Assembly (NCBI GenBank): GCA_023664685.1
Contig: JAMPFC010000005.1
Location: forward strand, 1-52,423
Reading direction: 5' to 3'
DNA length: 52,423 nt
Source of the DNA: Roseburia sp.
GTDB taxonomy: Bacteria; Bacillota; Clostridia; Lachnospirales; Lachnospiraceae
Part shown: positions 1 to 52,423 of the stretch, in pieces
Layout of the letters: the number at the start of each line of letters is the position of its first letter
How positions within the stretch are numbered: the first letter of the stretch is position 1
Made by a program: the position numbers and the translations under genes
Notes under the pieces: generated by a model
Database searches by the model: none
The model's input: the letters and a program-made list of their open reading frames with translations, nothing else
What the model was told of the DNA's origin: nothing

Positions 1-100
1 AGGAAGGTTCATAATAGGCACTGCAGTTATAATTATCAATCACATCTGAACCCTATTATTTTCTTTTTTATCATTTTTATGATTATCCAAATCCCATCCC

Positions 101-1432
101 ATGAATATACTAATAGCAAGCATTAAAATAATGGTGAATCTTTTGGATAATAGAATGATAAGACCAGAACTATACGCCACTGTCACATCCGGCGAGGATA
201 CCGGAAAACTGACTGTGAACGTCACCTCAGAAACCGACAACCATCCGATCGAGGGTGCGTCTGTCCGCATCACATACGATGGACAGCCCGATAATATCGT
301 AGAAGAAACCACAACCGATGAGCAGGGGCAGATTCCTGACGTCGAACTGGATGCCCCGCCCATTGATTACAGCATGGAGCCGGGCGCAAACAAACCGTAT
401 TCCGAATATACCATATACGTATCAGCTCCGGGTTATGAAACGCTCGAAGTAAGCGGCGCAGAAATCTTCTCCGGCGAACTTGCCATCCAGAACGCCTCAC
501 TTCTGCCGCTCAGTCCTGTCGATCCAACCGGCGCAGAGCTATTTGTAATCCCTGACCACACCCTTTGGGGGGACTATCCTCCAAAAATCGCCGAGGATGA
601 GATCAAACCCGTAGATGAATCCGGTGAAATCGTACTGAGCCGCGTCGTCATCCCCGAATACGTCGTTGTCCACGATGGCCCGCCCTCAGACAGCTCCGCC
701 AAAGACTATTATGTAACCTACAAAGACTACGTCAAAAACGTAGCAAGCAGTGAGATCTACTCCACTTGGCCGGAAGCCACGATCCAAGCAAATATTCTAG
801 CCATCCAGTCGTTTACCCTGAACCGGGTGTTTACGGAGTGGTACCGCAACAAAGGCTATGACTTTACCATCACCAGTTCCACCGCCTTTGACCACAAATG
901 GATCCCGAACCGGAACATTTTTGAAAGCATCTCCAGTATCGTGGATGAAATTTTCAGCAACTACCTCTCCCGCCCAAATGTCATCCAGCCAATTCTGACA
1001 CAGTACTGTGACGGAAAAAATGTCACTTGTCCGAATTGGATGAGCCAGTGGGGTTCCAAGTCTCTCGGTGACAGAGGCTACACTCCCATTGAGATTTTGA
1101 GGAATTATTATGGGGACTCCATGTTTATCAACTCCACGGAAGTTATATCCGGCATTCCCTCTTCTTGGCCGGGATACAATCTCGAGGTTGGAAGCTCCGG
1201 GGAAAAAGTGCGGCAGATGCAAAATCAGCTCAATGTCATCGCTGATTCGTATCCGCTCATCCCGAAAATAGCTGTCGACGGAATTTTCGGGCCAAATACA
1301 GAAGAGGCTGTCCGCACTTTCCAACAAGTCTTTAAACTCACTCAGGACGGTATCGTAGGATTTAAAACATGGTACAAAATATCAGAGATTTATGTCGGCG
1401 TAAGCCGCATCGCCGAGGGTGTAGCACGATAA
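101..1432 (+). CDS. SpoIID-like and peptidoglycan-binding domain protein
   Basis: Predicted cell-wall or spore-envelope protein of 443 residues. About residues 35-145 look like a carboxypeptidase-regulatory/Ig-like fold (ASVRITYDG, then TTDEQGQ). Residues about 205-250 (KNVASSEIYSTWPEATIQAN, then AIQSF) resemble the SpoIID/LytB domain, normally a peptidoglycan lytic transglycosylase. Residues about 358-430 form a PG_binding_1 repeat (AVDGIFGPNTEEAVRTFQ). The start is uncertain: in-frame stops lie at 47-49 and 80-82, and no good ribosome site precedes the ATGs at 101, 131 or 155. There is no clear signal peptide, so it may act in the mother cell, or the 5' end may be frameshifted. The domain reading is an inference; substrate unknown. 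Confidence 0.7.
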   Translation: MNILIASIKIMVNLLDNRMIRPELYATVTSGEDTGKLTVNVTSETDNHPIEGASVRITYDGQPDNIVEETTTDEQGQIPDVELDAPPIDYSMEPGANKPYSEYTIYVSAPGYETLEVSGAEIFSGELAIQNASLLPLSPVDPTGAELFVIPDHTLWGDYPPKIAEDEIKPVDESGEIVLSRVVIPEYVVVHDGPPSDSSAKDYYVTYKDYVKNVASSEIYSTWPEATIQANILAIQSFTLNRVFTEWYRNKGYDFTITSSTAFDHKWIPNRNIFESISSIVDEIFSNYLSRPNVIQPILTQYCDGKNVTCPNWMSQWGSKSLGDRGYTPIEILRNYYGDSMFINSTEVISGIPSSWPGYNLEVGSSGEKVRQMQNQLNVIADSYPLIPKIAVDGIFGPNTEEAVRTFQQVFKLTQDGIVGFKTWYKISEIYVGVSRIAEGVAR

Positions 1433-1464
1433 AGGTAATTCTTTTCTGCTTTGCGGCACCAAAA

Positions 1465-1494
1465 CAGGGCAGCCTTTTTCATTCGGCTGCCCTG
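1465..1494. terminator. Bidirectional terminator between convergent genes
   Basis: A perfect 10-bp stem (CAGGGCAGCC / GGCTGCCCTG) with a 10-base loop sits between the convergent SpoIID-like gene and the lipoprotein gene. The loop itself is T-rich and an AAAA run precedes the stem, so it can serve either strand. Confidence 0.75.
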
Positions 1495-1516
1495 AAACAT
1501 TCTATATCCCCGCTCG

Positions 1517-2680
1517 TCATTCCTTAAAAAAATGAACGATCCGGTATCCTTTCAACACTTGGCCAAATTCCTCGGTGGCCTCCATCATGCAGATGTAAAA
1601 GTCTTCGTCCGCCCCTACAAAAAGATCCAAAATTTCAGAATCCGCCTGCTCCACCTCGCTCATATCTGTCCGCTCTGTCAGCCACTCCACTTCGTCGGAA
1701 TTTTGGTAGCCTGCTGCCCGGTACAGCCCGCTCTTATTGCACAAATATACCTGCCACGTATCCGAATTTACATAAAAACTCCACTCTTTTCCTAAGACAG
1801 AATCATCCAATTCAGAGCCAAATGTGTTTTGTTCTTCCAGTTCGGGAAAACTAAGCACCTGAAACCGCTTTTTTTCATTGGAATAGAAAATGATCTCGCT
1901 TTCACCAAATGCAAATTTTCTCTTTCCTGTCACCACATTTCCGACCTCATCGATGACTTGGCCGGTCTCACCGTCGACCAGATAACCATATCCGCCACCG
2001 CTGTCCGTACTCAATATAAAGATGCTGCCATCTTCAAAAATGTGATAATCCCCCAACCAGTCTACAGCCGGCTCCCACTCGTATCCAATGGCATTCAGCG
2101 CCGCCGGCCCGATTTCAAGCGGAACCTCAAAAATATGATCGTTTTCTTCATCAATTTCCAAAATCGAGTACTTTTGCCGGATCATATCGGTATCCTCGCC
2201 CTCAACCACTTTGGTCTCCTTCATATAATAAGTAAATACCGCATACAGGCTTCCATTATCACCCCGGCGGAAGTTTTCCACCTTGCACCGCTGCCATTCC
2301 AACTGCTCATATTTCTGGTTCAAAAACTCACTGAGCGAATTTTCACACAACTCTTCGGAAAGCCAGTTTCCCTCTTCATCCAGACTCCATCGTGAAATCG
2401 TCGCAACATACTCCTCAGCCTCAAAGGAAAAATTGCTATAATAAATCCCCGGCTTCTCCTCAAGATCTGCCACAAAGCCACTGAACGTATTGCCAATATA
2501 GTCACTTCCATCGCTGTTATCAAGTATAAGGGGGTCTGGCAGAGGCATTTCCTTCACCTGATATGGCTCTACCGTTTCCTTCATCTGCAGATCTTTTTCA
2601 CCCTCCCCCTCTGTCTCCTGTTTTCCACAGGCTGACAACACAAGGACACAGATCAGCATGATACTTACCAGTCTCTTCAT
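1517..2680 (-). CDS. Lipoprotein of unknown function
   Basis: A signal peptide ends in the lipobox LSAC (Cys at about residue 18), so the protein should be lipid-anchored on the outer face of the membrane. An acidic linker (ETEGEGEKD) follows, then about 350 residues with no domain that I recognise. The composition is rich in acidic and aromatic residues with many short beta-like stretches, as in a beta-propeller or DUF-type exoprotein, but that is only an impression. The AGGAGG at 2691-2696 is 10 bases from the ATG at 2680 and 7 bases from a TTG at 2683; either could start it. It lies 23 bases after tex and is probably read through from it. Confidence 0.8.
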   Translation of the reverse strand: MKRLVSIMLICVLVLSACGKQETEGEGEKDLQMKETVEPYQVKEMPLPDPLILDNSDGSDYIGNTFSGFVADLEEKPGIYYSNFSFEAEEYVATISRWSLDEEGNWLSEELCENSLSEFLNQKYEQLEWQRCKVENFRRGDNGSLYAVFTYYMKETKVVEGEDTDMIRQKYSILEIDEENDHIFEVPLEIGPAALNAIGYEWEPAVDWLGDYHIFEDGSIFILSTDSGGGYGYLVDGETGQVIDEVGNVVTGKRKFAFGESEIIFYSNEKKRFQVLSFPELEEQNTFGSELDDSVLGKEWSFYVNSDTWQVYLCNKSGLYRAAGYQNSDEVEWLTERTDMSEVEQADSEILDLFVGADEDFYICMMEATEEFGQVLKGYRIVHFFKE

Positions 2681-2703
2681 CAACGCAAAACCTCCTAAAA
2701 TAA

Positions 2704-4845
2704 TTACAGAATCATTGATAACTGAATCCGTTTTTTCTGCAGATCGACAGAAAGTACCTTTACCTCTACCACATCTCCCACGCTCACTACCTCTAGCGGA
2801 TGCTTCACAAATTTCTTATCCGTTAGTTTGGAAATATGTACCAGTCCGTCCTGATGAACACCAATATCTACAAATGCTCCAAAATCGATCACATTTCTTA
2901 CGGTGCCTTTTAAGATCATTCCCTCCGAGAGATCCTTCATCTCCAACACATCCGTCCGAAGCACTGGCTTTGGCATCTCTTCTCTCGGATCTCTTCCCGG
3001 TTTTTCAAGCTCCTTTATGATATCGCCCAATGTAAGTTCTCCCACGCCAAGCTTTTCTGCGATTTTCCGCCGGTCTTTTGCCAAAAGGGAAAGCCCGGTG
3101 ACGCCGCCCTTTATATCAGACGTCCCAAAACCAAGCATCTGCAAAAGTTCCCCCGCCGCCTCATAGGATTCCGGATGGACACTCGTGCCGTCAAGAGGAT
3201 TATCCCCATCGCTGATGCGCATAAACCCGGCACACTGTTCATATGCTTTCGGGCCAAGCTTCGCCACCTTAAGTAATTGTTTTCGGTTTGTAAATCTTCC
3301 GTTTTCCTCCCGGTACGAAACGATATTTTTTGCGATTGGTTTTGAAATTCCGGAAATGTATTCCAACAATGACGCAGATGCGGTATTCAGATCCACTCCT
3401 ACGTTATTGACACAATCCTCTACAACTGCTGAGAGCGCTTCACTCAGCTTCTTCTGGTTCATATCGTGCTGATACTGTCCTACCCCGATCGACTTCGGAT
3501 CGATCTTGACCAACTCAGCCAGAGGATCTTGAAGCCTTCTTGCGATGGATACCGCACTTCGCTGTCCCACGTCAAATTTGGGAAATTCCTCCGTAGCCAG
3601 CTTACTCGCTGAATAAACAGAAGCTCCCGCCTCATTTACGATAACATACTGTACCGGCTTATTTAACTCTTTTAACAGCTCAACGATCACCATTTCCGAT
3701 TCCCGGGACGCAGTTCCATTTCCGACTGAGATCAATGTAACATTATATTTACTGATCAGCCCCTTTACGATCCGCTTTGCCTCTTCCACTTTATTCTGCG
3801 GTTCTGTCGGATAGATCACGATCGTATCAAGCACCTTTCCCGTCTCATCCACGACTGCCAGTTTACATCCTGTCCGAAATGCCGGATCCCAGCCGAGTAC
3901 GACCTGACCAGTGATCGGAGGCTGCATCAATAACTGCGTCAGATTTTTTCCAAATACTTTGATTGCCCCATCTTCTGCCTTTTCCGTCAGTTCATTCCGT
4001 ATCTCCCGCTCGATCGAAGGTGCGATCAGCCTCTTATAGCTGTCTTGGATCGTCTCTCTCAGGCATTCATTTGTATTTGGATTATCCCTTGTAATAATCT
4101 TCTTTTCCAGATATCTCTGGATGCGCTCCTCCGGCGCCTCGATCTTTACCGTGAGAAACTTTTCCTTCTCCCCCCTGTTGATCGCAAGGATCCGGTATCC
4201 GGCGATTTTTTTCACCGCCTCCTCAAATTCATAATAATTTTCATATACGGACTTTTCCTTTTCATCCTTTGCCGCCGATACAAGCACTCCCTCATCCAGT
4301 GTCAGTTTACGGATATAAAAACGATAATCTGCCTCATCAGCCACCGATTCCGCGATAATATCCATCGCCCCCTGTATGGCTTCCTCTGCGGTCGTAACCT
4401 CCTTCTCCTCGGAAAGATACTGCTGCGCCTCCTCCTCAAGAGACTTTTCTGTCATCTGGAGAAGGATGATATTGGCAAGCCCCTCCAATCCTTTTTCCTT
4501 GGCGATCGTCGCGCGGGTACGCCGCTTAGGGCGGTAAGGCCGGTACAGATCCTCCACCATCACCTGTGTCTGCGCCGCCAAAATCTGCTCGCGGAGTTCT
4601 TCGGTCAATTTCCCCTGCTCCTCGATACTTGCCAAAACCTGTTCTTTTTTCTCCTCCAGATTCCGAAGATAGGTAAGCCTCTCATTCAGATTCCTCAGCT
4701 GCTCATCATCCAGCGCCCCATGCTGTTCTTTCCGGTATCTGGCGATAAACGGAATCGTATTTCCTTCATCGATCAGATTTACTACCGCCTCAACCTGCCA
4801 GACTTTTATCCCAAGCTCCTCTGCTATTTTCTTATTGATATCCAT
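2704..4845 (-). CDS. tex: Tex family RNA-binding transcription accessory protein
   Basis: Full-length Tex (713 residues, the usual length). The N-terminal helical part contains YRPYRPKRRTRA (about 101-112). A YqgF/RNase H-like domain begins at about 316 (VLGWDPAFRTGCKLAVVDE), helix-hairpin-helix motifs span about 490-545 (LLEYISGISKPIAKNIV), and a C-terminal S1 domain lies at about 640-710 (GTVRNVIDFGAFVDIGVHQD). Tex proteins bind nucleic acid and are linked to transcription and RNA surveillance; the exact role in Firmicutes is unsettled. GGAGGAAAG precedes the ATG. It follows the sensor-GGDEF gene by 52 bases in a minus-strand run that begins at cca. Confidence 0.95.
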   Translation of the reverse strand: MDINKKIAEELGIKVWQVEAVVNLIDEGNTIPFIARYRKEQHGALDDEQLRNLNERLTYLRNLEEKKEQVLASIEEQGKLTEELREQILAAQTQVMVEDLYRPYRPKRRTRATIAKEKGLEGLANIILLQMTEKSLEEEAQQYLSEEKEVTTAEEAIQGAMDIIAESVADEADYRFYIRKLTLDEGVLVSAAKDEKEKSVYENYYEFEEAVKKIAGYRILAINRGEKEKFLTVKIEAPEERIQRYLEKKIITRDNPNTNECLRETIQDSYKRLIAPSIEREIRNELTEKAEDGAIKVFGKNLTQLLMQPPITGQVVLGWDPAFRTGCKLAVVDETGKVLDTIVIYPTEPQNKVEEAKRIVKGLISKYNVTLISVGNGTASRESEMVIVELLKELNKPVQYVIVNEAGASVYSASKLATEEFPKFDVGQRSAVSIARRLQDPLAELVKIDPKSIGVGQYQHDMNQKKLSEALSAVVEDCVNNVGVDLNTASASLLEYISGISKPIAKNIVSYREENGRFTNRKQLLKVAKLGPKAYEQCAGFMRISDGDNPLDGTSVHPESYEAAGELLQMLGFGTSDIKGGVTGLSLLAKDRRKIAEKLGVGELTLGDIIKELEKPGRDPREEMPKPVLRTDVLEMKDLSEGMILKGTVRNVIDFGAFVDIGVHQDGLVHISKLTDKKFVKHPLEVVSVGDVVEVKVLSVDLQKKRIQLSMIL

Positions 4846-4897
4846 TCTTTCCTCCCGATTTTTGTCTCAGTTTATTTCCCCGTTGCCATGTCCCGGC

Positions 4898-6799
4898 TTA
4901 ACGAAGACTCTCATTCCTTTTTCTCTTATTTTCTACTTTATTGCGATACATGATATTATCGCTTTCCTTCATGTAACTCTCGATCGAATCTCCCGCCTCC
5001 GGAATCCCGGCGACATAACCTAGACTGGCATGAACTTCATACGGTTTTTGCGACTTTTCATTGAATTTGTCCAAACTCTGTTCAAATCTCCCAATCCATT
5101 TTTTTACCTCGTCCTCGCCCTCACATGGGAATATGATCTCAAACTCATCCCCACCAGTGCGCGCTCCGATCTGTCCCGGCACCGCAGCCTCCTGCACCGC
5201 ATAGCCAACTGCTTTCAGGGCGCTGTCTCCCTCATGGTGTCCGTAAATATCATTGATCGGCTTCAATCCGTCCATGTCGATTCCAATCACACATACCATC
5301 GAATCCTCGGCACGTGCTTTGGCAAACTGCATACGGGCATACTGCTCGAACCCACGCCGGTTATACAGCCCGGTCAATACATCTTGGATATACATATCCT
5401 GTAACTCGCTGATCAGATCGTTCATCTTCTTTTGCGTCAGTATATTCTGGATCGCATTGGATACGGAAATGCTCCATCTGACATATGCCTCCCCGCAGCG
5501 GTTATTATCCTGAAAACTATATGCCTCATATCCAAAATAACTATCCTGAAAATGCAGTGGATAGAAGAAATAACATTGTGGCCCCTGACCGGTAACTTCT
5601 GCCGGCAAAAACTGATCCCTTCCAAACGGAATATCAACGCTCTTCATATTTTCCCTGTTCTTTATCCCCACCCGCACATGCATCGTATCCGTATATCCGC
5701 TGAATTTCTCCCTGCCGCTCTCAATGTCATCCCGCAGACAGATAAAATAATTTTCAAAATCTTCAATATTATAAATATAACGCGAAATCACTTCATGCAT
5801 CCGGTCGATCGAGGTGACGTCATGAAAATCAATCGACATAAAGCTAAACTGCATCTCCAGATTTTCCTGTCTCGTATGTATTTTATGAGTCTGGCATCTC
5901 TGGGCGTAGGTCAGGATATGTCCCCGATCCCCGCATCCGCATGATTCCCTCGGGACAACCTGAGTAGAAAGATAAACATCCTCCGGCTTTCCATCCTCCT
6001 GATGCCGGTCGATCAGATCCACTGCCTGAAAAGCCATCTCATGAAAATCAATCGCCACCGACGTCAGGGACGGGCTGAAAACAAGCCCCCCTTCCTCACC
6101 GTCATATCCGGTGACGAGAATATCCTGCGGCACCCGGATTCCCCGCCCGTACAGTTCATCAATGACCGCCATCGCCATATTGTCATTGGCACACAGGATC
6201 GCCTCCGGATACTTCCCATCCTGCATAAACCAGTCACATGCCTCTTTTCCTTTTCCTTTCCAAAAATCCCCATAAAACACCCTGTGTTCGTCCACAGGAT
6301 ACCCATATTCCTCCATCACCCGGCGAAAACACCTAAGACGGGCCTCTGCATCATAACGGCCTTTGATCCCCGTCATAAAAGCGATATCTTTCTTTTTATG
6401 CTCTTCTATGACATGGCGGATCACACCCTCCATCGAATAATTATCATCGATCAGAACACTGCTTGCCCCCTCTAGCGCTTCCCGCAGGCTCACAACCGGA
6501 CAAGAAGCATGTTCTCTGATATTTTTCATGATAAGTTCCCTTGCCTCGGCCGCATTGTTAAACGTGTCAAATGCCACCACGATCCCGGCGAACCGCTCAT
6601 ACAGGGGTAGCTCAAAAACTGCCATTTCTCCCTGAAAATACTCCTTATTTGTCCCATAACTTCCATAACTTGAAAAAATGGCGAGATTGTATCCGAGCTG
6701 CTCTGCCCGCTCTGACATCCCTTGGCAGATCTTACTCTGAAATTCTCCGTGCGTATTAAAAATAAATAATCCTATCGTCTTTCTTCCATTTGAAAACAT
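4898..6799 (-). CDS. Periplasmic-binding-like sensor fused to GGDEF diguanylate cyclase
   Basis: About 633 residues. Residues 8-290 look like the effector-binding half of a LacI-family repressor (KTIGLFIFNTHG, DNMAMAVIDELYGRGIRVPQ, VTGYDGEE), but the DNA-binding helix-turn-helix is absent and no signal peptide or membrane segment is present, so sensing should be cytoplasmic. ESCGCG follows, then a middle region of about 170 residues (possibly GAF/PAS-like), then a GGDEF domain with an intact GGDEF at about 549 and the preceding DVLTGLYNRRG. No RxxD inhibitory site precedes GGDEF. It probably makes cyclic di-GMP in response to a small ligand such as a sugar (inference). The ATG at 6799 has GAGGTGA before it; a GTG at 6808 is the alternative. 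The ribosome site overlaps the cca stop, so the two are translationally linked. Confidence 0.85.
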   Translation of the reverse strand: MFSNGRKTIGLFIFNTHGEFQSKICQGMSERAEQLGYNLAIFSSYGSYGTNKEYFQGEMAVFELPLYERFAGIVVAFDTFNNAAEARELIMKNIREHASCPVVSLREALEGASSVLIDDNYSMEGVIRHVIEEHKKKDIAFMTGIKGRYDAEARLRCFRRVMEEYGYPVDEHRVFYGDFWKGKGKEACDWFMQDGKYPEAILCANDNMAMAVIDELYGRGIRVPQDILVTGYDGEEGGLVFSPSLTSVAIDFHEMAFQAVDLIDRHQEDGKPEDVYLSTQVVPRESCGCGDRGHILTYAQRCQTHKIHTRQENLEMQFSFMSIDFHDVTSIDRMHEVISRYIYNIEDFENYFICLRDDIESGREKFSGYTDTMHVRVGIKNRENMKSVDIPFGRDQFLPAEVTGQGPQCYFFYPLHFQDSYFGYEAYSFQDNNRCGEAYVRWSISVSNAIQNILTQKKMNDLISELQDMYIQDVLTGLYNRRGFEQYARMQFAKARAEDSMVCVIGIDMDGLKPINDIYGHHEGDSALKAVGYAVQEAAVPGQIGARTGGDEFEIIFPCEGEDEVKKWIGRFEQSLDKFNEKSQKPYEVHASLGYVAGIPEAGDSIESYMKESDNIMYRNKVENKRKRNESLR

Positions 6800-6804
6800 A
6801 TCTC

Positions 6805-8262
6805 TCACCTCGTGTACTTATCCATACCGGATGCCTTGTTCTTTATTTTAATATGTTTCTCTGCCTCTGTCAAAAGAAGTTGGCGGTCATTTTTTTCCGG
6901 TTCCTCAATGACAATTTCCAATAGCTTTTTCAATACTTGTCCCACCTCCGGCCCGGGCATAACCCCCAGATCAAGAATATCTCTTCCTGTCACAGCAAGT
7001 TCCTTTATGCATACCGGCTGCTGTTTCTCCATGATATCCGCGAACATCCGCTTCGCCTCCGCAAGCCGCATAAGCTTTTCCTCCCGGTTATACCCGCTCT
7101 GGGATAAGATATCCGCTTCTTGAAGCATGAAAAGATATGGCATGATATCCGCTCCGGCTTTACTGACGAACCGCCGCAGCGCCCGTTGGTTTCCGTCATA
7201 ACGCCTCTCATGAAACCGGATGATGCGTGTAACGGTCTGAACCGTATCATTGTCAAACCGAAGGCGCTTTAGGATTCTGTGCGCCATCTCGCTGCCTTTC
7301 ACATCATGTCCATAAAAATGATCCGTTCCGCTCTCATCTGTCGTCCGGCACGCAGGTTTTCCCACGTCATGCAGCAGGGCAGAAAATACAAGGATCGTAT
7401 TTACCTTTTCTTCGGAAAACTCTCTGCCATACGGAGATAATGCATGTTCTCCCTGTCCGGAACACAAAACCTTCCTTGAAATCTCCTGAACGTGCCGCAC
7501 CGCATGGATGCAATGTTCCCCCACCGGATAACAATGGTTCGGGTTCCTTTGCTCTGTCCGAAACATCTCGGAAAATTCGGGAAGAAAAATCTGGCAAAGC
7601 CCAGTTTTTTCCGCATCCCTAAGCTTCTCCGGCTCTTTTGACAACAATAACTTGGTAAGTTCTACCCGGATCCGCTCAGCACTGACATTTACAAGCGTCG
7701 CAGAACAGACTCGGATCGCCTCCAATGTATCTTTTTCAATATCAAACCCAAGCTGCCCCGCAAACCGAATCCCCCGAAGCATCCGGAGCGCATCTTCCAA
7801 AAAACGTTCCGCCGGATTTCCCACGCACCGGATACATTTCCTTTCGATATCCCCGGTTCCGTCAAAGAGATCAACAAGCCCCTGTTCCGGATCGTATGCC
7901 ATCGCATTGATCGTAAAATCCCGTCGTTTTAAATCTTCCTCCAGATTGGGGGTAAATTCCACCTTCTCTGGATGCCTGTGATCCTCGTATTTCCCATCCA
8001 CACGGTATGTCGTCACCTCAAATCCTTCTTCTCCGATCATAACCGTGACGGTTCCATGTTCAATGCCGGTATCCACTGTCCTGCGGAATATCCTTTTTAC
8101 TTCTTCGGGTTTCGCTGACGTCGTGATATCCCAGTCGCCCGGTATCCTGCCGAGAATACTGTCCCTGACGCAGCCTCCCACCACATACCCCTCAAAATGA
8201 TTTTCTTTTAACTTCTCCAGTATATATCCAACTTTCTCAGGTATCCGCATACAGTTCCCCAT
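6805..8262 (-). CDS. cca: CCA tRNA nucleotidyltransferase with HD domain
   Basis: Adds or repairs the 3' CCA of tRNAs. The nucleotidyltransferase core shows VVGGCVRD (about 27-34), the metal-binding GDWDI (42-46) and RRDFTINA (113-120), all class II signatures. An HD domain follows (LLHDVGKPA at about 296-304; FYGHD after it), giving the long form (485 residues) seen in many clostridia. HD domains of this family act as phosphohydrolases. The first ATG at 8262 has GGAGAT upstream; an alternative ATG lies at 8250. A sigma-A promoter lies at 8296-8324. It is the first gene of a minus-strand run continuing into the sensor-GGDEF gene and tex. Confidence 0.95.
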   Translation of the reverse strand: MGNCMRIPEKVGYILEKLKENHFEGYVVGGCVRDSILGRIPGDWDITTSAKPEEVKRIFRRTVDTGIEHGTVTVMIGEEGFEVTTYRVDGKYEDHRHPEKVEFTPNLEEDLKRRDFTINAMAYDPEQGLVDLFDGTGDIERKCIRCVGNPAERFLEDALRMLRGIRFAGQLGFDIEKDTLEAIRVCSATLVNVSAERIRVELTKLLLSKEPEKLRDAEKTGLCQIFLPEFSEMFRTEQRNPNHCYPVGEHCIHAVRHVQEISRKVLCSGQGEHALSPYGREFSEEKVNTILVFSALLHDVGKPACRTTDESGTDHFYGHDVKGSEMAHRILKRLRFDNDTVQTVTRIIRFHERRYDGNQRALRRFVSKAGADIMPYLFMLQEADILSQSGYNREEKLMRLAEAKRMFADIMEKQQPVCIKELAVTGRDILDLGVMPGPEVGQVLKKLLEIVIEEPEKNDRQLLLTEAEKHIKIKNKASGMDKYTR

Positions 8263-8295
8263 TCCTCATCTCCACAAACAGCTTTCTATAAATAG

Positions 8296-8324
8296 ATTAT
8301 ATAGTTTTTTAAGCGTCTTGTAAA
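8296..8324 (-). promoter_or_regulatory. Sigma-A promoter of cca
   Basis: On the minus strand, TTTACA (8324-8319), a 17-base spacer and TATAAT (8301-8296) stand 34 bases before the cca start. A consensus -10 and ideal spacing make this a confident call. Confidence 0.75.
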
Positions 8325-8360
8325 GAAGGGCAGCAGCAAATTTTTTCTCACATTGCCATG

Positions 8361-8388
8361 CACTATTGGACAGCGAGCCTCATAAACT
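8361..8388 (+). promoter_or_regulatory. Possible sigma-E type promoter of sigK
   Basis: CACTATT (8361-8367), a 13-base gap and CATAAACT (8381-8388) resemble the sporulation sigma-E consensus (ATA-containing -35 and CATACANT-like -10). In Bacillus and clostridia sigK is read by sigma-E RNA polymerase, which is why I looked here. The match is imperfect and the spacing is one base short, so this is tentative. If right, transcription starts near 8395, which fits translation from the TTG at 8420. Confidence 0.35.
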
Positions 8389-8419
8389 AGGATTAACGTA
8401 TGTTTCTGAGGTGTTTCCA

Positions 8420-9073
8420 TTGCAATCATTTCCCACCCCCCTTTCCGCCAGCGAGGAAGCGGAATACATACGACGTTTTGAAAATGGAGATCTGGAGGCC
8501 AGAAAAATCCTCATCGAACGAAATCTGCGTCTGGTCGCTTATCTTGTAAAAAAATATAATAACAGCGAACACAGCCAAGAAGATCTCATCTCCATTGGCA
8601 CGATCGGACTTATCAAAGCAATCGACAGCTACAAGCAGGGAAAAGGCGTCCGCCTCGCCACCTATGCGTCAAGGTGCATCGACAATGAACTTCTCATGAC
8701 CTTCCGCACCGCCAAAAAACAGGCAAAAGAAGTCTATCTCTACGAACCGATCAGCGGCGATGACGGTGAGGGAAACAGCATCAGCCTTCTCGACTTACTA
8801 GAGACTACTGACGAAGATGTGGCAGAGCGTCTGGAGACGGAGGAAAATGTTAAAAAACTTTACCAGTATGTCGAAACCGCCCTGACCGACCGCGAAAAAG
8901 AAATCATCCGGCTCCGGTACGGACTTCCGAAAAACCGAAAAGCCAACGAAAAAAATGAGATCACACAACGGGAAATTGCCAAAAAATTTAACATCAGCAG
9001 AAGTTATGTGAGCCGGATTGAAAAAAAGGCCCTTGAAAAACTCCGCAAAGCCTATGAAAATGAAATTTTATGA
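8420..9073 (+). CDS. sigK: Sporulation sigma factor sigma-K
   Basis: Sigma-70 family factor for late mother-cell gene expression. Region 2 is intact (ILIERNLRLVAYLVKKYNN, DLISIGTIGLIKAIDSYK, LATYASRCIDNE), and region 4 ends in a helix-turn-helix (REIAKKFNISRSYVSRIEKK). I place the start at the TTG at 8420 because GAGGTG stands 6 bases before it; an in-frame TTG at 8366 has no ribosome site. The protein is then about 217 residues and begins directly at QSFPTPLS, with no 20-residue inhibitory pro-sequence as in Bacillus pro-sigma-K. The gene is uninterrupted by a skin-type element. It overlaps or abuts the Csp-like protease gene. Confidence 0.9.
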   Translation: MQSFPTPLSASEEAEYIRRFENGDLEARKILIERNLRLVAYLVKKYNNSEHSQEDLISIGTIGLIKAIDSYKQGKGVRLATYASRCIDNELLMTFRTAKKQAKEVYLYEPISGDDGEGNSISLLDLLETTDEDVAERLETEENVKKLYQYVETALTDREKEIIRLRYGLPKNRKANEKNEITQREIAKKFNISRSYVSRIEKKALEKLRKAYENEIL

Positions 9074-9087
9074 TCAGGAGAAGTAAT

Positions 9088-10806
9088 ATGGCAGACCAAA
9101 AACTTGGAACATCATTGGAACTGGCACTCTCTGTCAGTGAGGCGGAACGGGAACAAAGCCAGACATTGGATGTCGGATACGATCCCGATACAAAACGCTG
9201 GGAGCTCATCATCAAATACTCCGGCGACCTTATTCTTCCAGACTATGTCACCTTTTTTCCGCTTTATGGCGGATATGGCATCATCAGCATTCCAGAGACG
9301 TATATTGATTCCCTCTCTGCACTCCCGCAGATTGAGTATATTGAGAAACCAAAAAATCTGGTTCTCTCTCTCTATGAGGCGCGGACTGCCTCCTGCATCA
9401 CACCGGTACAAAACCCGCCCCGCTCGCTGAGCGGCAAAGGCGTCCTGATCGGGATCGTGGACAGCGGAATCGATATTTTTCACCCAGATTTCCAGAACGA
9501 GGACGGAACAACCAGAATCCGGGAACTCTGGGATCAAACCATCCCGGATGAAACAGACACCGGCTACAACCGGGGGCGGATTTTCACAAGTGAAGAGATC
9601 AACCGAGCCATCGCAGGCAACGACCGTTCCTTTCCGAGCAGGGATCTGTCCGGACACGGAACACATGTAGCCGGGATCGCCGCCGGAAATGGGCGCGCCA
9701 GCCGCGGCCGGCAAAAAGGGGTAGCCCCTGAGAGCGAACTCCTTATCGTTAAGCTTGGAAATGTATTCCCGGAGGGCTTTCCCCGGACGACTGAACTTAT
9801 GCTCGGGATGGATTATTGTGTAAAAAAGTCCATCGAGTGGCAGATGCCGCTAGCCTTAAACATCAGCTTTGGCAACAGCTATGGCAGCCACGACGGAACC
9901 TCTCTTCTCGAGACTTACATCGATAACCTGTCAAATATTGGAAGAACAACAATTGCGATCGGCAGCGGAAACGAAGGGAACAAAGGCCGCCACACTTCCG
10001 GCAAGCTCTCCGACTCCAGAACATCCCAGATCGAACTTGCTATTTCCGAGGGCGAAACCTCCCTCAACTTACAGATTTGGAAAAATTATGTGGATTCTTT
10101 CCAGATACGCCTTGTAGCCCCCTCCGGGGCATACGTTATCCTTACCGGCTACTCCTCCGGAACGCACGAAGATGTTCTTGACTCCACCCGCCTCCTGTGG
10201 TATTTTGGCACCCCCTCTCCCTACAGTGTATCACAGGAGATTTACCTTGAAATGATTCCGGCAACAGGAAATTCCTACATACAGAGCGGAATCTGGAAAA
10301 TACAACTGACTCCGGAAGCCATCGTGGACGGAACTTATCAGATGTGGCTTCCTTCCGGAAACTCGATCAACCCCGCCACCAGCTTTCTCGTCCCTACGGT
10401 ATCCACGACCCTCACGATTCCCTCCACTGCCGCAAACCCGATCACCGTGGCTGCCTACAACAGCGACACCGATGGATTTGCTCCCTTCTCGGGACAGGGG
10501 TATACCGGTCTTTCCCTTCCAAAGCCTGACATTGCAGCTCCCGGCGTAGATATACTCAGTACTGCCCCGGGCGGCGGTTACACAAACAATACCGGCACCT
10601 CTATGGCAACTCCCTTTGTGACCGGAAGTGCCGCTCTTCTTATGGAATACGGAATCGTCCAAAACCGCGATCCCTATCTGTATGGCCAGAAAGTCAAAGC
10701 TTATCTGCAAAGGGGGGCAAGACATCTCCCCGCCGAAAAAAATTACCCCAGCCCGGTAATTGGCTGGGGTGTACTCTGCCTCAGAGACAGTTTCCCTAAT
10801 ATTTAA
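9088..10806 (+). CDS. Csp-like subtilisin family serine protease
   Basis: S8 family peptidase, about 572 residues, with a complete triad: Asp in GIVDSGIDIFHPDF (about D125), His in LSGHGTHVAGI (H190) and Ser in GTSMATPF (S505). There is a short N-terminal prodomain-like region, no signal peptide, and a beta-rich insert of about 130 residues between the oxyanion region (SGNEGN) and Ser; this is the layout of clostridial Csp germination proteases, which cleave and activate the cortex hydrolase SleC. The ATG at 9088 follows AGGAG (9076-9080) by 7 bases; an earlier ATG at 9070 has no such site. Starting 14 bases after sigK, it should share its transcript. The assignment to spores rests on this context and architecture. 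Confidence 0.85.
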   Translation: MADQKLGTSLELALSVSEAEREQSQTLDVGYDPDTKRWELIIKYSGDLILPDYVTFFPLYGGYGIISIPETYIDSLSALPQIEYIEKPKNLVLSLYEARTASCITPVQNPPRSLSGKGVLIGIVDSGIDIFHPDFQNEDGTTRIRELWDQTIPDETDTGYNRGRIFTSEEINRAIAGNDRSFPSRDLSGHGTHVAGIAAGNGRASRGRQKGVAPESELLIVKLGNVFPEGFPRTTELMLGMDYCVKKSIEWQMPLALNISFGNSYGSHDGTSLLETYIDNLSNIGRTTIAIGSGNEGNKGRHTSGKLSDSRTSQIELAISEGETSLNLQIWKNYVDSFQIRLVAPSGAYVILTGYSSGTHEDVLDSTRLLWYFGTPSPYSVSQEIYLEMIPATGNSYIQSGIWKIQLTPEAIVDGTYQMWLPSGNSINPATSFLVPTVSTTLTIPSTAANPITVAAYNSDTDGFAPFSGQGYTGLSLPKPDIAAPGVDILSTAPGGGYTNNTGTSMATPFVTGSAALLMEYGIVQNRDPYLYGQKVKAYLQRGARHLPAEKNYPSPVIGWGVLCLRDSFPNI

Positions 10807-10880
10807 TTTCGCTCTGCATAATGATTCCCTTTCGCTAGGCGGCGCTGATCTAAACCCTGTTTCATCCCTGCGTCGCCATG

Positions 10881-12698
10881 CTATATTTCTGGAACCGGAT
10901 CGATGATCATTTCCTCCAAAAATGTTTCTCGGTCAAGGAACGGCGCCAGATCCTCCAACGGAGGAGATACCAATGTCCCATCCTCCAGTCGCTTTGTCGC
11001 TGACTTTGGTTCAAAATTTTGATCGGTAGAAACGATGATCTCGCAGATTACAGCTCCCTCCGTCGCAAATACATTGCTTATCGTCTCTGTCAGTGTGTCA
11101 TTGCTCTCACAACGGAAAAACGGATAATCATATGCATATGCAATCTTCTCAAGATCCGGAAATTCCAAATCGTGGCTCTGCGGGCCGATTCCGACATAAG
11201 GCTCGCCAAAAAAGTTTGTCTGTGTCTGACGGATCGAGTGATACCCGTTATTGTTGATGACAAAAATCTTGATCGGGAGTTTATTCGTCTGGATCGTCTG
11301 CAGCTCTTGAAGATTCATCTGGATACTTCCGTCGCCGCTTAAACATACCAGTTCCCTGCCGCCTTCCGCCACGCATGCCCCGATCGCCGCCGGCAGGTCG
11401 TATCCCATCGATGCGATCGCGGAATTGATAATAAATCTCTGGTCTTTTTTGATCTCATATCCATGACTTCCTACCACACATGCCGAGCCATTCCCTACTA
11501 CTGTCACATAGCCTTCCGGCAAAACTCGGCTTACCTCTTTGATAAAGGCATATACATTTGCCAGTCCCTTCTGCTCATAATGCTTGGGAAGAACGACCGG
11601 ATATGTCTCTTTCCAGTGCGCACATTTCTCAAGCCAGAACGAATCCGTATCAAGTTTTGTATCCCCTAATGCCTCATTCATCATTTTCATCAGTTCTTTT
11701 ACATCTGCACACACAGGCATGTCCACATGGATCGTCGGTTTTTTCAACTCCTCGGCATCCACATCTACCACGATCGTATAAGCCTCTCTCGCCCATGTCT
11801 TAAAATTATACCCGACCTGCCGGATGCTCAACCGGCTTCCAAGCGAAAGCACCAGATCGCTGTTCTGGATCGCAAAATTCCCGGCCCGGTCACCCATAAT
11901 ACCGCCCCGGCCTACATACAAAGGATGCTTGTCCTCGATCAGATCAATGCTGTTCCAACCTGTCACAACCGGAATGTTGAGTTTTTCAACCAACTCACAA
12001 AATTCCGGATAACCACCCGAGATCCGGATTCCGTTTCCCGCATTGATGACTGGTCTCTTTGCCTCCTTGATCTTTCGTAATATTTTTTCAATCGTCGCTT
12101 TGGATGGCTTTACTGGTTTTTCGTCAATACATTCCGTCGGATCAAAAGAGCGGAGTTCTTCTGTCTCGATAAATGCGCCCTGCACATTCAGCGGAATATC
12201 TAACCAACACGGCCCCGGGCGTCCTGTCTGGGCCAGATACAATGCCTTTTCCAGACAATATTTAATATCTGTGGGATTGATAACCATTTCACAGTATTTC
12301 GTCATACTGTCCACTGCCTTACATATATCAAATTCCTGATCTCCCATCGCACGGATCCCAAGTCCGGTACTTCTGGCTGTCGTGTCATAACGAACCTGTC
12401 CGGAGAGAACAAGCATCGGAATCGAATCCAGCCATCCGCCTACTACCCCGGTGATCGCATTGGTTCCACCCGGCCCTGTCGTCACACAGACCGCCCCAAT
12501 TTTATTGTGCATGCGCGCATATGCTTCTCCGGCGATCGCACACGCCTGCTCATGATGCTGATACACACAATGAAGCCCCTCCTGATGCCCCAGACCATCA
12601 TTCAGATGCATCGCACCGCCGCCTGTCACGGTAAATACCGTATCGATTCCATGCTCCACCAAAAATCCTGCCACATAATTCGATAATTTTATTTTCAT
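10881..12698 (-). CDS. Acetolactate synthase-like thiamine-diphosphate enzyme (orphan)
   Basis: 605 residues with the three-domain layout of the acetohydroxyacid synthase/pyruvate oxidase family. The catalytic Glu is at about 50 (YQHHEQACAIAGEAYAR), and the diphosphate-binding GDGS (about 455-458) is followed by INNNG (482). It is not in an ilv operon, no small regulatory subunit is nearby, and the sequence looks unlike canonical IlvB, so the substrate is uncertain: similar enzymes occur in nucleotide-sugar and polyketide-like pathways. CAGGAG precedes the ATG. A cre-like palindrome (TGTAAACGTTACTA, 12758-12771) lies upstream and hints at catabolite control. A TTGACA lies inside the upstream direct repeat, but no good -10 is spaced to it. 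Confidence 0.85.
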   Translation of the reverse strand: MKIKLSNYVAGFLVEHGIDTVFTVTGGGAMHLNDGLGHQEGLHCVYQHHEQACAIAGEAYARMHNKIGAVCVTTGPGGTNAITGVVGGWLDSIPMLVLSGQVRYDTTARSTGLGIRAMGDQEFDICKAVDSMTKYCEMVINPTDIKYCLEKALYLAQTGRPGPCWLDIPLNVQGAFIETEELRSFDPTECIDEKPVKPSKATIEKILRKIKEAKRPVINAGNGIRISGGYPEFCELVEKLNIPVVTGWNSIDLIEDKHPLYVGRGGIMGDRAGNFAIQNSDLVLSLGSRLSIRQVGYNFKTWAREAYTIVVDVDAEELKKPTIHVDMPVCADVKELMKMMNEALGDTKLDTDSFWLEKCAHWKETYPVVLPKHYEQKGLANVYAFIKEVSRVLPEGYVTVVGNGSACVVGSHGYEIKKDQRFIINSAIASMGYDLPAAIGACVAEGGRELVCLSGDGSIQMNLQELQTIQTNKLPIKIFVINNNGYHSIRQTQTNFFGEPYVGIGPQSHDLEFPDLEKIAYAYDYPFFRCESNDTLTETISNVFATEGAVICEIIVSTDQNFEPKSATKRLEDGTLVSPPLEDLAPFLDRETFLEEMIIDPVPEI

Positions 12699-12757
12699 CT
12701 CTGTCTCCTGTTCCTACCTGATATGATCAGGCTTTTATGGCTATTTTGTCCTTCTGA

Positions 12758-12771
12758 TGTAAACGTTACTA
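12758..12771. promoter_or_regulatory. cre-like operator upstream of the TPP enzyme gene
   Basis: TGTAAACGTTACTA matches most of the catabolite-responsive element consensus TGWAANCGNTNWCA. It is about 60 bases before the minus-strand start at 12698, where a CcpA-type regulator could act. Identified by eye and therefore tentative. Confidence 0.35.
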
Positions 12772-12780
12772 TAATGCTTT

Positions 12781-12801
12781 CATATTGTCAAGATAATCAT
12801 G
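12781..12801 (+). repeat. 21-bp direct repeat, left copy, flanking DUF4160 islet
   Basis: The last 16 bases (TGTCAAGATAATCATG, 12786-12801) recur exactly at 13446-13461; over 21 bases the two copies differ at two positions. The copies bracket the plus-strand DUF4160 gene pair, 660 bases apart. Confidence 0.7.
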
Positions 12802-12900
12802 AAATGTTAGCATAAAGAATTTTATGATAGCGATTTGCTAAAAATATGTTATACTATAAATAACATTGTATGGAATATAATTTTTATGGAGGGCTAGCCA

Positions 12901-13173
12901 ATGATGTTTCCGTTCATGACATTAGATGATGAAACAGAAATTACACATTCAGAGTTATTAGATGATGGAACAGTCAAAGTGTATTTAGAAAAACCGGACG
13001 AAACAGACTGTTTTCATTATGCGACCTGCTATCTGCCAGATTATCGTTGGGAGGAGATTGTGGGGTTTTCAGAGGGAGAAATGACCAGATACAGGGAAGT
13101 GATTGAGTCAACAGCCCATCTGATCATGGAGTTTTCCAGAGAGGGAGGATTTGATCATGCCGCAAATTTTTAA
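12901..13173 (+). CDS. Small acidic protein paired with DUF4160 gene
   Basis: 90-residue acidic protein starting MMFPFMTLDDETEITHSELL. I do not recognise a named domain. It resembles the small partner proteins (DUF2442-type in other genomes) commonly encoded next to DUF4160, but the match is not clear. GGAGGG precedes the ATG by 9 bases. It overlaps the next gene by about 17 bases, so the two are translationally coupled. The pair lies on the opposite strand to dhfr and the TPP enzyme gene, is visibly more AT-rich, and is bracketed by direct repeats, which suggests acquired cargo. A toxin-antitoxin or DNA-related role has been guessed for such pairs but is not shown here. Confidence 0.75.
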   Translation: MMFPFMTLDDETEITHSELLDDGTVKVYLEKPDETDCFHYATCYLPDYRWEEIVGFSEGEMTRYREVIESTAHLIMEFSREGGFDHAANF

Positions 13174-13435
13174 AATAGGCAGCTATTGGGTTTATTTCTG
13201 GTCAAATGAAAATGAACCATTAGAACCTATTCACGTCCATATATCTGCAAAAAGGCCAGAAAAACAGGCAACAAAAGTATGGATTACCAAAGCAGGAAAA
13301 TGCTTGCTAGCAAATAATGATTCACATATTCCAGAAAGAACATTGAATAATATGATCCGTATTATTGAAGCAAGAAGCCAAGAAATAATACAAAAATGGA
13401 AAAAGCATTTTGGCGAGATCCGGTACTATTGTTAA
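13157..13435 (+). CDS. DUF4160 domain protein
   Basis: 92-residue protein beginning MPQIFKIGSYWVYFWSNENE and continuing with EPIHVHISAKRPEKQATKVW, a typical DUF4160 signature with an HVH pair. It ends in a basic helix (RIIEARSQEIIQKWKKHF). Function unknown; the family is compact and often found with a small partner gene in variable regions. The ATG at 13157 is chosen because AGGGAGG lies 8 bases before it; a TTG at 13151 is too close to the site. It overlaps its upstream partner. The right direct repeat begins 5 bases after its stop. Confidence 0.85.
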   Translation: MPQIFKIGSYWVYFWSNENEPLEPIHVHISAKRPEKQATKVWITKAGKCLLANNDSHIPERTLNNMIRIIEARSQEIIQKWKKHFGEIRYYC

Positions 13436-13440
13436 CCGTG

Positions 13441-13461
13441 CATCATGTCAAGATAATCATG
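13441..13461 (+). repeat. 21-bp direct repeat, right copy, at dhfr stop codon
   Basis: Second copy of the repeat at 12781-12801. On the minus strand it contains the dhfr stop codon (TGA, 13459-13457) and the bases that follow it, so it looks like the native 3' flank of dhfr and a candidate integration or target-duplication site. Confidence 0.7.
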
Positions 13462-13975
13462 CCCTCTTCTCATACCTCAAAAACTGTCCACACACGCCAT
13501 TTTCGCAAAACCGCTCACCCGCCGAGGCCAGTTTCCATCCATCCATAGCATCCAGATCCGGAAAAAAAGTATCCGCTTCCCTCTCCTCCTCAATCTTTGT
13601 GACCAGCGCCACGGAAGCATATGGCTCAAACTCACGATACACACTCCCGCCGCCGATGATATAAATTTCCCCGGGAACTGTCTGAACATACACCAGTACC
13701 TCGTTTACGGAATGACAGACCGTCCACGCAGCTTCTGCCGGATTCTTCTCCAAAAAATTTGTGCTATCCTCATGCGTAAGGACAATATTTGTTCGGTCAG
13801 CAAGCGGTTTCCCACCCGGAAGGCTTTCCATCGTCTTTCGCCCCATGATGACGATATTGCCTCTTGTCGTTTCCTTAAAAAACTTCATGTCTGTTTTCAA
13901 ATGAAACAATAGTTCATTTTCACGACCGATTCCCCATTTTTTATCCACTGCTGCAATAAGCGCAATTTCCTTCAT
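13457..13975 (-). CDS. folA: Dihydrofolate reductase
   Basis: Reduces dihydrofolate to tetrahydrofolate with NADPH. 172 residues, the normal length. Recognisable parts are the substrate-loop WGIGRENELLFHLKTDMKFF (about 15-34, with the acidic Asp), the NADPH-binding VIMGRKTMESLPGG (43-56) and IYIIGGGSVY (about 109-118). AGGAG precedes the ATG. It follows hflX by 21 bases and is probably cotranscribed. No thymidylate synthase gene is adjacent. Confidence 0.95.
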   Translation of the reverse strand: MKEIALIAAVDKKWGIGRENELLFHLKTDMKFFKETTRGNIVIMGRKTMESLPGGKPLADRTNIVLTHEDSTNFLEKNPAEAAWTVCHSVNEVLVYVQTVPGEIYIIGGGSVYREFEPYASVALVTKIEEEREADTFFPDLDAMDGWKLASAGERFCENGVCGQFLRYEKRA

Positions 13976-13996
13976 ATCGGTTTCTCCTGCATAAAT

Positions 13997-15310
13997 TTAC
14001 ATAATTTGGTTTACATATTCCGACGGTAATGCCGCACGGACAAAAATCCCATCCTCCCGGTACTCTTCTTCCTCGAGATTTCCATACTTCCGGATGATCT
14101 GTATCTTCCCTGCCGCTTCATAAGAAAATGTTTTTTCGATACGGACAAAAAAAGCATTCAATAACTCCTCCGTTTTTTCAAGAAGCAGATCAAAACCAAT
14201 ATGATTTTTCGCTGATATTTTTACCACATGATCACTTTCCGGATCTTTAAAGTCATTTTGCGAATCCGTCTCCGGCAGTTTATCAATCTTGTTAAATACC
14301 GTGATCACCGGCTTATCCTGCACCCCAAGGTTTTTCAGGGTATCGTACACCACTTTCATATGAACCTCATAGTTCTCATCCGAGCAATCCACCACATGCA
14401 GGATCACATCGGCATATTTTGCCTCCTCCAGTGTACTTCGGAATGCCCGGATCAGATGATGGGGAAGTTTATTGATAAAACCAACCGTATCCGTAAATAA
14501 CACACTCTGCCCATTTTCAAATTCATAACTTCTCGTCGTCGGATCCAACGTCGCAAAAAGCTTGTCCTCCTCCAATACATCCGCCTTTGTAAGCGCATTC
14601 AAAAGTGTTGATTTCCCGGCGTTTGTATAACCAACGATCGAGACAACCCGGACTGCATTGTTTTTTCTCTGCTTGCGCATCGTCTCCCGGTTTGTCACTA
14701 CCTGCCGGAGCTGTCGGTTCAGCATGGAAATCCGCTCTCTGATCCTTCGCCTGTCCATTTCCAACTTCTTCTCGCCGGGCCCTCTCGTACCAATCCCACC
14801 GGCACTTCCCGCCGCACCGCCTCCGATTCTCGACAGCGAAGTTCCAAAACCTGTGAGCCGGGACGCACGATAACGAAGCTGTGCAAGTTCCACTTGGATT
14901 TTTCCCTCGTTGGTATTTGCATGTGCCGCGAAAATATCGAGGATCATCACCGTCCGGTCAATAACTTTGCACTGCAGTTCCTCCCTCAGATTGGAAATCT
15001 GCGCCGGTGACAGTTCGTCGTCACAAACCACTGTGTCCGCTCCGGTTTTGCGGATCATTTCCCGCAGTTCAGCAAGTTTTCCCTTTCCAATATAAGTACC
15101 GGGATGTATTCCCTCCCGATTCTGGATCATCTTTCCCACGGTCTCCGCCCCTGCGGTCTGCGCCAGTTCCTCCAGCTCATCCAAGGAAGCCGCCGCATCA
15201 AGAAAAACCTCATCCCCTGCTCTTCTCCCTGCACCTGCATCCTCCCCTAGCTGAACCGCCACGAGGATTACTTTTTCCTTGCTCTCCTCCGTTGTATACA
15301 AGTCTGCCAT
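13997..15310 (-). CDS. hflX: Ribosome-associated GTPase HflX
   Basis: 437 residues. The N-terminal HflX domain has GKGKLAEL and the glycine-rich signature GGGAAGSAGGIGTRGPGEKK (about 163-182). The GTPase domain follows, with P-loop GYTNAGKST (227-235), G3 DTVGF and G4 NKID. HflX binds the 50S subunit and splits or rescues stalled ribosomes, especially under stress. GGAGGA precedes the ATG, and a consensus sigma-A promoter lies just upstream. It is first in an hflX-dhfr transcript. Confidence 0.95.
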   Translation of the reverse strand: MADLYTTEESKEKVILVAVQLGEDAGAGRRAGDEVFLDAAASLDELEELAQTAGAETVGKMIQNREGIHPGTYIGKGKLAELREMIRKTGADTVVCDDELSPAQISNLREELQCKVIDRTVMILDIFAAHANTNEGKIQVELAQLRYRASRLTGFGTSLSRIGGGAAGSAGGIGTRGPGEKKLEMDRRRIRERISMLNRQLRQVVTNRETMRKQRKNNAVRVVSIVGYTNAGKSTLLNALTKADVLEEDKLFATLDPTTRSYEFENGQSVLFTDTVGFINKLPHHLIRAFRSTLEEAKYADVILHVVDCSDENYEVHMKVVYDTLKNLGVQDKPVITVFNKIDKLPETDSQNDFKDPESDHVVKISAKNHIGFDLLLEKTEELLNAFFVRIEKTFSYEAAGKIQIIRKYGNLEEEEYREDGIFVRAALPSEYVNQIM

Positions 15311-15337
15311 CGGTCATTCCTCCCCTCTGAATGCCTT

Positions 15338-15367
15338 ATTTTACCATAGCTTCCTTCACGCTGTCAA
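15338..15367 (-). promoter_or_regulatory. Sigma-A promoter of hflX
   Basis: Minus strand TTGACA (15367-15362), 18-base spacer, TAAAAT (15343-15338), 28 bases before the hflX ATG. Confidence 0.7.
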
Positions 15368-15386
15368 CGAATCCGTTTTCCTGCTT

Positions 15387-15415
15387 TTGACAGCCTTTCT
15401 TTCCTATGCTAATAT
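15387..15415 (+). promoter_or_regulatory. Sigma-A promoter of the NUDIX gene
   Basis: TTGACA (15387-15392), 17-base spacer, TAATAT (15410-15415). It is back to back with the hflX promoter and leaves an untranslated leader of about 80 bases. Confidence 0.65.
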
Positions 15416-15503
15416 AAATACGGAATGTTTTCGTAACCTTTCCCAACCGATGGTTGAGATGGGAAAATTTGTAAAATATATGTAAAAAGAAACGGAGAAA
15501 CCC

Positions 15504-15983
15504 ATGAAATCAAATCTTACCACCCTTTGTTATATCGAAGACAATGACCGATATCTCATGCTGCACCGCACAAAAAAAGAAAAAGACATCAATAAGGACA
15601 AGTGGATCGGTGTCGGCGGCCACTTTGAACCCGGCGAGTCGCCGGATGAATGCCTGCAAAGAGAAATTATAGAGGAGACAGGACTCACCCTCACTTCCTA
15701 CCAACTGCGCGGCATCATTACCTTTTCCACAAATACATGGCCCACGGAATACATGTTTTTGTACACAGCAACGACTGCCAAGGCAGATATCACAGAATGC
15801 AGCGAGGGCGATCTTGTGTGGGTTCCCAAATCCAAGATTCCTTCCCTGAATCTCTGGGAAGGGGATAAAATCTTTTTTAAACTGCTAGACGAGAGAAACA
15901 ATATGTTTTCGCTCAAACTCACCTACCACGATGACACGCTCCAGTCTGCCATTCTGGACGGTGTACCGCTAGAATTACACTAA
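15504..15983 (+). CDS. NUDIX hydrolase (MutT/8-oxo-dGTPase-like)
   Basis: 159-residue NUDIX pyrophosphohydrolase. The NUDIX box is complete at about residues 39-61 (GHFEPGESPDECLQREI, then EETGL), with the metal-binding REIIEE glutamates. The N-terminus (TTLCYIEDNDRYLMLHR) matches the 8-oxo-dGTP diphosphatase subgroup often annotated in Firmicutes, so it may clean oxidised nucleotides; the substrate cannot be settled from sequence. A GGAG site precedes the ATG, and it stands alone behind its own promoter. Confidence 0.9.
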   Translation: MKSNLTTLCYIEDNDRYLMLHRTKKEKDINKDKWIGVGGHFEPGESPDECLQREIIEETGLTLTSYQLRGIITFSTNTWPTEYMFLYTATTAKADITECSEGDLVWVPKSKIPSLNLWEGDKIFFKLLDERNNMFSLKLTYHDDTLQSAILDGVPLELH

Positions 15984-16035
15984 AATTTACTTTTGGATCA
16001 GTATGACAACATTATAAAATCGGGAGGAAATTAGA

Positions 16036-16557
16036 TTGAAGCAAAACACTTTAGTTGAAATCATAGAGGAACAAACAAACCGTGCCTTATGGGAAACAAA
16101 AAATGTAATAGATTGTGTCCCAGATGAATTATGGGATAAAAAATATTGCGAAATGCCTTGTTGGAAGCACATCTATCACATGTTACACTCATTGGATCTG
16201 TGGTATATTAATCCCCGGGATAAAAATTTTCAGGAGCCCGCAATCCATGAAAAAGATTTAAATAATCTGGATGTTTTTTCTAACAAAACTCTTTCTCGGG
16301 AGGAAATCGAACGCTATTTGATCTGCATTGAGAAAAAAATCAAAACATATATTTCTGGCTTAACAGATGAGCAATTATTGGAATATCCGGCAGACTGTGA
16401 ATATTGTAAATTCACCCTGATCTTAGCACAGTTTAGACATCTGCACAGCCATATGGGAATGATTATGGGATTTATTATAGATGATACCGGTTTGTGGCCC
16501 AAAGTTTTGGGGTTGGAAAATCCATTTCCGAGGGGAAAGTATGATAAGTATTTGTAG
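16036..16557 (+). CDS. DinB-like four-helix protein
   Basis: 173 residues, mostly helical, with the DinB/YfiT-type spacing of histidines: KHIYHMLHSLD (about 48-58) and a later RHLHSHMGM. Such proteins bind a divalent metal; some are thiol transferases, but most are uncharacterised. Translation starts at a TTG at 16036, chosen because GGGAGGA (16022-16028) lies 7 bases upstream and no ATG fits. It is 52 bases downstream of the NUDIX gene on the same strand. Confidence 0.8.
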   Translation: MKQNTLVEIIEEQTNRALWETKNVIDCVPDELWDKKYCEMPCWKHIYHMLHSLDLWYINPRDKNFQEPAIHEKDLNNLDVFSNKTLSREEIERYLICIEKKIKTYISGLTDEQLLEYPADCEYCKFTLILAQFRHLHSHMGMIMGFIIDDTGLWPKVLGLENPFPRGKYDKYL

Positions 16558-16567
16558 ATATCGCACT

Positions 16568-16903
16568 TTATTCCATCGTTTTTATCAACCCCTGAATCCG
16601 ACGCTCTGCCTCTTTATAAACTGCCTCATCATCCCTTACTGAAATGATGATAATCTTCATAACACTGCCCTCACAAACCAAATCATACACCACCCGGTAT
16701 CCAAGACTACGAAGCTTTATTTTATAAAATCCACTCAATCTAGATGAAGCAAGATTTCCTAATGGCTTTCCTATCCCGTCTGGCGGAGGCAGGGGATGTT
16801 CTGCTATCTTTTCAATGGCTTTCAAAACCAGTTTCCGCACATATGGGTCTAACTTCCGCAAGTCCCGCTGTGCTTCTTTAATATATTCCACTGTCCATTT
16901 CAT
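16568..16903 (-). CDS. relE: RelE/ParE family toxin
   Basis: 111 residues with the RelE/ParE fold signature: VEYIKEAQRDLRKLDPYVRK at the N-terminus, then GFYKIKLRSLGYRVVYD and a terminal strand VMKIIIISVRDDEAVY. RelE toxins cleave mRNA in the ribosomal A site, while ParE toxins poison gyrase; the YRVVYDL stretch looks RelE-like. CAGGAG precedes the ATG. It is the second gene after the Phd/YefM antitoxin, 19 bases downstream, the usual antitoxin-first order. Confidence 0.9.
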   Translation of the reverse strand: MKWTVEYIKEAQRDLRKLDPYVRKLVLKAIEKIAEHPLPPPDGIGKPLGNLASSRLSGFYKIKLRSLGYRVVYDLVCEGSVMKIIIISVRDDEAVYKEAERRIQGLIKTME

Positions 16904-16922
16904 AAACCGTACTCCTGTACTT

Positions 16923-17249
16923 CTATTCCAATTCCACGTCTACCTCATCCAATTCGCTCTGGCTAATACCAAACTCCTGCATCATCTGCTCCTGCGTCCG
17001 ATTCTCAGATCCATCATAATGTTTCATGCGCTCTTCTGCCTCTTCCTTTAGAATGAAATCAGAAAGCATTTCCATCAACGACTCATACTGTGTTGGTGAA
17101 ATCAGTACACAGGCGGGCTTGTTGTTTTTTACCACAATTTTAGTCCCTGTCGTCTCCACCTCATCAAAAATTTTGTTTGCCTCCCCCCTATTAAATCGGG
17201 AAATGGGAATCATTGTTTTTAGCATCCCTGCTACAGACATCTGCCGCAT
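16923..17249 (-). CDS. Phd/YefM family antitoxin
   Basis: About 108 residues. The N-terminal half is a Phd/YefM DNA-binding antitoxin domain (IPISRFNRGEANKIFDEV, then VVKNNKPACVLISPTQYESL). The acidic C-terminal tail (EEAEERMKHYDGSE, ending ELDEVDVELE) should wrap the RelE toxin. The start is the ATG at 17249 because GGAGGGG stands just before it; a TTG 15 bases upstream is less likely. A consensus promoter lies at 17295-17323, and such operons are normally autorepressed by the complex. Confidence 0.88.
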   Translation of the reverse strand: MRQMSVAGMLKTMIPISRFNRGEANKIFDEVETTGTKIVVKNNKPACVLISPTQYESLMEMLSDFILKEEAEERMKHYDGSENRTQEQMMQEFGISQSELDEVDVELE

Positions 17250-17294
17250 TCCTAACCCCTCCAATCTACCAATAGTCTATCCTGTTCTGTATTT

Positions 17295-17323
17295 ATTATA
17301 CGACGATGTCAGTAATTCGTCAA
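17295..17323 (-). promoter_or_regulatory. Sigma-A promoter of the phd/relE operon
   Basis: Minus strand TTGACG (17323-17318), a 17-base spacer and TATAAT (17300-17295), 45 bases before the antitoxin ATG. Confidence 0.75.
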
Positions 17324-17473
17324 TAAATTTATTGTTGTTTTATCTATAACCTAAATTATATTTCCATAACATAGTATGCATTTTCTTAACATTATAACGG
17401 AGTACCGTTACATATTAAAAAGAGATGTTCCGCAGAAACGGTATATAAATTGTCGAACGTGTTTCATGTAACA

Positions 17474-17536
17474 ATGGAAGAATTTTGGGAATGTCTATTG
17501 ATCGCATGTTTACAAAAGAAATTTAACCTAAAATGA
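17474..17536 (+). CDS. Possible 20-residue hydrophobic peptide
   Basis: ATG at 17474 opens a 20-codon frame, MEEFWECLLIACLQKKFNLK, ending TGA at 17534-17536. It has a hydrophobic core and a basic end. There is no clear ribosome site, so coding is doubtful. What draws attention is the strong terminator-like hairpin 2 bases later, in a stretch where no other plus-strand gene needs one. It could also be the tail of a lost gene. Confidence 0.2.
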   Translation: MEEFWECLLIACLQKKFNLK

Positions 17537-17538
17537 GT

Positions 17539-17568
17539 GAGAGCCTTGAAACAAAGTTCAAGGCTCTC
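17539..17568 (+). terminator. Perfect 12-bp hairpin, orphan terminator
   Basis: GAGAGCCTTGAA (17539-17550), a 6-base loop, TTCAAGGCTCTC (17557-17568), then CTTTCAATTTTG. It looks like a rho-independent terminator reading plus, yet the only candidate upstream on that strand is the 20-codon frame or an unannotated small RNA. Confidence 0.6.
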
Positions 17569-17738
17569 CTTTCAATTTTGGATATAAATTTATTAAACAG
17601 TCAATTATATTGTAGCATACTTTTCGTTTTTGTCAAGAAAAAAATCTGCTTCTTTATGAATTTTTTTCGATTTTTTCAACAAAGCAACAGCCCCTTTAAA
17701 ATCAAACTCCCGGGAATTTAATCCATAACAGGAAAACC

Positions 17739-17767
17739 TTGACATAAAATATACGGATAATTATAAT
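17739..17767 (+). promoter_or_regulatory. Consensus sigma-A promoter of kdgK
   Basis: TTGACA (17739-17744), 17-base spacer, TATAAT (17762-17767): an exact consensus promoter 49 bases before the kdgK ATG. No operator palindrome is obvious. Confidence 0.85.
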
Positions 17768-17816
17768 CATTATTAGAGATTAACTATATATATCATATAT
17801 GATGGAGGGAAAAGAA

Positions 17817-18842
17817 ATGTCAAAAAAAGTTGTAACATTCGGGGAGATTATGCTGCGTCTTGCACCGGAAGGATACTATCGTTTTGTACAGGCAGAGTCC
17901 TATGGGGCTACTTACGGAGGCGGTGAAGCAAATGTAGCAGTTTCACTTGCTAATTATGGAATGGATGCCAGTTTTGTCACAAAACTTCCGGCTCATGAGA
18001 TCGGACAAGCAGGGATCAACGCCCTTCGCCGATATGGCGTAGATACAAAGGATATCGCCAGAGGAGGCGACCGCGTCGGTATTTATTATCTGGAAAAAGG
18101 AGCGAGCCAGAGACCATCCAAAGTCATTTATGACCGCGCCGGTTCTTCCATCGCCACCGCTACTACGAAAGATTTTGACTGGAACCGTATTTTTGACGAT
18201 GCTGACTGGTTCCATTTTACAGGGATCACGCCGGCTCTTGGCGATAACGTAGCTGCCATCTGTCTGGAGGCATGCAAAGCAGCCAAAGAAAAAGGAATTA
18301 CCGTAAGCTGCGATCTGAACTATCGGAACAAATTATGGACAAAAGAAAAAGCCGGTCAGGTCATGGGCGAGCTTTGCAAATATGTTGACGTATGCATTTC
18401 CAATGAAGAGGACGCCAATGATGTATTCGGGATCAAGGCTGCCGGAACCGACGTCACCGCCGGTCAGGTAAACCACGAAGGTTACAAAGACGTTGCCAAA
18501 CAGTTAGCCGACCGTTTTGGTTTCAGCAAAGTAGCCATCACACTCCGTACCTCCATCTCAGCAAACGACAATAAATGGGCGGCTATGCTCTACGATGGAA
18601 ACGACTATTATTTCTCAAAGCAGTACCTCATGCACATTGTCGACCGCGTCGGGGGCGGCGATTCTTTCGGCGGCGGGCTCATCTATTCCTGCCTGCAGGA
18701 CATGGCACCACAGGACATTATCGAATTTGCTGTCGCTGCAAGCTGCCTCAAACACAGCATCGAGGGCGACTTCAATCAAGTATCCGTCGATGAAGTAATG
18801 AAACTTGCCGGCGGCGATGCATCCGGACGGGTACAGCGATAA
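17817..18842 (+). CDS. kdgK: PfkB family sugar kinase, probably 2-keto-3-deoxygluconate kinase
   Basis: 341 residues. PfkB/ribokinase fold with the N-terminal VVTFGEIMLRLAPEGYYRF, the glycine motif YGGGEANVAVSLA and the catalytic C-terminal motif DRVGGGDSFGGGL (Asp at about 282). The wording of these motifs matches 2-dehydro-3-deoxygluconokinase of the Entner-Doudoroff/pectin route, although other PfkB sugars are possible because no kdgA or uronate genes are adjacent. The ATG at 17817 has GGAGGG 7 bases upstream. Its last 22 codons and following terminator recur at 21817-21993 with only synonymous changes in the codons, so this gene end marks a recombination boundary. Confidence 0.85.
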   Translation: MSKKVVTFGEIMLRLAPEGYYRFVQAESYGATYGGGEANVAVSLANYGMDASFVTKLPAHEIGQAGINALRRYGVDTKDIARGGDRVGIYYLEKGASQRPSKVIYDRAGSSIATATTKDFDWNRIFDDADWFHFTGITPALGDNVAAICLEACKAAKEKGITVSCDLNYRNKLWTKEKAGQVMGELCKYVDVCISNEEDANDVFGIKAAGTDVTAGQVNHEGYKDVAKQLADRFGFSKVAITLRTSISANDNKWAAMLYDGNDYYFSKQYLMHIVDRVGGGDSFGGGLIYSCLQDMAPQDIIEFAVAASCLKHSIEGDFNQVSVDEVMKLAGGDASGRVQR

Positions 18843-18960
18843 ATCTTCAAAATATTCTGTATTAGCTAGCGATACTGATAAAATCACGAAAATAAAATAC
18901 TGGATAATAGAGTAGAAAAAGAGAATGTTTCAATTTCATTTTATTGAAGCATTCTCTTTA
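18773..18960 (+). repeat. kdgK-tail repeat, copy 1 (in the intact gene)
   Basis: Last 22 codons of kdgK plus about 115 bases of 3' flank with the terminator. It aligns along its length with 21816-21993. Between the copies the coding part differs at seven third-codon positions and nowhere else, while the flank differs by scattered substitutions. Confidence 0.85.
18921..18956 (+). terminator. kdgK terminator
   Basis: Stem GAGAATGTTTCAAT (18921-18934) pairs with ATTGAAGCATTCTC (18943-18956), 14 bp with one G-T wobble, then TTTATTAAG. It can also stop the convergent XRE gene. Confidence 0.8.
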
Positions 18961-18979
18961 TTAAGTATGCAAATACAAT

Positions 18980-19315
18980 TTATTCATAATATTTATCTAA
19001 CGATATCTTGGTTGATCTTATTACATCAATGATCACGTTTAATTGCTTGACAGAACAAGAATCAATCAATTCCAATAATTCCTGTTGAATCGTAGTTTTA
19101 TTTATCTGTGGATGTTCATATATGATTGCATCTGTCTGCACGGAAAGAACATCCGCAATCCTTACCAGAGCCGATAAACTCATCTTCGTATTCCCTGTCT
19201 CAATATGGCTCATATGAGTTACAGAAATCCCCGCTTTTTCTGCTAGCTGCTCTTGGGAAAGGTTCAAAGCCTTTCGGTATCTCCGGATCCGTTGCCCGAT
19301 TTCATAATAATTCAT
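18980..19315 (-). CDS. XRE family transcriptional regulator
   Basis: 111 residues. The N-terminal Cro/CI helix-turn-helix (IGQRIRRYRKALNLSQEQLA, then GISVTHMSHIETGNTKMSLS) fills residues 5-60; the C-terminal half (EHPQINKTTIQQELLELIDS) is a helical dimer or effector part without catalytic motifs. It is divergent from the LRR exoprotein gene across a 125-base region carrying three copies of a CCTATA-type motif, so it probably controls that gene and itself. It lies inside the islet bounded by the kdgK-tail repeats, and its terminator region is shared with kdgK. Confidence 0.9.
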   Translation of the reverse strand: MNYYEIGQRIRRYRKALNLSQEQLAEKAGISVTHMSHIETGNTKMSLSALVRIADVLSVQTDAIIYEHPQINKTTIQQELLELIDSCSVKQLNVIIDVIRSTKISLDKYYE

Positions 19316-19326
19316 TCACATCACCG

Positions 19327-19412
19327 CCTATATAATTAAAATATACTTGAATTGTATAGGCATTTATGTTATATTTGAATATATTGTATGGGCTAAAATA
19401 TGCCTATATAGT
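19327..19412. promoter_or_regulatory. Divergent XRE/LRR control region with repeated operator motif
   Basis: CCTATATAATT (19327-19337), its near-inverse AATTGTATAGG (19350-19360) and a third copy CCTATATAGTT (19403-19413) lie between the two divergent genes. A plausible promoter for the LRR gene is TTGTAT (19385-19390), 16 bases, TATAGT (19407-19412); its -10 is overlaid by the third copy. This is the layout expected for repression by the adjacent XRE protein, but binding is an inference. Confidence 0.5.
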
Positions 19413-19440
19413 TCAATTATATAATAAAGGAGAACTAATT

Positions 19441-21801
19441 ATGACATCAAAAAAACAAATAATTACATGTTTGCTGACTTTCGCCCTGTTGCTTGGCATG
19501 TTTCCTAGCACCGAGGCATTCGCCGCAAAAAAAGTAAGCCTAAACACTAAGAATCTAACTATCACAGAGGGAAAAAGCAAGACACTCAAAGTCAAAAACA
19601 CAAAGAAAAAAGCAACATGGAAAATCTTATCTGGTAAAAAATATATTACCTTAAAGAAAAAAGGCAGAGTGGCTGCAACAATCAAGGGAAAGAAAAAAGG
19701 GACTGCAAAAGTGCAGGCAACTGTACAAAAGAAAAAGCTGACCTGCAAAATAACGATAAAAAGTTCCAAAAAGAAAACACATAAATCAATCTCCCCAACA
19801 TTCCTACCAACACCATCTGAAGTAACCGCCACTCCTGTTTCTACAAACACGCCTACACTCATTGGTTCACATGAACATGATGTGGCAACATTAAAAAAAT
19901 TAATTGCAGAACAACAAGAACGGGGAGCACGCGTTAGTACAGATATAAACAATCGAGACTATACATGGGAAGATGGTAAACTAGTGGGAATTGATTGGTC
20001 TTATCAGGGCTTAACAGGTGAACTAGATGTGTCAGAACTCGTTAATTTAACAAAGTTAGAGTGCTATTACAATGAACTAAGCAGCTTGAACGTATCTGGA
20101 AATGTAAATTTAACAGTTTTGGACTGTGATTCGACCACATTAACCAACTTAGATGTATCCCAAAATATAAATTTAACAGACTTGAACTGTAGCAGTAACC
20201 GATTAACCAACTTAGATATATCCCATAACGTAAATTTAACAGACTTGAATTGTATGGATAACCAACTAACAAACTTAGATATATCCAAAAATATAAATTT
20301 GACATACTTAAATTGTGGACTTAACCAACTAAACAACTTAGATGTGTCGAAAAATATAGGCTTGGAAGATTTATATTGCTACGGAAACCAATTAACAAAT
20401 ATAGACATATCCCAAAATGTAAATTTGACATACTTACATTGTGGGGATAATCAGCTAAATAGCTTAGATGCATCCTATAATGAAAATTTAACACGTTTAG
20501 ACTGCAGATTTAACCAACTAAGCACCCTAAACATATCTTGCAATATAAATTTAACAGACTTGGATTGTGGATTTAACCAACTAAGCACCCTAGACATATC
20601 TTGCAATATAAATTTAACAGACTTGGATTGTGGATTTAACCAACTAAATAGCTTAGATGTATCCAAAAATATAAGTTTGGAAACTTTAGACTGTCAACAT
20701 AATCTGTTAAACAATTTGGATATATCCAAAAATGTGAATCTATACTCATTACATTGTGACCAGAATACATTAAGTAATTTAGATGTATCAAAAAACGTAA
20801 ACCTAAAAGTATTATCCTGTGATGACACCGTTATTATTGTAGGACGACCTACCTCATCAGATACACCAGACAATTTAAACGATCAAGACGTAACTGCTTT
20901 AAAAAACTTGATTCGTTTACAACGAGAACGCGGTGCAACTGTCAGCGAAGATTTAAATAGTGATGAATATACGTGGGAAGAAGGTCGATTGACAGAAATT
21001 TGCTGGATCAATGCAGATTTGTCTGATGAATTGGATATGTCAGAACTTACAAATTTGAAAGTGTTAAATTGTAATAGCAACCAATTAACTAATTTGGATG
21101 TATCTGAGAATGTAAATTTGATAGACTTAGCTTGCGGTAACAACCAATTAACAAATTTAGATGTATCCAAAAATGTGAATCTAACAGTGCTAGATTGTAA
21201 CGAAAACCAATTAACCAACTTAGATGTGTCCAAAAATGTGAATTTGACAATGTTATTCTGCAGTTATAATCAATTAAATGAATTAAATTTATCCAAAAAT
21301 TTGAATTTGGCAACCTTATTCTGTGATTATAATCAGCTTAAAAATCTAGATATATCAAAAAATGTGAATTTGACAGATTTTGCATGCTCTAATAACCAAT
21401 TAACTAATTTAGATGTGTCCAAAAATACAGACTTGACGATATTAGAATGCAATGATAATCAATTAAATAATTTAAATGTATCAGGGAATATAAATATGAC
21501 AGAGTTACAGTGCCAAAAAAACCAACTAACAAGTTTAGATGTATCTAAAAATGTAAATTTAGAGTACTTAGAGTGCAGTAACAACCAACTAACTAATTTA
21601 GATGTATCTAAGAATGGGAGTTTATGCAGCTTATATTGCGGCAACAACCGATTAACTAATTTAGATGTATCTAAGAATGTGAATTTATTCTTCTTATCAT
21701 GCAAGGGTAATCAACTAAGTACCCTAGATGTGTCCCAAAACACAAACTTGTATGGTTTAAGCTGTGATGATACCGTTATTGTCAAAGGTTATAATAAATA
21801 A
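19441..21801 (+). CDS. Secreted cysteine-rich leucine-rich-repeat protein
   Basis: 786 residues. A signal peptide (MTSKKQIITCLLTFALLLGM, cleavage near AFAA) is followed by a lysine-rich Ig-like (Big_2-type) domain at about 28-120. Then come two modules, each opening with a related helical cap (ATLKKLIAEQQERGA / TALKNLIRLQRERGA, each followed by YTWE) and an LRR array of 21-residue units, consensus LxxLxCxxNQLTNLDVSKNV: 13 units, then 12, each array closing with CDDTVI. All 25 units carry a Cys at one fixed position. No LPXTG, SLH or other anchor is visible, so it is probably released or held by the basic Ig domain. AAAGGAG precedes the ATG. It is much more AT-rich than kdgK. LRRs of this kind bind proteins or glycans; the target is unknown. 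Confidence 0.9.
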   Translation: MTSKKQIITCLLTFALLLGMFPSTEAFAAKKVSLNTKNLTITEGKSKTLKVKNTKKKATWKILSGKKYITLKKKGRVAATIKGKKKGTAKVQATVQKKKLTCKITIKSSKKKTHKSISPTFLPTPSEVTATPVSTNTPTLIGSHEHDVATLKKLIAEQQERGARVSTDINNRDYTWEDGKLVGIDWSYQGLTGELDVSELVNLTKLECYYNELSSLNVSGNVNLTVLDCDSTTLTNLDVSQNINLTDLNCSSNRLTNLDISHNVNLTDLNCMDNQLTNLDISKNINLTYLNCGLNQLNNLDVSKNIGLEDLYCYGNQLTNIDISQNVNLTYLHCGDNQLNSLDASYNENLTRLDCRFNQLSTLNISCNINLTDLDCGFNQLSTLDISCNINLTDLDCGFNQLNSLDVSKNISLETLDCQHNLLNNLDISKNVNLYSLHCDQNTLSNLDVSKNVNLKVLSCDDTVIIVGRPTSSDTPDNLNDQDVTALKNLIRLQRERGATVSEDLNSDEYTWEEGRLTEICWINADLSDELDMSELTNLKVLNCNSNQLTNLDVSENVNLIDLACGNNQLTNLDVSKNVNLTVLDCNENQLTNLDVSKNVNLTMLFCSYNQLNELNLSKNLNLATLFCDYNQLKNLDISKNVNLTDFACSNNQLTNLDVSKNTDLTILECNDNQLNNLNVSGNINMTELQCQKNQLTSLDVSKNVNLEYLECSNNQLTNLDVSKNGSLCSLYCGNNRLTNLDVSKNVNLFFLSCKGNQLSTLDVSQNTNLYGLSCDDTVIVKGYNK
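20518..20646 (+). repeat. Near-identical tandem 63-bp units within the LRR array
   Basis: Units 9 and 10 of the first array (about 20518-20583 and 20581-20646) are identical in DNA over 63 bases except for one A/G. The other units share the protein pattern but differ in codons, so this pair is a recent duplication and shows that the array is still changing length. Confidence 0.8.
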
Positions 21802-21815
21802 CCCCTTACACATCA

Positions 21816-21993
21816 CAATCAGGTATCCGTCGACGAGGTGATGAAACTTGCCGGAGGTGATGCATCCGGACGGGTACAGCGGTAAATATTCTAAATATTC
21901 CGTATTCACTAGCGATACTGATAAAATCGCGAAAATCAAATACCGGATAATAGAGTAGAAAAAGAGAATGTTTCAATTTTGGAACATTCCCTT
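21816..21993 (+). repeat. kdgK-tail repeat, copy 2 (detached 3' end)
   Basis: Bases 21817-21885 read as the final codons of kdgK (NQVSVDEVMKLAGGDASGRV, then QR and TAA) with no start and no upstream gene body, followed by a diverged copy of the kdgK flank and terminator (stem near 21966-21989). Against copy 1 there are seven codon differences (CAA/CAG, GAT/GAC, GAA/GAG, GTA/GTG, GGC/GGA, GGC/GGT, CGA/CGG), all silent. It is a gene fragment, not a functional gene. Confidence 0.85.
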
Positions 21994-21994
21994 T
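21964..21994 (+). terminator. Terminator in the detached kdgK tail
   Basis: GAATGTTTCAA (21966-21976) pairs with TTGGAACATTC (21979-21989), one wobble, then CCTTTACTATTTTTG. It would serve the LRR gene. Confidence 0.65.
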
Positions 21995-22023
21995 ACTATT
22001 TTTGCAAGAATTATGATAAAATA

Positions 22024-22203
22024 GTCTCAGCAAAGCTGAGCCATGCAAGTTGCTATCGCAACTTGAAATGCACAGAAAGCATGAGTGCAATCAGCAGATT
22101 ACAGACAAATAGCTGCTTACAGATGATTTTGTCTGTAATCTGCTGATTATGTGAGTGTCAACGAACACCGAAAAACCGTAGGTTTTGAGGTAGGCACTCA
22201 TGC
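22024..22203 (+). ncRNA. Highly structured non-coding stretch, candidate RNA or repeat element
   Basis: Successive hairpins fill 180 bases: CTCAGC/GCTGAG (about 22026-22040), CAAGTTGC/GCAACTTG (22046-22065), an outer GCATGAGTGC/GCACTCATGC (22079-22088 with 22194-22203) enclosing a perfect 21-bp stem (22089-22109 with 22128-22148, 18-base loop), and AAAACC/GGTTTT (near 22173-22186). No reading frame of size runs through it. Part of it recurs near 43345-43386. It may be a structured RNA, the leader of the CPBP gene or a palindromic mobile repeat; a promoter is not clear. Confidence 0.4.
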
Positions 22204-22254
22204 ATAATAGTTATAATATGATTTACCGAAACAGATTCAATGGGGGGTTATGTT

Positions 22255-22908
22255 GTGGAAAAGGAAAAAAACACATTAAGAATCAGTCATGCTATTTTAT
22301 GGGTAGCTGCTTGGTTTGGGATTATGCTTTTTTATACATTTCTAAATGCAGCCATTTGGAGAAAAGCATTTCCAGATTACGCAGAATGGATAAATATTAT
22401 AGTTATCATAATATGTGCGGTTGGATTTATTTGCCTGCTCAAAAGTAAATATGAAATAAATTTATTATCAAATGCCACGCCAATGGGCATTCTTTTGGCT
22501 ATATTTTGTTCCATCCTGTTTTTCTTTCTTTTAGATCAATGTCTGGATCCTATATTTGAAAGTATTTTTCCACAAAGCGAGCAGGACTATCAAGAGATGA
22601 TCCAAAGTCTGGTTAAGTCACCTGTCACAAGCCTATTACAAATATGTATTATTGCCCCCGTCACAGAAGAAATTTTAATGCGTGGATTTGTATTGGGCGA
22701 ATTAAAAGACACCTGCGGAGTTATGCCGGCATTATTTATTTCTGCTTTGCTTTTTGCACTCCTGCACTTTAATATGGTACAAACTTTATCAGCCTTTGTG
22801 TGCGGCATTGTATTAGGATTACTTTATATAAAAACTAACTCCATCCCCTGCTGTATCATTGCACATTGCGGATATAATTTAATATCTTACATCATGCTTT
22901 TTTCTTAG
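22255..22908 (+). CDS. CPBP family intramembrane metalloprotease
   Basis: About 217 residues with six or so membrane segments. The family motifs are present: EEILMRGF (the EExxxR motif, about 140-147), LHFNM for the metal-binding His and a final IAHCGYN. CPBP (Abi) proteins cleave membrane substrates; in Firmicutes they are often linked to bacteriocin self-immunity or protein processing, which cannot be decided here. I favour a GTG start at 22255, 7 bases after a G-rich site (GGGGGG, 22242-22247); the ATG at 22240 would lie upstream of that site. It follows the structured non-coding stretch. Confidence 0.85.
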   Translation: MEKEKNTLRISHAILWVAAWFGIMLFYTFLNAAIWRKAFPDYAEWINIIVIIICAVGFICLLKSKYEINLLSNATPMGILLAIFCSILFFFLLDQCLDPIFESIFPQSEQDYQEMIQSLVKSPVTSLLQICIIAPVTEEILMRGFVLGELKDTCGVMPALFISALLFALLHFNMVQTLSAFVCGIVLGLLYIKTNSIPCCIIAHCGYNLISYIMLFS

Positions 22909-22954
22909 CATCTCAAATCACAAAACGACTTCCCCTCGAATACTCCCCAGAAGC

Positions 22955-23074
22955 AGCAACACGTTCTTTTGGGAGACTTGTGAATCCGTCAGTGTCAGAA
23001 TCATGTACTCTATGATTCGACACTGCTACGTGATTCACCTAGCGCAAGCGGTCTCCCAAAAAGAACGTGTTGCT
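22955..23074. repeat. 120-bp imperfect palindrome, MITE-like or double terminator
   Basis: Arms AGCAACACGTTC...GGGAGAC (22955-22977) and its inverse (23051-23074) match over 23 bases with one extra base. Inside, GTGAATC/GATTCAC and CAGTGTC-GAATCAT/ATGATTC-GACACTG pair further, so nearly the whole segment folds on itself. It fills the gap between the convergent CPBP and deacetylase genes and reaches the deacetylase stop codon. Confidence 0.7.
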
Positions 23075-23876
23075 ACCTCCTCCACTGCTCCGGAAACATA
23101 TACTCCTTCCTCTCCGCAAGTGTCCCAAACGAATACCCCTTTTCAGCGATCAGGTCAATGACCTCGCCGAGTACGGACGCCGTATTCTGCATCGTATTGG
23201 AATCGTGTAAAAGGATGATCGGCTCGTCATATTTTTCAAGATCCTTCGCCACATTCCGGTAAATGACTGCTTTGGGGACACCCCTGCCCACCGAGTCCTC
23301 GCCGGAGACATTCCAGTCAAAACTCGTCACATTTATCTTTTGAAGCTTCTGCACGATATCATCTACGATCGGGCAGACATAGCGGTTATTGCTGCCCCAC
23401 GGAAAGCGATGGAGTTTCGGTGCCGCCCCCGTCACCTCCCGGATCCGGTCGCTGCACCGGTTAAAATCCTCAAAAAACGCAGTTTCATCACAGTACATCT
23501 CATTCTTTTTATGCGAGTATGTATGTACGCCGATACAATGACCCTCCGCCTTCTCACGCCGGACGATCTCCTCACGTTCGCCGGTAATCTCATTTCCGAT
23601 TAGAAAAAAAGTCGCTTTGACATTTTTCTTTTTTAACGTATCCAGTATCTCCGGTGTGACCTCACTAGGCCCATCATCAAATGTCAGATATGCGGTCTTC
23701 TCTGCCTCACCTTTCACTGCCGCTTTACTGGCTGGCGAGCCACTCGCCGCCGGCGCACCCGCTGTCGTCTCCCCGCTTTTACTCTCCTGCATATTTTTAC
23801 AAAATTCCGAAAACATCATTACGCCAAGTAAACATACGCATACAACATAAAGTATCCGTTTCACCTGATCACCCAT
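23073..23876 (-). CDS. Membrane-anchored polysaccharide deacetylase (NodB domain)
   Basis: 267 residues. An N-terminal signal-anchor (RILYVVCVCLLGVMMF) and an Ala/Ser/Gly linker precede a NodB domain with all five motifs: TFDDGPSEVTP (catalytic base and metal Asp), HTYSHKK (metal His pair), RFPWGSNN, FDWNVSGED and IILLHDS. It is probably a peptidoglycan N-acetylglucosamine or exopolysaccharide deacetylase acting outside the membrane, a modification that can give lysozyme resistance. The ATG at 23876 (MGDQVKR) follows AAGGAT; a longer frame upstream lacks a site. It stands alone, downstream of the ABC operon. Confidence 0.9.
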   Translation of the reverse strand: MGDQVKRILYVVCVCLLGVMMFSEFCKNMQESKSGETTAGAPAASGSPASKAAVKGEAEKTAYLTFDDGPSEVTPEILDTLKKKNVKATFFLIGNEITGEREEIVRREKAEGHCIGVHTYSHKKNEMYCDETAFFEDFNRCSDRIREVTGAAPKLHRFPWGSNNRYVCPIVDDIVQKLQKINVTSFDWNVSGEDSVGRGVPKAVIYRNVAKDLEKYDEPIILLHDSNTMQNTASVLGEVIDLIAEKGYSFGTLAERKEYMFPEQWRR

Positions 23877-23946
23877 ACACGTATCCTTAATCTGTATTAT
23901 ATGCTGGAGAATGCAAAATGTTACACCGCACGGAGTTTTGTGCAAA

Positions 23947-23981
23947 TCAAATACCCCGCAGCAGAGCAACGGGGTATTTGA
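23947..23981 (-). terminator. Terminator after the sugar ABC operon
   Basis: TCAAATACCCCG (23947-23958) and CGGGGTATTTGA (23970-23981) form a perfect 12-bp stem with an 11-base loop, downstream of the minus-strand permease gene. Confidence 0.65.
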
Positions 23982-24092
23982 CCCGCGCGTTTACGTACGC
24001 GAGAATAAAAGGGAAAGCCGCTACTCCCCGGGTGGGAAATAACAGCTTTCATTTATTGTTACAAAGAATTCACAAGATATTTGTCCCGGCGA

Positions 24093-25001
24093 TCAGCCCT
24101 TTACCGAACCAAGAGCGATACCGCGGATGATAAACTTAGACAGGCACAGATATACAATGATCAATGGAATGATCGCGATACCAAGTACCATGTATACTTC
24201 ACCGAGGTCAAAGTTACCATTTGCCTCTGCCTGAAGTCCCGCGATGATCAGTGGAAGTGTCGCATTCTCACTGTTCGTATCCATCAACAACTGCGGAAGG
24301 AAGTAACTGTTCCAAGATGCTACGAACTGGAAGATCAACTGCACTGCCATCGCCGGTTTGAGGATCGGCATAACCACAAAATTGAAGATATAAAATTCGT
24401 GTCCACCATCAATCCGCCCTGCCTCTACGATCTCCATCGGAAGCGAACTCTCCATATACTGCTTGATGAAGAAGAACACACCCGGCACTGCGATCATCGG
24501 GAAAATCAATGGAACATAGGAATTATAAAGTCCCATGACATTTTTCACCATATCAACGTAACCAAGCGCAGAAACCTGTGTCGGCACCATCAGGACTACC
24601 ATGATGAAAATGAACGCCGCTTTTTTGAGGCGGAAGTCATACGCATACAAACCATATGCGGTCAGAGCTGCCACGTACACACTGAGCAGACAGGATATAG
24701 CCGCCACGATAAAACTGTTTAACATAGCGTGGAATACCGGCCTTGTGCCATCTGCATTATGTCTCAGCACTTTGGACATATTGCTTAAAAAGTTTGAACC
24801 CGGGATCAGGTTAAACGAACTCGACAGAGTAGCATGGTCTTTTGTCAGGTTTACTAACAAAGTGACAAATGGGAATAATGCCAACACACATACCACGATC
24901 AACACCACATAAGCGATTATACGGCGTATGATCAGCATCTGGCGTCCGCGTTTTTCCTGCGTACTGAGCGGTGTCCCGGTTATATCATCGATTACTGCCA
25001 T
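24093..25001 (-). CDS. Sugar ABC transporter permease (MalG-like)
   Basis: 302 residues with six membrane segments. The EAA loop that contacts the ATPase is clear (VEAGRIDGGHEFYIFNFVVM, then PILKP). It forms the channel with the preceding MalF-like subunit. The ATG at 25001 (MAVIDDITG) is chosen because GAGGG stands just before it; it lies within a base or two of the upstream permease stop, so they are coupled. No ATP-binding subunit is encoded here, so a shared MsmX-type ATPase elsewhere is expected. Confidence 0.93.
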   Translation of the reverse strand: MAVIDDITGTPLSTQEKRGRQMLIIRRIIAYVVLIVVCVLALFPFVTLLVNLTKDHATLSSSFNLIPGSNFLSNMSKVLRHNADGTRPVFHAMLNSFIVAAISCLLSVYVAALTAYGLYAYDFRLKKAAFIFIMVVLMVPTQVSALGYVDMVKNVMGLYNSYVPLIFPMIAVPGVFFFIKQYMESSLPMEIVEAGRIDGGHEFYIFNFVVMPILKPAMAVQLIFQFVASWNSYFLPQLLMDTNSENATLPLIIAGLQAEANGNFDLGEVYMVLGIAIIPLIIVYLCLSKFIIRGIALGSVKG

Positions 25002-25002
25002 A

Positions 25003-25995
25003 TTACCGCCCTCCCTTCGCTGCTGCTTTCGCCGCTTTTTTCCTTGCCTTTTTATTGGCTCTTGCTTCCTTATCATCATCGCTTTCCATCAGCTTGAAGA
25101 GGAAGATTCCAATAATACCTGCCACGAAGAACAGAATTACGGATTCAGTACCTGCCACTCCCACATCACCGGAGCCGCTGATTCCTGCACTGATATCCAT
25201 GACAACCGTTTTCGCAACCTCATTCGGGCCTCCATTTTTAACAAGAAGATTCGGAATGTCGAACATCTGAAGACCACCGATCATTGACGTCACCATAACA
25301 TACAACATGATCGGCTTCAACATCGGAATCGTAATTTTCCAAAACTGCTGTCCGGCACTCGCACCATCGATCGAGGACGCCTCATATAATGCCGGATCAA
25401 TTCCCATGATACCTGCCATGAGAAGGATCGTTGTGTTACCTGTCCACATCAGGAAGTTGATAAATGCAATGATCAGCCGGATACTCCACTCATCGTTCAA
25501 GAAATCAAACGACATTCCAAACAATGAATTGACCGGTCCCTGAACAGCAAATAACTTAACGAATAACACTGCTACCGAGGATGCCATAAGCATATTCGGC
25601 AGATACAATATAACTTTTACCGCACCGGTTCCTTTTAATTTCAGACGGATGTCCGTGAACCATGACGCAAATAATAACGATATTAAAATCTGAGGTATAA
25701 ATCCCAGAAGCCAGAGCAAAAACGTATTTCCAAAGTACTTTAACATATCACTCTGCGTAAATACATCCACATAGTTTTGAAATCCTACAAACTTTTCAAC
25801 ATCCCCATCGATAAAATCCGAGTATTTTGTAAAGAAGCTGTTGTAAAAGGTTAAGATCAACGGGTACAACTGAAATACCGCATAGGAAATAAAAAATGGA
25901 AGGATAAAGATCAGTCCCCATTTTCCGTATTTCAGCTTGTGTGGACGCTGGTATTTCGCTGCCGGCGCATTTGCCTGTTTTGCTACTGCAGCCAT
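25003..25995 (-). CDS. Sugar ABC transporter permease (MalF-like)
   Basis: About 330 residues, six membrane segments (LIFILPFFISYAVFQLYPLI first), with the EAA motif YEASSIDGASAGQQFWKITI and PMLKP. The C-terminus is a lysine/alanine-rich tail. Start ATG at 25995 (MAAVAKQ) behind AAAGGGGG. Between it and the binding-protein gene is a strong hairpin (26052-26082) that can lower permease expression relative to the binding protein. Confidence 0.93.
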   Translation of the reverse strand: MAAVAKQANAPAAKYQRPHKLKYGKWGLIFILPFFISYAVFQLYPLILTFYNSFFTKYSDFIDGDVEKFVGFQNYVDVFTQSDMLKYFGNTFLLWLLGFIPQILISLLFASWFTDIRLKLKGTGAVKVILYLPNMLMASSVAVLFVKLFAVQGPVNSLFGMSFDFLNDEWSIRLIIAFINFLMWTGNTTILLMAGIMGIDPALYEASSIDGASAGQQFWKITIPMLKPIMLYVMVTSMIGGLQMFDIPNLLVKNGGPNEVAKTVVMDISAGISGSGDVGVAGTESVILFFVAGIIGIFLFKLMESDDDKEARANKKARKKAAKAAAKGGR

Positions 25996-26051
25996 AAAAT
26001 CCCCCTTTCCCGAAATCGTATTTTTAAAGTTCCAAATCCATTTTACGATAA

Positions 26052-26082
26052 AAAGTGGGGCAGGACACCCCTGCCCCACTTT
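26052..26082 (-). terminator. Intra-operon hairpin (attenuating terminator or mRNA stabiliser)
   Basis: A perfect 13-bp stem (AAAGTGGGGCAGG / CCTGCCCCACTTT, 5-base loop) sits between the binding-protein stop and the permease start. On the minus strand it is followed by TTATCG rather than a long T run, so partial termination or 3'-end protection is likelier than a full stop. Confidence 0.75.
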
Positions 26083-26111
26083 GATATCCTGATACACTTA
26101 CATGTTGATCA

Positions 26112-27548
26112 TCAGTCTGCACTAAGTGCCGGATATGATTTCAATGTGAGTTTCTTCCAGTTTGCAATCGCATCTTCTTTTGAAGATTTGCCATTGTAGT
26201 AATCCTTCATAGCTGTCATCAGGTTCTCCATGCACATCTGGTCATAAGGAGATACATTGCTGCAGTCGATCTTGTCTGCCGCATCTTTCAGGACAGATAC
26301 CAAAGACTGTCCGCCAAGGAAGTCAGATGTTACACCGTCTGCCTCAAGCTTCTCATTTGCCTTCTTGTTGTTTACGAAGTCAGATGTGTCTTTGCTGATG
26401 TTGTACATGATATCTGCATCACAGCAGAGTTTCAGCATAACGTCTTTTACAAGTTCTGCATTGTCTGTTCCTTTTGCACCGCAGACGAAAGAACCGCCCC
26501 AGTTAAAGGACTGTGGGCCTACACATACTGCCCAGTCACCGTAACTTCCGCCCGGTGTGAAGCTTCCGTCTTCGTTTTTCTTAGCACCGGAGTTCTCAGC
26601 CATAGAGAAGTTGATTCCCCAAGCCGGCATGAAGTAACCAAATACGTTACCATTCTTGCTCATGCCTTTGCCCCAGTCATCGCCCCAGAGGGAAGTCTTC
26701 TGGTTGTAACCATTGTCTGTGTACTCTTTTGTCTGGTCGATCCATGTCTCGATCGCCGAATCCATCTGAAGTTTCTTGTCATCGCTAACCCATTTCTGGC
26801 TTACGTTGTTTGAATATACACGGAGTGCATCATCAAAACCGGAAAGCATTGTGATCTTTCCACCAGATTTCTCTTTTACTGTTGCAGCTGCTTCTGTGAA
26901 CTTATCCCAGTCAGATACCTGCTCTTGGATTTTTTCCGGATCATCTGTTCCGAAAATGTCCTTTGCATAAGAACGTCTGTAGGTGAATCCACCCGGACAT
27001 CCCTGCCATGATACACCACGGAGAACTCCGCTTGCATCGGAAGCAGCCTGTTTTGTGTAAGCATACATCTGTGACATGTCATCATCTGTCAAGCCAAGAG
27101 ATTTAACATCTACTGCATAGTCTGTGTTTGTATACTTGTTTACGTAGTCCATCTCGCAAAGGAAGATATCTACTTTGTCATCTGCGGATGCGCTGTCCTG
27201 TTTTTTAAGAGCCTCATCCAGTTTGTCCTGATAGTTGCTTCCTTCGTTTGCATTCTGAGTGAATTTTACTGTTACGTCTCCGATCTTCTTTGTCTTCTTG
27301 TCGTAGTCCGGATAATATTTCTCAAAACGCTCTTGGAACTCCGTGTTCCAAACATAGATGTTAAGAACTTTTCCGCCGCCATCTTCAAGCACTTCTGTTT
27401 TATCTGCTGTCGTACTCGAATCACTGCTGCTGTTGCTGTTGCTGCTGCTCGGGTTGTTTGATGATGTCTTGTCATCGCCGCCACATCCTGTCACACAGCC
27501 AATGACCATCGTCAGAGAAAGAGCTAACGCTAACCATTTTCTTCTCAT
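26112..27548 (-). CDS. Extracellular sugar-binding lipoprotein (family 1)
   Basis: 478 residues. The signal peptide ends in the lipobox VTGC (Cys at about 22), followed by a Ser/Asn-rich linker, so it is a lipid-anchored binding protein. The rest is a family 1 solute-binding fold (LNIYVWNTEFQERFEKYYPD, GYFMPAWGINFSM, CGAKGTDNAELVKD). Given the divergent cellobiose phosphorylase, cellobiose or short cello-oligosaccharides are the likely cargo (inference). AGGAGG precedes the ATG. It is first of the three transporter genes and 60 bases after the LacI-type regulator gene, on the same strand. Confidence 0.93.
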   Translation of the reverse strand: MRRKWLALALSLTMVIGCVTGCGGDDKTSSNNPSSSNSNSSSDSSTTADKTEVLEDGGGKVLNIYVWNTEFQERFEKYYPDYDKKTKKIGDVTVKFTQNANEGSNYQDKLDEALKKQDSASADDKVDIFLCEMDYVNKYTNTDYAVDVKSLGLTDDDMSQMYAYTKQAASDASGVLRGVSWQGCPGGFTYRRSYAKDIFGTDDPEKIQEQVSDWDKFTEAAATVKEKSGGKITMLSGFDDALRVYSNNVSQKWVSDDKKLQMDSAIETWIDQTKEYTDNGYNQKTSLWGDDWGKGMSKNGNVFGYFMPAWGINFSMAENSGAKKNEDGSFTPGGSYGDWAVCVGPQSFNWGGSFVCGAKGTDNAELVKDVMLKLCCDADIMYNISKDTSDFVNNKKANEKLEADGVTSDFLGGQSLVSVLKDAADKIDCSNVSPYDQMCMENLMTAMKDYYNGKSSKEDAIANWKKLTLKSYPALSAD

Positions 27549-27608
27549 AAAGATTATTCCTCCTGATTCTCATTGATTTTTTTGTGAATGGTTTCTTTTT
27601 TATAATTA

Positions 27609-28619
27609 CTAAAGCCTCTTCACAGATCGTCCCTGCACCAATTCACCCTGAACGACAAGCCGCTCAACCAGAGACATGCCCGGTTGTTCGATCGCCTCAA
27701 CAAGCTTTCTCGCCGCCATTCTCCCGAGTTCCTCCGTATTCTGCTTATAGGTGGTCAATTTCGGTTCGATCACTTGGGCGATACGCTGTCCGTCATACCC
27801 GACGACAGATATGTCATCCGGCACCGACATGCCTTTGCTCTCGATCACATTTATGCCTCCAAAGCAGGAAAAATCATCGGGATAAATAATACAGGTGGGT
27901 CTGTTACTCAGCATTAATAATTCTTCTGTTATTCTGGCTGAAGAAACCGGATCATGATAAATCCCCTCACGGATCAGTTCATCCCTAGCTTCTACGCCCA
28001 GACTTTTCAAGGTACGGTAAAATCCTTCCAGCCGGTTTGTCGTAACCATCGATTCTGCCCCATGTATATAAGCAATCTCACGATGTCCCAAACCTACTAT
28101 ATATTGAACGATCTTTTGCATGCCGACGAGATTGTCCGACAAAATGCTTGTCTTATTCTGGAATGCAAAGTCGATCGTCACAACCGGTATATCACTGTTT
28201 ACCAACTCTAGGATCGCCTCATCCTCAAAATCCACGCATGCGATCACCACGCCGTCTACACCTCTGTACTTACTATGCTCATAATACGATAATCTGGTGT
28301 CTTTTCCTGCACGCTGGCTGATAAATGTAATATCATACCCCTCTTCCTCCGCACCGCGCCGGAAACTGTCCAGAACATGGGAGAAATAGGAGTGTGTCAA
28401 TCCACAGTTCGCCTTATCCACAAACAATACTCCGATATTGTAAGTACGGTTTGTCTTTAACGCTCTTGCAGAAGAGTTTGGCAAATATCCAAGTTCTTTC
28501 GCCGCTTGGCAGATCCTGTCTCTGGTTCCATCGCTGATATCACCTCTGTTGTTCAGTGCTTTGCTGACTGTCGCAACAGAAACCTGACACATGGACGCGA
28601 TATCTTTCATTGATACCAT
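27609..28619 (-). CDS. LacI family repressor of the cellobiose locus
   Basis: 336 residues. An N-terminal LacI helix-turn-helix (MKDIASMCQVSVATVSKALN) with hinge helix (NSSARALK) precedes a sugar-binding core (IGVLFVDKANCG, VPDDISVVGYDG). It is divergent from cellobiose phosphorylase and upstream of the transporter genes; a palindromic LacI-type site sits just after the promoter of the former. The ATG at 28619 has GAGGGA before it; an earlier in-frame start at 28661 lacks one. The transporter genes probably share its transcript, giving autoregulation. Confidence 0.92.
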   Translation of the reverse strand: MVSMKDIASMCQVSVATVSKALNNRGDISDGTRDRICQAAKELGYLPNSSARALKTNRTYNIGVLFVDKANCGLTHSYFSHVLDSFRRGAEEEGYDITFISQRAGKDTRLSYYEHSKYRGVDGVVIACVDFEDEAILELVNSDIPVVTIDFAFQNKTSILSDNLVGMQKIVQYIVGLGHREIAYIHGAESMVTTNRLEGFYRTLKSLGVEARDELIREGIYHDPVSSARITEELLMLSNRPTCIIYPDDFSCFGGINVIESKGMSVPDDISVVGYDGQRIAQVIEPKLTTYKQNTEELGRMAARKLVEAIEQPGMSLVERLVVQGELVQGRSVKRL

Positions 28620-28733
28620 TGCCTTCCCTCTCATCCTTTTCTTAATCGTTTTCGTACTCAAATTTTACCACATTTTTCATATATAGTCAACCTGTATTTT
28701 GCTTTTTTTGTTCAAATCGCACAAAAAATCATC

Positions 28734-28762
28734 TTGCTTTTATCGCCTGTTTCATATATAAT
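28734..28762 (+). promoter_or_regulatory. Sigma-A promoter of cellobiose phosphorylase
   Basis: TTGCTT (28734-28739), 17-base spacer, TATAAT (28757-28762). Expected start near 28769. Confidence 0.75.
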
Positions 28763-28772
28763 GTAAATACTA

Positions 28773-28786
28773 CGAAATCGTTTTCG
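28773..28786. promoter_or_regulatory. LacI-type operator
   Basis: CGAAATCGTTTTCG is a 14-base near-palindrome with the central CG usual for LacI/GalR operators. It lies just downstream of the predicted transcription start, where bound repressor would block the polymerase. A partial match (ATCGTTTTCGTA) recurs at 28645-28656 on the regulator side. Confidence 0.65.
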
Positions 28787-28814
28787 CCAATACGGAACAG
28801 GAAAGGAGATTTAA

Positions 28815-31253
28815 ATGAAATTCGGTAAATTTGACGACGCAAACAAGGAGTATGTGATCACAACACCCAAAACTCCGCTTCCGTGGATCAACTATCTGGG
28901 AAGCAGCGAGTTTTTCTCACTGATGTCAAATACATGCGGCGGATATAGTTTTTATAAAGATGCAAAACTTCTCCGTCTCACAAGATACCGCTACAACAAC
29001 ATCCCGAATGATGAAGGAGGACGTTATTTTTATATCAAAGAGGGCGGTACCGTCTGGAATCCCGGCTGGCAGCCTGTCCGGACGGAACTGGATTCTTACG
29101 AATGCCGCCACGGTATGGGCTACACAAGGATCACCTCAAAGAAAAACGGCCTGACTGCCTCTCTTCTCGCCTTTGTCCCGGTAAAGGATAACTGCGAGAT
29201 CAACCGGCTTACCTTTACAAATGATTCTTCCGAACCGAAAGAATTTACACTTTTCTCATACATCGAATTTTGTATGTGGAATGCGATGGATGATATGACA
29301 AATTTCCAACGGAACTTAAACATCGGCGAGGTCGAGGTGATCGGTTCCTCGATCTACCACAAATCCGAATACCGCGAACGCCGGAACCACTATGCGGTCT
29401 ATTCCGTAAATACGGAGATTGACGGTTTCGACACGAGCAGGGATGAATTTCTCGGCGCCTACCGCGGCGTTACCGACCCGCAGGTCGTAGAAGCCGGAAA
29501 AGCAAATAACTCTGTGGCAAGCGGATGGTATCCCATCGGTTCCCACCAGATCAACGTCACCCTGAACCCGGGCGAGAGCAAATCTTATATTTTTGTTCTC
29601 GGATATTGTGAAAATCCTGTTGATGACAAATTTGAAGCACCGGATGTCATCAACAAAAAACCGGCAAAGGAACTGCTTGCCAAATATCAGACGGATGAGC
29701 AGGTGGATGCTGCCCTTGCCGAATTAAACCAAGTATGGGAGGATCTCCTCTCCAAATATACGGTACAGTCCGCAGACGACAAGCTGAACCGCATGGTAAA
29801 CATTTGGAACCAATACCAATGTATGGTCACTTTTAATATGTCCCGTTCTGCCTCATATTATGAATCGGGTATCGGAAGAGGCATGGGCTTCCGCGATTCC
29901 TGTCAGGATCTGCTCGGATTTGTCCACTTGATCCCGGATCGCGCCAGAGAGCGTATCATCGATATTGCCTCGACGCAGTTTGAGGACGGAAGCGCTTATC
30001 ATCAGTACCAGCCTCTTACAAAAAAAGGAAACAGCGACATCGGAAGCGGTTTCAATGATGACCCGCTCTGGCTGATCGCCGGAACCTCCGCTTATGTAAG
30101 GGAAACCGGAGACTTTTCCATTCTGGATGAAATGGTACCTTACGACAATGACATGTCGGTCGCTACCACATTATTTGAGCATCTCACACGCTCGTTTGAT
30201 TATATCGTAAATCATAAAGGGCCTCACAAACTGCCGCTCATCGGACGTGCCGACTGGAACGACTGCCTGAACTTAAACTGTTTTTCAAAAGAGCCGGGTG
30301 AATCCTTCCAGACATTCGGGCCGAGCGAAGGGCCGGTTGCTGAGTCGGTCTTTATCGCAGGCATGTTTGTAAAATACGGAAAGGAATACGCCGATCTCTG
30401 CGAGGCGATGGGAAAAACCGACGAGGCTGCACGCGCACGCACAGAGGTGGCAGAGATGGTAAAAGCAATCGAAAAAGACGGTTGGGACGGTGAATGGTTT
30501 ATTCGGGCTTATGACGCCGCCGGTGATAAAGTCGGCTCGAAAGAATGCAAAGAGGGGCAGATTTATATCGAGCCGCAGGGCTTTTGTGTCTTGGCAGGCG
30601 TCGGCGTAGAAAATGGCCTCGCCAAAAAGGCGCTCGACTCCGTAAAAGAAAAACTGGATACCAAATACGGAATCGTTCTTCTGCAGCCACCATATACCAA
30701 ATACTATCTGAATCTCGGTGAGATTTCTTCTTATCCGCCGGGATATAAAGAAAATGCCGGTATCTTCTGTCACAATAACCCGTGGATTTCCGCTGCCGAG
30801 ACGCAGATCGGACGCGGCAACCGGGCATTTGAGATTTACCGCAAGACCTGTCCGGCTTATCTCGAAGATATCAGTGAGATCCACTGCACGGAACCTTATG
30901 TCTATTCCCAGATGATCGCCGGAAAAGACGCCAAATTCTTTGGACAAGCCAAAAACAGCTGGCTCACCGGTACTGCAGCATGGACATTTATGAATGTCTC
31001 GCAGTATATCCTCGGCGTACAGCCGGCTCTGGATGGACTTAGCATTGATCCATGTGTGCCTTCTGATTTTGGAGATTTCACGATCACGAGGAAATTCCGC
31101 GATGTAACTTATAAGATCAGCGTCCAGAATCCTTCCGGAGTCCAAAAGGGCGTGAAGGAGCTTATCGTGGATGGAAAAACCTATACGGATACAACCGTTA
31201 TCCCATACGACGACACAAAGAAACAGGTCGATGTGACTGTTGTCATGGGTTGA
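28815..31253 (+). CDS. cbpA: Cellobiose phosphorylase (GH94)
   Basis: 812 residues, the length of known cellobiose phosphorylases. It splits cellobiose with phosphate to glucose 1-phosphate and glucose, saving ATP. The N-terminal beta-sandwich holds the glycine/tryptophan-rich start ([15 protein letters not shown]); the (alpha/alpha)6 barrel carries [12 protein letters not shown] (about 354-365, substrate and phosphate contacts), GFNDDPLWL (412-420) and [11 protein letters not shown] (477-487), whose second Asp (D483) aligns by position with the catalytic acid of characterised enzymes. No signal peptide, so cytoplasmic. GGAAAGGAG precedes the ATG. The cellobiose rather than chitobiose or cellodextrin assignment is from motif wording and context. 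Confidence 0.88.
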
Positions 31254-31330
31254 CCAGATACAAAAAAATATGCTGGGGAATAAAACGCCCCGGCACACAA
31301 TCAACTTACAGAAAGGACAAGAAAAATACT

Positions 31331-31855
31331 ATGTCACAAGAAGCAATTTATACAATCGTTGGACTTGGAATCATCGGGATTTTGCTCGCAGTCGTTGCCG
31401 GAATCATATCGCTTGTGCTATATATACTAAATTCTTATGCACTGTACATGATCTTAAAAGCAGTTGGATACGAACTTGCTTGGCTCGCATGGATCCCGTT
31501 CTGCCAGTACTTTGCCATCACGATGGCATTTAACTACAAGAATGAGCCAAATATCAGTGTCTTTGGTATTCCGGTTCCGCGTCCGGCAGCTGGATTTGCC
31601 GCACTGATCGGTACGATCGCCAGCGGCATCATCCCATTTATCGGAGCACTTTTTCCGATCCTCGCAGTTCTTATCAACGGAAATATCCTCGCTGAAATGT
31701 TTGACGTATGCGAAGAAAGTGAGACCGGCAAAAATCTGGGAATGGGCATCATCTCCTCGCTTATCATATTTGTCCAGATCGCTATGTTCTTCAAATATAT
31801 GAAAAAGGCAAAGAACGGCGAGATCGACATCCAGAGATATGCCGCTAACCACTGA
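31331..31855 (+). CDS. Small integral membrane protein (DUF5684-like)
   Basis: 174 residues with about four membrane helices (IYTIVGLGIIGILLAVVAGI, a YELAWLAWIPFCQYF segment, AALIGTIASGIIPFIGALFP, IISSLIIFVQIAMFF). The helix pattern and the W-x-P-x-x-x-x motif resemble the DUF5684 proteins common in clostridia; function unknown. The ATG at 31331 is chosen because the frame before it is not membrane-like and AAAGGA lies about 13 bases upstream, a rather long spacing. It is 77 bases after cbpA on the same strand and may be read with it. Confidence 0.75.
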   Translation: MSQEAIYTIVGLGIIGILLAVVAGIISLVLYILNSYALYMILKAVGYELAWLAWIPFCQYFAITMAFNYKNEPNISVFGIPVPRPAAGFAALIGTIASGIIPFIGALFPILAVLINGNILAEMFDVCEESETGKNLGMGIISSLIIFVQIAMFFKYMKKAKNGEIDIQRYAANH

Positions 31856-31863
31856 TTTTAACC

Positions 31864-32841
31864 CTATTTCCACCGGAGGGTGATCTCTCCGGTGTGAAGG
31901 GTTCTTGTGCTGGGATGACCATCTGCATCCCGGCATTCTATGATCAAACCTCCGTCGTTATCGATATCCAACGCTTTCCCCTCATACCATACATCTTTTT
32001 CGAGAAAGCGAACCTCTTTTCCGATCACATTCGAATACGTCCGGTAATCCTCCATAAATTCCCGTTCCGTAAGATTCTCATAAATATCCCAAAATTCATT
32101 CAGAACTTCTGCGATCAGCACATTTCTTGGCACATTTTTTTTTGGCAGCACAGAACCCGCTTTCTCCTTTAATTCATCCGGAAATTCATCCGTCCGGTAA
32201 TTGATCCCGATCCCGACAACCACCGTATCGATTTTTCCGACCTCAAAATCAGAGACCGCCTCCGTGAGTATCCCGCAGATTTTTTTGTCGCCCAGATACA
32301 CGTCATTCACCCACTTGATCTGCGGCTCAAGTCCGAGCGTTTTCCGTATTCCCCGGCACACAGCCACGGAAGCCGCTGTCGTGACGAGTACAGCATCCGC
32401 ACCCGTTAGTTCCGGTCTGAGCAGGATGCTCATATAAATTCCGGTTCCCGGCGGAGAATAAAAATTCCGCCCGAGACGCCCCTTGCCATTTGTCTGCTCC
32501 TCCGCAATGACCGTGAGACCGTGTGGCTCTCCCTCTAGTGCGCACCGTTTTGCTTCTACATTTGTAGAATCCAATACCTTATGAACTTGGATCGGAAAAT
32601 TCTTTCTGTCTCCGGAGAGGCCAAGCCGAATCCCCTCCCCGCTCAGAACATCCGTAGCTTCCTGAAGCCGGTATCCTCTATTGTTCGCCGCATCGATCTG
32701 GTATCCCTCCTGTTTCAGCGCTTTCACTGCTTTCCAGACTGCGGTTCGGGATACCCCCAATTTTTTGGCAAGTTCCTCTCCGGACAGGTCTGTTTCCCGG
32801 TTTGCCTCAAGGATGGAAAGAAGCTCTGTCTTTACACTCAT
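31864..32841 (-). CDS. birA: Bifunctional biotin ligase/repressor BirA
   Basis: 325 residues. An N-terminal winged helix (TDLSGEELAKKLGVSRTAVW) marks the repressor type; the catalytic domain has EQTNGKGRLGRNFYSPPGTG (biotinyl-AMP site), KWVNDVYLGDKKICGIL and the C-terminal SH3-like part. It loads biotin onto acetyl-CoA carboxylase or other carboxylases and can repress biotin genes. Its ATG overlaps the stop of the U32 protease gene (ATGA), so it closes the housekeeping operon. Its last codons include a short hairpin (31871-31894) that may also help to end transcription. Confidence 0.95.
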   Translation of the reverse strand: MSVKTELLSILEANRETDLSGEELAKKLGVSRTAVWKAVKALKQEGYQIDAANNRGYRLQEATDVLSGEGIRLGLSGDRKNFPIQVHKVLDSTNVEAKRCALEGEPHGLTVIAEEQTNGKGRLGRNFYSPPGTGIYMSILLRPELTGADAVLVTTAASVAVCRGIRKTLGLEPQIKWVNDVYLGDKKICGILTEAVSDFEVGKIDTVVVGIGINYRTDEFPDELKEKAGSVLPKKNVPRNVLIAEVLNEFWDIYENLTEREFMEDYRTYSNVIGKEVRFLEKDVWYEGKALDIDNDGGLIIECRDADGHPSTRTLHTGEITLRWK

Positions 32842-34073
32842 TCGGATTCCTCTCTTCTTATGATGTCAAAAGGCGACAGCGGACACTGCGTCCGGATCAT
32901 GATCTGCTGTGCCGGATGCGGGCAGCTCTCGATCTCATTCCCATCCTCATCGTACATAGCGAGAACTTTTGTCCTGACATTCTCTCCGCCCGGTTTCATG
33001 ATCTCCACCGTCTCTCCTGCTGCAAACTTATTTTTCTGCTCAAACACACCCAGCCCATCTTCTGTAACCGTATGGATCATGCCGAGATAAACATATCCTT
33101 TTACATACGTATTATTGTCATAAATCTGCGTCTCATGGGATGTCGGCCCAAAGAAAAAGCCGGTCGTAAACTGCCGGTATGTACACTTGGCAATCTCCTC
33201 TTTATAATACGGTATATTTTTTTTATAAATTTGCGGATCTTCAAAATAATCATCGAGCGCTTTCCGGTATGTGCGCGATACGACCGCCACATAGAGCGCA
33301 GTCTTCATCCGCCCCTCGATCTTGAAGCTGTCGATCCCTGCCTCCACCAGTTCCGGAATATGCTCGATCATGCACAGATCTTTGGAATTGAAAATATACG
33401 TTCCCCGCTCATTTTCCTCCACAGGAAGATACTCGCCGGGGCGTTTTTCTTCCATGATATAATACTTCCACCGGCACGGATGGGTACATGCCCCCAGATT
33501 GGCGTCCCGTCCGGTAAAATAATTGCTCAAAAGACACCTGCCGGAATAGGAAATACACATCGCTCCGTGTACAAATGTCTCAATCTCCATCTCCTCCGGT
33601 ATGTTCTCACGGATTTCTCCGATCTCCCGAATCGAAAGTTCTCTCGCTGTCACGACCCTCGTCGCGCCCTGCTCTTTCCAAAAGCGAAACGTCAGGTAAT
33701 TCACATTATTGCTCTGGGTACTGATATGGACATCAATCTCCGGACAGATTTCCCGGGCGATCGAAAATACGCCCGGATCGGAAATGATCAGCGCATCTGG
33801 CTGAATTTCCTTTAACTCCTGAAAATAACTCCTGACCCCCTCAAGATCTCTGTTGTGGGCAGTGATATTCGCTGTCACGTAAACCTTTTTTCCCCTCGCA
33901 TGGGCATAGTCAATTCCCTTTTTCATATCCTCTGCCGAAAAATTTTTCGCTTTCGCCCGAAGTCCGTACATTTCCCCGCCGATATAAATCGCATCCGCTC
34001 CGTACTCCACCGCAGTCTTAAGAACTTCCAGACTGCTTGCGGGCGCCAGTATCTCAGGTTTTTTCCGTTTCAT
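32838..34073 (-). CDS. U32 family peptidase-like protein, tRNA hydroxylation (TrhP type)
   Basis: 411 residues with the U32 signature ETFVHGAMCISYSGRCLLSN and conserved cysteines (ACTHPCRW). U32 proteins of this branch (YegQ/TrhP in E. coli, YrrN/YrrO in B. subtilis) are needed for prephenate-dependent 5-hydroxylation of U34 in tRNAs. The preceding gene encodes the matching methyltransferase TrmR, which supports that role. Only one U32 gene is present where Bacillus has two (yrrN, yrrO). GAGGAAG precedes the ATG. Confidence 0.88.
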   Translation of the reverse strand: MKRKKPEILAPASSLEVLKTAVEYGADAIYIGGEMYGLRAKAKNFSAEDMKKGIDYAHARGKKVYVTANITAHNRDLEGVRSYFQELKEIQPDALIISDPGVFSIAREICPEIDVHISTQSNNVNYLTFRFWKEQGATRVVTARELSIREIGEIRENIPEEMEIETFVHGAMCISYSGRCLLSNYFTGRDANLGACTHPCRWKYYIMEEKRPGEYLPVEENERGTYIFNSKDLCMIEHIPELVEAGIDSFKIEGRMKTALYVAVVSRTYRKALDDYFEDPQIYKKNIPYYKEEIAKCTYRQFTTGFFFGPTSHETQIYDNNTYVKGYVYLGMIHTVTEDGLGVFEQKNKFAAGETVEIMKPGGENVRTKVLAMYDEDGNEIESCPHPAQQIMIRTQCPLSPFDIIRREESE

Positions 34074-34122
34074 TCTTCCTCGTCACCTCCATCTGACCGA
34101 ACTGATCCGGTGCAGCAGAACA

Positions 34123-34806
34123 TCACGCCTTGCGTGGCTTTCTTTCGCACTTTCTGCTGATTGCAACTCCGTCTCCTACTGACAGGCATATCGTCTCAAG
34201 CTCCTCCATATGCGTGATCGTATACAAATACTCCCGCATCCGGCTGTGGATCGTCCGGTCTCTTCTCGTCACCGCATAGCGGGATTCAAGGATATCACAG
34301 TCATGCAGGATATTATCGGATACGAGCGTTCCGTCCGGTGCCAAAAGTTTCAGCACCTCCGGCAGAAAATTCATGTACTGCCCCTTTGCCGCATCCATAA
34401 AGATAAAATCATACTGCTCTCCCGCCGCCGAAAGCTCCGGCAAAACCTGTGCAGCATCGCCTTCTAACAGGCGGATTTTTCCCTCGGGATCATATTTTTC
34501 CAGATTTTTCCTCGCCTTGACAAGACGCATCTCCACCTTTTCAACCGTTGTGATCTGTGCCTCTGGCAGACATTCTTTCATAAAAAGCGCCGAGTACCCG
34601 ATCGCCGTCCCCACCTCAAGGATCCGGAACGGTTCCCCCGGCCGCTTCGTTCCCTCTGTCCGGAGAAGATACCGCAGAAGGTCTCTTGTCCCCCGGCGAA
34701 TAACAGGCACTTCGTCACGAAGTGCCTCTTTCTCAATCTCACTTATATAAACCGGAACCTCCGGTCTGAGCGTGTCAAAAAATACTTCAATCCTCTCTTC
34801 CTTCAT
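34123..34806 (-). CDS. trmR: tRNA 5-hydroxyuridine methyltransferase TrmR
   Basis: 227-residue class I SAM methyltransferase of the O-methyltransferase family 3 type (ILEVGTAIGYSALFMKECLP, then FIFMDAAKGQYMNFL with metal-ligand Asp and SDNIL). The adjacent U32 gene and the order mltG-trmR-U32 match B. subtilis yrrL-yrrM-yrrNO, where YrrM (TrmR) methylates ho5U34 to mo5U34 in tRNA. Overlaps the upstream MltG-stub gene by ATGA. Confidence 0.85.
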   Translation of the reverse strand: MKEERIEVFFDTLRPEVPVYISEIEKEALRDEVPVIRRGTRDLLRYLLRTEGTKRPGEPFRILEVGTAIGYSALFMKECLPEAQITTVEKVEMRLVKARKNLEKYDPEGKIRLLEGDAAQVLPELSAAGEQYDFIFMDAAKGQYMNFLPEVLKLLAPDGTLVSDNILHDCDILESRYAVTRRDRTIHSRMREYLYTITHMEELETICLSVGDGVAISRKCERKPRKA

Positions 34807-35204
34807 CCGCCAGTACCCCTCACGATTTCGTCCAGTATTTCCTTATAAGTCATGCTCGTATTCAACGAATGGCTCCCTGCCGCCACGATGTTTTTCTCAC
34901 TCAGTGAAAGACGCAGGCGGATATAAAAAGAATACGCATTGGATACGATTCCCTCGCTCTCAAGATTTTTTGCGATCGTAAGCGAGTCCTCTGCCTCCTT
35001 GATCTCAAACGTGACGTCCCGGCCGGGAGGCGCCTCTGCCATAACCTCACCAAACACTTCATTGGCAAACGAATACGTCACTTTGCACACCTCAACTGTA
35101 CCCATTATGACAAGGGCATAGAAGATAAAGTTCAGCACAAAGATCAAAAAACCTCTTATGACAAAAAGTACAGTCGCATTCCCTCTCTCGGCTTTCCCTG
35201 CCAT
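34803..35204 (-). CDS. Short MltG-like membrane protein (lacks catalytic domain)
   Basis: 133 residues: a membrane helix (FVLNFIFYALVIMGTVEVC) and the LysM-like N-terminal part of MltG (VTFEIKEAEDSLTIAKNLES, then YSFYIRLRLSLSE and TYKEILDEIVRGTGG). The YceG/MltG transglycosylase domain with its catalytic Glu, about 250 residues in full-length proteins, is absent and trmR begins at once, so this is not a sequencing break. The position is that of mltG (yrrL) in Bacillus. ATG at 35204 behind GGAG; a GTG at 35213 is possible. It may bind glycan without cutting. Confidence 0.78.
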   Translation of the reverse strand: MAGKAERGNATVLFVIRGFLIFVLNFIFYALVIMGTVEVCKVTYSFANEVFGEVMAEAPPGRDVTFEIKEAEDSLTIAKNLESEGIVSNAYSFYIRLRLSLSEKNIVAAGSHSLNTSMTYKEILDEIVRGTGG

Positions 35205-35249
35205 GCAGTCCACTCCATTTCTATCTTTTACTCCGTTATCCTTCCATCG

Positions 35250-36923
35250 TTATACTTCCATAATGATCGGAAGTATCATCGGATTTCTCTTCGTCTTCTT
35301 CCACAGGAAATCATTCAAAGAATCTTTGATTTCGGATTTGATCCTTCCCCAATCCGTAATTCCCCTGTCATTCAGCCTGTCCAGTGCAATGTTTACGATC
35401 TCAAGGCACTCATCCATGAGGTTCTCGGCTTCTCTGACATACACAAAGCCCCGGGAAACGATATCCGGCCCGGAAAGAATCTGGTTGGAGCCGCGCTCTA
35501 GCGTGAGGACGACAACAAGTAGACCATTTTCAGACAGATGCTGTCTGTCACGCAATACGATATTTCCCACATCACCGACTCCGAGACCGTCGACCATGAT
35601 TCCCTGCGCCTGTACCTCGCCGGCGATCCTCACACTCTCTTCTCCGATCTCAAGCACATTTCCCGATCTCATGATGACTACATTTTCTTTTGGTATCCCC
35701 ATCTCCTGAGCCAGTTCGCTGTGGCGCAGAAGATGCCGGTATTCCCCATGTACAGGAATCGCATACTTTGGCTTCACAAGCGAATAGATCAGCTTTAACT
35801 CCTCCTGACAGGCATGTCCTGACACATGGGCGTCCTGAAAAATAACCTTTGCCCCCTTCATCGAGAGTTCATTGATCACCCTCGATACGCTCTTTTCATT
35901 TCCGGGGATCGGGTTAGAGCTAAAGATAACGGTATCGCCCGGTTTGATCGTGATCTTCCGGTGAATGGAAGCTGCGATCCGGGAAAGCGCCGCCATCGAT
36001 TCGCCTTGACTTCCGGTCGTGATCAGCACGATCTGCTCATCGGTATAATTCTTCATTTCTTCAATATCGATGATAATATTATCCGGCGCCTGTATATAAC
36101 CAAGCTCAACCGCAGTATTCATGATATTTACCATACTGCGTCCCTCGACGATCACTTTCCGGTTATGCTTATGCGCCGCATTGATGATCTGCTGCACACG
36201 GTCAACATTAGACGCAAACGTAGCCACGATGATCCTCTGCTTCTCATTTTCATCAAAAATCGTATCAAATGTTTTTCCGACGGTTTTTTCCGACATGGTA
36301 AACCCGGGCTTCAACACATTTGTACTGTCCGCCATAAGCGCCAGAACTCCCTTTTTGCCGAGTTCGCCAAAACGGGCAAGGTCGATGCTGTCGCCAAATA
36401 CCGGCGTAAAATCCACCTTAAAATCTCCGGTGTGGACGATGACGCCCGCCGGCGTATAGATCGCAAGTGCCGCCGAGTCCGCGATGCTGTGGTTCGTGCG
36501 GATAAACTCGATCCGGAAATCCCCGAGATTGATATACTGTCCATAAGAGATAACTTTTCTTCTCACCGTTCCGAGCAGATTATGCTCTTTTAGTTTGTTT
36601 TCGATGATCGCCATCGTGAGATTGGTCGCATATACAGGTACATTCAACTCCTTTAACACATAAGGGAGTGCGCCGATATGATCCTCGTGTCCATGTGTGA
36701 TCACAAATCCTTTTACCTTCTCCCTGTGGTCTCTCAAATATGTGATATCCGGTATCACCAGATCGACTCCCAACATATCATCCTCTGGAAAAGCAAGTCC
36801 GCAGTCTACCACGATAATACTGTCATCTGTCTCAAATGCAGTAATGTTCATACCAATCTGCTCAAGCCCACCCAAAGGGATAATGCGAACTTTTTCATTC
36901 CCTGTTTTTACTTTTTTACTCAA
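35250..36923 (-). CDS. rnj: Ribonuclease J
   Basis: 557 residues. Metallo-beta-lactamase core with the zinc motif HGHEDH (about 77-82), IRTNHSIADS and HTGDFKVDF, then a beta-CASP domain and the RNase J C-terminal segment (MMVDGLGVGDVGN-like run, then LRDRQHLSENGL). RNase J is a 5'-3' exonuclease and endonuclease in mRNA decay and rRNA maturation. Starts at a TTG (36923) preceded by GAGGTG. It is inserted between the DUF1292 and mltG-like genes of an otherwise Bacillus-like order. Confidence 0.95.
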   Translation of the reverse strand: MSKKVKTGNEKVRIIPLGGLEQIGMNITAFETDDSIIVVDCGLAFPEDDMLGVDLVIPDITYLRDHREKVKGFVITHGHEDHIGALPYVLKELNVPVYATNLTMAIIENKLKEHNLLGTVRRKVISYGQYINLGDFRIEFIRTNHSIADSAALAIYTPAGVIVHTGDFKVDFTPVFGDSIDLARFGELGKKGVLALMADSTNVLKPGFTMSEKTVGKTFDTIFDENEKQRIIVATFASNVDRVQQIINAAHKHNRKVIVEGRSMVNIMNTAVELGYIQAPDNIIIDIEEMKNYTDEQIVLITTGSQGESMAALSRIAASIHRKITIKPGDTVIFSSNPIPGNEKSVSRVINELSMKGAKVIFQDAHVSGHACQEELKLIYSLVKPKYAIPVHGEYRHLLRHSELAQEMGIPKENVVIMRSGNVLEIGEESVRIAGEVQAQGIMVDGLGVGDVGNIVLRDRQHLSENGLLVVVLTLERGSNQILSGPDIVSRGFVYVREAENLMDECLEIVNIALDRLNDRGITDWGRIKSEIKDSLNDFLWKKTKRNPMILPIIMEV

Positions 36924-36971
36924 AATTACACCTCTCTGTTCTGATTTTTTTAAATCCTTTCATTATTTTTG

Positions 36972-37271
36972 TCATATAAAAATATCGGTATCGTCCAATA
37001 ACTCCTCAAAATACTTCGATATGATCTTCAGTTCCTCCTCGTCCTCCACGACGTCATAAAGTACATCTTCGCCGCCAGACTTTTCCTCGTTCATGCGCAG
37101 GATAAGCGCTTCCGGCTCCCCGGCATCCTCCCCCGCTTCTTCCTCTTCGACCGGGGGCGTATCCGCTACGAGCAGATACTCCCTGCCCGCAATCTCCGCT
37201 TTTTCCCACACAAAAAAAGCCTCCTTGCTGCCATCCTCAGCAGTAAGCACAATTTCACCATTTTTTTCCAT
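36972..37271 (-). CDS. DUF1292 family acidic protein (YrzB-like)
   Basis: About 99 residues, very acidic. It has the DUF1292 pattern of two strands and an acidic tail: GEIVLTAEDGSKEAFFV, then REYLLVADTPP, then YDVVEDEEELKIISKYFEEL. Function unknown; always found near ruvX in Firmicutes. ATG at 37271 follows GGAGGA by 4 bases; the ATG at 37283 has no site before it. Nine bases after ruvX. Confidence 0.85.
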   Translation of the reverse strand: MEKNGEIVLTAEDGSKEAFFVWEKAEIAGREYLLVADTPPVEEEEAGEDAGEPEALILRMNEEKSGGEDVLYDVVEDEEELKIISKYFEELLDDTDIFI

Positions 37272-37292
37272 TGGTTCCTCCATCTGCGTTTT

Positions 37293-37715
37293 TTACATTC
37301 CGAGCGAATCCAAGTATCCCTGTAAAATGAAAACCGCCGCTATCTTATCGACAAAGTTCTTCCGGTTCTCCCGGCGCACCTTCCCTTCCTTCAGAACTTC
37401 CATAGCAGATACGGTAGTCAGCCTTTCATCCCACATGACTACTTCCAATCCTGTCCTCTGTTCAAGTTTTTCTTTAAACTCATTTGTCCGTTCCACGCGT
37501 TCTCCAAGAGTATTGTCCATATTCTTGGGATAACCTAACACGATCTTCTCCACCTCATACTCCGCGATAAGCTCCTCGAGCCTCGCAAGAGTCTGACGCA
37601 ATTTGGTCTCACTTTTTCTCTTTATCACTTCAACGGGCTGGGCAGTCAAAAGCAGGCCGTCGCTGACAGCCACTCCTACTGTCACAGAACCGTAATCAAG
37701 TCCCATGATACGCAT
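37293..37715 (-). CDS. ruvX: RuvX/YqgF family Holliday-junction resolvase or pre-16S nuclease
   Basis: 140 residues, the typical size. RNase H-like fold with [20 protein letters not shown] (first catalytic Asp), a central [20 protein letters not shown] and DERLTTVSA (last catalytic acids). The family has been proposed as a junction resolvase and shown in some bacteria to process pre-16S rRNA ends. Lies between ireB and DUF1292 as in Bacillus. Confidence 0.93.
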
Positions 37716-37742
37716 CGGGGCATTTTTCCCTTCTGATTCTTA

Positions 37743-38003
37743 CTATTTCAGGTTGTTCTTTATATAGTCTTCTAAAAAGAGCTCGATGATCTCGTCACGC
37801 TCTGCGCGCATGATCAGGCTTCTCGCTCCTTTATGGCTCGTTATATAAGTCGGATCTCCAGACATAAGATACCCTACGATCTGATTCACAGGATTGTATC
37901 CTTTCTCCGTAAGTGCTGTGTAAACGGATGCAATGACATCCCTCACGTCAAAATCTTTTTCAACATCTACTTTAAAAAGCTGTGTGTTATTTAATTCCTG
38001 CAT
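37743..38003 (-). CDS. ireB: IreB family regulatory phosphoprotein
   Basis: 86 residues (the DUF965 length) starting MQELNNTQLFKVDVEKDFDV and containing YNPVNQIVGYLMSGDPTYIT. In Enterococcus IreB is a target of the Ser/Thr kinase IreK and affects cephalosporin tolerance. AAAGGAG precedes the ATG, and it is first in the operon behind a good promoter. Confidence 0.93.
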   Translation of the reverse strand: MQELNNTQLFKVDVEKDFDVRDVIASVYTALTEKGYNPVNQIVGYLMSGDPTYITSHKGARSLIMRAERDEIIELFLEDYIKNNLK

Positions 38004-38072
38004 ATCTACGCCATGCTCCTTTCACATATGTCCAGCAGCTAATCGCAATAATCTCCCAAAACAATTATCTTA

Positions 38073-38101
38073 ATTTTAATATAACTAACTTAAATTCGCA
38101 A
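38073..38101 (-). promoter_or_regulatory. Sigma-A promoter of the ireB operon
   Basis: Minus strand TTGCGA (38101-38096), 17-base spacer, TAAAAT (38078-38073), about 70 bases before ireB. It drives the ireB-ruvX-DUF1292-rnj-mltG'-trmR-U32-birA run. Confidence 0.55.
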
Positions 38102-38120
38102 CTATTTTTTGAAAATAGTT
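38100..38120 (-). terminator. AT-rich hairpin after mtaB
   Basis: AACTATTTT and AAAATAGTT form a 9-bp stem with a 3-base loop, just after the mtaB stop and overlapping the edge of the ireB promoter. It is weak because the stem is nearly all A-T. Confidence 0.4.
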
Positions 38121-38142
38121 TTAAAATAGTTTAAAATTTCTC

Positions 38143-39495
38143 TTAAAGCATCCGGTTTCCAATCTCGAGCGGTACGATCTCATTTTCCGAATAGCCTTTT
38201 TCCAAGGCCTCCTTCAATGGCACGCCAAACATGACATACCGCTCATTGTGGCCGACCAGATACTCTTCTTCCTGAATGCGCTGCACTTCTTCAAACAATA
38301 CATTCTCCGTCCGCCCCGAAAACCACTCCCGGTATTCTTTCTGCAACTTTGCGGCGTCCTCGATAAGCTGTGCACTCCGCCTGTGCCGAATGTCCGGCGC
38401 TACCTGCTCTGGCATCTTCGCCGCTTTCGTCCCATTCCGCACACTATAGGGAAATACATGGATATCCGCTAATCGGACTTCCCTCACAAACCGTCTCGTC
38501 GTCTCAAATTCCTCTTCAGTCTCCCCCGGAAAACCGGCGATCACATCCGTTGTGATGGCAGGATGCTCATAATAACTCCGGAGCATCTCGCACTTCTCCC
38601 GGTACTCCTCCGGCGTATAATGCCGGTTCATCCGCTTTAGCGTCTCCGCACATCCGCTCTGTAACGACAGATGAAAATGCGGGCAGAGTTTACTGACTTT
38701 TGACAAGCCCTGTAAAAATTCCTCGCCGATGATACGTGGTTCAAGCGAGCCGAGCCGAATCCTCTCGAGGCCCTCGATTTCCTGCATCCTCTGGAGAAGT
38801 TCGACAAGCGGCGCGCCTTTTAATTTTACAAACTGCTTTTCTGACGAACGCTCGACGCCATACGAGGAGAGATGGATTCCCGTAAGGACAACCTCCTTAC
38901 AGCCCCGTTCCGCGATCCCCCGCACTTCCTCAAAAATCTCCTCCGGCTCCCGGCTCGATAAAACACCGCCGCCCCGCACATACGGAATCGTACAATAGCT
39001 GCAGAACTGATTGCAGCCATCCTGTATCTTGATATATTTTCTCGTGCGCCCGGAATCCACAGGAAGCTCCTGCAAAATCTGCCCCTGCGCTGTATCCGGC
39101 GTTGTTACCTGTGTCACTGATGACACTGTCATCTGTGACACTATTTTCCCTGTCTTTTGCAGATGCGCAAGTACCTTCTCCGCAATCCCATCTTTGTCTT
39201 TATTGGAAAGCGCCAGTTCCACCGCCTCATCCATCTTCTCTTCCCGCTGGCTGCTCTCCACATAGCATCCCACAGCGACGACTAAGCTATCCGGATTTGT
39301 TTTTTTTGCCCGGTGTATCATCTTTCTTGATTTGCGGTCGGCGATATTGGTGACCGTACAGGTATTGATCACATACACGTCCGCATCACTTTGAAAATCC
39401 GTGACCTCAAAACCATGCCGGATAAAATCCGCTGTCATTTTTTCTGTTTCATAGTAATTTACCTTGCAGCCAAGCGTCAAAAATGCAACTTTCAT
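38143..39495 (-). CDS. mtaB: tRNA t6A37 methylthiotransferase MtaB
   Basis: About 450 residues. Radical-SAM methylthiotransferase that turns t6A37 of tRNA into ms2t6A. The N-terminal cluster cysteines are in FLTLGCKVNYYETE, INTCTVTN and VAVGCYVES; the radical-SAM motif CNQFCSYC is at about 161-168, and a TRAM domain ends the protein. KVNYYE instead of the MiaB/RimO wording marks the MtaB branch. The ATG at 39495 fits the CGGGGA site 6 bases upstream better than the one at 39501. Confidence 0.93.
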   Translation of the reverse strand: MKVAFLTLGCKVNYYETEKMTADFIRHGFEVTDFQSDADVYVINTCTVTNIADRKSRKMIHRAKKTNPDSLVVAVGCYVESSQREEKMDEAVELALSNKDKDGIAEKVLAHLQKTGKIVSQMTVSSVTQVTTPDTAQGQILQELPVDSGRTRKYIKIQDGCNQFCSYCTIPYVRGGGVLSSREPEEIFEEVRGIAERGCKEVVLTGIHLSSYGVERSSEKQFVKLKGAPLVELLQRMQEIEGLERIRLGSLEPRIIGEEFLQGLSKVSKLCPHFHLSLQSGCAETLKRMNRHYTPEEYREKCEMLRSYYEHPAITTDVIAGFPGETEEEFETTRRFVREVRLADIHVFPYSVRNGTKAAKMPEQVAPDIRHRRSAQLIEDAAKLQKEYREWFSGRTENVLFEEVQRIQEEEYLVGHNERYVMFGVPLKEALEKGYSENEIVPLEIGNRML

Positions 39496-39613
39496 TCCCA
39501 TTCCCCGACGCTTTTGTATGTTTTTTTCTCCAAATTATACAATGCGTACTTTCCTTTCTACATTTTGCACAAAAAATCCGTTTAAAATTTTTTCAAGTGG
39601 TCAATTTTTTCTA

Positions 39614-39645
39614 TTGACATAATTTAGGTTACATAATAGTATAAT
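39614..39645 (+). promoter_or_regulatory. Promoter of the HPr-like gene
   Basis: TTGACA (39614-39619) with TAGTAT (39637-39642) at 17 bases, overlapping a TATAAT (39640-39645) at 20 bases. A strong promoter for a single small gene. Confidence 0.65.
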
Positions 39646-39699
39646 AACTGAAAGATGGTTCTGCCATTCTTTCAATACAATCAAAAGGAGGTTATCATT

Positions 39700-39930
39700 A
39701 TGAAAACAGTACAGATTTCTTTAAACTCGATCGACAAAGTAAAAGCATTTGTCAATGAAGTAACAAAGTTTGATGCGGAGTTTGATCTGGTTTCCGGAAG
39801 ATATGTCATCGACGCCAAATCGATCATGGGTATTTTCAGTCTTGATCTTTCCAAAACAATCGACCTGAACATACACAGCGAGAGCAACGTAGATGAAATT
39901 CTTGCAAAATTAGATCCATTCATCGTCTAA
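39700..39930 (+). CDS. HPr-like protein lacking the phosphorylated histidine
   Basis: 76 residues. Aligned by eye with HPr, the regulatory Ser46 region is kept (DAKSIMGIFSLDLSK) as are the flanking strands (KFDAEFDLVSGRYVI), but the segment around the PTS active site His15 (GIHARPA in Bacillus) is replaced by the shorter NSIDKVKAFV with no histidine. It cannot carry phosphate in the sugar PTS by the usual route; a regulatory role through Ser46 and HPr kinase/CcpA, as for Crh, is an inference. AAAGGAGG precedes the ATG. It is alone, with its own promoter and terminator. Confidence 0.8.
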   Translation: MKTVQISLNSIDKVKAFVNEVTKFDAEFDLVSGRYVIDAKSIMGIFSLDLSKTIDLNIHSESNVDEILAKLDPFIV

Positions 39931-40000
39931 TCGGTAAATTGTTACATCGTCCCGGACATTGAAAGCCGGGACACCTATGGGGTACAAAAGTACGATGTGG

Positions 40001-40037
40001 GGACTGTCAGTCTGGTTTCAGGAAGCAGTCCTTTTTT
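40001..40037 (+). terminator. Terminator of the HPr-like gene
   Basis: GGACTG (40001-40006) pairs with CAGTCC (40026-40031), followed by TTTTTT. A second stem, GTCCCGG/CCGGGAC (39949-39972), comes earlier without a T run. Confidence 0.7.
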
Positions 40038-40102
40038 CATGCTGTTTTTCTTCTACCGTTCCTGTCAGCACCTCACGCCGGAATTTTCATTCTACAATTG
40101 TC

Positions 40103-41284
40103 TCACATTTTCACGCTGAGGATCTCCCGCTCGGTCACTGCCTTTTCAAACATCTCATCAATTTTCTCCTCCAGATTGCGCTCGGATTTCTCGATCTTAT
40201 ACAAGTCTGGCTTTGTAACCGGGTGCTTTGCAACAAAGGTCGTGCAGCAATCCTCGTACGGAAGAATCGATGTCTCAAACGTATTGATCTTTTCGGCAAT
40301 ATCAATGATATCCTGCTTATCAAATGCGATCACCGGCCGGAATACCGGCATCGTGCAGACCGCATTTGTCGCCACTAAGCTCTGCATCGTCTGGCTCGCC
40401 ACCTGTCCGACGCTCTCCCCGGTGACTAACGACATGCATTCCGTCTCGCCGGCGATCCGCTCTGCGATCTTCATCATATAGCGGCGCATGATGATCGTCA
40501 ACTCATCGTGCGGACACTGGTCGTAAATATACATCTGGATATCGGTAAAATTCACGATATGGAGACGGATTTCCCCCGCGTAGTCGCTGACTAACTCCGC
40601 CAGATCCACTACTTTCTGTTTTGCTCTCTCACTCGTGTAAGGCGGCGCATGGAAATAAACCGCCTCGATCTTTACTCCTCGTTTCGCCATCATATATCCC
40701 GCCACCGGGCTGTCAATTCCGCCTGACAAAAGAAGCATTGCCTTTCCGCTCGTACCTACCGGCATCCCGCCCGGCCCTTTAATGCTGCTCACATACACAT
40801 AAGCCCTGTGGCGAATCTCGATATTGACCGACACCTCCGGCTTATGCACATTTACTTTCGCATTCGGCATATGGTCAATGATATAAGCGCCCGCCTCCCG
40901 GCATATTTCCGGACTGGTGAGCGGATAATTTTTATCGCTTCTTTTGGCAAATACTTTAAATGTAAACGCCTCATCCCCCAGCTCATCCTTCATATGGCTG
41001 ACAAGCTCGCGGCACACCGTCTCAAATGTCTTGTCCTCTACTAAAACGACCGGACATATGTGGGCGATTCCAAAGCATTTTATAAGCTGCGAAATGACCT
41101 CGTCAAAATCATACTCACCTTCTGCCTCAACATAAATGCGCCCATTTTCTTTTTCTACGAGAAAAGAGCCTTCGCATTTTTTCAGTTTTTCGACCACCCT
41201 GTCCCTCAGTGCATTTTCAAACAGATACCGGTTCTTTCCTTTGATCCCGATCTCCGAATATTTTATCAAAAAAGCCTTAACCAT
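40103..41284 (-). CDS. thiI: tRNA 4-thiouridine synthase ThiI
   Basis: 393 residues: N-terminal ferredoxin-like and THUMP domains (ALRDRVVEKLKK, then CFGIAHICPVVLVED) followed by a PP-loop ATPase (LLSGGIDSPVAGYMMAKRG). It lacks the C-terminal rhodanese domain found in E. coli, as do Bacillus-type ThiI proteins, which instead take sulfur straight from the adjacent cysteine desulfurase. It makes s4U8 in tRNA and may serve thiamine synthesis. The ATG at 41284 behind GAGGGA is preferred over the one at 41296. Confidence 0.95.
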   Translation of the reverse strand: MVKAFLIKYSEIGIKGKNRYLFENALRDRVVEKLKKCEGSFLVEKENGRIYVEAEGEYDFDEVISQLIKCFGIAHICPVVLVEDKTFETVCRELVSHMKDELGDEAFTFKVFAKRSDKNYPLTSPEICREAGAYIIDHMPNAKVNVHKPEVSVNIEIRHRAYVYVSSIKGPGGMPVGTSGKAMLLLSGGIDSPVAGYMMAKRGVKIEAVYFHAPPYTSERAKQKVVDLAELVSDYAGEIRLHIVNFTDIQMYIYDQCPHDELTIIMRRYMMKIAERIAGETECMSLVTGESVGQVASQTMQSLVATNAVCTMPVFRPVIAFDKQDIIDIAEKINTFETSILPYEDCCTTFVAKHPVTKPDLYKIEKSERNLEEKIDEMFEKAVTEREILSVKM

Positions 41285-41300
41285 GATTTCCCTCATTTCC

Positions 41301-42467
41301 TTATTTTCTTACATAACGCCGCAGCACCGGAAGAAGCTCCTCCATACAGGATACCGCATATTCCAATTCCTCTATCGTGTTCTCCACCGACAAACTGAAC
41401 CGGATCGTGGACTCCAAAAGCTCTGCTTTTACGCCGATCGCCTTCAACGCCTGACTGATGCCCGGATGATTGGAGGAACATGCCGAACCAGCCGACACAA
41501 AGACCCCCTTTTCCTCGAGGGCGTGGAGTAAAACCTCGCTTTTTACCCCCTCCACCGACGTACTGATGATATGGGGGGCAGTCTCCCGCAGGCGTCCCTC
41601 CTCATACGCATTGATCTGAATGCCAGACAGTGCCTCCAACATTTGGATGAGCTTGTGCTTGAGCTGATACAGATGCTCTATTTTCTCCTCGTGATCTTCA
41701 TACATCATATGCGCCGCCAGTCCAAGCCCGGCGATCCCCGGCACATTTTCTGTCCCGGAACGTTTGCCATTCTGCTGTCCGCCGCCATGAATGAGCGGAT
41801 GCAGTTTGACCCCGTCGGCTACATACAAAAATCCAGTTCCTTTCGGCCCGTGGATTTTATGTCCGCTCGCGGATAATAAGTCCGCATGCAATTTCTTCGG
41901 ATGAACTTTCATTTTTCCATAAGCTTGGATCGCATCGACGTGAAATAAAATATCCTTCCGGTACTCCTTAATGACCTTGCCAAGTCCCTCTATATCAAGG
42001 ACTGCACCGACTTCATTATTTACCATCATGACAGATACGAGTACGGTATCCTCCCTAAGCGCTTTTTTCAATTCCTCGGGATCAACGTGTCCCATCGGGT
42101 CAACCGGCAGATACGTGACCTCATAGCCAAAAAATTCCTCCAGATATAAAACAGGTTCATAAACAGCGGCATGTTCAAAACAAGTGAGGATGATATGCTT
42201 TCCCTTGCGCCTGTTTGCCATCGCCCCACCGAGCAATGCCATATTATTGCTCTCGGTGCCGCCAGAGGTAAATATGATATTATTTCTGTTACATTTGAGC
42301 GTGGCGGCGATCCGCTCAGCCGCCTCCCTGATATACCGCTCGGCGGTAACTCCCTTTTTATGAAGTGAGGAGGGATTCCCAAAATCCACACACATCACCT
42401 TCTGAACCAGTTCTCCAACCTCGTCAAATGTTCTCGTTGTCGCTGCATTATCCAGATATGCTTCCAT
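41301..42467 (-). CDS. nifS: Cysteine desulfurase (NifS/NifZ type), sulfur donor to ThiI
   Basis: 388-residue PLP enzyme that removes sulfur from cysteine as a persulfide. The start (MEAYLDNAATTR), the PLP lysine region (SASGHKIHGPKGTGF) and the catalytic loop (VFVSAGSACSSNH) are all present. Its place directly before thiI matches the NifZ-ThiI pair of Bacillus, so tRNA thiolation is the expected job. Fifteen bases after rsmE. Confidence 0.95.
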   Translation of the reverse strand: MEAYLDNAATTRTFDEVGELVQKVMCVDFGNPSSLHKKGVTAERYIREAAERIAATLKCNRNNIIFTSGGTESNNMALLGGAMANRRKGKHIILTCFEHAAVYEPVLYLEEFFGYEVTYLPVDPMGHVDPEELKKALREDTVLVSVMMVNNEVGAVLDIEGLGKVIKEYRKDILFHVDAIQAYGKMKVHPKKLHADLLSASGHKIHGPKGTGFLYVADGVKLHPLIHGGGQQNGKRSGTENVPGIAGLGLAAHMMYEDHEEKIEHLYQLKHKLIQMLEALSGIQINAYEEGRLRETAPHIISTSVEGVKSEVLLHALEEKGVFVSAGSACSSNHPGISQALKAIGVKAELLESTIRFSLSVENTIEELEYAVSCMEELLPVLRRYVRK

Positions 42468-42482
42468 CTTTCATCCATCCAT

Positions 42483-43241
42483 TCATCCGTCTCGATCCGT
42501 TCCCTGTCCCTCGATCTGAAACATAAGCACAGAAAGCAGAGTAAGTCCCGCTGTCTCCGTGCGGAGGATCCGTCGGCCGAGAGAAACCGGACAGGCGCCC
42601 TGTTCCATCGCCTGTTCAACCTCGCCCCGCTCAAATCCGCCCTCTGGGCCGATAAAAACCCCGATCGAGTTTCCTTTGCATGCCTGTGCCACCCGCTCGA
42701 ATGTCTCCGGCATGTCCTCATACAGTTCATACGGAATCAGCCGGTATTCCAACTGCTTCGCATACGCTAGCGCTTCCGGAAATGACTGTACCGGATGAAC
42801 CTCCGGTATGATTCCCCTTCCGCTCTGTTTCGCCGCCGCCTGCGCGATCGTCTGCCACCTCTGCTGTTTTTTCGCAGCCTTCTTCTCATCTAGCCGGACG
42901 ACCGCTCTTCTCGTCCTCACCGGCACAATTTCGGAGACCCCTAATTCGACCGCTTTTTGTATGATCCATTCCATCTTATCCGCTTTGGGAAGCGCCTGAA
43001 ATAAAACGAGCTTCACCGGAAGCTCCGTCTTGACCGCTTCTTTTCTCTCAATCTCAAGCAGGATGCGTTCGGCCTGAACGTCTCTTATTATACAATAATA
43101 ATCCATCCCCTGTCCACCGGAAATCACTACTTTTTCTCCGGGTGACATACGCAGTACATTCCGGATGTGGTTTACATCGTCCCCGGTGATCTCTGCCTGA
43201 TCCTCCCATATCTGTTCGACCGGAACAAAAAATCGATACAC
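42483..43241 (-). CDS. rsmE: 16S rRNA m3U1498 methyltransferase RsmE
   Basis: 252 residues. N-terminal PUA-like domain (MYRFFVPVEQI, then HIRNVLRMSPGEKVVISGGQ) and C-terminal SPOUT knot with GVFIGPEGGFERGEVE and SLGRRILRTETAGL, the family hallmarks. Starts at GTG (43241) with GAGGAGG 8 bases upstream. First of the rsmE-nifS-thiI run. Confidence 0.95.
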   Translation of the reverse strand: MYRFFVPVEQIWEDQAEITGDDVNHIRNVLRMSPGEKVVISGGQGMDYYCIIRDVQAERILLEIERKEAVKTELPVKLVLFQALPKADKMEWIIQKAVELGVSEIVPVRTRRAVVRLDEKKAAKKQQRWQTIAQAAAKQSGRGIIPEVHPVQSFPEALAYAKQLEYRLIPYELYEDMPETFERVAQACKGNSIGVFIGPEGGFERGEVEQAMEQGACPVSLGRRILRTETAGLTLLSVLMFQIEGQGTDRDG

Positions 43242-43289
43242 CTTCTCGGCCTCCTCTCCGCCTCTGCTTTTTCACTTATCGCACTACAA

Positions 43290-43324
43290 TAAGCACAAGC
43301 ATTATAATACAATGCCTGTGCTTA
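43290..43324. terminator. Hairpin between FliD-like gene and rsmE
   Basis: TAAGCACAAGCATT (43290-43303) and AATGCCTGTGCTTA (43311-43324) pair at 13 of 14 positions around a 7-base loop. Probably ends the upstream minus-strand gene, although the T tract is poor. Confidence 0.5.
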
Positions 43325-43344
43325 GTTTATTCGATCTTTTTGTT

Positions 43345-43386
43345 TTTGCACATGCTTTCTGTGCATTTGCTCAGCTCTGCTAAAAT
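43345..43386 (-). repeat. Short element shared with the structured stretch at 22 kb
   Basis: On the minus strand this reads AGCAGAGCTGAGC, then AATGCACAGAAAGCATG and TGCA. The 17-base part is identical to 22067-22083, and the GCWRAGCTGAGC part matches 22030-22041 with one change; the 22-kb copy has an extra hairpin between them. TGCACA/TGTGCA also forms a small stem here. Confidence 0.6.
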
Positions 43387-44096
43387 TATTTGAGGACACC
43401 ACTGCTAGAGTAAAGCGATTTTCCGGCGTTACTCGATATCTGGTTCGAAGCAAGGTTATATAAACCGGTCGCTCTCTGGGCGATACTGGAAATATAACTT
43501 GAGTTCCCCTGCATCATCGATTTGATATCGGTCAGGTTCGCCGCCTTAAATTTATCCTCATCAACGGAAAGCTTTCCGTCTGTCCCGATCGTGATCCCGA
43601 GTTTATTCAACTGTTTTTCACGAACCGATGCAGAATCCGTCATCCACTTAACACTCTGGGAAATGCTCGCAAGGTCTGCCTTTCCGGAACTGTCGATAAC
43701 CGAATTGAAACTGTCTGCCACTTTTTTCACAGCATCATACAGTTCTTCCTTCGTACTCTCATCAAAATCCATGCCTGCCAGACTTTTTGCATTCGTCTCA
43801 AGGCTTTTGGCTGTACTTTTCACACTAGAAAGCTGCTCATTTGCCTTTGAAACCTGAAGTGCATTCGTCTTCTCACTCTCTACCTTATCACGTATGTTCG
43901 TGAACTGGTTCGCTGTCGTCGTCTTTTTCGTATCGGATTCGCCCTCAACTTTTTCATAATAAGACCGGAGCATCTTCGTATATACACCACTCCGCATCAG
44001 CGCCAAATCGCCAAAATTAGAAGAGGAGAAAAAACTTCCCGTTCCATAAGAATTGGAACTTCCAAAAAGAGCATCTGCTAACGTACTGTTTATCAT
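43386..44096 (-). CDS. FliD-C-terminus-like helical protein
   Basis: 236 residues, Ser/Lys/Asn-rich and mostly helical (probably coiled coil at 55-130). The stretch EKQLNKLGITIGTDGKLSVD followed by EDKFKA and a final region of small residues resembles the end of the flagellar cap protein FliD, where the same phrase precedes the C-terminal coiled coil. No other flagellar gene is in the window, and the rest of FliD is absent, so the true role is unknown. ATG at 44096 follows AAAGGAG by 9 bases; a longer frame begins at 44165 but has no site. It follows murE. Confidence 0.7.
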   Translation of the reverse strand: MINSTLADALFGSSNSYGTGSFFSSSNFGDLALMRSGVYTKMLRSYYEKVEGESDTKKTTTANQFTNIRDKVESEKTNALQVSKANEQLSSVKSTAKSLETNAKSLAGMDFDESTKEELYDAVKKVADSFNSVIDSSGKADLASISQSVKWMTDSASVREKQLNKLGITIGTDGKLSVDEDKFKAANLTDIKSMMQGNSSYISSIAQRATGLYNLASNQISSNAGKSLYSSSGVLK

Positions 44097-44177
44097 ATCC
44101 TTCGACTCCTTTCTGCTAAAACAACTTGGACATCCGTCACAGGCATTTGCCATGTTCCGGAACAAATCCGTCCGCCG

Positions 44178-44195
44178 GCAGCATCCATGCTGCCA
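44178..44195. other. Short hairpin between murE and the FliD-like gene
   Basis: GGCAGCAT, two bases, ATGCTGCC: an 8-bp stem in the 120-base gap after the murE stop. The loop is very tight and no minus-strand T run follows, so I do not call it a terminator. Confidence 0.45.
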
Positions 44196-44217
44196 TTTCT
44201 ATATTATCTATCGTCCA

Positions 44218-45714
44218 TTATAACATAAAACTAAAGTCTTTTCCATATACTTTTTTCATTCCTTTTACAACTGCCTCGCGCTCGCTGTAGTGATGCTTGA
44301 CTCCATTGATCTCCTGATACTCCTCATGCCCCTTTCCAAGAAGGATGATCATATCCCCTTTTTCGGCATGTTCAAGCGCATACGCCACCGCTTCCTCCCT
44401 GTCTGGGATGACCACATAATTCCCATCGCTCTTTGCCATCCCGACCTTGATATCCTCTATGATATCCATAACGTCCTCACGCCTCGGGTTGTCACTCGTG
44501 ATGATGGCAAGCTCTGACATTTTCCCGATCACTTCCCCCATCTCATATCTTCTGACTTTACTGCGGTTTCCGCCACAGCCAAATATACTCACGATCCTGT
44601 GTGGATTATATTCTCTAAGTGTAGAAAGAACACTCTCCGAACTCACGCCATTGTGGGCAAAATCGATCAGCACCGCAAACTCATCCGATACCGGCATCAC
44701 CTCCACACGTCCGCGCACCTGTACATGCTCCAGCGCATGCAGGATGACCTCCTGCGGCATCCCAAGCGCCACTCCGGTACAAGCTGCGCAAAGGGCATTG
44801 TAGACGTTAAAGCGTCCCGGCAGGCCCACGATGATCTGTCCATTGAGAACCCCCTCTGCCTGAAATTCCATCGACAGTTCGCCGCCCTTTGTCACATGGC
44901 GGATCTCCCGCGCCATAAGCTCGGCTTCTTCTCCCTCTTCTTTTGCAGAAAATGTCATGATCTGGCATGTTGCATTCTTTACGATCTCCTCATAATGCTC
45001 ATCGTCCCGGTTCAAAATCCCTGTCCGGCACCGGCGGAACAACTCCGCCTTGCAGGAAAGATACTCTTCAAAATCCGCATGTTCGCCCGGCCCGATGTGA
45101 TCCGGTGAGAGATTGGTAAATACGCCATAGTCAAATTTGATCCCGGCGACACGATCCATTTTAATCCCCTGTGAGGAAACCTCCATCACCATGTACTCGC
45201 ATCCTTCCTCGACCATCATCGAAAAAAGCTTCTGGAGTTCGTAAGATTCCGGCGTAGTGTGTTCGGTCGGAACTGCCTTTCCATTCATAAATGCGCCTAC
45301 CGTCCCGATGATCCCACAGCGTTTTCCCGATTTTTCAATGATATCCCGCACCATATGCTCGGTCGTGGATTTTCCCTTTGTCCCGGTGATCCCCACGGTG
45401 ATCATCTTCTTTGCCGGATAGTCAAAATAGGCAGCCGACATAAGGCTCAGTGCTTTTCTCGCATTTTTTACTTTGAGGACTGTGACGTCCTTATTTTCGA
45501 TCGCTGTATCTTTTTCCAACACAACGACGCCCGCCCCGGCTTCGATCGCACCCGGTATAAATTTATGTCCGTCCACAACCGTTCCCTCGATCGCTACAAA
45601 CATCACATTTTCCTTTACTTTCCGGGAATCATAGGCAATATCTGCAACTTCTTTGTCGAGCGTTCCCTGCAAAAGTTCATACTCCGTATCGGCAATCAAT
45701 TTTTCTAGTATCAC
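44218..45714 (-). CDS. murE: UDP-MurNAc-tripeptide ligase MurE
   Basis: 498 residues. Mur ligase with ATP loop GITGTKGKSTTEHM (about 108-121), the carbamate-lysine region, and DNPRREDVMDII, whose DNPR motif marks meso-diaminopimelate as the amino acid added to UDP-MurNAc-Ala-Glu. Cytoplasmic step of peptidoglycan synthesis. Starts at GTG (45714) preceded by GGGAGGG; 14 bases after the esterase gene. It is not in a dcw cluster. Confidence 0.93.
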   Translation of the reverse strand: MILEKLIADTEYELLQGTLDKEVADIAYDSRKVKENVMFVAIEGTVVDGHKFIPGAIEAGAGVVVLEKDTAIENKDVTVLKVKNARKALSLMSAAYFDYPAKKMITVGITGTKGKSTTEHMVRDIIEKSGKRCGIIGTVGAFMNGKAVPTEHTTPESYELQKLFSMMVEEGCEYMVMEVSSQGIKMDRVAGIKFDYGVFTNLSPDHIGPGEHADFEEYLSCKAELFRRCRTGILNRDDEHYEEIVKNATCQIMTFSAKEEGEEAELMAREIRHVTKGGELSMEFQAEGVLNGQIIVGLPGRFNVYNALCAACTGVALGMPQEVILHALEHVQVRGRVEVMPVSDEFAVLIDFAHNGVSSESVLSTLREYNPHRIVSIFGCGGNRSKVRRYEMGEVIGKMSELAIITSDNPRREDVMDIIEDIKVGMAKSDGNYVVIPDREEAVAYALEHAEKGDMIILLGKGHEEYQEINGVKHHYSEREAVVKGMKKVYGKDFSFML

Positions 45715-45728
45715 AGTATCCCTCCCAT

Positions 45729-47624
45729 CTACATAAAAAATCTGTCATTTAATATACGTGTCTTTAAAAATTTATATGACTTTTTGGAAAGATTTCTCTT
45801 CATTCTCTTCTTTTCTTTGGTGCGGTTGATATACTTAGAGGTCATGGCAGCTTTCGCTTTTGTCTTTGACGCCGAAAATGTCATGATCCGCTTAGCGCCT
45901 GATTTTCTGCTCCATTTGTTCCACTGCGTCAGCACCTTCCCACTGGCATCTGTCCCATTTGGGTTTCCGGTATATAAAAAGTTTTTCATATACTGGCGCA
46001 TGACACTGGAGAGATCCTCGCGCCCTTTTAAGTTGGATTTGCGGTAAACAGTATGGCTCGTATTTTTCTCGCCTTTTTTGTATCTTCCAAGAAGAAAGTC
46101 AACGTCCATTCCGTGGATCGCTCCGACATATTTTGCATAGTCCGCACTCACCACACTTTTACTCTCGCCCCACTGAAAACGGTAGGCATACATGTCAGAA
46201 TGGTACGGATCCTGCGCAACCTTCATTGCCAGTTTTTCCAGATAAAAGGACGACTGGAGTTTACTTCCATATTCCTTCGCTTTTTTCAAAAGATTATAAA
46301 ACTGTTTTTTGCTTTTAAAAGTCTTCGGACTCTTCGTCAAAATCCTCTGCATCGTGTTGTAGGATACATTGGCAAACTCTGAATTATTGGAGGCGATCAT
46401 CAGCGGAACCCGGTTGTAACCGCCCCATTCCAGACAGTCGAAGCCTTCCTTCGGGATTACGGTGCCATCGGTAAAGCACTGTGGGAAAGTGGTAAGCCGG
46501 AGTCCCACGTTTCCTGCCATTTTTTTGATTTCGCTATCGGTAAGGCTGTATAACAGTTTGTTCAGCTTCTTTTTGCTAAGGCCTTTTACATATTTTAATG
46601 CTTTCTTCTTTTTCGCAAAGCGTCCTCTCCGGACGAGAACCGTTGCCAGTTTTTCATTCGACCATTTTCTTCCCTCGCTCACGGAACAGGTTGTCATCCC
46701 CCCGCTAAAGCTGATCACTTTATGAAACAAACCGCTCATGATCGGTGAGATCATACAGTTTAAGCTGTCCCTTGCCCCTGCTGAAAATCCGGAAAGCGTA
46801 ACATTTCCATTGTCTCCGCCGAACGCAGCGATATTATCCCTGACCCACTCGAGGGCAAGCTTGATATCGAGCATAGCAAAATTTCCGCTGTCCGTCAGTT
46901 TATTTCCGGTACGCAGTCCGCGGGAATTGAACCACCCAAAAGCTCCCTGCCGGAACTCTACCGATACGACGATAACCTTTGTCTCCTCTACAAAAGTACT
47001 GAAATTCCGGTTGGCGCTGCCGCCCACATTTCCCCCGCCATGCAAAAAAACCATGACCGGAAGATTTTCTACATCGCCTTTTTCCGCCGGTTTATATACA
47101 TTGACAAACAGGCAGTTGTCTCCCTTTCCCGTTTTACTCTTCTTGCAGGATTTTGTGTTAAACCACAGATCAGGGGCAGTAGGAGCTTTCCATCTCTCTG
47201 TCTTCCCATATGGCACCCCGAGCCACATATAAGCTTTCGTTGTCTTCTTTCCCTCGATTTTTCCATACTGCGTCATAACGATGCGTGGATTTTCCACTGT
47301 CTCACTCTCTGTCACCGCCTGACTGGTCACAGCCTGACCCGTAACCGCCTGACCGGTCACTGGCTGTCCGGATACGACCTGACCGGATACTGCTGCCGGC
47401 TCGTCCGAGGGCTTCTCCGGGTTCGTTTCCTTTTTATCTGCTGTATGAAAAAGGCTGTATTCTATGTTTGTAGTATGACTTTTCCCGCCCTGTACCGCAG
47501 ACACCTGTAACACCGACGCATCCGCAACCTCCGAGTCTCCCCTGAAAAGTCCGGATAAAATTGCTACTGATAACACAAACAGCACCATCATATATTTTAA
47601 AATTATCTTCTTTTTCTTCTGCAT
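45729..47624 (-). CDS. Secreted or membrane-anchored type B carboxylesterase
   Basis: 631 residues. An N-terminal basic signal-anchor (KKIILKYMMVLFVLSVAIL) precedes a Ser/Thr/Gln stretch with five-residue repeats of VTGQA type (about 82-108), then an alpha/beta-hydrolase of the carboxylesterase type (GKIEGKKTTKAYMWLGVPYG, VFLHGGGNVGG oxyanion hole). The nucleophile is in LSGFSAGARDS; the family's usual GES is GFS here. The His is in YVGAIHGMDVDFL. The C-terminus is very basic (KEKKRMKRNLSKKSYKFLK). Ester substrate unknown, possibly plant cell-wall esters. Six bases after the HAD gene. Confidence 0.88.
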   Translation of the reverse strand: MQKKKKIILKYMMVLFVLSVAILSGLFRGDSEVADASVLQVSAVQGGKSHTTNIEYSLFHTADKKETNPEKPSDEPAAVSGQVVSGQPVTGQAVTGQAVTSQAVTESETVENPRIVMTQYGKIEGKKTTKAYMWLGVPYGKTERWKAPTAPDLWFNTKSCKKSKTGKGDNCLFVNVYKPAEKGDVENLPVMVFLHGGGNVGGSANRNFSTFVEETKVIVVSVEFRQGAFGWFNSRGLRTGNKLTDSGNFAMLDIKLALEWVRDNIAAFGGDNGNVTLSGFSAGARDSLNCMISPIMSGLFHKVISFSGGMTTCSVSEGRKWSNEKLATVLVRRGRFAKKKKALKYVKGLSKKKLNKLLYSLTDSEIKKMAGNVGLRLTTFPQCFTDGTVIPKEGFDCLEWGGYNRVPLMIASNNSEFANVSYNTMQRILTKSPKTFKSKKQFYNLLKKAKEYGSKLQSSFYLEKLAMKVAQDPYHSDMYAYRFQWGESKSVVSADYAKYVGAIHGMDVDFLLGRYKKGEKNTSHTVYRKSNLKGREDLSSVMRQYMKNFLYTGNPNGTDASGKVLTQWNKWSRKSGAKRIMTFSASKTKAKAAMTSKYINRTKEKKRMKRNLSKKSYKFLKTRILNDRFFM

Positions 47625-47630
47625 GATTTG

Positions 47631-48443
47631 TCATTCCCCTGTCAATTTTAAGTATTTCAGCGCATTGGCGATTCCATCCTCCATAACCGGATCGGTTACA
47701 TGATCCACCTTGTCAAACAGGATTGGGTTCCCTCCGCCCATCGCCACAGAATATCCTGCGCACTGTAACATAGAAAGATCGTTGGAGCTGTCACCAAAAG
47801 CAACCGACCGGCTCACATCAACGCCAAGTTTGTCACACACATAGCGGATTCCCGTTGCTTTGGAAATCCCCCGCGGCACGACCTCATAAAAGGTCGGATC
47901 CCTGAGTATAAACTCAAACTGCTCCTCGTATTTTTTGCGAAAGCTTTCCATGTCCGAACTTCCGTCAAACCAGAGCGCCATCTTGTCAAAGGAAAATTCC
48001 TCCTCCCAATAGCACTGGGTTCTCGCTGTAAAACTTCGGTTTTCCGCCATGAAGTTCCCATTTTCCGTAAATATGCTTTTGACGACCGGCATCCAGTAGT
48101 CATGGCGAAACGCCGAACAGTCCCGTCCCTCAAGCACTCCGTCGATATGGTAGGTCTGCAGATCCTCAACGATCTGCCTCTGAAGATCCGGCGCAAGCTC
48201 GTGATGAAATACTTCTTTTCCCTCGATTTCCACATACGTTCCGCACCCGCCGACGATTCCATCAAAGCCAAGTTCAATGATGTCTTCCGGTATGATCGCC
48301 CGGCATCTCCCGGAACAAATAAAAAGCAGATGTCCGTTTTCTTTTACTTTCTTCAATGCCTGTTTTGCACTTTCCGGAACAAAATCTTTTTCTTCATCGA
48401 TCAGTGTCCCATCAATATCAAAAAACAGAATGTGCTTCTCCAT
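47631..48443 (-). CDS. HAD superfamily phosphatase (Cof type)
   Basis: 270 residues. Motif I is LFFDIDGTLIDE, motif II is LLFICSGR, and motifs III/IV are in the lysine region and VAFGDSSNDLSML; a C2-type cap sits between. Cof proteins dephosphorylate sugar phosphates, pyridoxal phosphate or flavin mononucleotide; specificity is not readable. AAAGGAAA precedes the ATG. Confidence 0.92.
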   Translation of the reverse strand: MEKHILFFDIDGTLIDEEKDFVPESAKQALKKVKENGHLLFICSGRCRAIIPEDIIELGFDGIVGGCGTYVEIEGKEVFHHELAPDLQRQIVEDLQTYHIDGVLEGRDCSAFRHDYWMPVVKSIFTENGNFMAENRSFTARTQCYWEEEFSFDKMALWFDGSSDMESFRKKYEEQFEFILRDPTFYEVVPRGISKATGIRYVCDKLGVDVSRSVAFGDSSNDLSMLQCAGYSVAMGGGNPILFDKVDHVTDPVMEDGIANALKYLKLTGE

Positions 48444-48463
48444 GACGTGTGTTTCCTTTCCGT

Positions 48464-49837
48464 TTACCGTTTCTCAATCCCTTTGTATTCTTTATGATCG
48501 CCAACATACTTATAGGCAGGCCGGATGATCTTTCCGTCATTCACCAGCTCCTCCAGTCTGTGGGCGCACCATCCGGATATCCGGGCAATCGCAAAGATCG
48601 GTGTAAAAAGTTCCCTCGGAATACCAAGCATAGTATATACAAAACCACTGTAAAAGTCAACGTTTGCGCACACCGGCTTATAGCGTCTTCTCTTTTTCAT
48701 AATAAGCCTTGCCGCCACCTTTTCAACCGTTTCATAGAGCTTAAATTCATCCTCAAGCCCCTTTGCCACGGAAAGTTTTTTGGCATATTTTTTCAGGATC
48801 ACTTCTCTTGGATCGGACTCGGTGTATACCGCATGCCCCATGCCATAGATGAGGCCGCTCTGGTCAAATGCCTCTTTATTTAATATCTTCGTGAGATAGG
48901 CTGCGATCTGCTGCTTATCGCTCCAGTCCGGGCAGTGTTCCTTGATATCATCAAACATCTGGAGTACCTTTAGATTTGCTCCTCCATGACGCGGCCCTTT
49001 CAGGGATGCGATCGAGGCGGATATCGCCGAATACGTATCTGTCCCGGATGACGTGACAACATGGTTCGTAAAGGTGGAATTATTTCCCCCGCCATGCTCA
49101 GCATGCAGGATCAGCGCAATGTCAAGCACTTTTGCCTCAAGCTCCGTAAATACCCCGTCCGGACGTATCATCTGGAGAATATTTTCTGCGATCGACAAGT
49201 TCTTTTCCGGCATCCGGATCACAAGGGCATCGTCGTATTCAAAATGACGGTACGCATGATAGGCATAGACTGCGATCATCGGAATCTTGGCGATCAGCTG
49301 CAGCGACTGCCTGAGAACATTCGGCACGGAAATATCGTCCGGATTGTCATCATAAGAATAGAGCGTAAGCACACTTTTCTGGAGTGCATTCATGATGTTT
49401 CCACTCGGCGCTTTCATGATCACATCGCGGACAAACTGAGCCGACACTTCCTGCAAGTCGGAAAGAACCCAAAGGAAATTTTTAAACTGCGCCCGATTGG
49501 GCAGTTCCCCGAACAAAAGAAGATACGTCACCTCCTCAAAGGCATATCTTCTGTTCTGATACCCCTTCACCAGCTCCTGTACATCGTACCCCTGATAATA
49601 CAATTTTCCCGGCGCCGGAATCTTTTGCCCGTCCTTTCGCTCATAAGCGACTACATCCGCAATTTCCGTGAGTCCTGTAAGTACACCTTTTCCGTTGGAG
49701 TCCCTCAGCCCTCTTTTTACATCATACTCCACATACATGTCCAAATTTATGGCACCGGAAAGCATACAATAATTTACCAAATCCTCAAACTTTGTATTTA
49801 ATTCATCATTTAAGCGCATCATTGATTTATTATCCAT
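48464..49837 (-). CDS. gltA: Citrate synthase
   Basis: 457 residues, type with a long N-terminal extension as in several clostridia. Condenses acetyl-CoA and oxaloacetate to citrate. The catalytic regions are ALILHAEHGGGNNSTFTNHV (first His pair), GPRHGGAN and YGMGHAVYTESDPRE; the acidic residue follows near the C-terminus. No other citric-acid-cycle gene is adjacent. GGAGG precedes the ATG; 15 bases after the GNAT-methyltransferase gene. Confidence 0.93.
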   Translation of the reverse strand: MDNKSMMRLNDELNTKFEDLVNYCMLSGAINLDMYVEYDVKRGLRDSNGKGVLTGLTEIADVVAYERKDGQKIPAPGKLYYQGYDVQELVKGYQNRRYAFEEVTYLLLFGELPNRAQFKNFLWVLSDLQEVSAQFVRDVIMKAPSGNIMNALQKSVLTLYSYDDNPDDISVPNVLRQSLQLIAKIPMIAVYAYHAYRHFEYDDALVIRMPEKNLSIAENILQMIRPDGVFTELEAKVLDIALILHAEHGGGNNSTFTNHVVTSSGTDTYSAISASIASLKGPRHGGANLKVLQMFDDIKEHCPDWSDKQQIAAYLTKILNKEAFDQSGLIYGMGHAVYTESDPREVILKKYAKKLSVAKGLEDEFKLYETVEKVAARLIMKKRRRYKPVCANVDFYSGFVYTMLGIPRELFTPIFAIARISGWCAHRLEELVNDGKIIRPAYKYVGDHKEYKGIEKR

Positions 49838-49852
49838 TTTTATCCTCCGTGG

Positions 49853-51400
49853 TTACTGGTTTTTTTGGCAGACCAAAAGAATTTCTTTTGCCTGCACATC
49901 CGTAGCTTTATATTTTTTTCTCCAATCAGCTGCATTTACATACTGAGCCTCTACAACAGAAAAGCCTGCTTTTTTACACATAGCCACAATCTCTTCCATT
50001 GTAAATCTTCTGTCTCTGACAATAAGTTCGACTGGCAATTCAAACCCCTTCGTAAACTGTTCTTTACGGTATACCAGATGGGTCTCCGTATCGATCATAT
50101 AAAAATCAGGATTGAATACATTTCCTGTCTCTTCCATCGTATTTGAGGCAGAGAGGTTTAGTAATTTATCAGCCTCTTTTTCAAAAGTAAATGTATTTAC
50201 TGCATTTGCTAGCGTAGATTCATAATTCATAACAGAAAAAATCGCATATCCATCTGTTTGTAGTAATTGATATGCTGTTTCTATTATTTTATAATTCTCA
50301 GCCTCAACAGCAAAAGAACCAACAACATCATATAAACAAAGCACGACCGAAGCCAAACGATCATTTCGATAAGTTCTGCAATCTTCCTCAAACACAGAAA
50401 TATTTTCCAGACCTTTCGACTCGATTTTCGCTTTCGCCGCATTTACATTTTTTAAAATATAATCAATTCCTAAAACCTCTATTCCTCTCTGAGCCAGTTC
50501 AAGCGAATGCCGCCCCGTGCCACAGCCCAGATCGTATACGAAATCCGTTGGTGACAAGTGTGTCTTTTCCATGATAAAATCAATCTCCGCAGAAGTATGT
50601 TTCATCCATTTCTGTCTTGTTTCTTCCAAATCCATACGCGCATATGCCTGTCGGACAACAGAATCGGATGTAGCTACCATATTTTCGATTTCTTCATTGG
50701 AAAGAGAAATCTGCTCCTGATCTTTAAATGTAAATGCAAACCATTCCCATCCATCATCAATATCACCCAGACACCACGGAATATCGTTTTGTGTTACATT
50801 TTGCAGCATTTCCTCCGTATCTCCGTGATCGACAAAAAACTCTGTATTCACGATCGATGTATCATCCGTTATTTGAAATACCGTTTTATCTGTGATAAAT
50901 GGGACATTTTTTCGTCCTATACTTTTCAACTTAATAGCATTTTTTCGTATTCTGACAGGCTTCGCTCTTCTCCGGGTAGCCTTTTCCAATGCACGCACCG
51001 CATATGGGTTGGCACTTACGATTCCCCATGCATAATGGTTCGACAACCCCCAGATGGAAAATAAAATGTTCTTTGCAATACCGTGATGCCGATAATTCTT
51101 ATGAACAACTAACTGTGTCACCCATGTCACAATGCCATAATTATTCTCTTTGCGGCTAAAGGCAATCGCATATCCAATCAATGTCTCTTCCTTCATCGCA
51201 TAATAAATCGTAACATCATCATTCTCAAGCCATTCACAAATCTTATCCGCAGACAATCTAATATTTTCATTGGGACGAACTCCATTTCTTCCCCATATCC
51301 CATAATGATTTGAATATAATTCTGCACATTTCGATAAAAATTCTTTATTAACAGTTGCAAAACGACCCGGAATACGATTATATTCAATATTTTCCAACAT
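49853..51400 (-). CDS. GNAT acetyltransferase fused to SAM methyltransferase
   Basis: About 515 residues. Residues 1-155 form a GNAT domain (VTQLVVHKNYRHHGIAKNIL is the acetyl-CoA loop, R/Q-x-x-G-x-A). A linker of about 110 residues includes FITDKTVFQITDDTSIVNTE, then a class I methyltransferase begins at about 270 (FVYDLGCGTGRHSLELAQRG, with EEDCRTYRNDRLASVVLCLY). The substrate is unknown; the fusion suggests both groups are added to the same or linked amine. ATG at 51400, with a TTG 21 bases upstream as alternative. A stop-free gap of 15 bases leads to citrate synthase. Confidence 0.85.
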   Translation of the reverse strand: MLENIEYNRIPGRFATVNKEFLSKCAELYSNHYGIWGRNGVRPNENIRLSADKICEWLENDDVTIYYAMKEETLIGYAIAFSRKENNYGIVTWVTQLVVHKNYRHHGIAKNILFSIWGLSNHYAWGIVSANPYAVRALEKATRRRAKPVRIRKNAIKLKSIGRKNVPFITDKTVFQITDDTSIVNTEFFVDHGDTEEMLQNVTQNDIPWCLGDIDDGWEWFAFTFKDQEQISLSNEEIENMVATSDSVVRQAYARMDLEETRQKWMKHTSAEIDFIMEKTHLSPTDFVYDLGCGTGRHSLELAQRGIEVLGIDYILKNVNAAKAKIESKGLENISVFEEDCRTYRNDRLASVVLCLYDVVGSFAVEAENYKIIETAYQLLQTDGYAIFSVMNYESTLANAVNTFTFEKEADKLLNLSASNTMEETGNVFNPDFYMIDTETHLVYRKEQFTKGFELPVELIVRDRRFTMEEIVAMCKKAGFSVVEAQYVNAADWRKKYKATDVQAKEILLVCQKNQ

Positions 51401-51506
51401 TTCCTGCTTTTCCTTTCCCAAATAACCGACTGAGCTTTTGCATAAGTTATGCTTTTAAAGTTTAACACAAAAAAAGCAAATACACAAATTTTTTTCTAAA
51501 GTGAAA

Positions 51507-52007
51507 CTAAAACTTCCGGATCTGCTCCGATTCATCATCGCTCTTTGTAATTTCCCGAATCTGCACATAATATCCATTATTTTCATTCACGGATACATAC
51601 ACTCTTTCTCCCACCTGATGCTTAAAGAGTGCCTTTCCCATTGGTGACTCAATACTGATCATACGGTTTGCCGCATCACTTCTCACCGTCGTCACAAGCT
51701 TGTATTCCTCCTCGCAGTCGTCCTCCTCTATGTAAATCTTCACTGTGTCATTTAAGCCCGCCTCCGAATCGACAGAATCATCCTCTACGATCTGCGCAGT
51801 CTTGATCATCCGTTCCAGATACCGAATCCGGCTCTCATTTTCATTTTTGAATTTCTTCGCCGCCTTGTATTCAAAATTTTCACTCAGGTCTCCGTGCGCT
51901 CTTGCCTCTTTCACATCCTCAAGTGCCTCCTTGCGCACAACGAGCTTCCGATGCTCAATCTCCTGTTCCATTTTCTCAATGTCCTTTTTTGTCAGTCTGT
52001 CATACAT
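51507..52007 (-). CDS. greA: Transcription elongation factor GreA
   Basis: 166 residues. An N-terminal antiparallel coiled coil with the tip acids (EARAHGDLSENFEYKAAKKF) reaches into RNA polymerase to stimulate cleavage of backtracked RNA; the C-terminal FKBP-like domain has SPMGKALFKHQVGERVYV. AAAGGCGGA precedes the ATG. In Bacillus greA closes the yrr cluster; here it is 13 kb away from that cluster. Confidence 0.93.
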   Translation of the reverse strand: MYDRLTKKDIEKMEQEIEHRKLVVRKEALEDVKEARAHGDLSENFEYKAAKKFKNENESRIRYLERMIKTAQIVEDDSVDSEAGLNDTVKIYIEEDDCEEEYKLVTTVRSDAANRMISIESPMGKALFKHQVGERVYVSVNENNGYYVQIREITKSDDESEQIRKF

Positions 52008-52141
52008 GATGGTTCCGCCTTTCTACTGGTTTTATATAAATTTCTGATAACCCGGTACTCCGATGGGTTGATTTTTTTCCACCTTTTCCAGTTCTTCCAT
52101 TTTTCTCTGATTTTCTTCCACATACTTTCCCCCATAAGAGA

Positions 52142-52423
52142 TTACTCTGTCTCTACAATATCATAATCCTGCCAGCACTCTTCCTGCCATCCCTTAGAAT
52201 CCTTTCCATGATAAATCTTAAACTCATCTGATACTTGCCCAAAAACATTTCTCTGTCCATTTTTCACCTCTGGAGCATCCCCTTCAAATGTCACCTTTTT
52301 CAGATTTTTACATCCCCAGAAAATCGTTCCATACACTTTCTCCACATTTGGGGGAATCACAATCTCCTCAAGGTTCATACAAGTCCGGAACGATTTCTGA
52401 TCAATATACTCTAAAGATTCAGG
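52142..52423 (-). CDS. BspA-type leucine-rich-repeat protein, 3' part only
   Basis: C-terminal 93 codons of a gene that continues beyond the right end of the window. It reads PESLEYIDQKSFRTCMNLEE, then IVIPPNVEKVYGTIFWGCKN and LKKVTFEGDAPEV, the LRR_5 (BspA) pattern of surface proteins, ending in a capped tail. The open frame extends past the ATG at 52378 to the window edge, so that ATG is internal. It differs in type from the 21-residue LRRs at 20 kb. Confidence 0.8.
   Translation of the reverse strand, partial: PESLEYIDQKSFRTCMNLEEIVIPPNVEKVYGTIFWGCKNLKKVTFEGDAPEVKNGQRNVFGQVSDEFKIYHGKDSKGWQEECWQDYDIVETE

Follow-up and report, generated by a model that had tools for sequence, protein, structure and literature searches.

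A displaced kdgK tail beyond an XRE-LRR gene pair in Roseburia sp. and its possible origin by homology-anchored import

Small accessory modules that lack their own recombinase are common in bacterial genomes, and their route of entry is often unknown. Prophage e14, like phage 21, occupies the icd gene of Escherichia coli and leaves icdC. According to PMC11148124, the icd stretch duplicated by e14, a prophage with the integrase gene intE, measures 165 bp and carries 12 exchanges, with two conservative amino-acid changes. Homology-facilitated illegitimate recombination (HFIR) combines homology on one side with non-homologous joining on the other; PMC3240628 puts its frequency during conjugation in E. 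coli at 3x10^-10 per recipient. It is also described in PMC5361080, which calls it 'quite rare' and proposes an HFIR-like route for T6SS clusters of V. cholerae, with their displaced immunity genes and orphan rhs 3' regions.

The window analyzed here, a 52,423-nt stretch of Roseburia sp. DNA on a contig designated C87, holds an XRE-LRR gene pair between an intact kdgK and a second copy of the end of that gene. kdgK (17817..18842, plus strand; PF00294) encodes a PfkB protein of the 2-keto-3-deoxygluconate kinase type that is 94-95% identical in six relatives; its ORF spans 17799-18842, and the likely start, at 17817, is preceded by GGAGG. Its last 21 codons and stop (tail A, 18777..18842, plus strand) lie in a repeat that begins at 18773, and the 3' flank with terminator A (18843..18973, plus strand), common to copy B, ends approximately 6 nt from the stop of the XRE gene. 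The latter (18980..19315, minus strand) encodes a 111-aa XRE-family regulator with a Cro/C1-type HTH domain (HTH_31, PF13560, 54.1 bits; HTH_3, PF01381, 50.9 bits). A divergent promoter region with an inverted repeat, conserved in four aligned modules (19316..19440), separates it from the gene for a secreted-looking leucine-rich-repeat (LRR) protein (19441..21801, plus strand; ORF from 19366, likely start at 19441). This protein has a hydrophobic N-terminus, the signal sequence being judged by eye only, and two LRR blocks encoded in 63-nt units (LRR_4, PF12799, 110 bits). Tail B (21820..21885, plus strand), a displaced kdgK end of 21 codons and stop within the repeat copy that begins at 21816, lies 18 nt past the LRR stop and in frame with the LRR gene, and is followed by 3' flank and terminator B (21886..22008, plus strand; by alignment and folding). 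Further on are a dispersed repeat element (22008..22222) and genes for a CPBP/Rce1-like membrane protease (22240..22908, plus strand; PF02517) and a polysaccharide deacetylase (23073..23969, minus strand; PF01522). The element, a 'structured stretch' in the original prediction, was rejected as part of the kdgK scar; it has 31 matches in its own genome, including the window copy and palindromic self-matches, and is no marker of kdgK. Rfam at the gathering threshold gave 0 matches in the window. The GC content is 0.37 in the XRE gene and 0.32 in the LRR gene versus 0.49 in kdgK, the cargo being more AT-rich, as had been predicted.

The predicted recurrence of the kdgK end and its terminator beyond the XRE and LRR genes is real. 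It takes the form of a 164-nt direct repeat (18773-18936 and 21816-21979; spacing 3043) at 91% identity. In a search of the 3.0 Mb genome, the second copy matches the first with an E-value of 6.5e-61 and only these two sites were found; the LRR-internal 63-nt repeats aside, no other direct repeat of at least 60 nt was detected in the window. The terminator is included, as claimed, but a gapped alignment (8-nt gap in copy B) extends through both terminators to approximately 18973 and 22008, beyond the predicted limits of 18960 and 21993. Terminators A and B both still fold (-21.3 versus -16.3 kcal/mol). The left edge of the repeat consists of CAATCA, one mismatch and then 11 identical nt (GTATCCGTCGA); upstream of codon -22 the copies agree over 4 nt (CAAT) and then diverge. 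Codon-by-codon alignment of the 21 codons and stop agrees with the claim that all seven codon differences are synonymous (7 nt in 7 codons; CAA/CAG, GAT/GAC, GAA/GAG, GTA/GTG, GGC/GGA, GGC/GGT and CGA/CGG). Had tail B been non-coding since the duplication, seven silent changes out of seven would have p = 0.002-0.006 (script). Such a pattern is improbable for a decaying duplicate, as had been argued, but not overwhelmingly so, because changes on the A side should be silent in any case. Seven related species share the peptide QVSVDEVMKLAGGDASGRVQR without change, although their sequences differ from tail A by 11-16 nt, and this conservation, with the silent-only differences, makes it most likely that tail B diverged as coding sequence, in line with the original prediction.

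We tentatively propose, at a little under an even chance, that homology at the 3' end of kdgK anchored the import of the XRE-LRR pair, and that the far junction was formed illegitimately, stranding the resident tail. The module would have come on DNA of a closely related lineage, in a piece comprising a donor kdgK end, its terminator and the XRE and LRR genes. Pairing with the resident kdgK, based on homology, would have fixed the incoming DNA on the left; on the right, where homology was lacking, its end shortly beyond the LRR stop would have been joined illegitimately to resident codon -22, which only CAAT precedes in both copies. kdgK would have been kept whole with a new tail A, and the resident tail and terminator (B) would have shifted 3 kb downstream, where terminator B may now end the LRR transcript. 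The observations underlying this proposal are the repeat, the silent-only divergence, a species-level empty site, a contig without PF00589 or PF00239 matches and a second similar scar. A ComEC-type gene (PF03772) is present in the genome, in keeping with import; the rarity of HFIR in the cited papers points the other way.

In four of the eight related loci (G003, G001, G024 and G004), kdgK is directly followed by the deacetylase gene, with gaps of approximately 90-140 nt. The islet is therefore an insertion at the species level, and the empty-site genomes that had been sought do exist. kdgK directly followed by the CPBP gene, an arrangement also sought, was found at none of the eight loci, from all of which, empty sites included, the CPBP gene is missing; these loci consequently do not show which tail is the 'old' one. 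The kdgK 3' flank was matched in four of 39 genomes of the genus, own genome included. The three non-self matches (29-39 nt, E-values 2.7e-4 to 0.008) are read as chance, so that the flank appears to have only chance-level matches in the other 38 genus genomes.

A tree of both tails with 17 other kdgK tails gave an outcome that the original prediction had counted against itself: A and B group together (FastTree support 0.917), apart from the 17, and are mutual closest relatives, with 7 of 66 differences versus at least 11 to any other tail. The grouping shows only that the second lineage, if real, would be closer than any genome examined. Distances from A and B, respectively, are 12 and 13 to G003, 14-16 and 13-15 to five others, and 11 and 13 to G029. 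The A-B divergence (7 of 22 third positions) is of between-lineage size, given that tail A differs by 12 nt from that of the nearest species, G003, and the whole kdgK at 160 of 338 third positions. Branch lengths of 0.10 for B versus 0.013 for A place most of the change on B, which leans towards faster change in B, though every one of these changes is silent. With 8 differences in 93 nt up to the gap, the 3' flank is less diverged than the third positions, contrary to what a simple clock for two lineages would predict. This mismatch, the excess on the B branch, the clustering of the tails and the failure to find a donor lineage all speak against import. As parental forms for HFIR, there are empty sites at the species level only, and no donor among the genomes searched. 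The predicted recombination between two kdgK lineages is thus supported in part, by the probable coding-type divergence and the empty site, while the clustering of the tails goes against it.

A second case lies in the same genome, on a 279 kb contig (G000:C43:189380-189571/190874-191064). Here the last 39 codons of an MqsA-like gene (stop included) and its terminator recur past a GNAT-like gene and a small RelBE-like region; the coding tails have one silent difference, and the far copy starts 6 nt after the stop codon of the last cargo frame, for which no usual start codon is listed. Directly after the upstream gene, G034 and G005 carry the MqsA-like gene or the DUF4258-MqsA pair. The terminators differ while the coding tail is near-identical, the opposite of the kdgK case; this reversal and the cargo frame without a usual start are further points against import. 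So is the position of the far copies: each begins at most 14 nt from the final stop codon of the cargo, a tidier arrangement than would be expected of random joining.

The displaced-tail scan of this genome covered 797,926 b including the window (~27% of the genome) and returned seven TAIL rows, two of which were kept under a filter set after the rows were viewed. Those dropped were C43:51877 (11 codons, a minus-strand 77-aa ORF within similar neighbouring genes) and four rows on C54, of which three span 11 codons and the fourth is a 70-aa ORF differing at 9 amino acids. A scan of 397,867 b of G017 gave no rows. Other loci (1,151,280 b in 86 loci, with a bias towards the neighbourhoods of kdgK and XRE genes and with some stretches counted twice) gave seven rows, all dropped: a repeat within one surface gene (L076), a 72-aa ORF in a 495-nt repeat that could be real (L108), two tandem XRE-like ends judged by eye (L109), one row of 11 codons (L143), and two with 10 and 18 amino-acid differences (L161). 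HEAD rows numbered five in G000 and three elsewhere. Two of the eight are accounted for: the one in the window reads the kdgK repeat in antisense, and C43:170154 consists of two similar neighbouring gene pairs, so that the HEAD rows are no finished control for the TAIL rows.

Homologues of the XRE protein occur at 80-82% in G024, G006 and CANSYK010000026.1, and the XRE gene with its promoter recurs elsewhere in the genus beside varied secreted proteins, a point in favour of import. The XRE and LRR genes were probably acquired as a pair, and the XRE protein probably controls both its own gene and the LRR gene via the shared promoter. Tail duplication was not seen as a general trait of XRE modules. 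Of 75 loci, 34 were taken, and the 29 of these with a divergent ORF were tested over 1.5 kb to one side and 2.5 kb to the other; the longest bracketing repeat measured 31 nt, and the absence of a long one is again a point against import. A literature search on XRE, LRR and Lachnospiraceae found no on-subject paper; absence from print is not claimed.

The two tails might instead descend from tandem kdgK paralogues that diverged silently, the XRE-LRR pair having entered between them and a deletion having stripped the second gene of its first 320-odd codons. A functional copy truncated later fits silent-only divergence equally well and would look identical, no donor lineage is required, and both the close kinship of A and B and the chance-level flank matches in the genus are accounted for. 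We nevertheless regard this history as unlikely: it requires duplication, insertion and deletion, and the other 60 genomes searched hold neither a tandem near-identical kdgK pair nor a tail-only second kdgK match at E <= 0.001. Quite improbable, in our view, is a misassembly of contigs from two strains (kdgK-XRE-LRR, and one ending in tail B) or a decaying duplicate with lucky silent changes. The assembly does have 131 contigs and 1.9% contamination, the p-value for decay alone is as given above, and FastTree puts more change on B. However, the junction shares only CAAT with kdgK, taken as too short for an assembler overlap, and a similar design exists at the second locus, on its 279 kb contig.

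Profile searches for two recombinase families (PF00589 and PF00239) gave no match on C87, in agreement with the original observation that no integrase is seen. The genome as a whole has nine PF00589 and four PF00239 matches, that nearest to the second case being ~49 kb away on C43, and an integrase, lost or acting in trans, could have carried out site-specific integration at the kdgK 3' end and supplied the replacement tail, in the manner of e14 in icd. The footprint is near-identical to the 165-bp duplication of icd (PMC11148124), and GTATCCGTCGA at the left repeat edge could be a core. This is unlikely, since two cases in unrelated genes would call for two lost integrases, and neither tail nor 3' flank was found in viral contigs (exact degenerate patterns only), plasmids or phages (in databases that may omit records near the source genome). 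With two unrelated target genes and no integrase nearby, a homology-based route is favoured over two lost integrases. Another route would be a Campbell-type single crossover, in which a circle carrying XRE-LRR and a kdgK 3' end integrates by homologous recombination within the tail. One step then yields a direct repeat of the exact homologous stretch, with both copies functional in origin, and PMC3240628 names circularisation followed by a single crossing-over as one of two outcomes for linear DNA in E. coli. Yet the circle itself needs an LRR end joined to kdgK codon -22, and searches of plasmids and phages did not turn up the tail; we give this route little credence.

If homology-anchored import with an illegitimate far junction is correct, the stranded tail records the event directly in the DNA and gives a scale for donor distance. 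A more speculative extension, which we consider rather doubtful, is that gene 3' ends and terminators are recurrent docking sites for integrase-free import of small modules in this gut clade, each import swapping in a donor tail and leaving the resident tail as a dated fossil whose silent divergence would give the donor distance. Regulator-surface protein pairs and toxin-antitoxin pairs would be such modules. Two traces in ~27% of one genome suggest that tails of this kind (stranded, in frame and silently diverged), if looked for systematically, could be used to chart homology-anchored imports one genome at a time.

In comparison with the described systems, the kdgK locus resembles e14 in icd, as presented in PMC11148124, in that a direct repeat of ~165 bp from a metabolic gene 3' end brackets the insert and the upstream gene is intact with a replacement tail, the differences being mostly silent. 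e14 carries intE, whereas the kdgK insert is an XRE-LRR module of ~2.8 kb on a contig without a PF00589 or PF00239 match. The product would fit HFIR, with homology at one junction and sequence kept beyond the other; the donor and recipient forms, the residency of tail B, the direction (A new, B old) and the route itself are what we infer, from one genome, whereas HFIR has been shown experimentally in a few species. The T6SS left-over described in PMC5361080 is a whole useful immunity gene and that of kdgK a 22-codon fragment with its terminator, but in both a new module would have come in next to an anchoring stretch of homology, leaving the older 3' sequence downstream.

The kdgK gene (17799-18842, plus strand, likely start at 17817) is intact and encodes a PfkB family protein. 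Its last 21 codons, the stop codon and the 3' flank are found again 3043 nt downstream as a direct repeat of 91% identity (18773-18936 and 21816-21979), which confirms the repeated gene end of the original prediction. No third copy was found in the 3.0 Mb genome, and no second kdgK tail match in the other 60 genomes searched. A gapped alignment extends the repeat through both terminators, each of which folds, to about 18973 and 22008. The left copy (tail A) ends ~6 nt short of the XRE stop codon (gene at 18980-19315, minus strand) and the right copy (tail B) starts 14 nt past the stop of the divergent LRR gene (19441-21801, plus strand), while 5' of codon -22 the copies have only CAAT in common. 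Tail B is also in frame with the LRR gene, after its TAA stop and six codons (21799-21885), for which the chance is 1 in 3.

All seven coding differences between the tails are synonymous, and the 3' flank has eight differences in 93 nt followed by an 8-nt gap. For seven changes placed at random on the coding sequence, the probability of an entirely silent set is 0.9-2.9 x 10^-4; under a fairer null, with A constrained and B free since duplication, it is 0.002-0.006 (transition bias 1-8). Decay is tested solely by changes on the B side. Against seven relatives, codons 12 (7/7) and 21 (6/7) polarise as changes in B and codons 1 (7/7) and 5 (6/7) as changes in A, with codons 6, 7 and 13 assigned to neither side, and FastTree gives the B branch (0.10) more change than the A branch (0.013). 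For these reasons, the argument from silent-only divergence is a good one, though not overwhelming. The seven relatives all share the tail peptide unchanged despite 11-16 nucleotide differences from A, and B differs from A in the same manner: nucleotides change and the peptide is kept.

In four of the eight related loci examined (G003, G001, G024 and G004), a polysaccharide deacetylase follows kdgK within about 90-140 nt, and XRE, LRR and CPBP genes are absent from all four intervals. In G017, about 945 nt of other sequence intervenes; the G021 contig stops at this locus, and no deacetylase was found in the stretches taken from G029 and G014. In a tree built from tails A and B together with those of 17 relatives (19 in all), the two copies pair as sisters (support 0.917), the very grouping that the original prediction, which invoked recombination between two kdgK lineages, had named as contradicting it; since each species is represented by one genome, the tree could not have brought a closer second lineage to light. 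Upstream, the nudix gene is separated from kdgK by an ORF that resembles DinB by eye and by a ParE/Phd toxin-antitoxin pair (16036-17264). The nudix-kdgK spacing is within about 120 nt in five of the six relatives' loci with a nudix match (about 630 nt in G003), so kdgK seems to be flanked by additions on both sides. Beyond tail B, 22008-22222 belongs to a modular dispersed repeat family with 31 matches in its own genome (self-matches included), weaker matches in 8 of 38 other genus genomes and no Rfam match, and a long inverted repeat with 24-nt arms 82 nt apart (22950-23079) separates the CPBP and deacetylase genes.

As for the cargo, the regulator is a Cro/C1-type protein and the LRR protein gene carries two blocks of 63-nt repeat units. 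Both families are common: of 39 genus genomes, 36 encode more distant XRE relatives and all have LRR-like or N-terminal-domain matches. Close relatives are scarce. Homologues of the XRE protein with 80-82% identity were found in G024, behind a uxuA-like gene (judged by eye), on contig CANSYK010000026.1, and in G006, where an LRR gene lies alongside in the same divergent layout (locus L077, XRE 1193-1537 minus, LRR 1653-3005 plus). The alignable part of these modules runs from the XRE stop through the promoter region. Of ten secreted-looking genes scanned beside XRE, three have no Pfam match and seven do: LRR_4 (twice), LRR_5 with Big_2, DUF6273 with weak fn3, GDSL lipase with fn3, SH3_3, and NPCBM. 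The XRE gene and promoter region are thus kept between species (18980-19440 in the window; loci L076, L077 and L093) and the divergent secreted-looking gene varies, which suggests that the former probably form a portable control unit whose surface cargo changes.

A second displaced tail came from a sample of the same genome, on contig C43 (189380-189571 and 190874-191064, or 9380-9571 and 10874-11064 of excised locus L188; 94.8% identity). Here the repeat comprises the last 39 codons (stop included) and terminator of an MqsA/YokU-like gene (MqsA Pfam score 26.1 vs a cut-off of 30), the partner of a DUF4258 gene. Between the copies lie a GNAT-like gene with Pfam scores under cut-off, a small ORF resembling an antitoxin, and a reading frame that is RelE-like by eye and for which the ORF list gives no usual start codon; the far tail begins 6 nt past the stop of this last frame. 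In G005, the DUF4258-MqsA pair comes immediately after a ppdK-like (by eye) upstream gene, and in G034 the same gene has an MqsA-like gene alone directly behind it; on C43, a 252-aa ORF also intervenes between upstream gene and pair. The lone coding difference between the C43 tails is silent, and both G005 and G034 have the far copy's base, which fits, but does not prove, the far copy being the older one. The lone MqsA-like gene of G034 (contig C28; locus L249, 3958-4268) is flanked on either side by terminator-like sequence, and no toxin gene was found between it and the ppdK-like gene.

The two scars share a common design: an intact gene with its tail and terminator, the cargo, and a silently diverged second tail and terminator just past the last cargo stop. 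Import anchored by homology at one end, with an illegitimate far junction, would cover both by one process, and we give this reading slightly less than an even chance. A ComEC-type gene is encoded in the genome and likewise in 10 of 14 control genomes. An e14-type integrase would explain one scar as well or better, but both scars would need two different lost enzymes; neither of the two recombinase families searched (PF00589 and PF00239) has a match on the window's contig, and the closest match to the second case on C43 is about 49 kb off. A truncated tandem kdgK paralogue would explain the first case, dispensing with any donor. The original interpretation, an islet brought in by recombination that left the old tail behind, is supported in part. 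What makes the case interesting is that a recombinase is apparently lacking and that such a scar occurs twice in one genome; in kind, the footprint is known from e14/icd and from displaced T6SS immunity genes.
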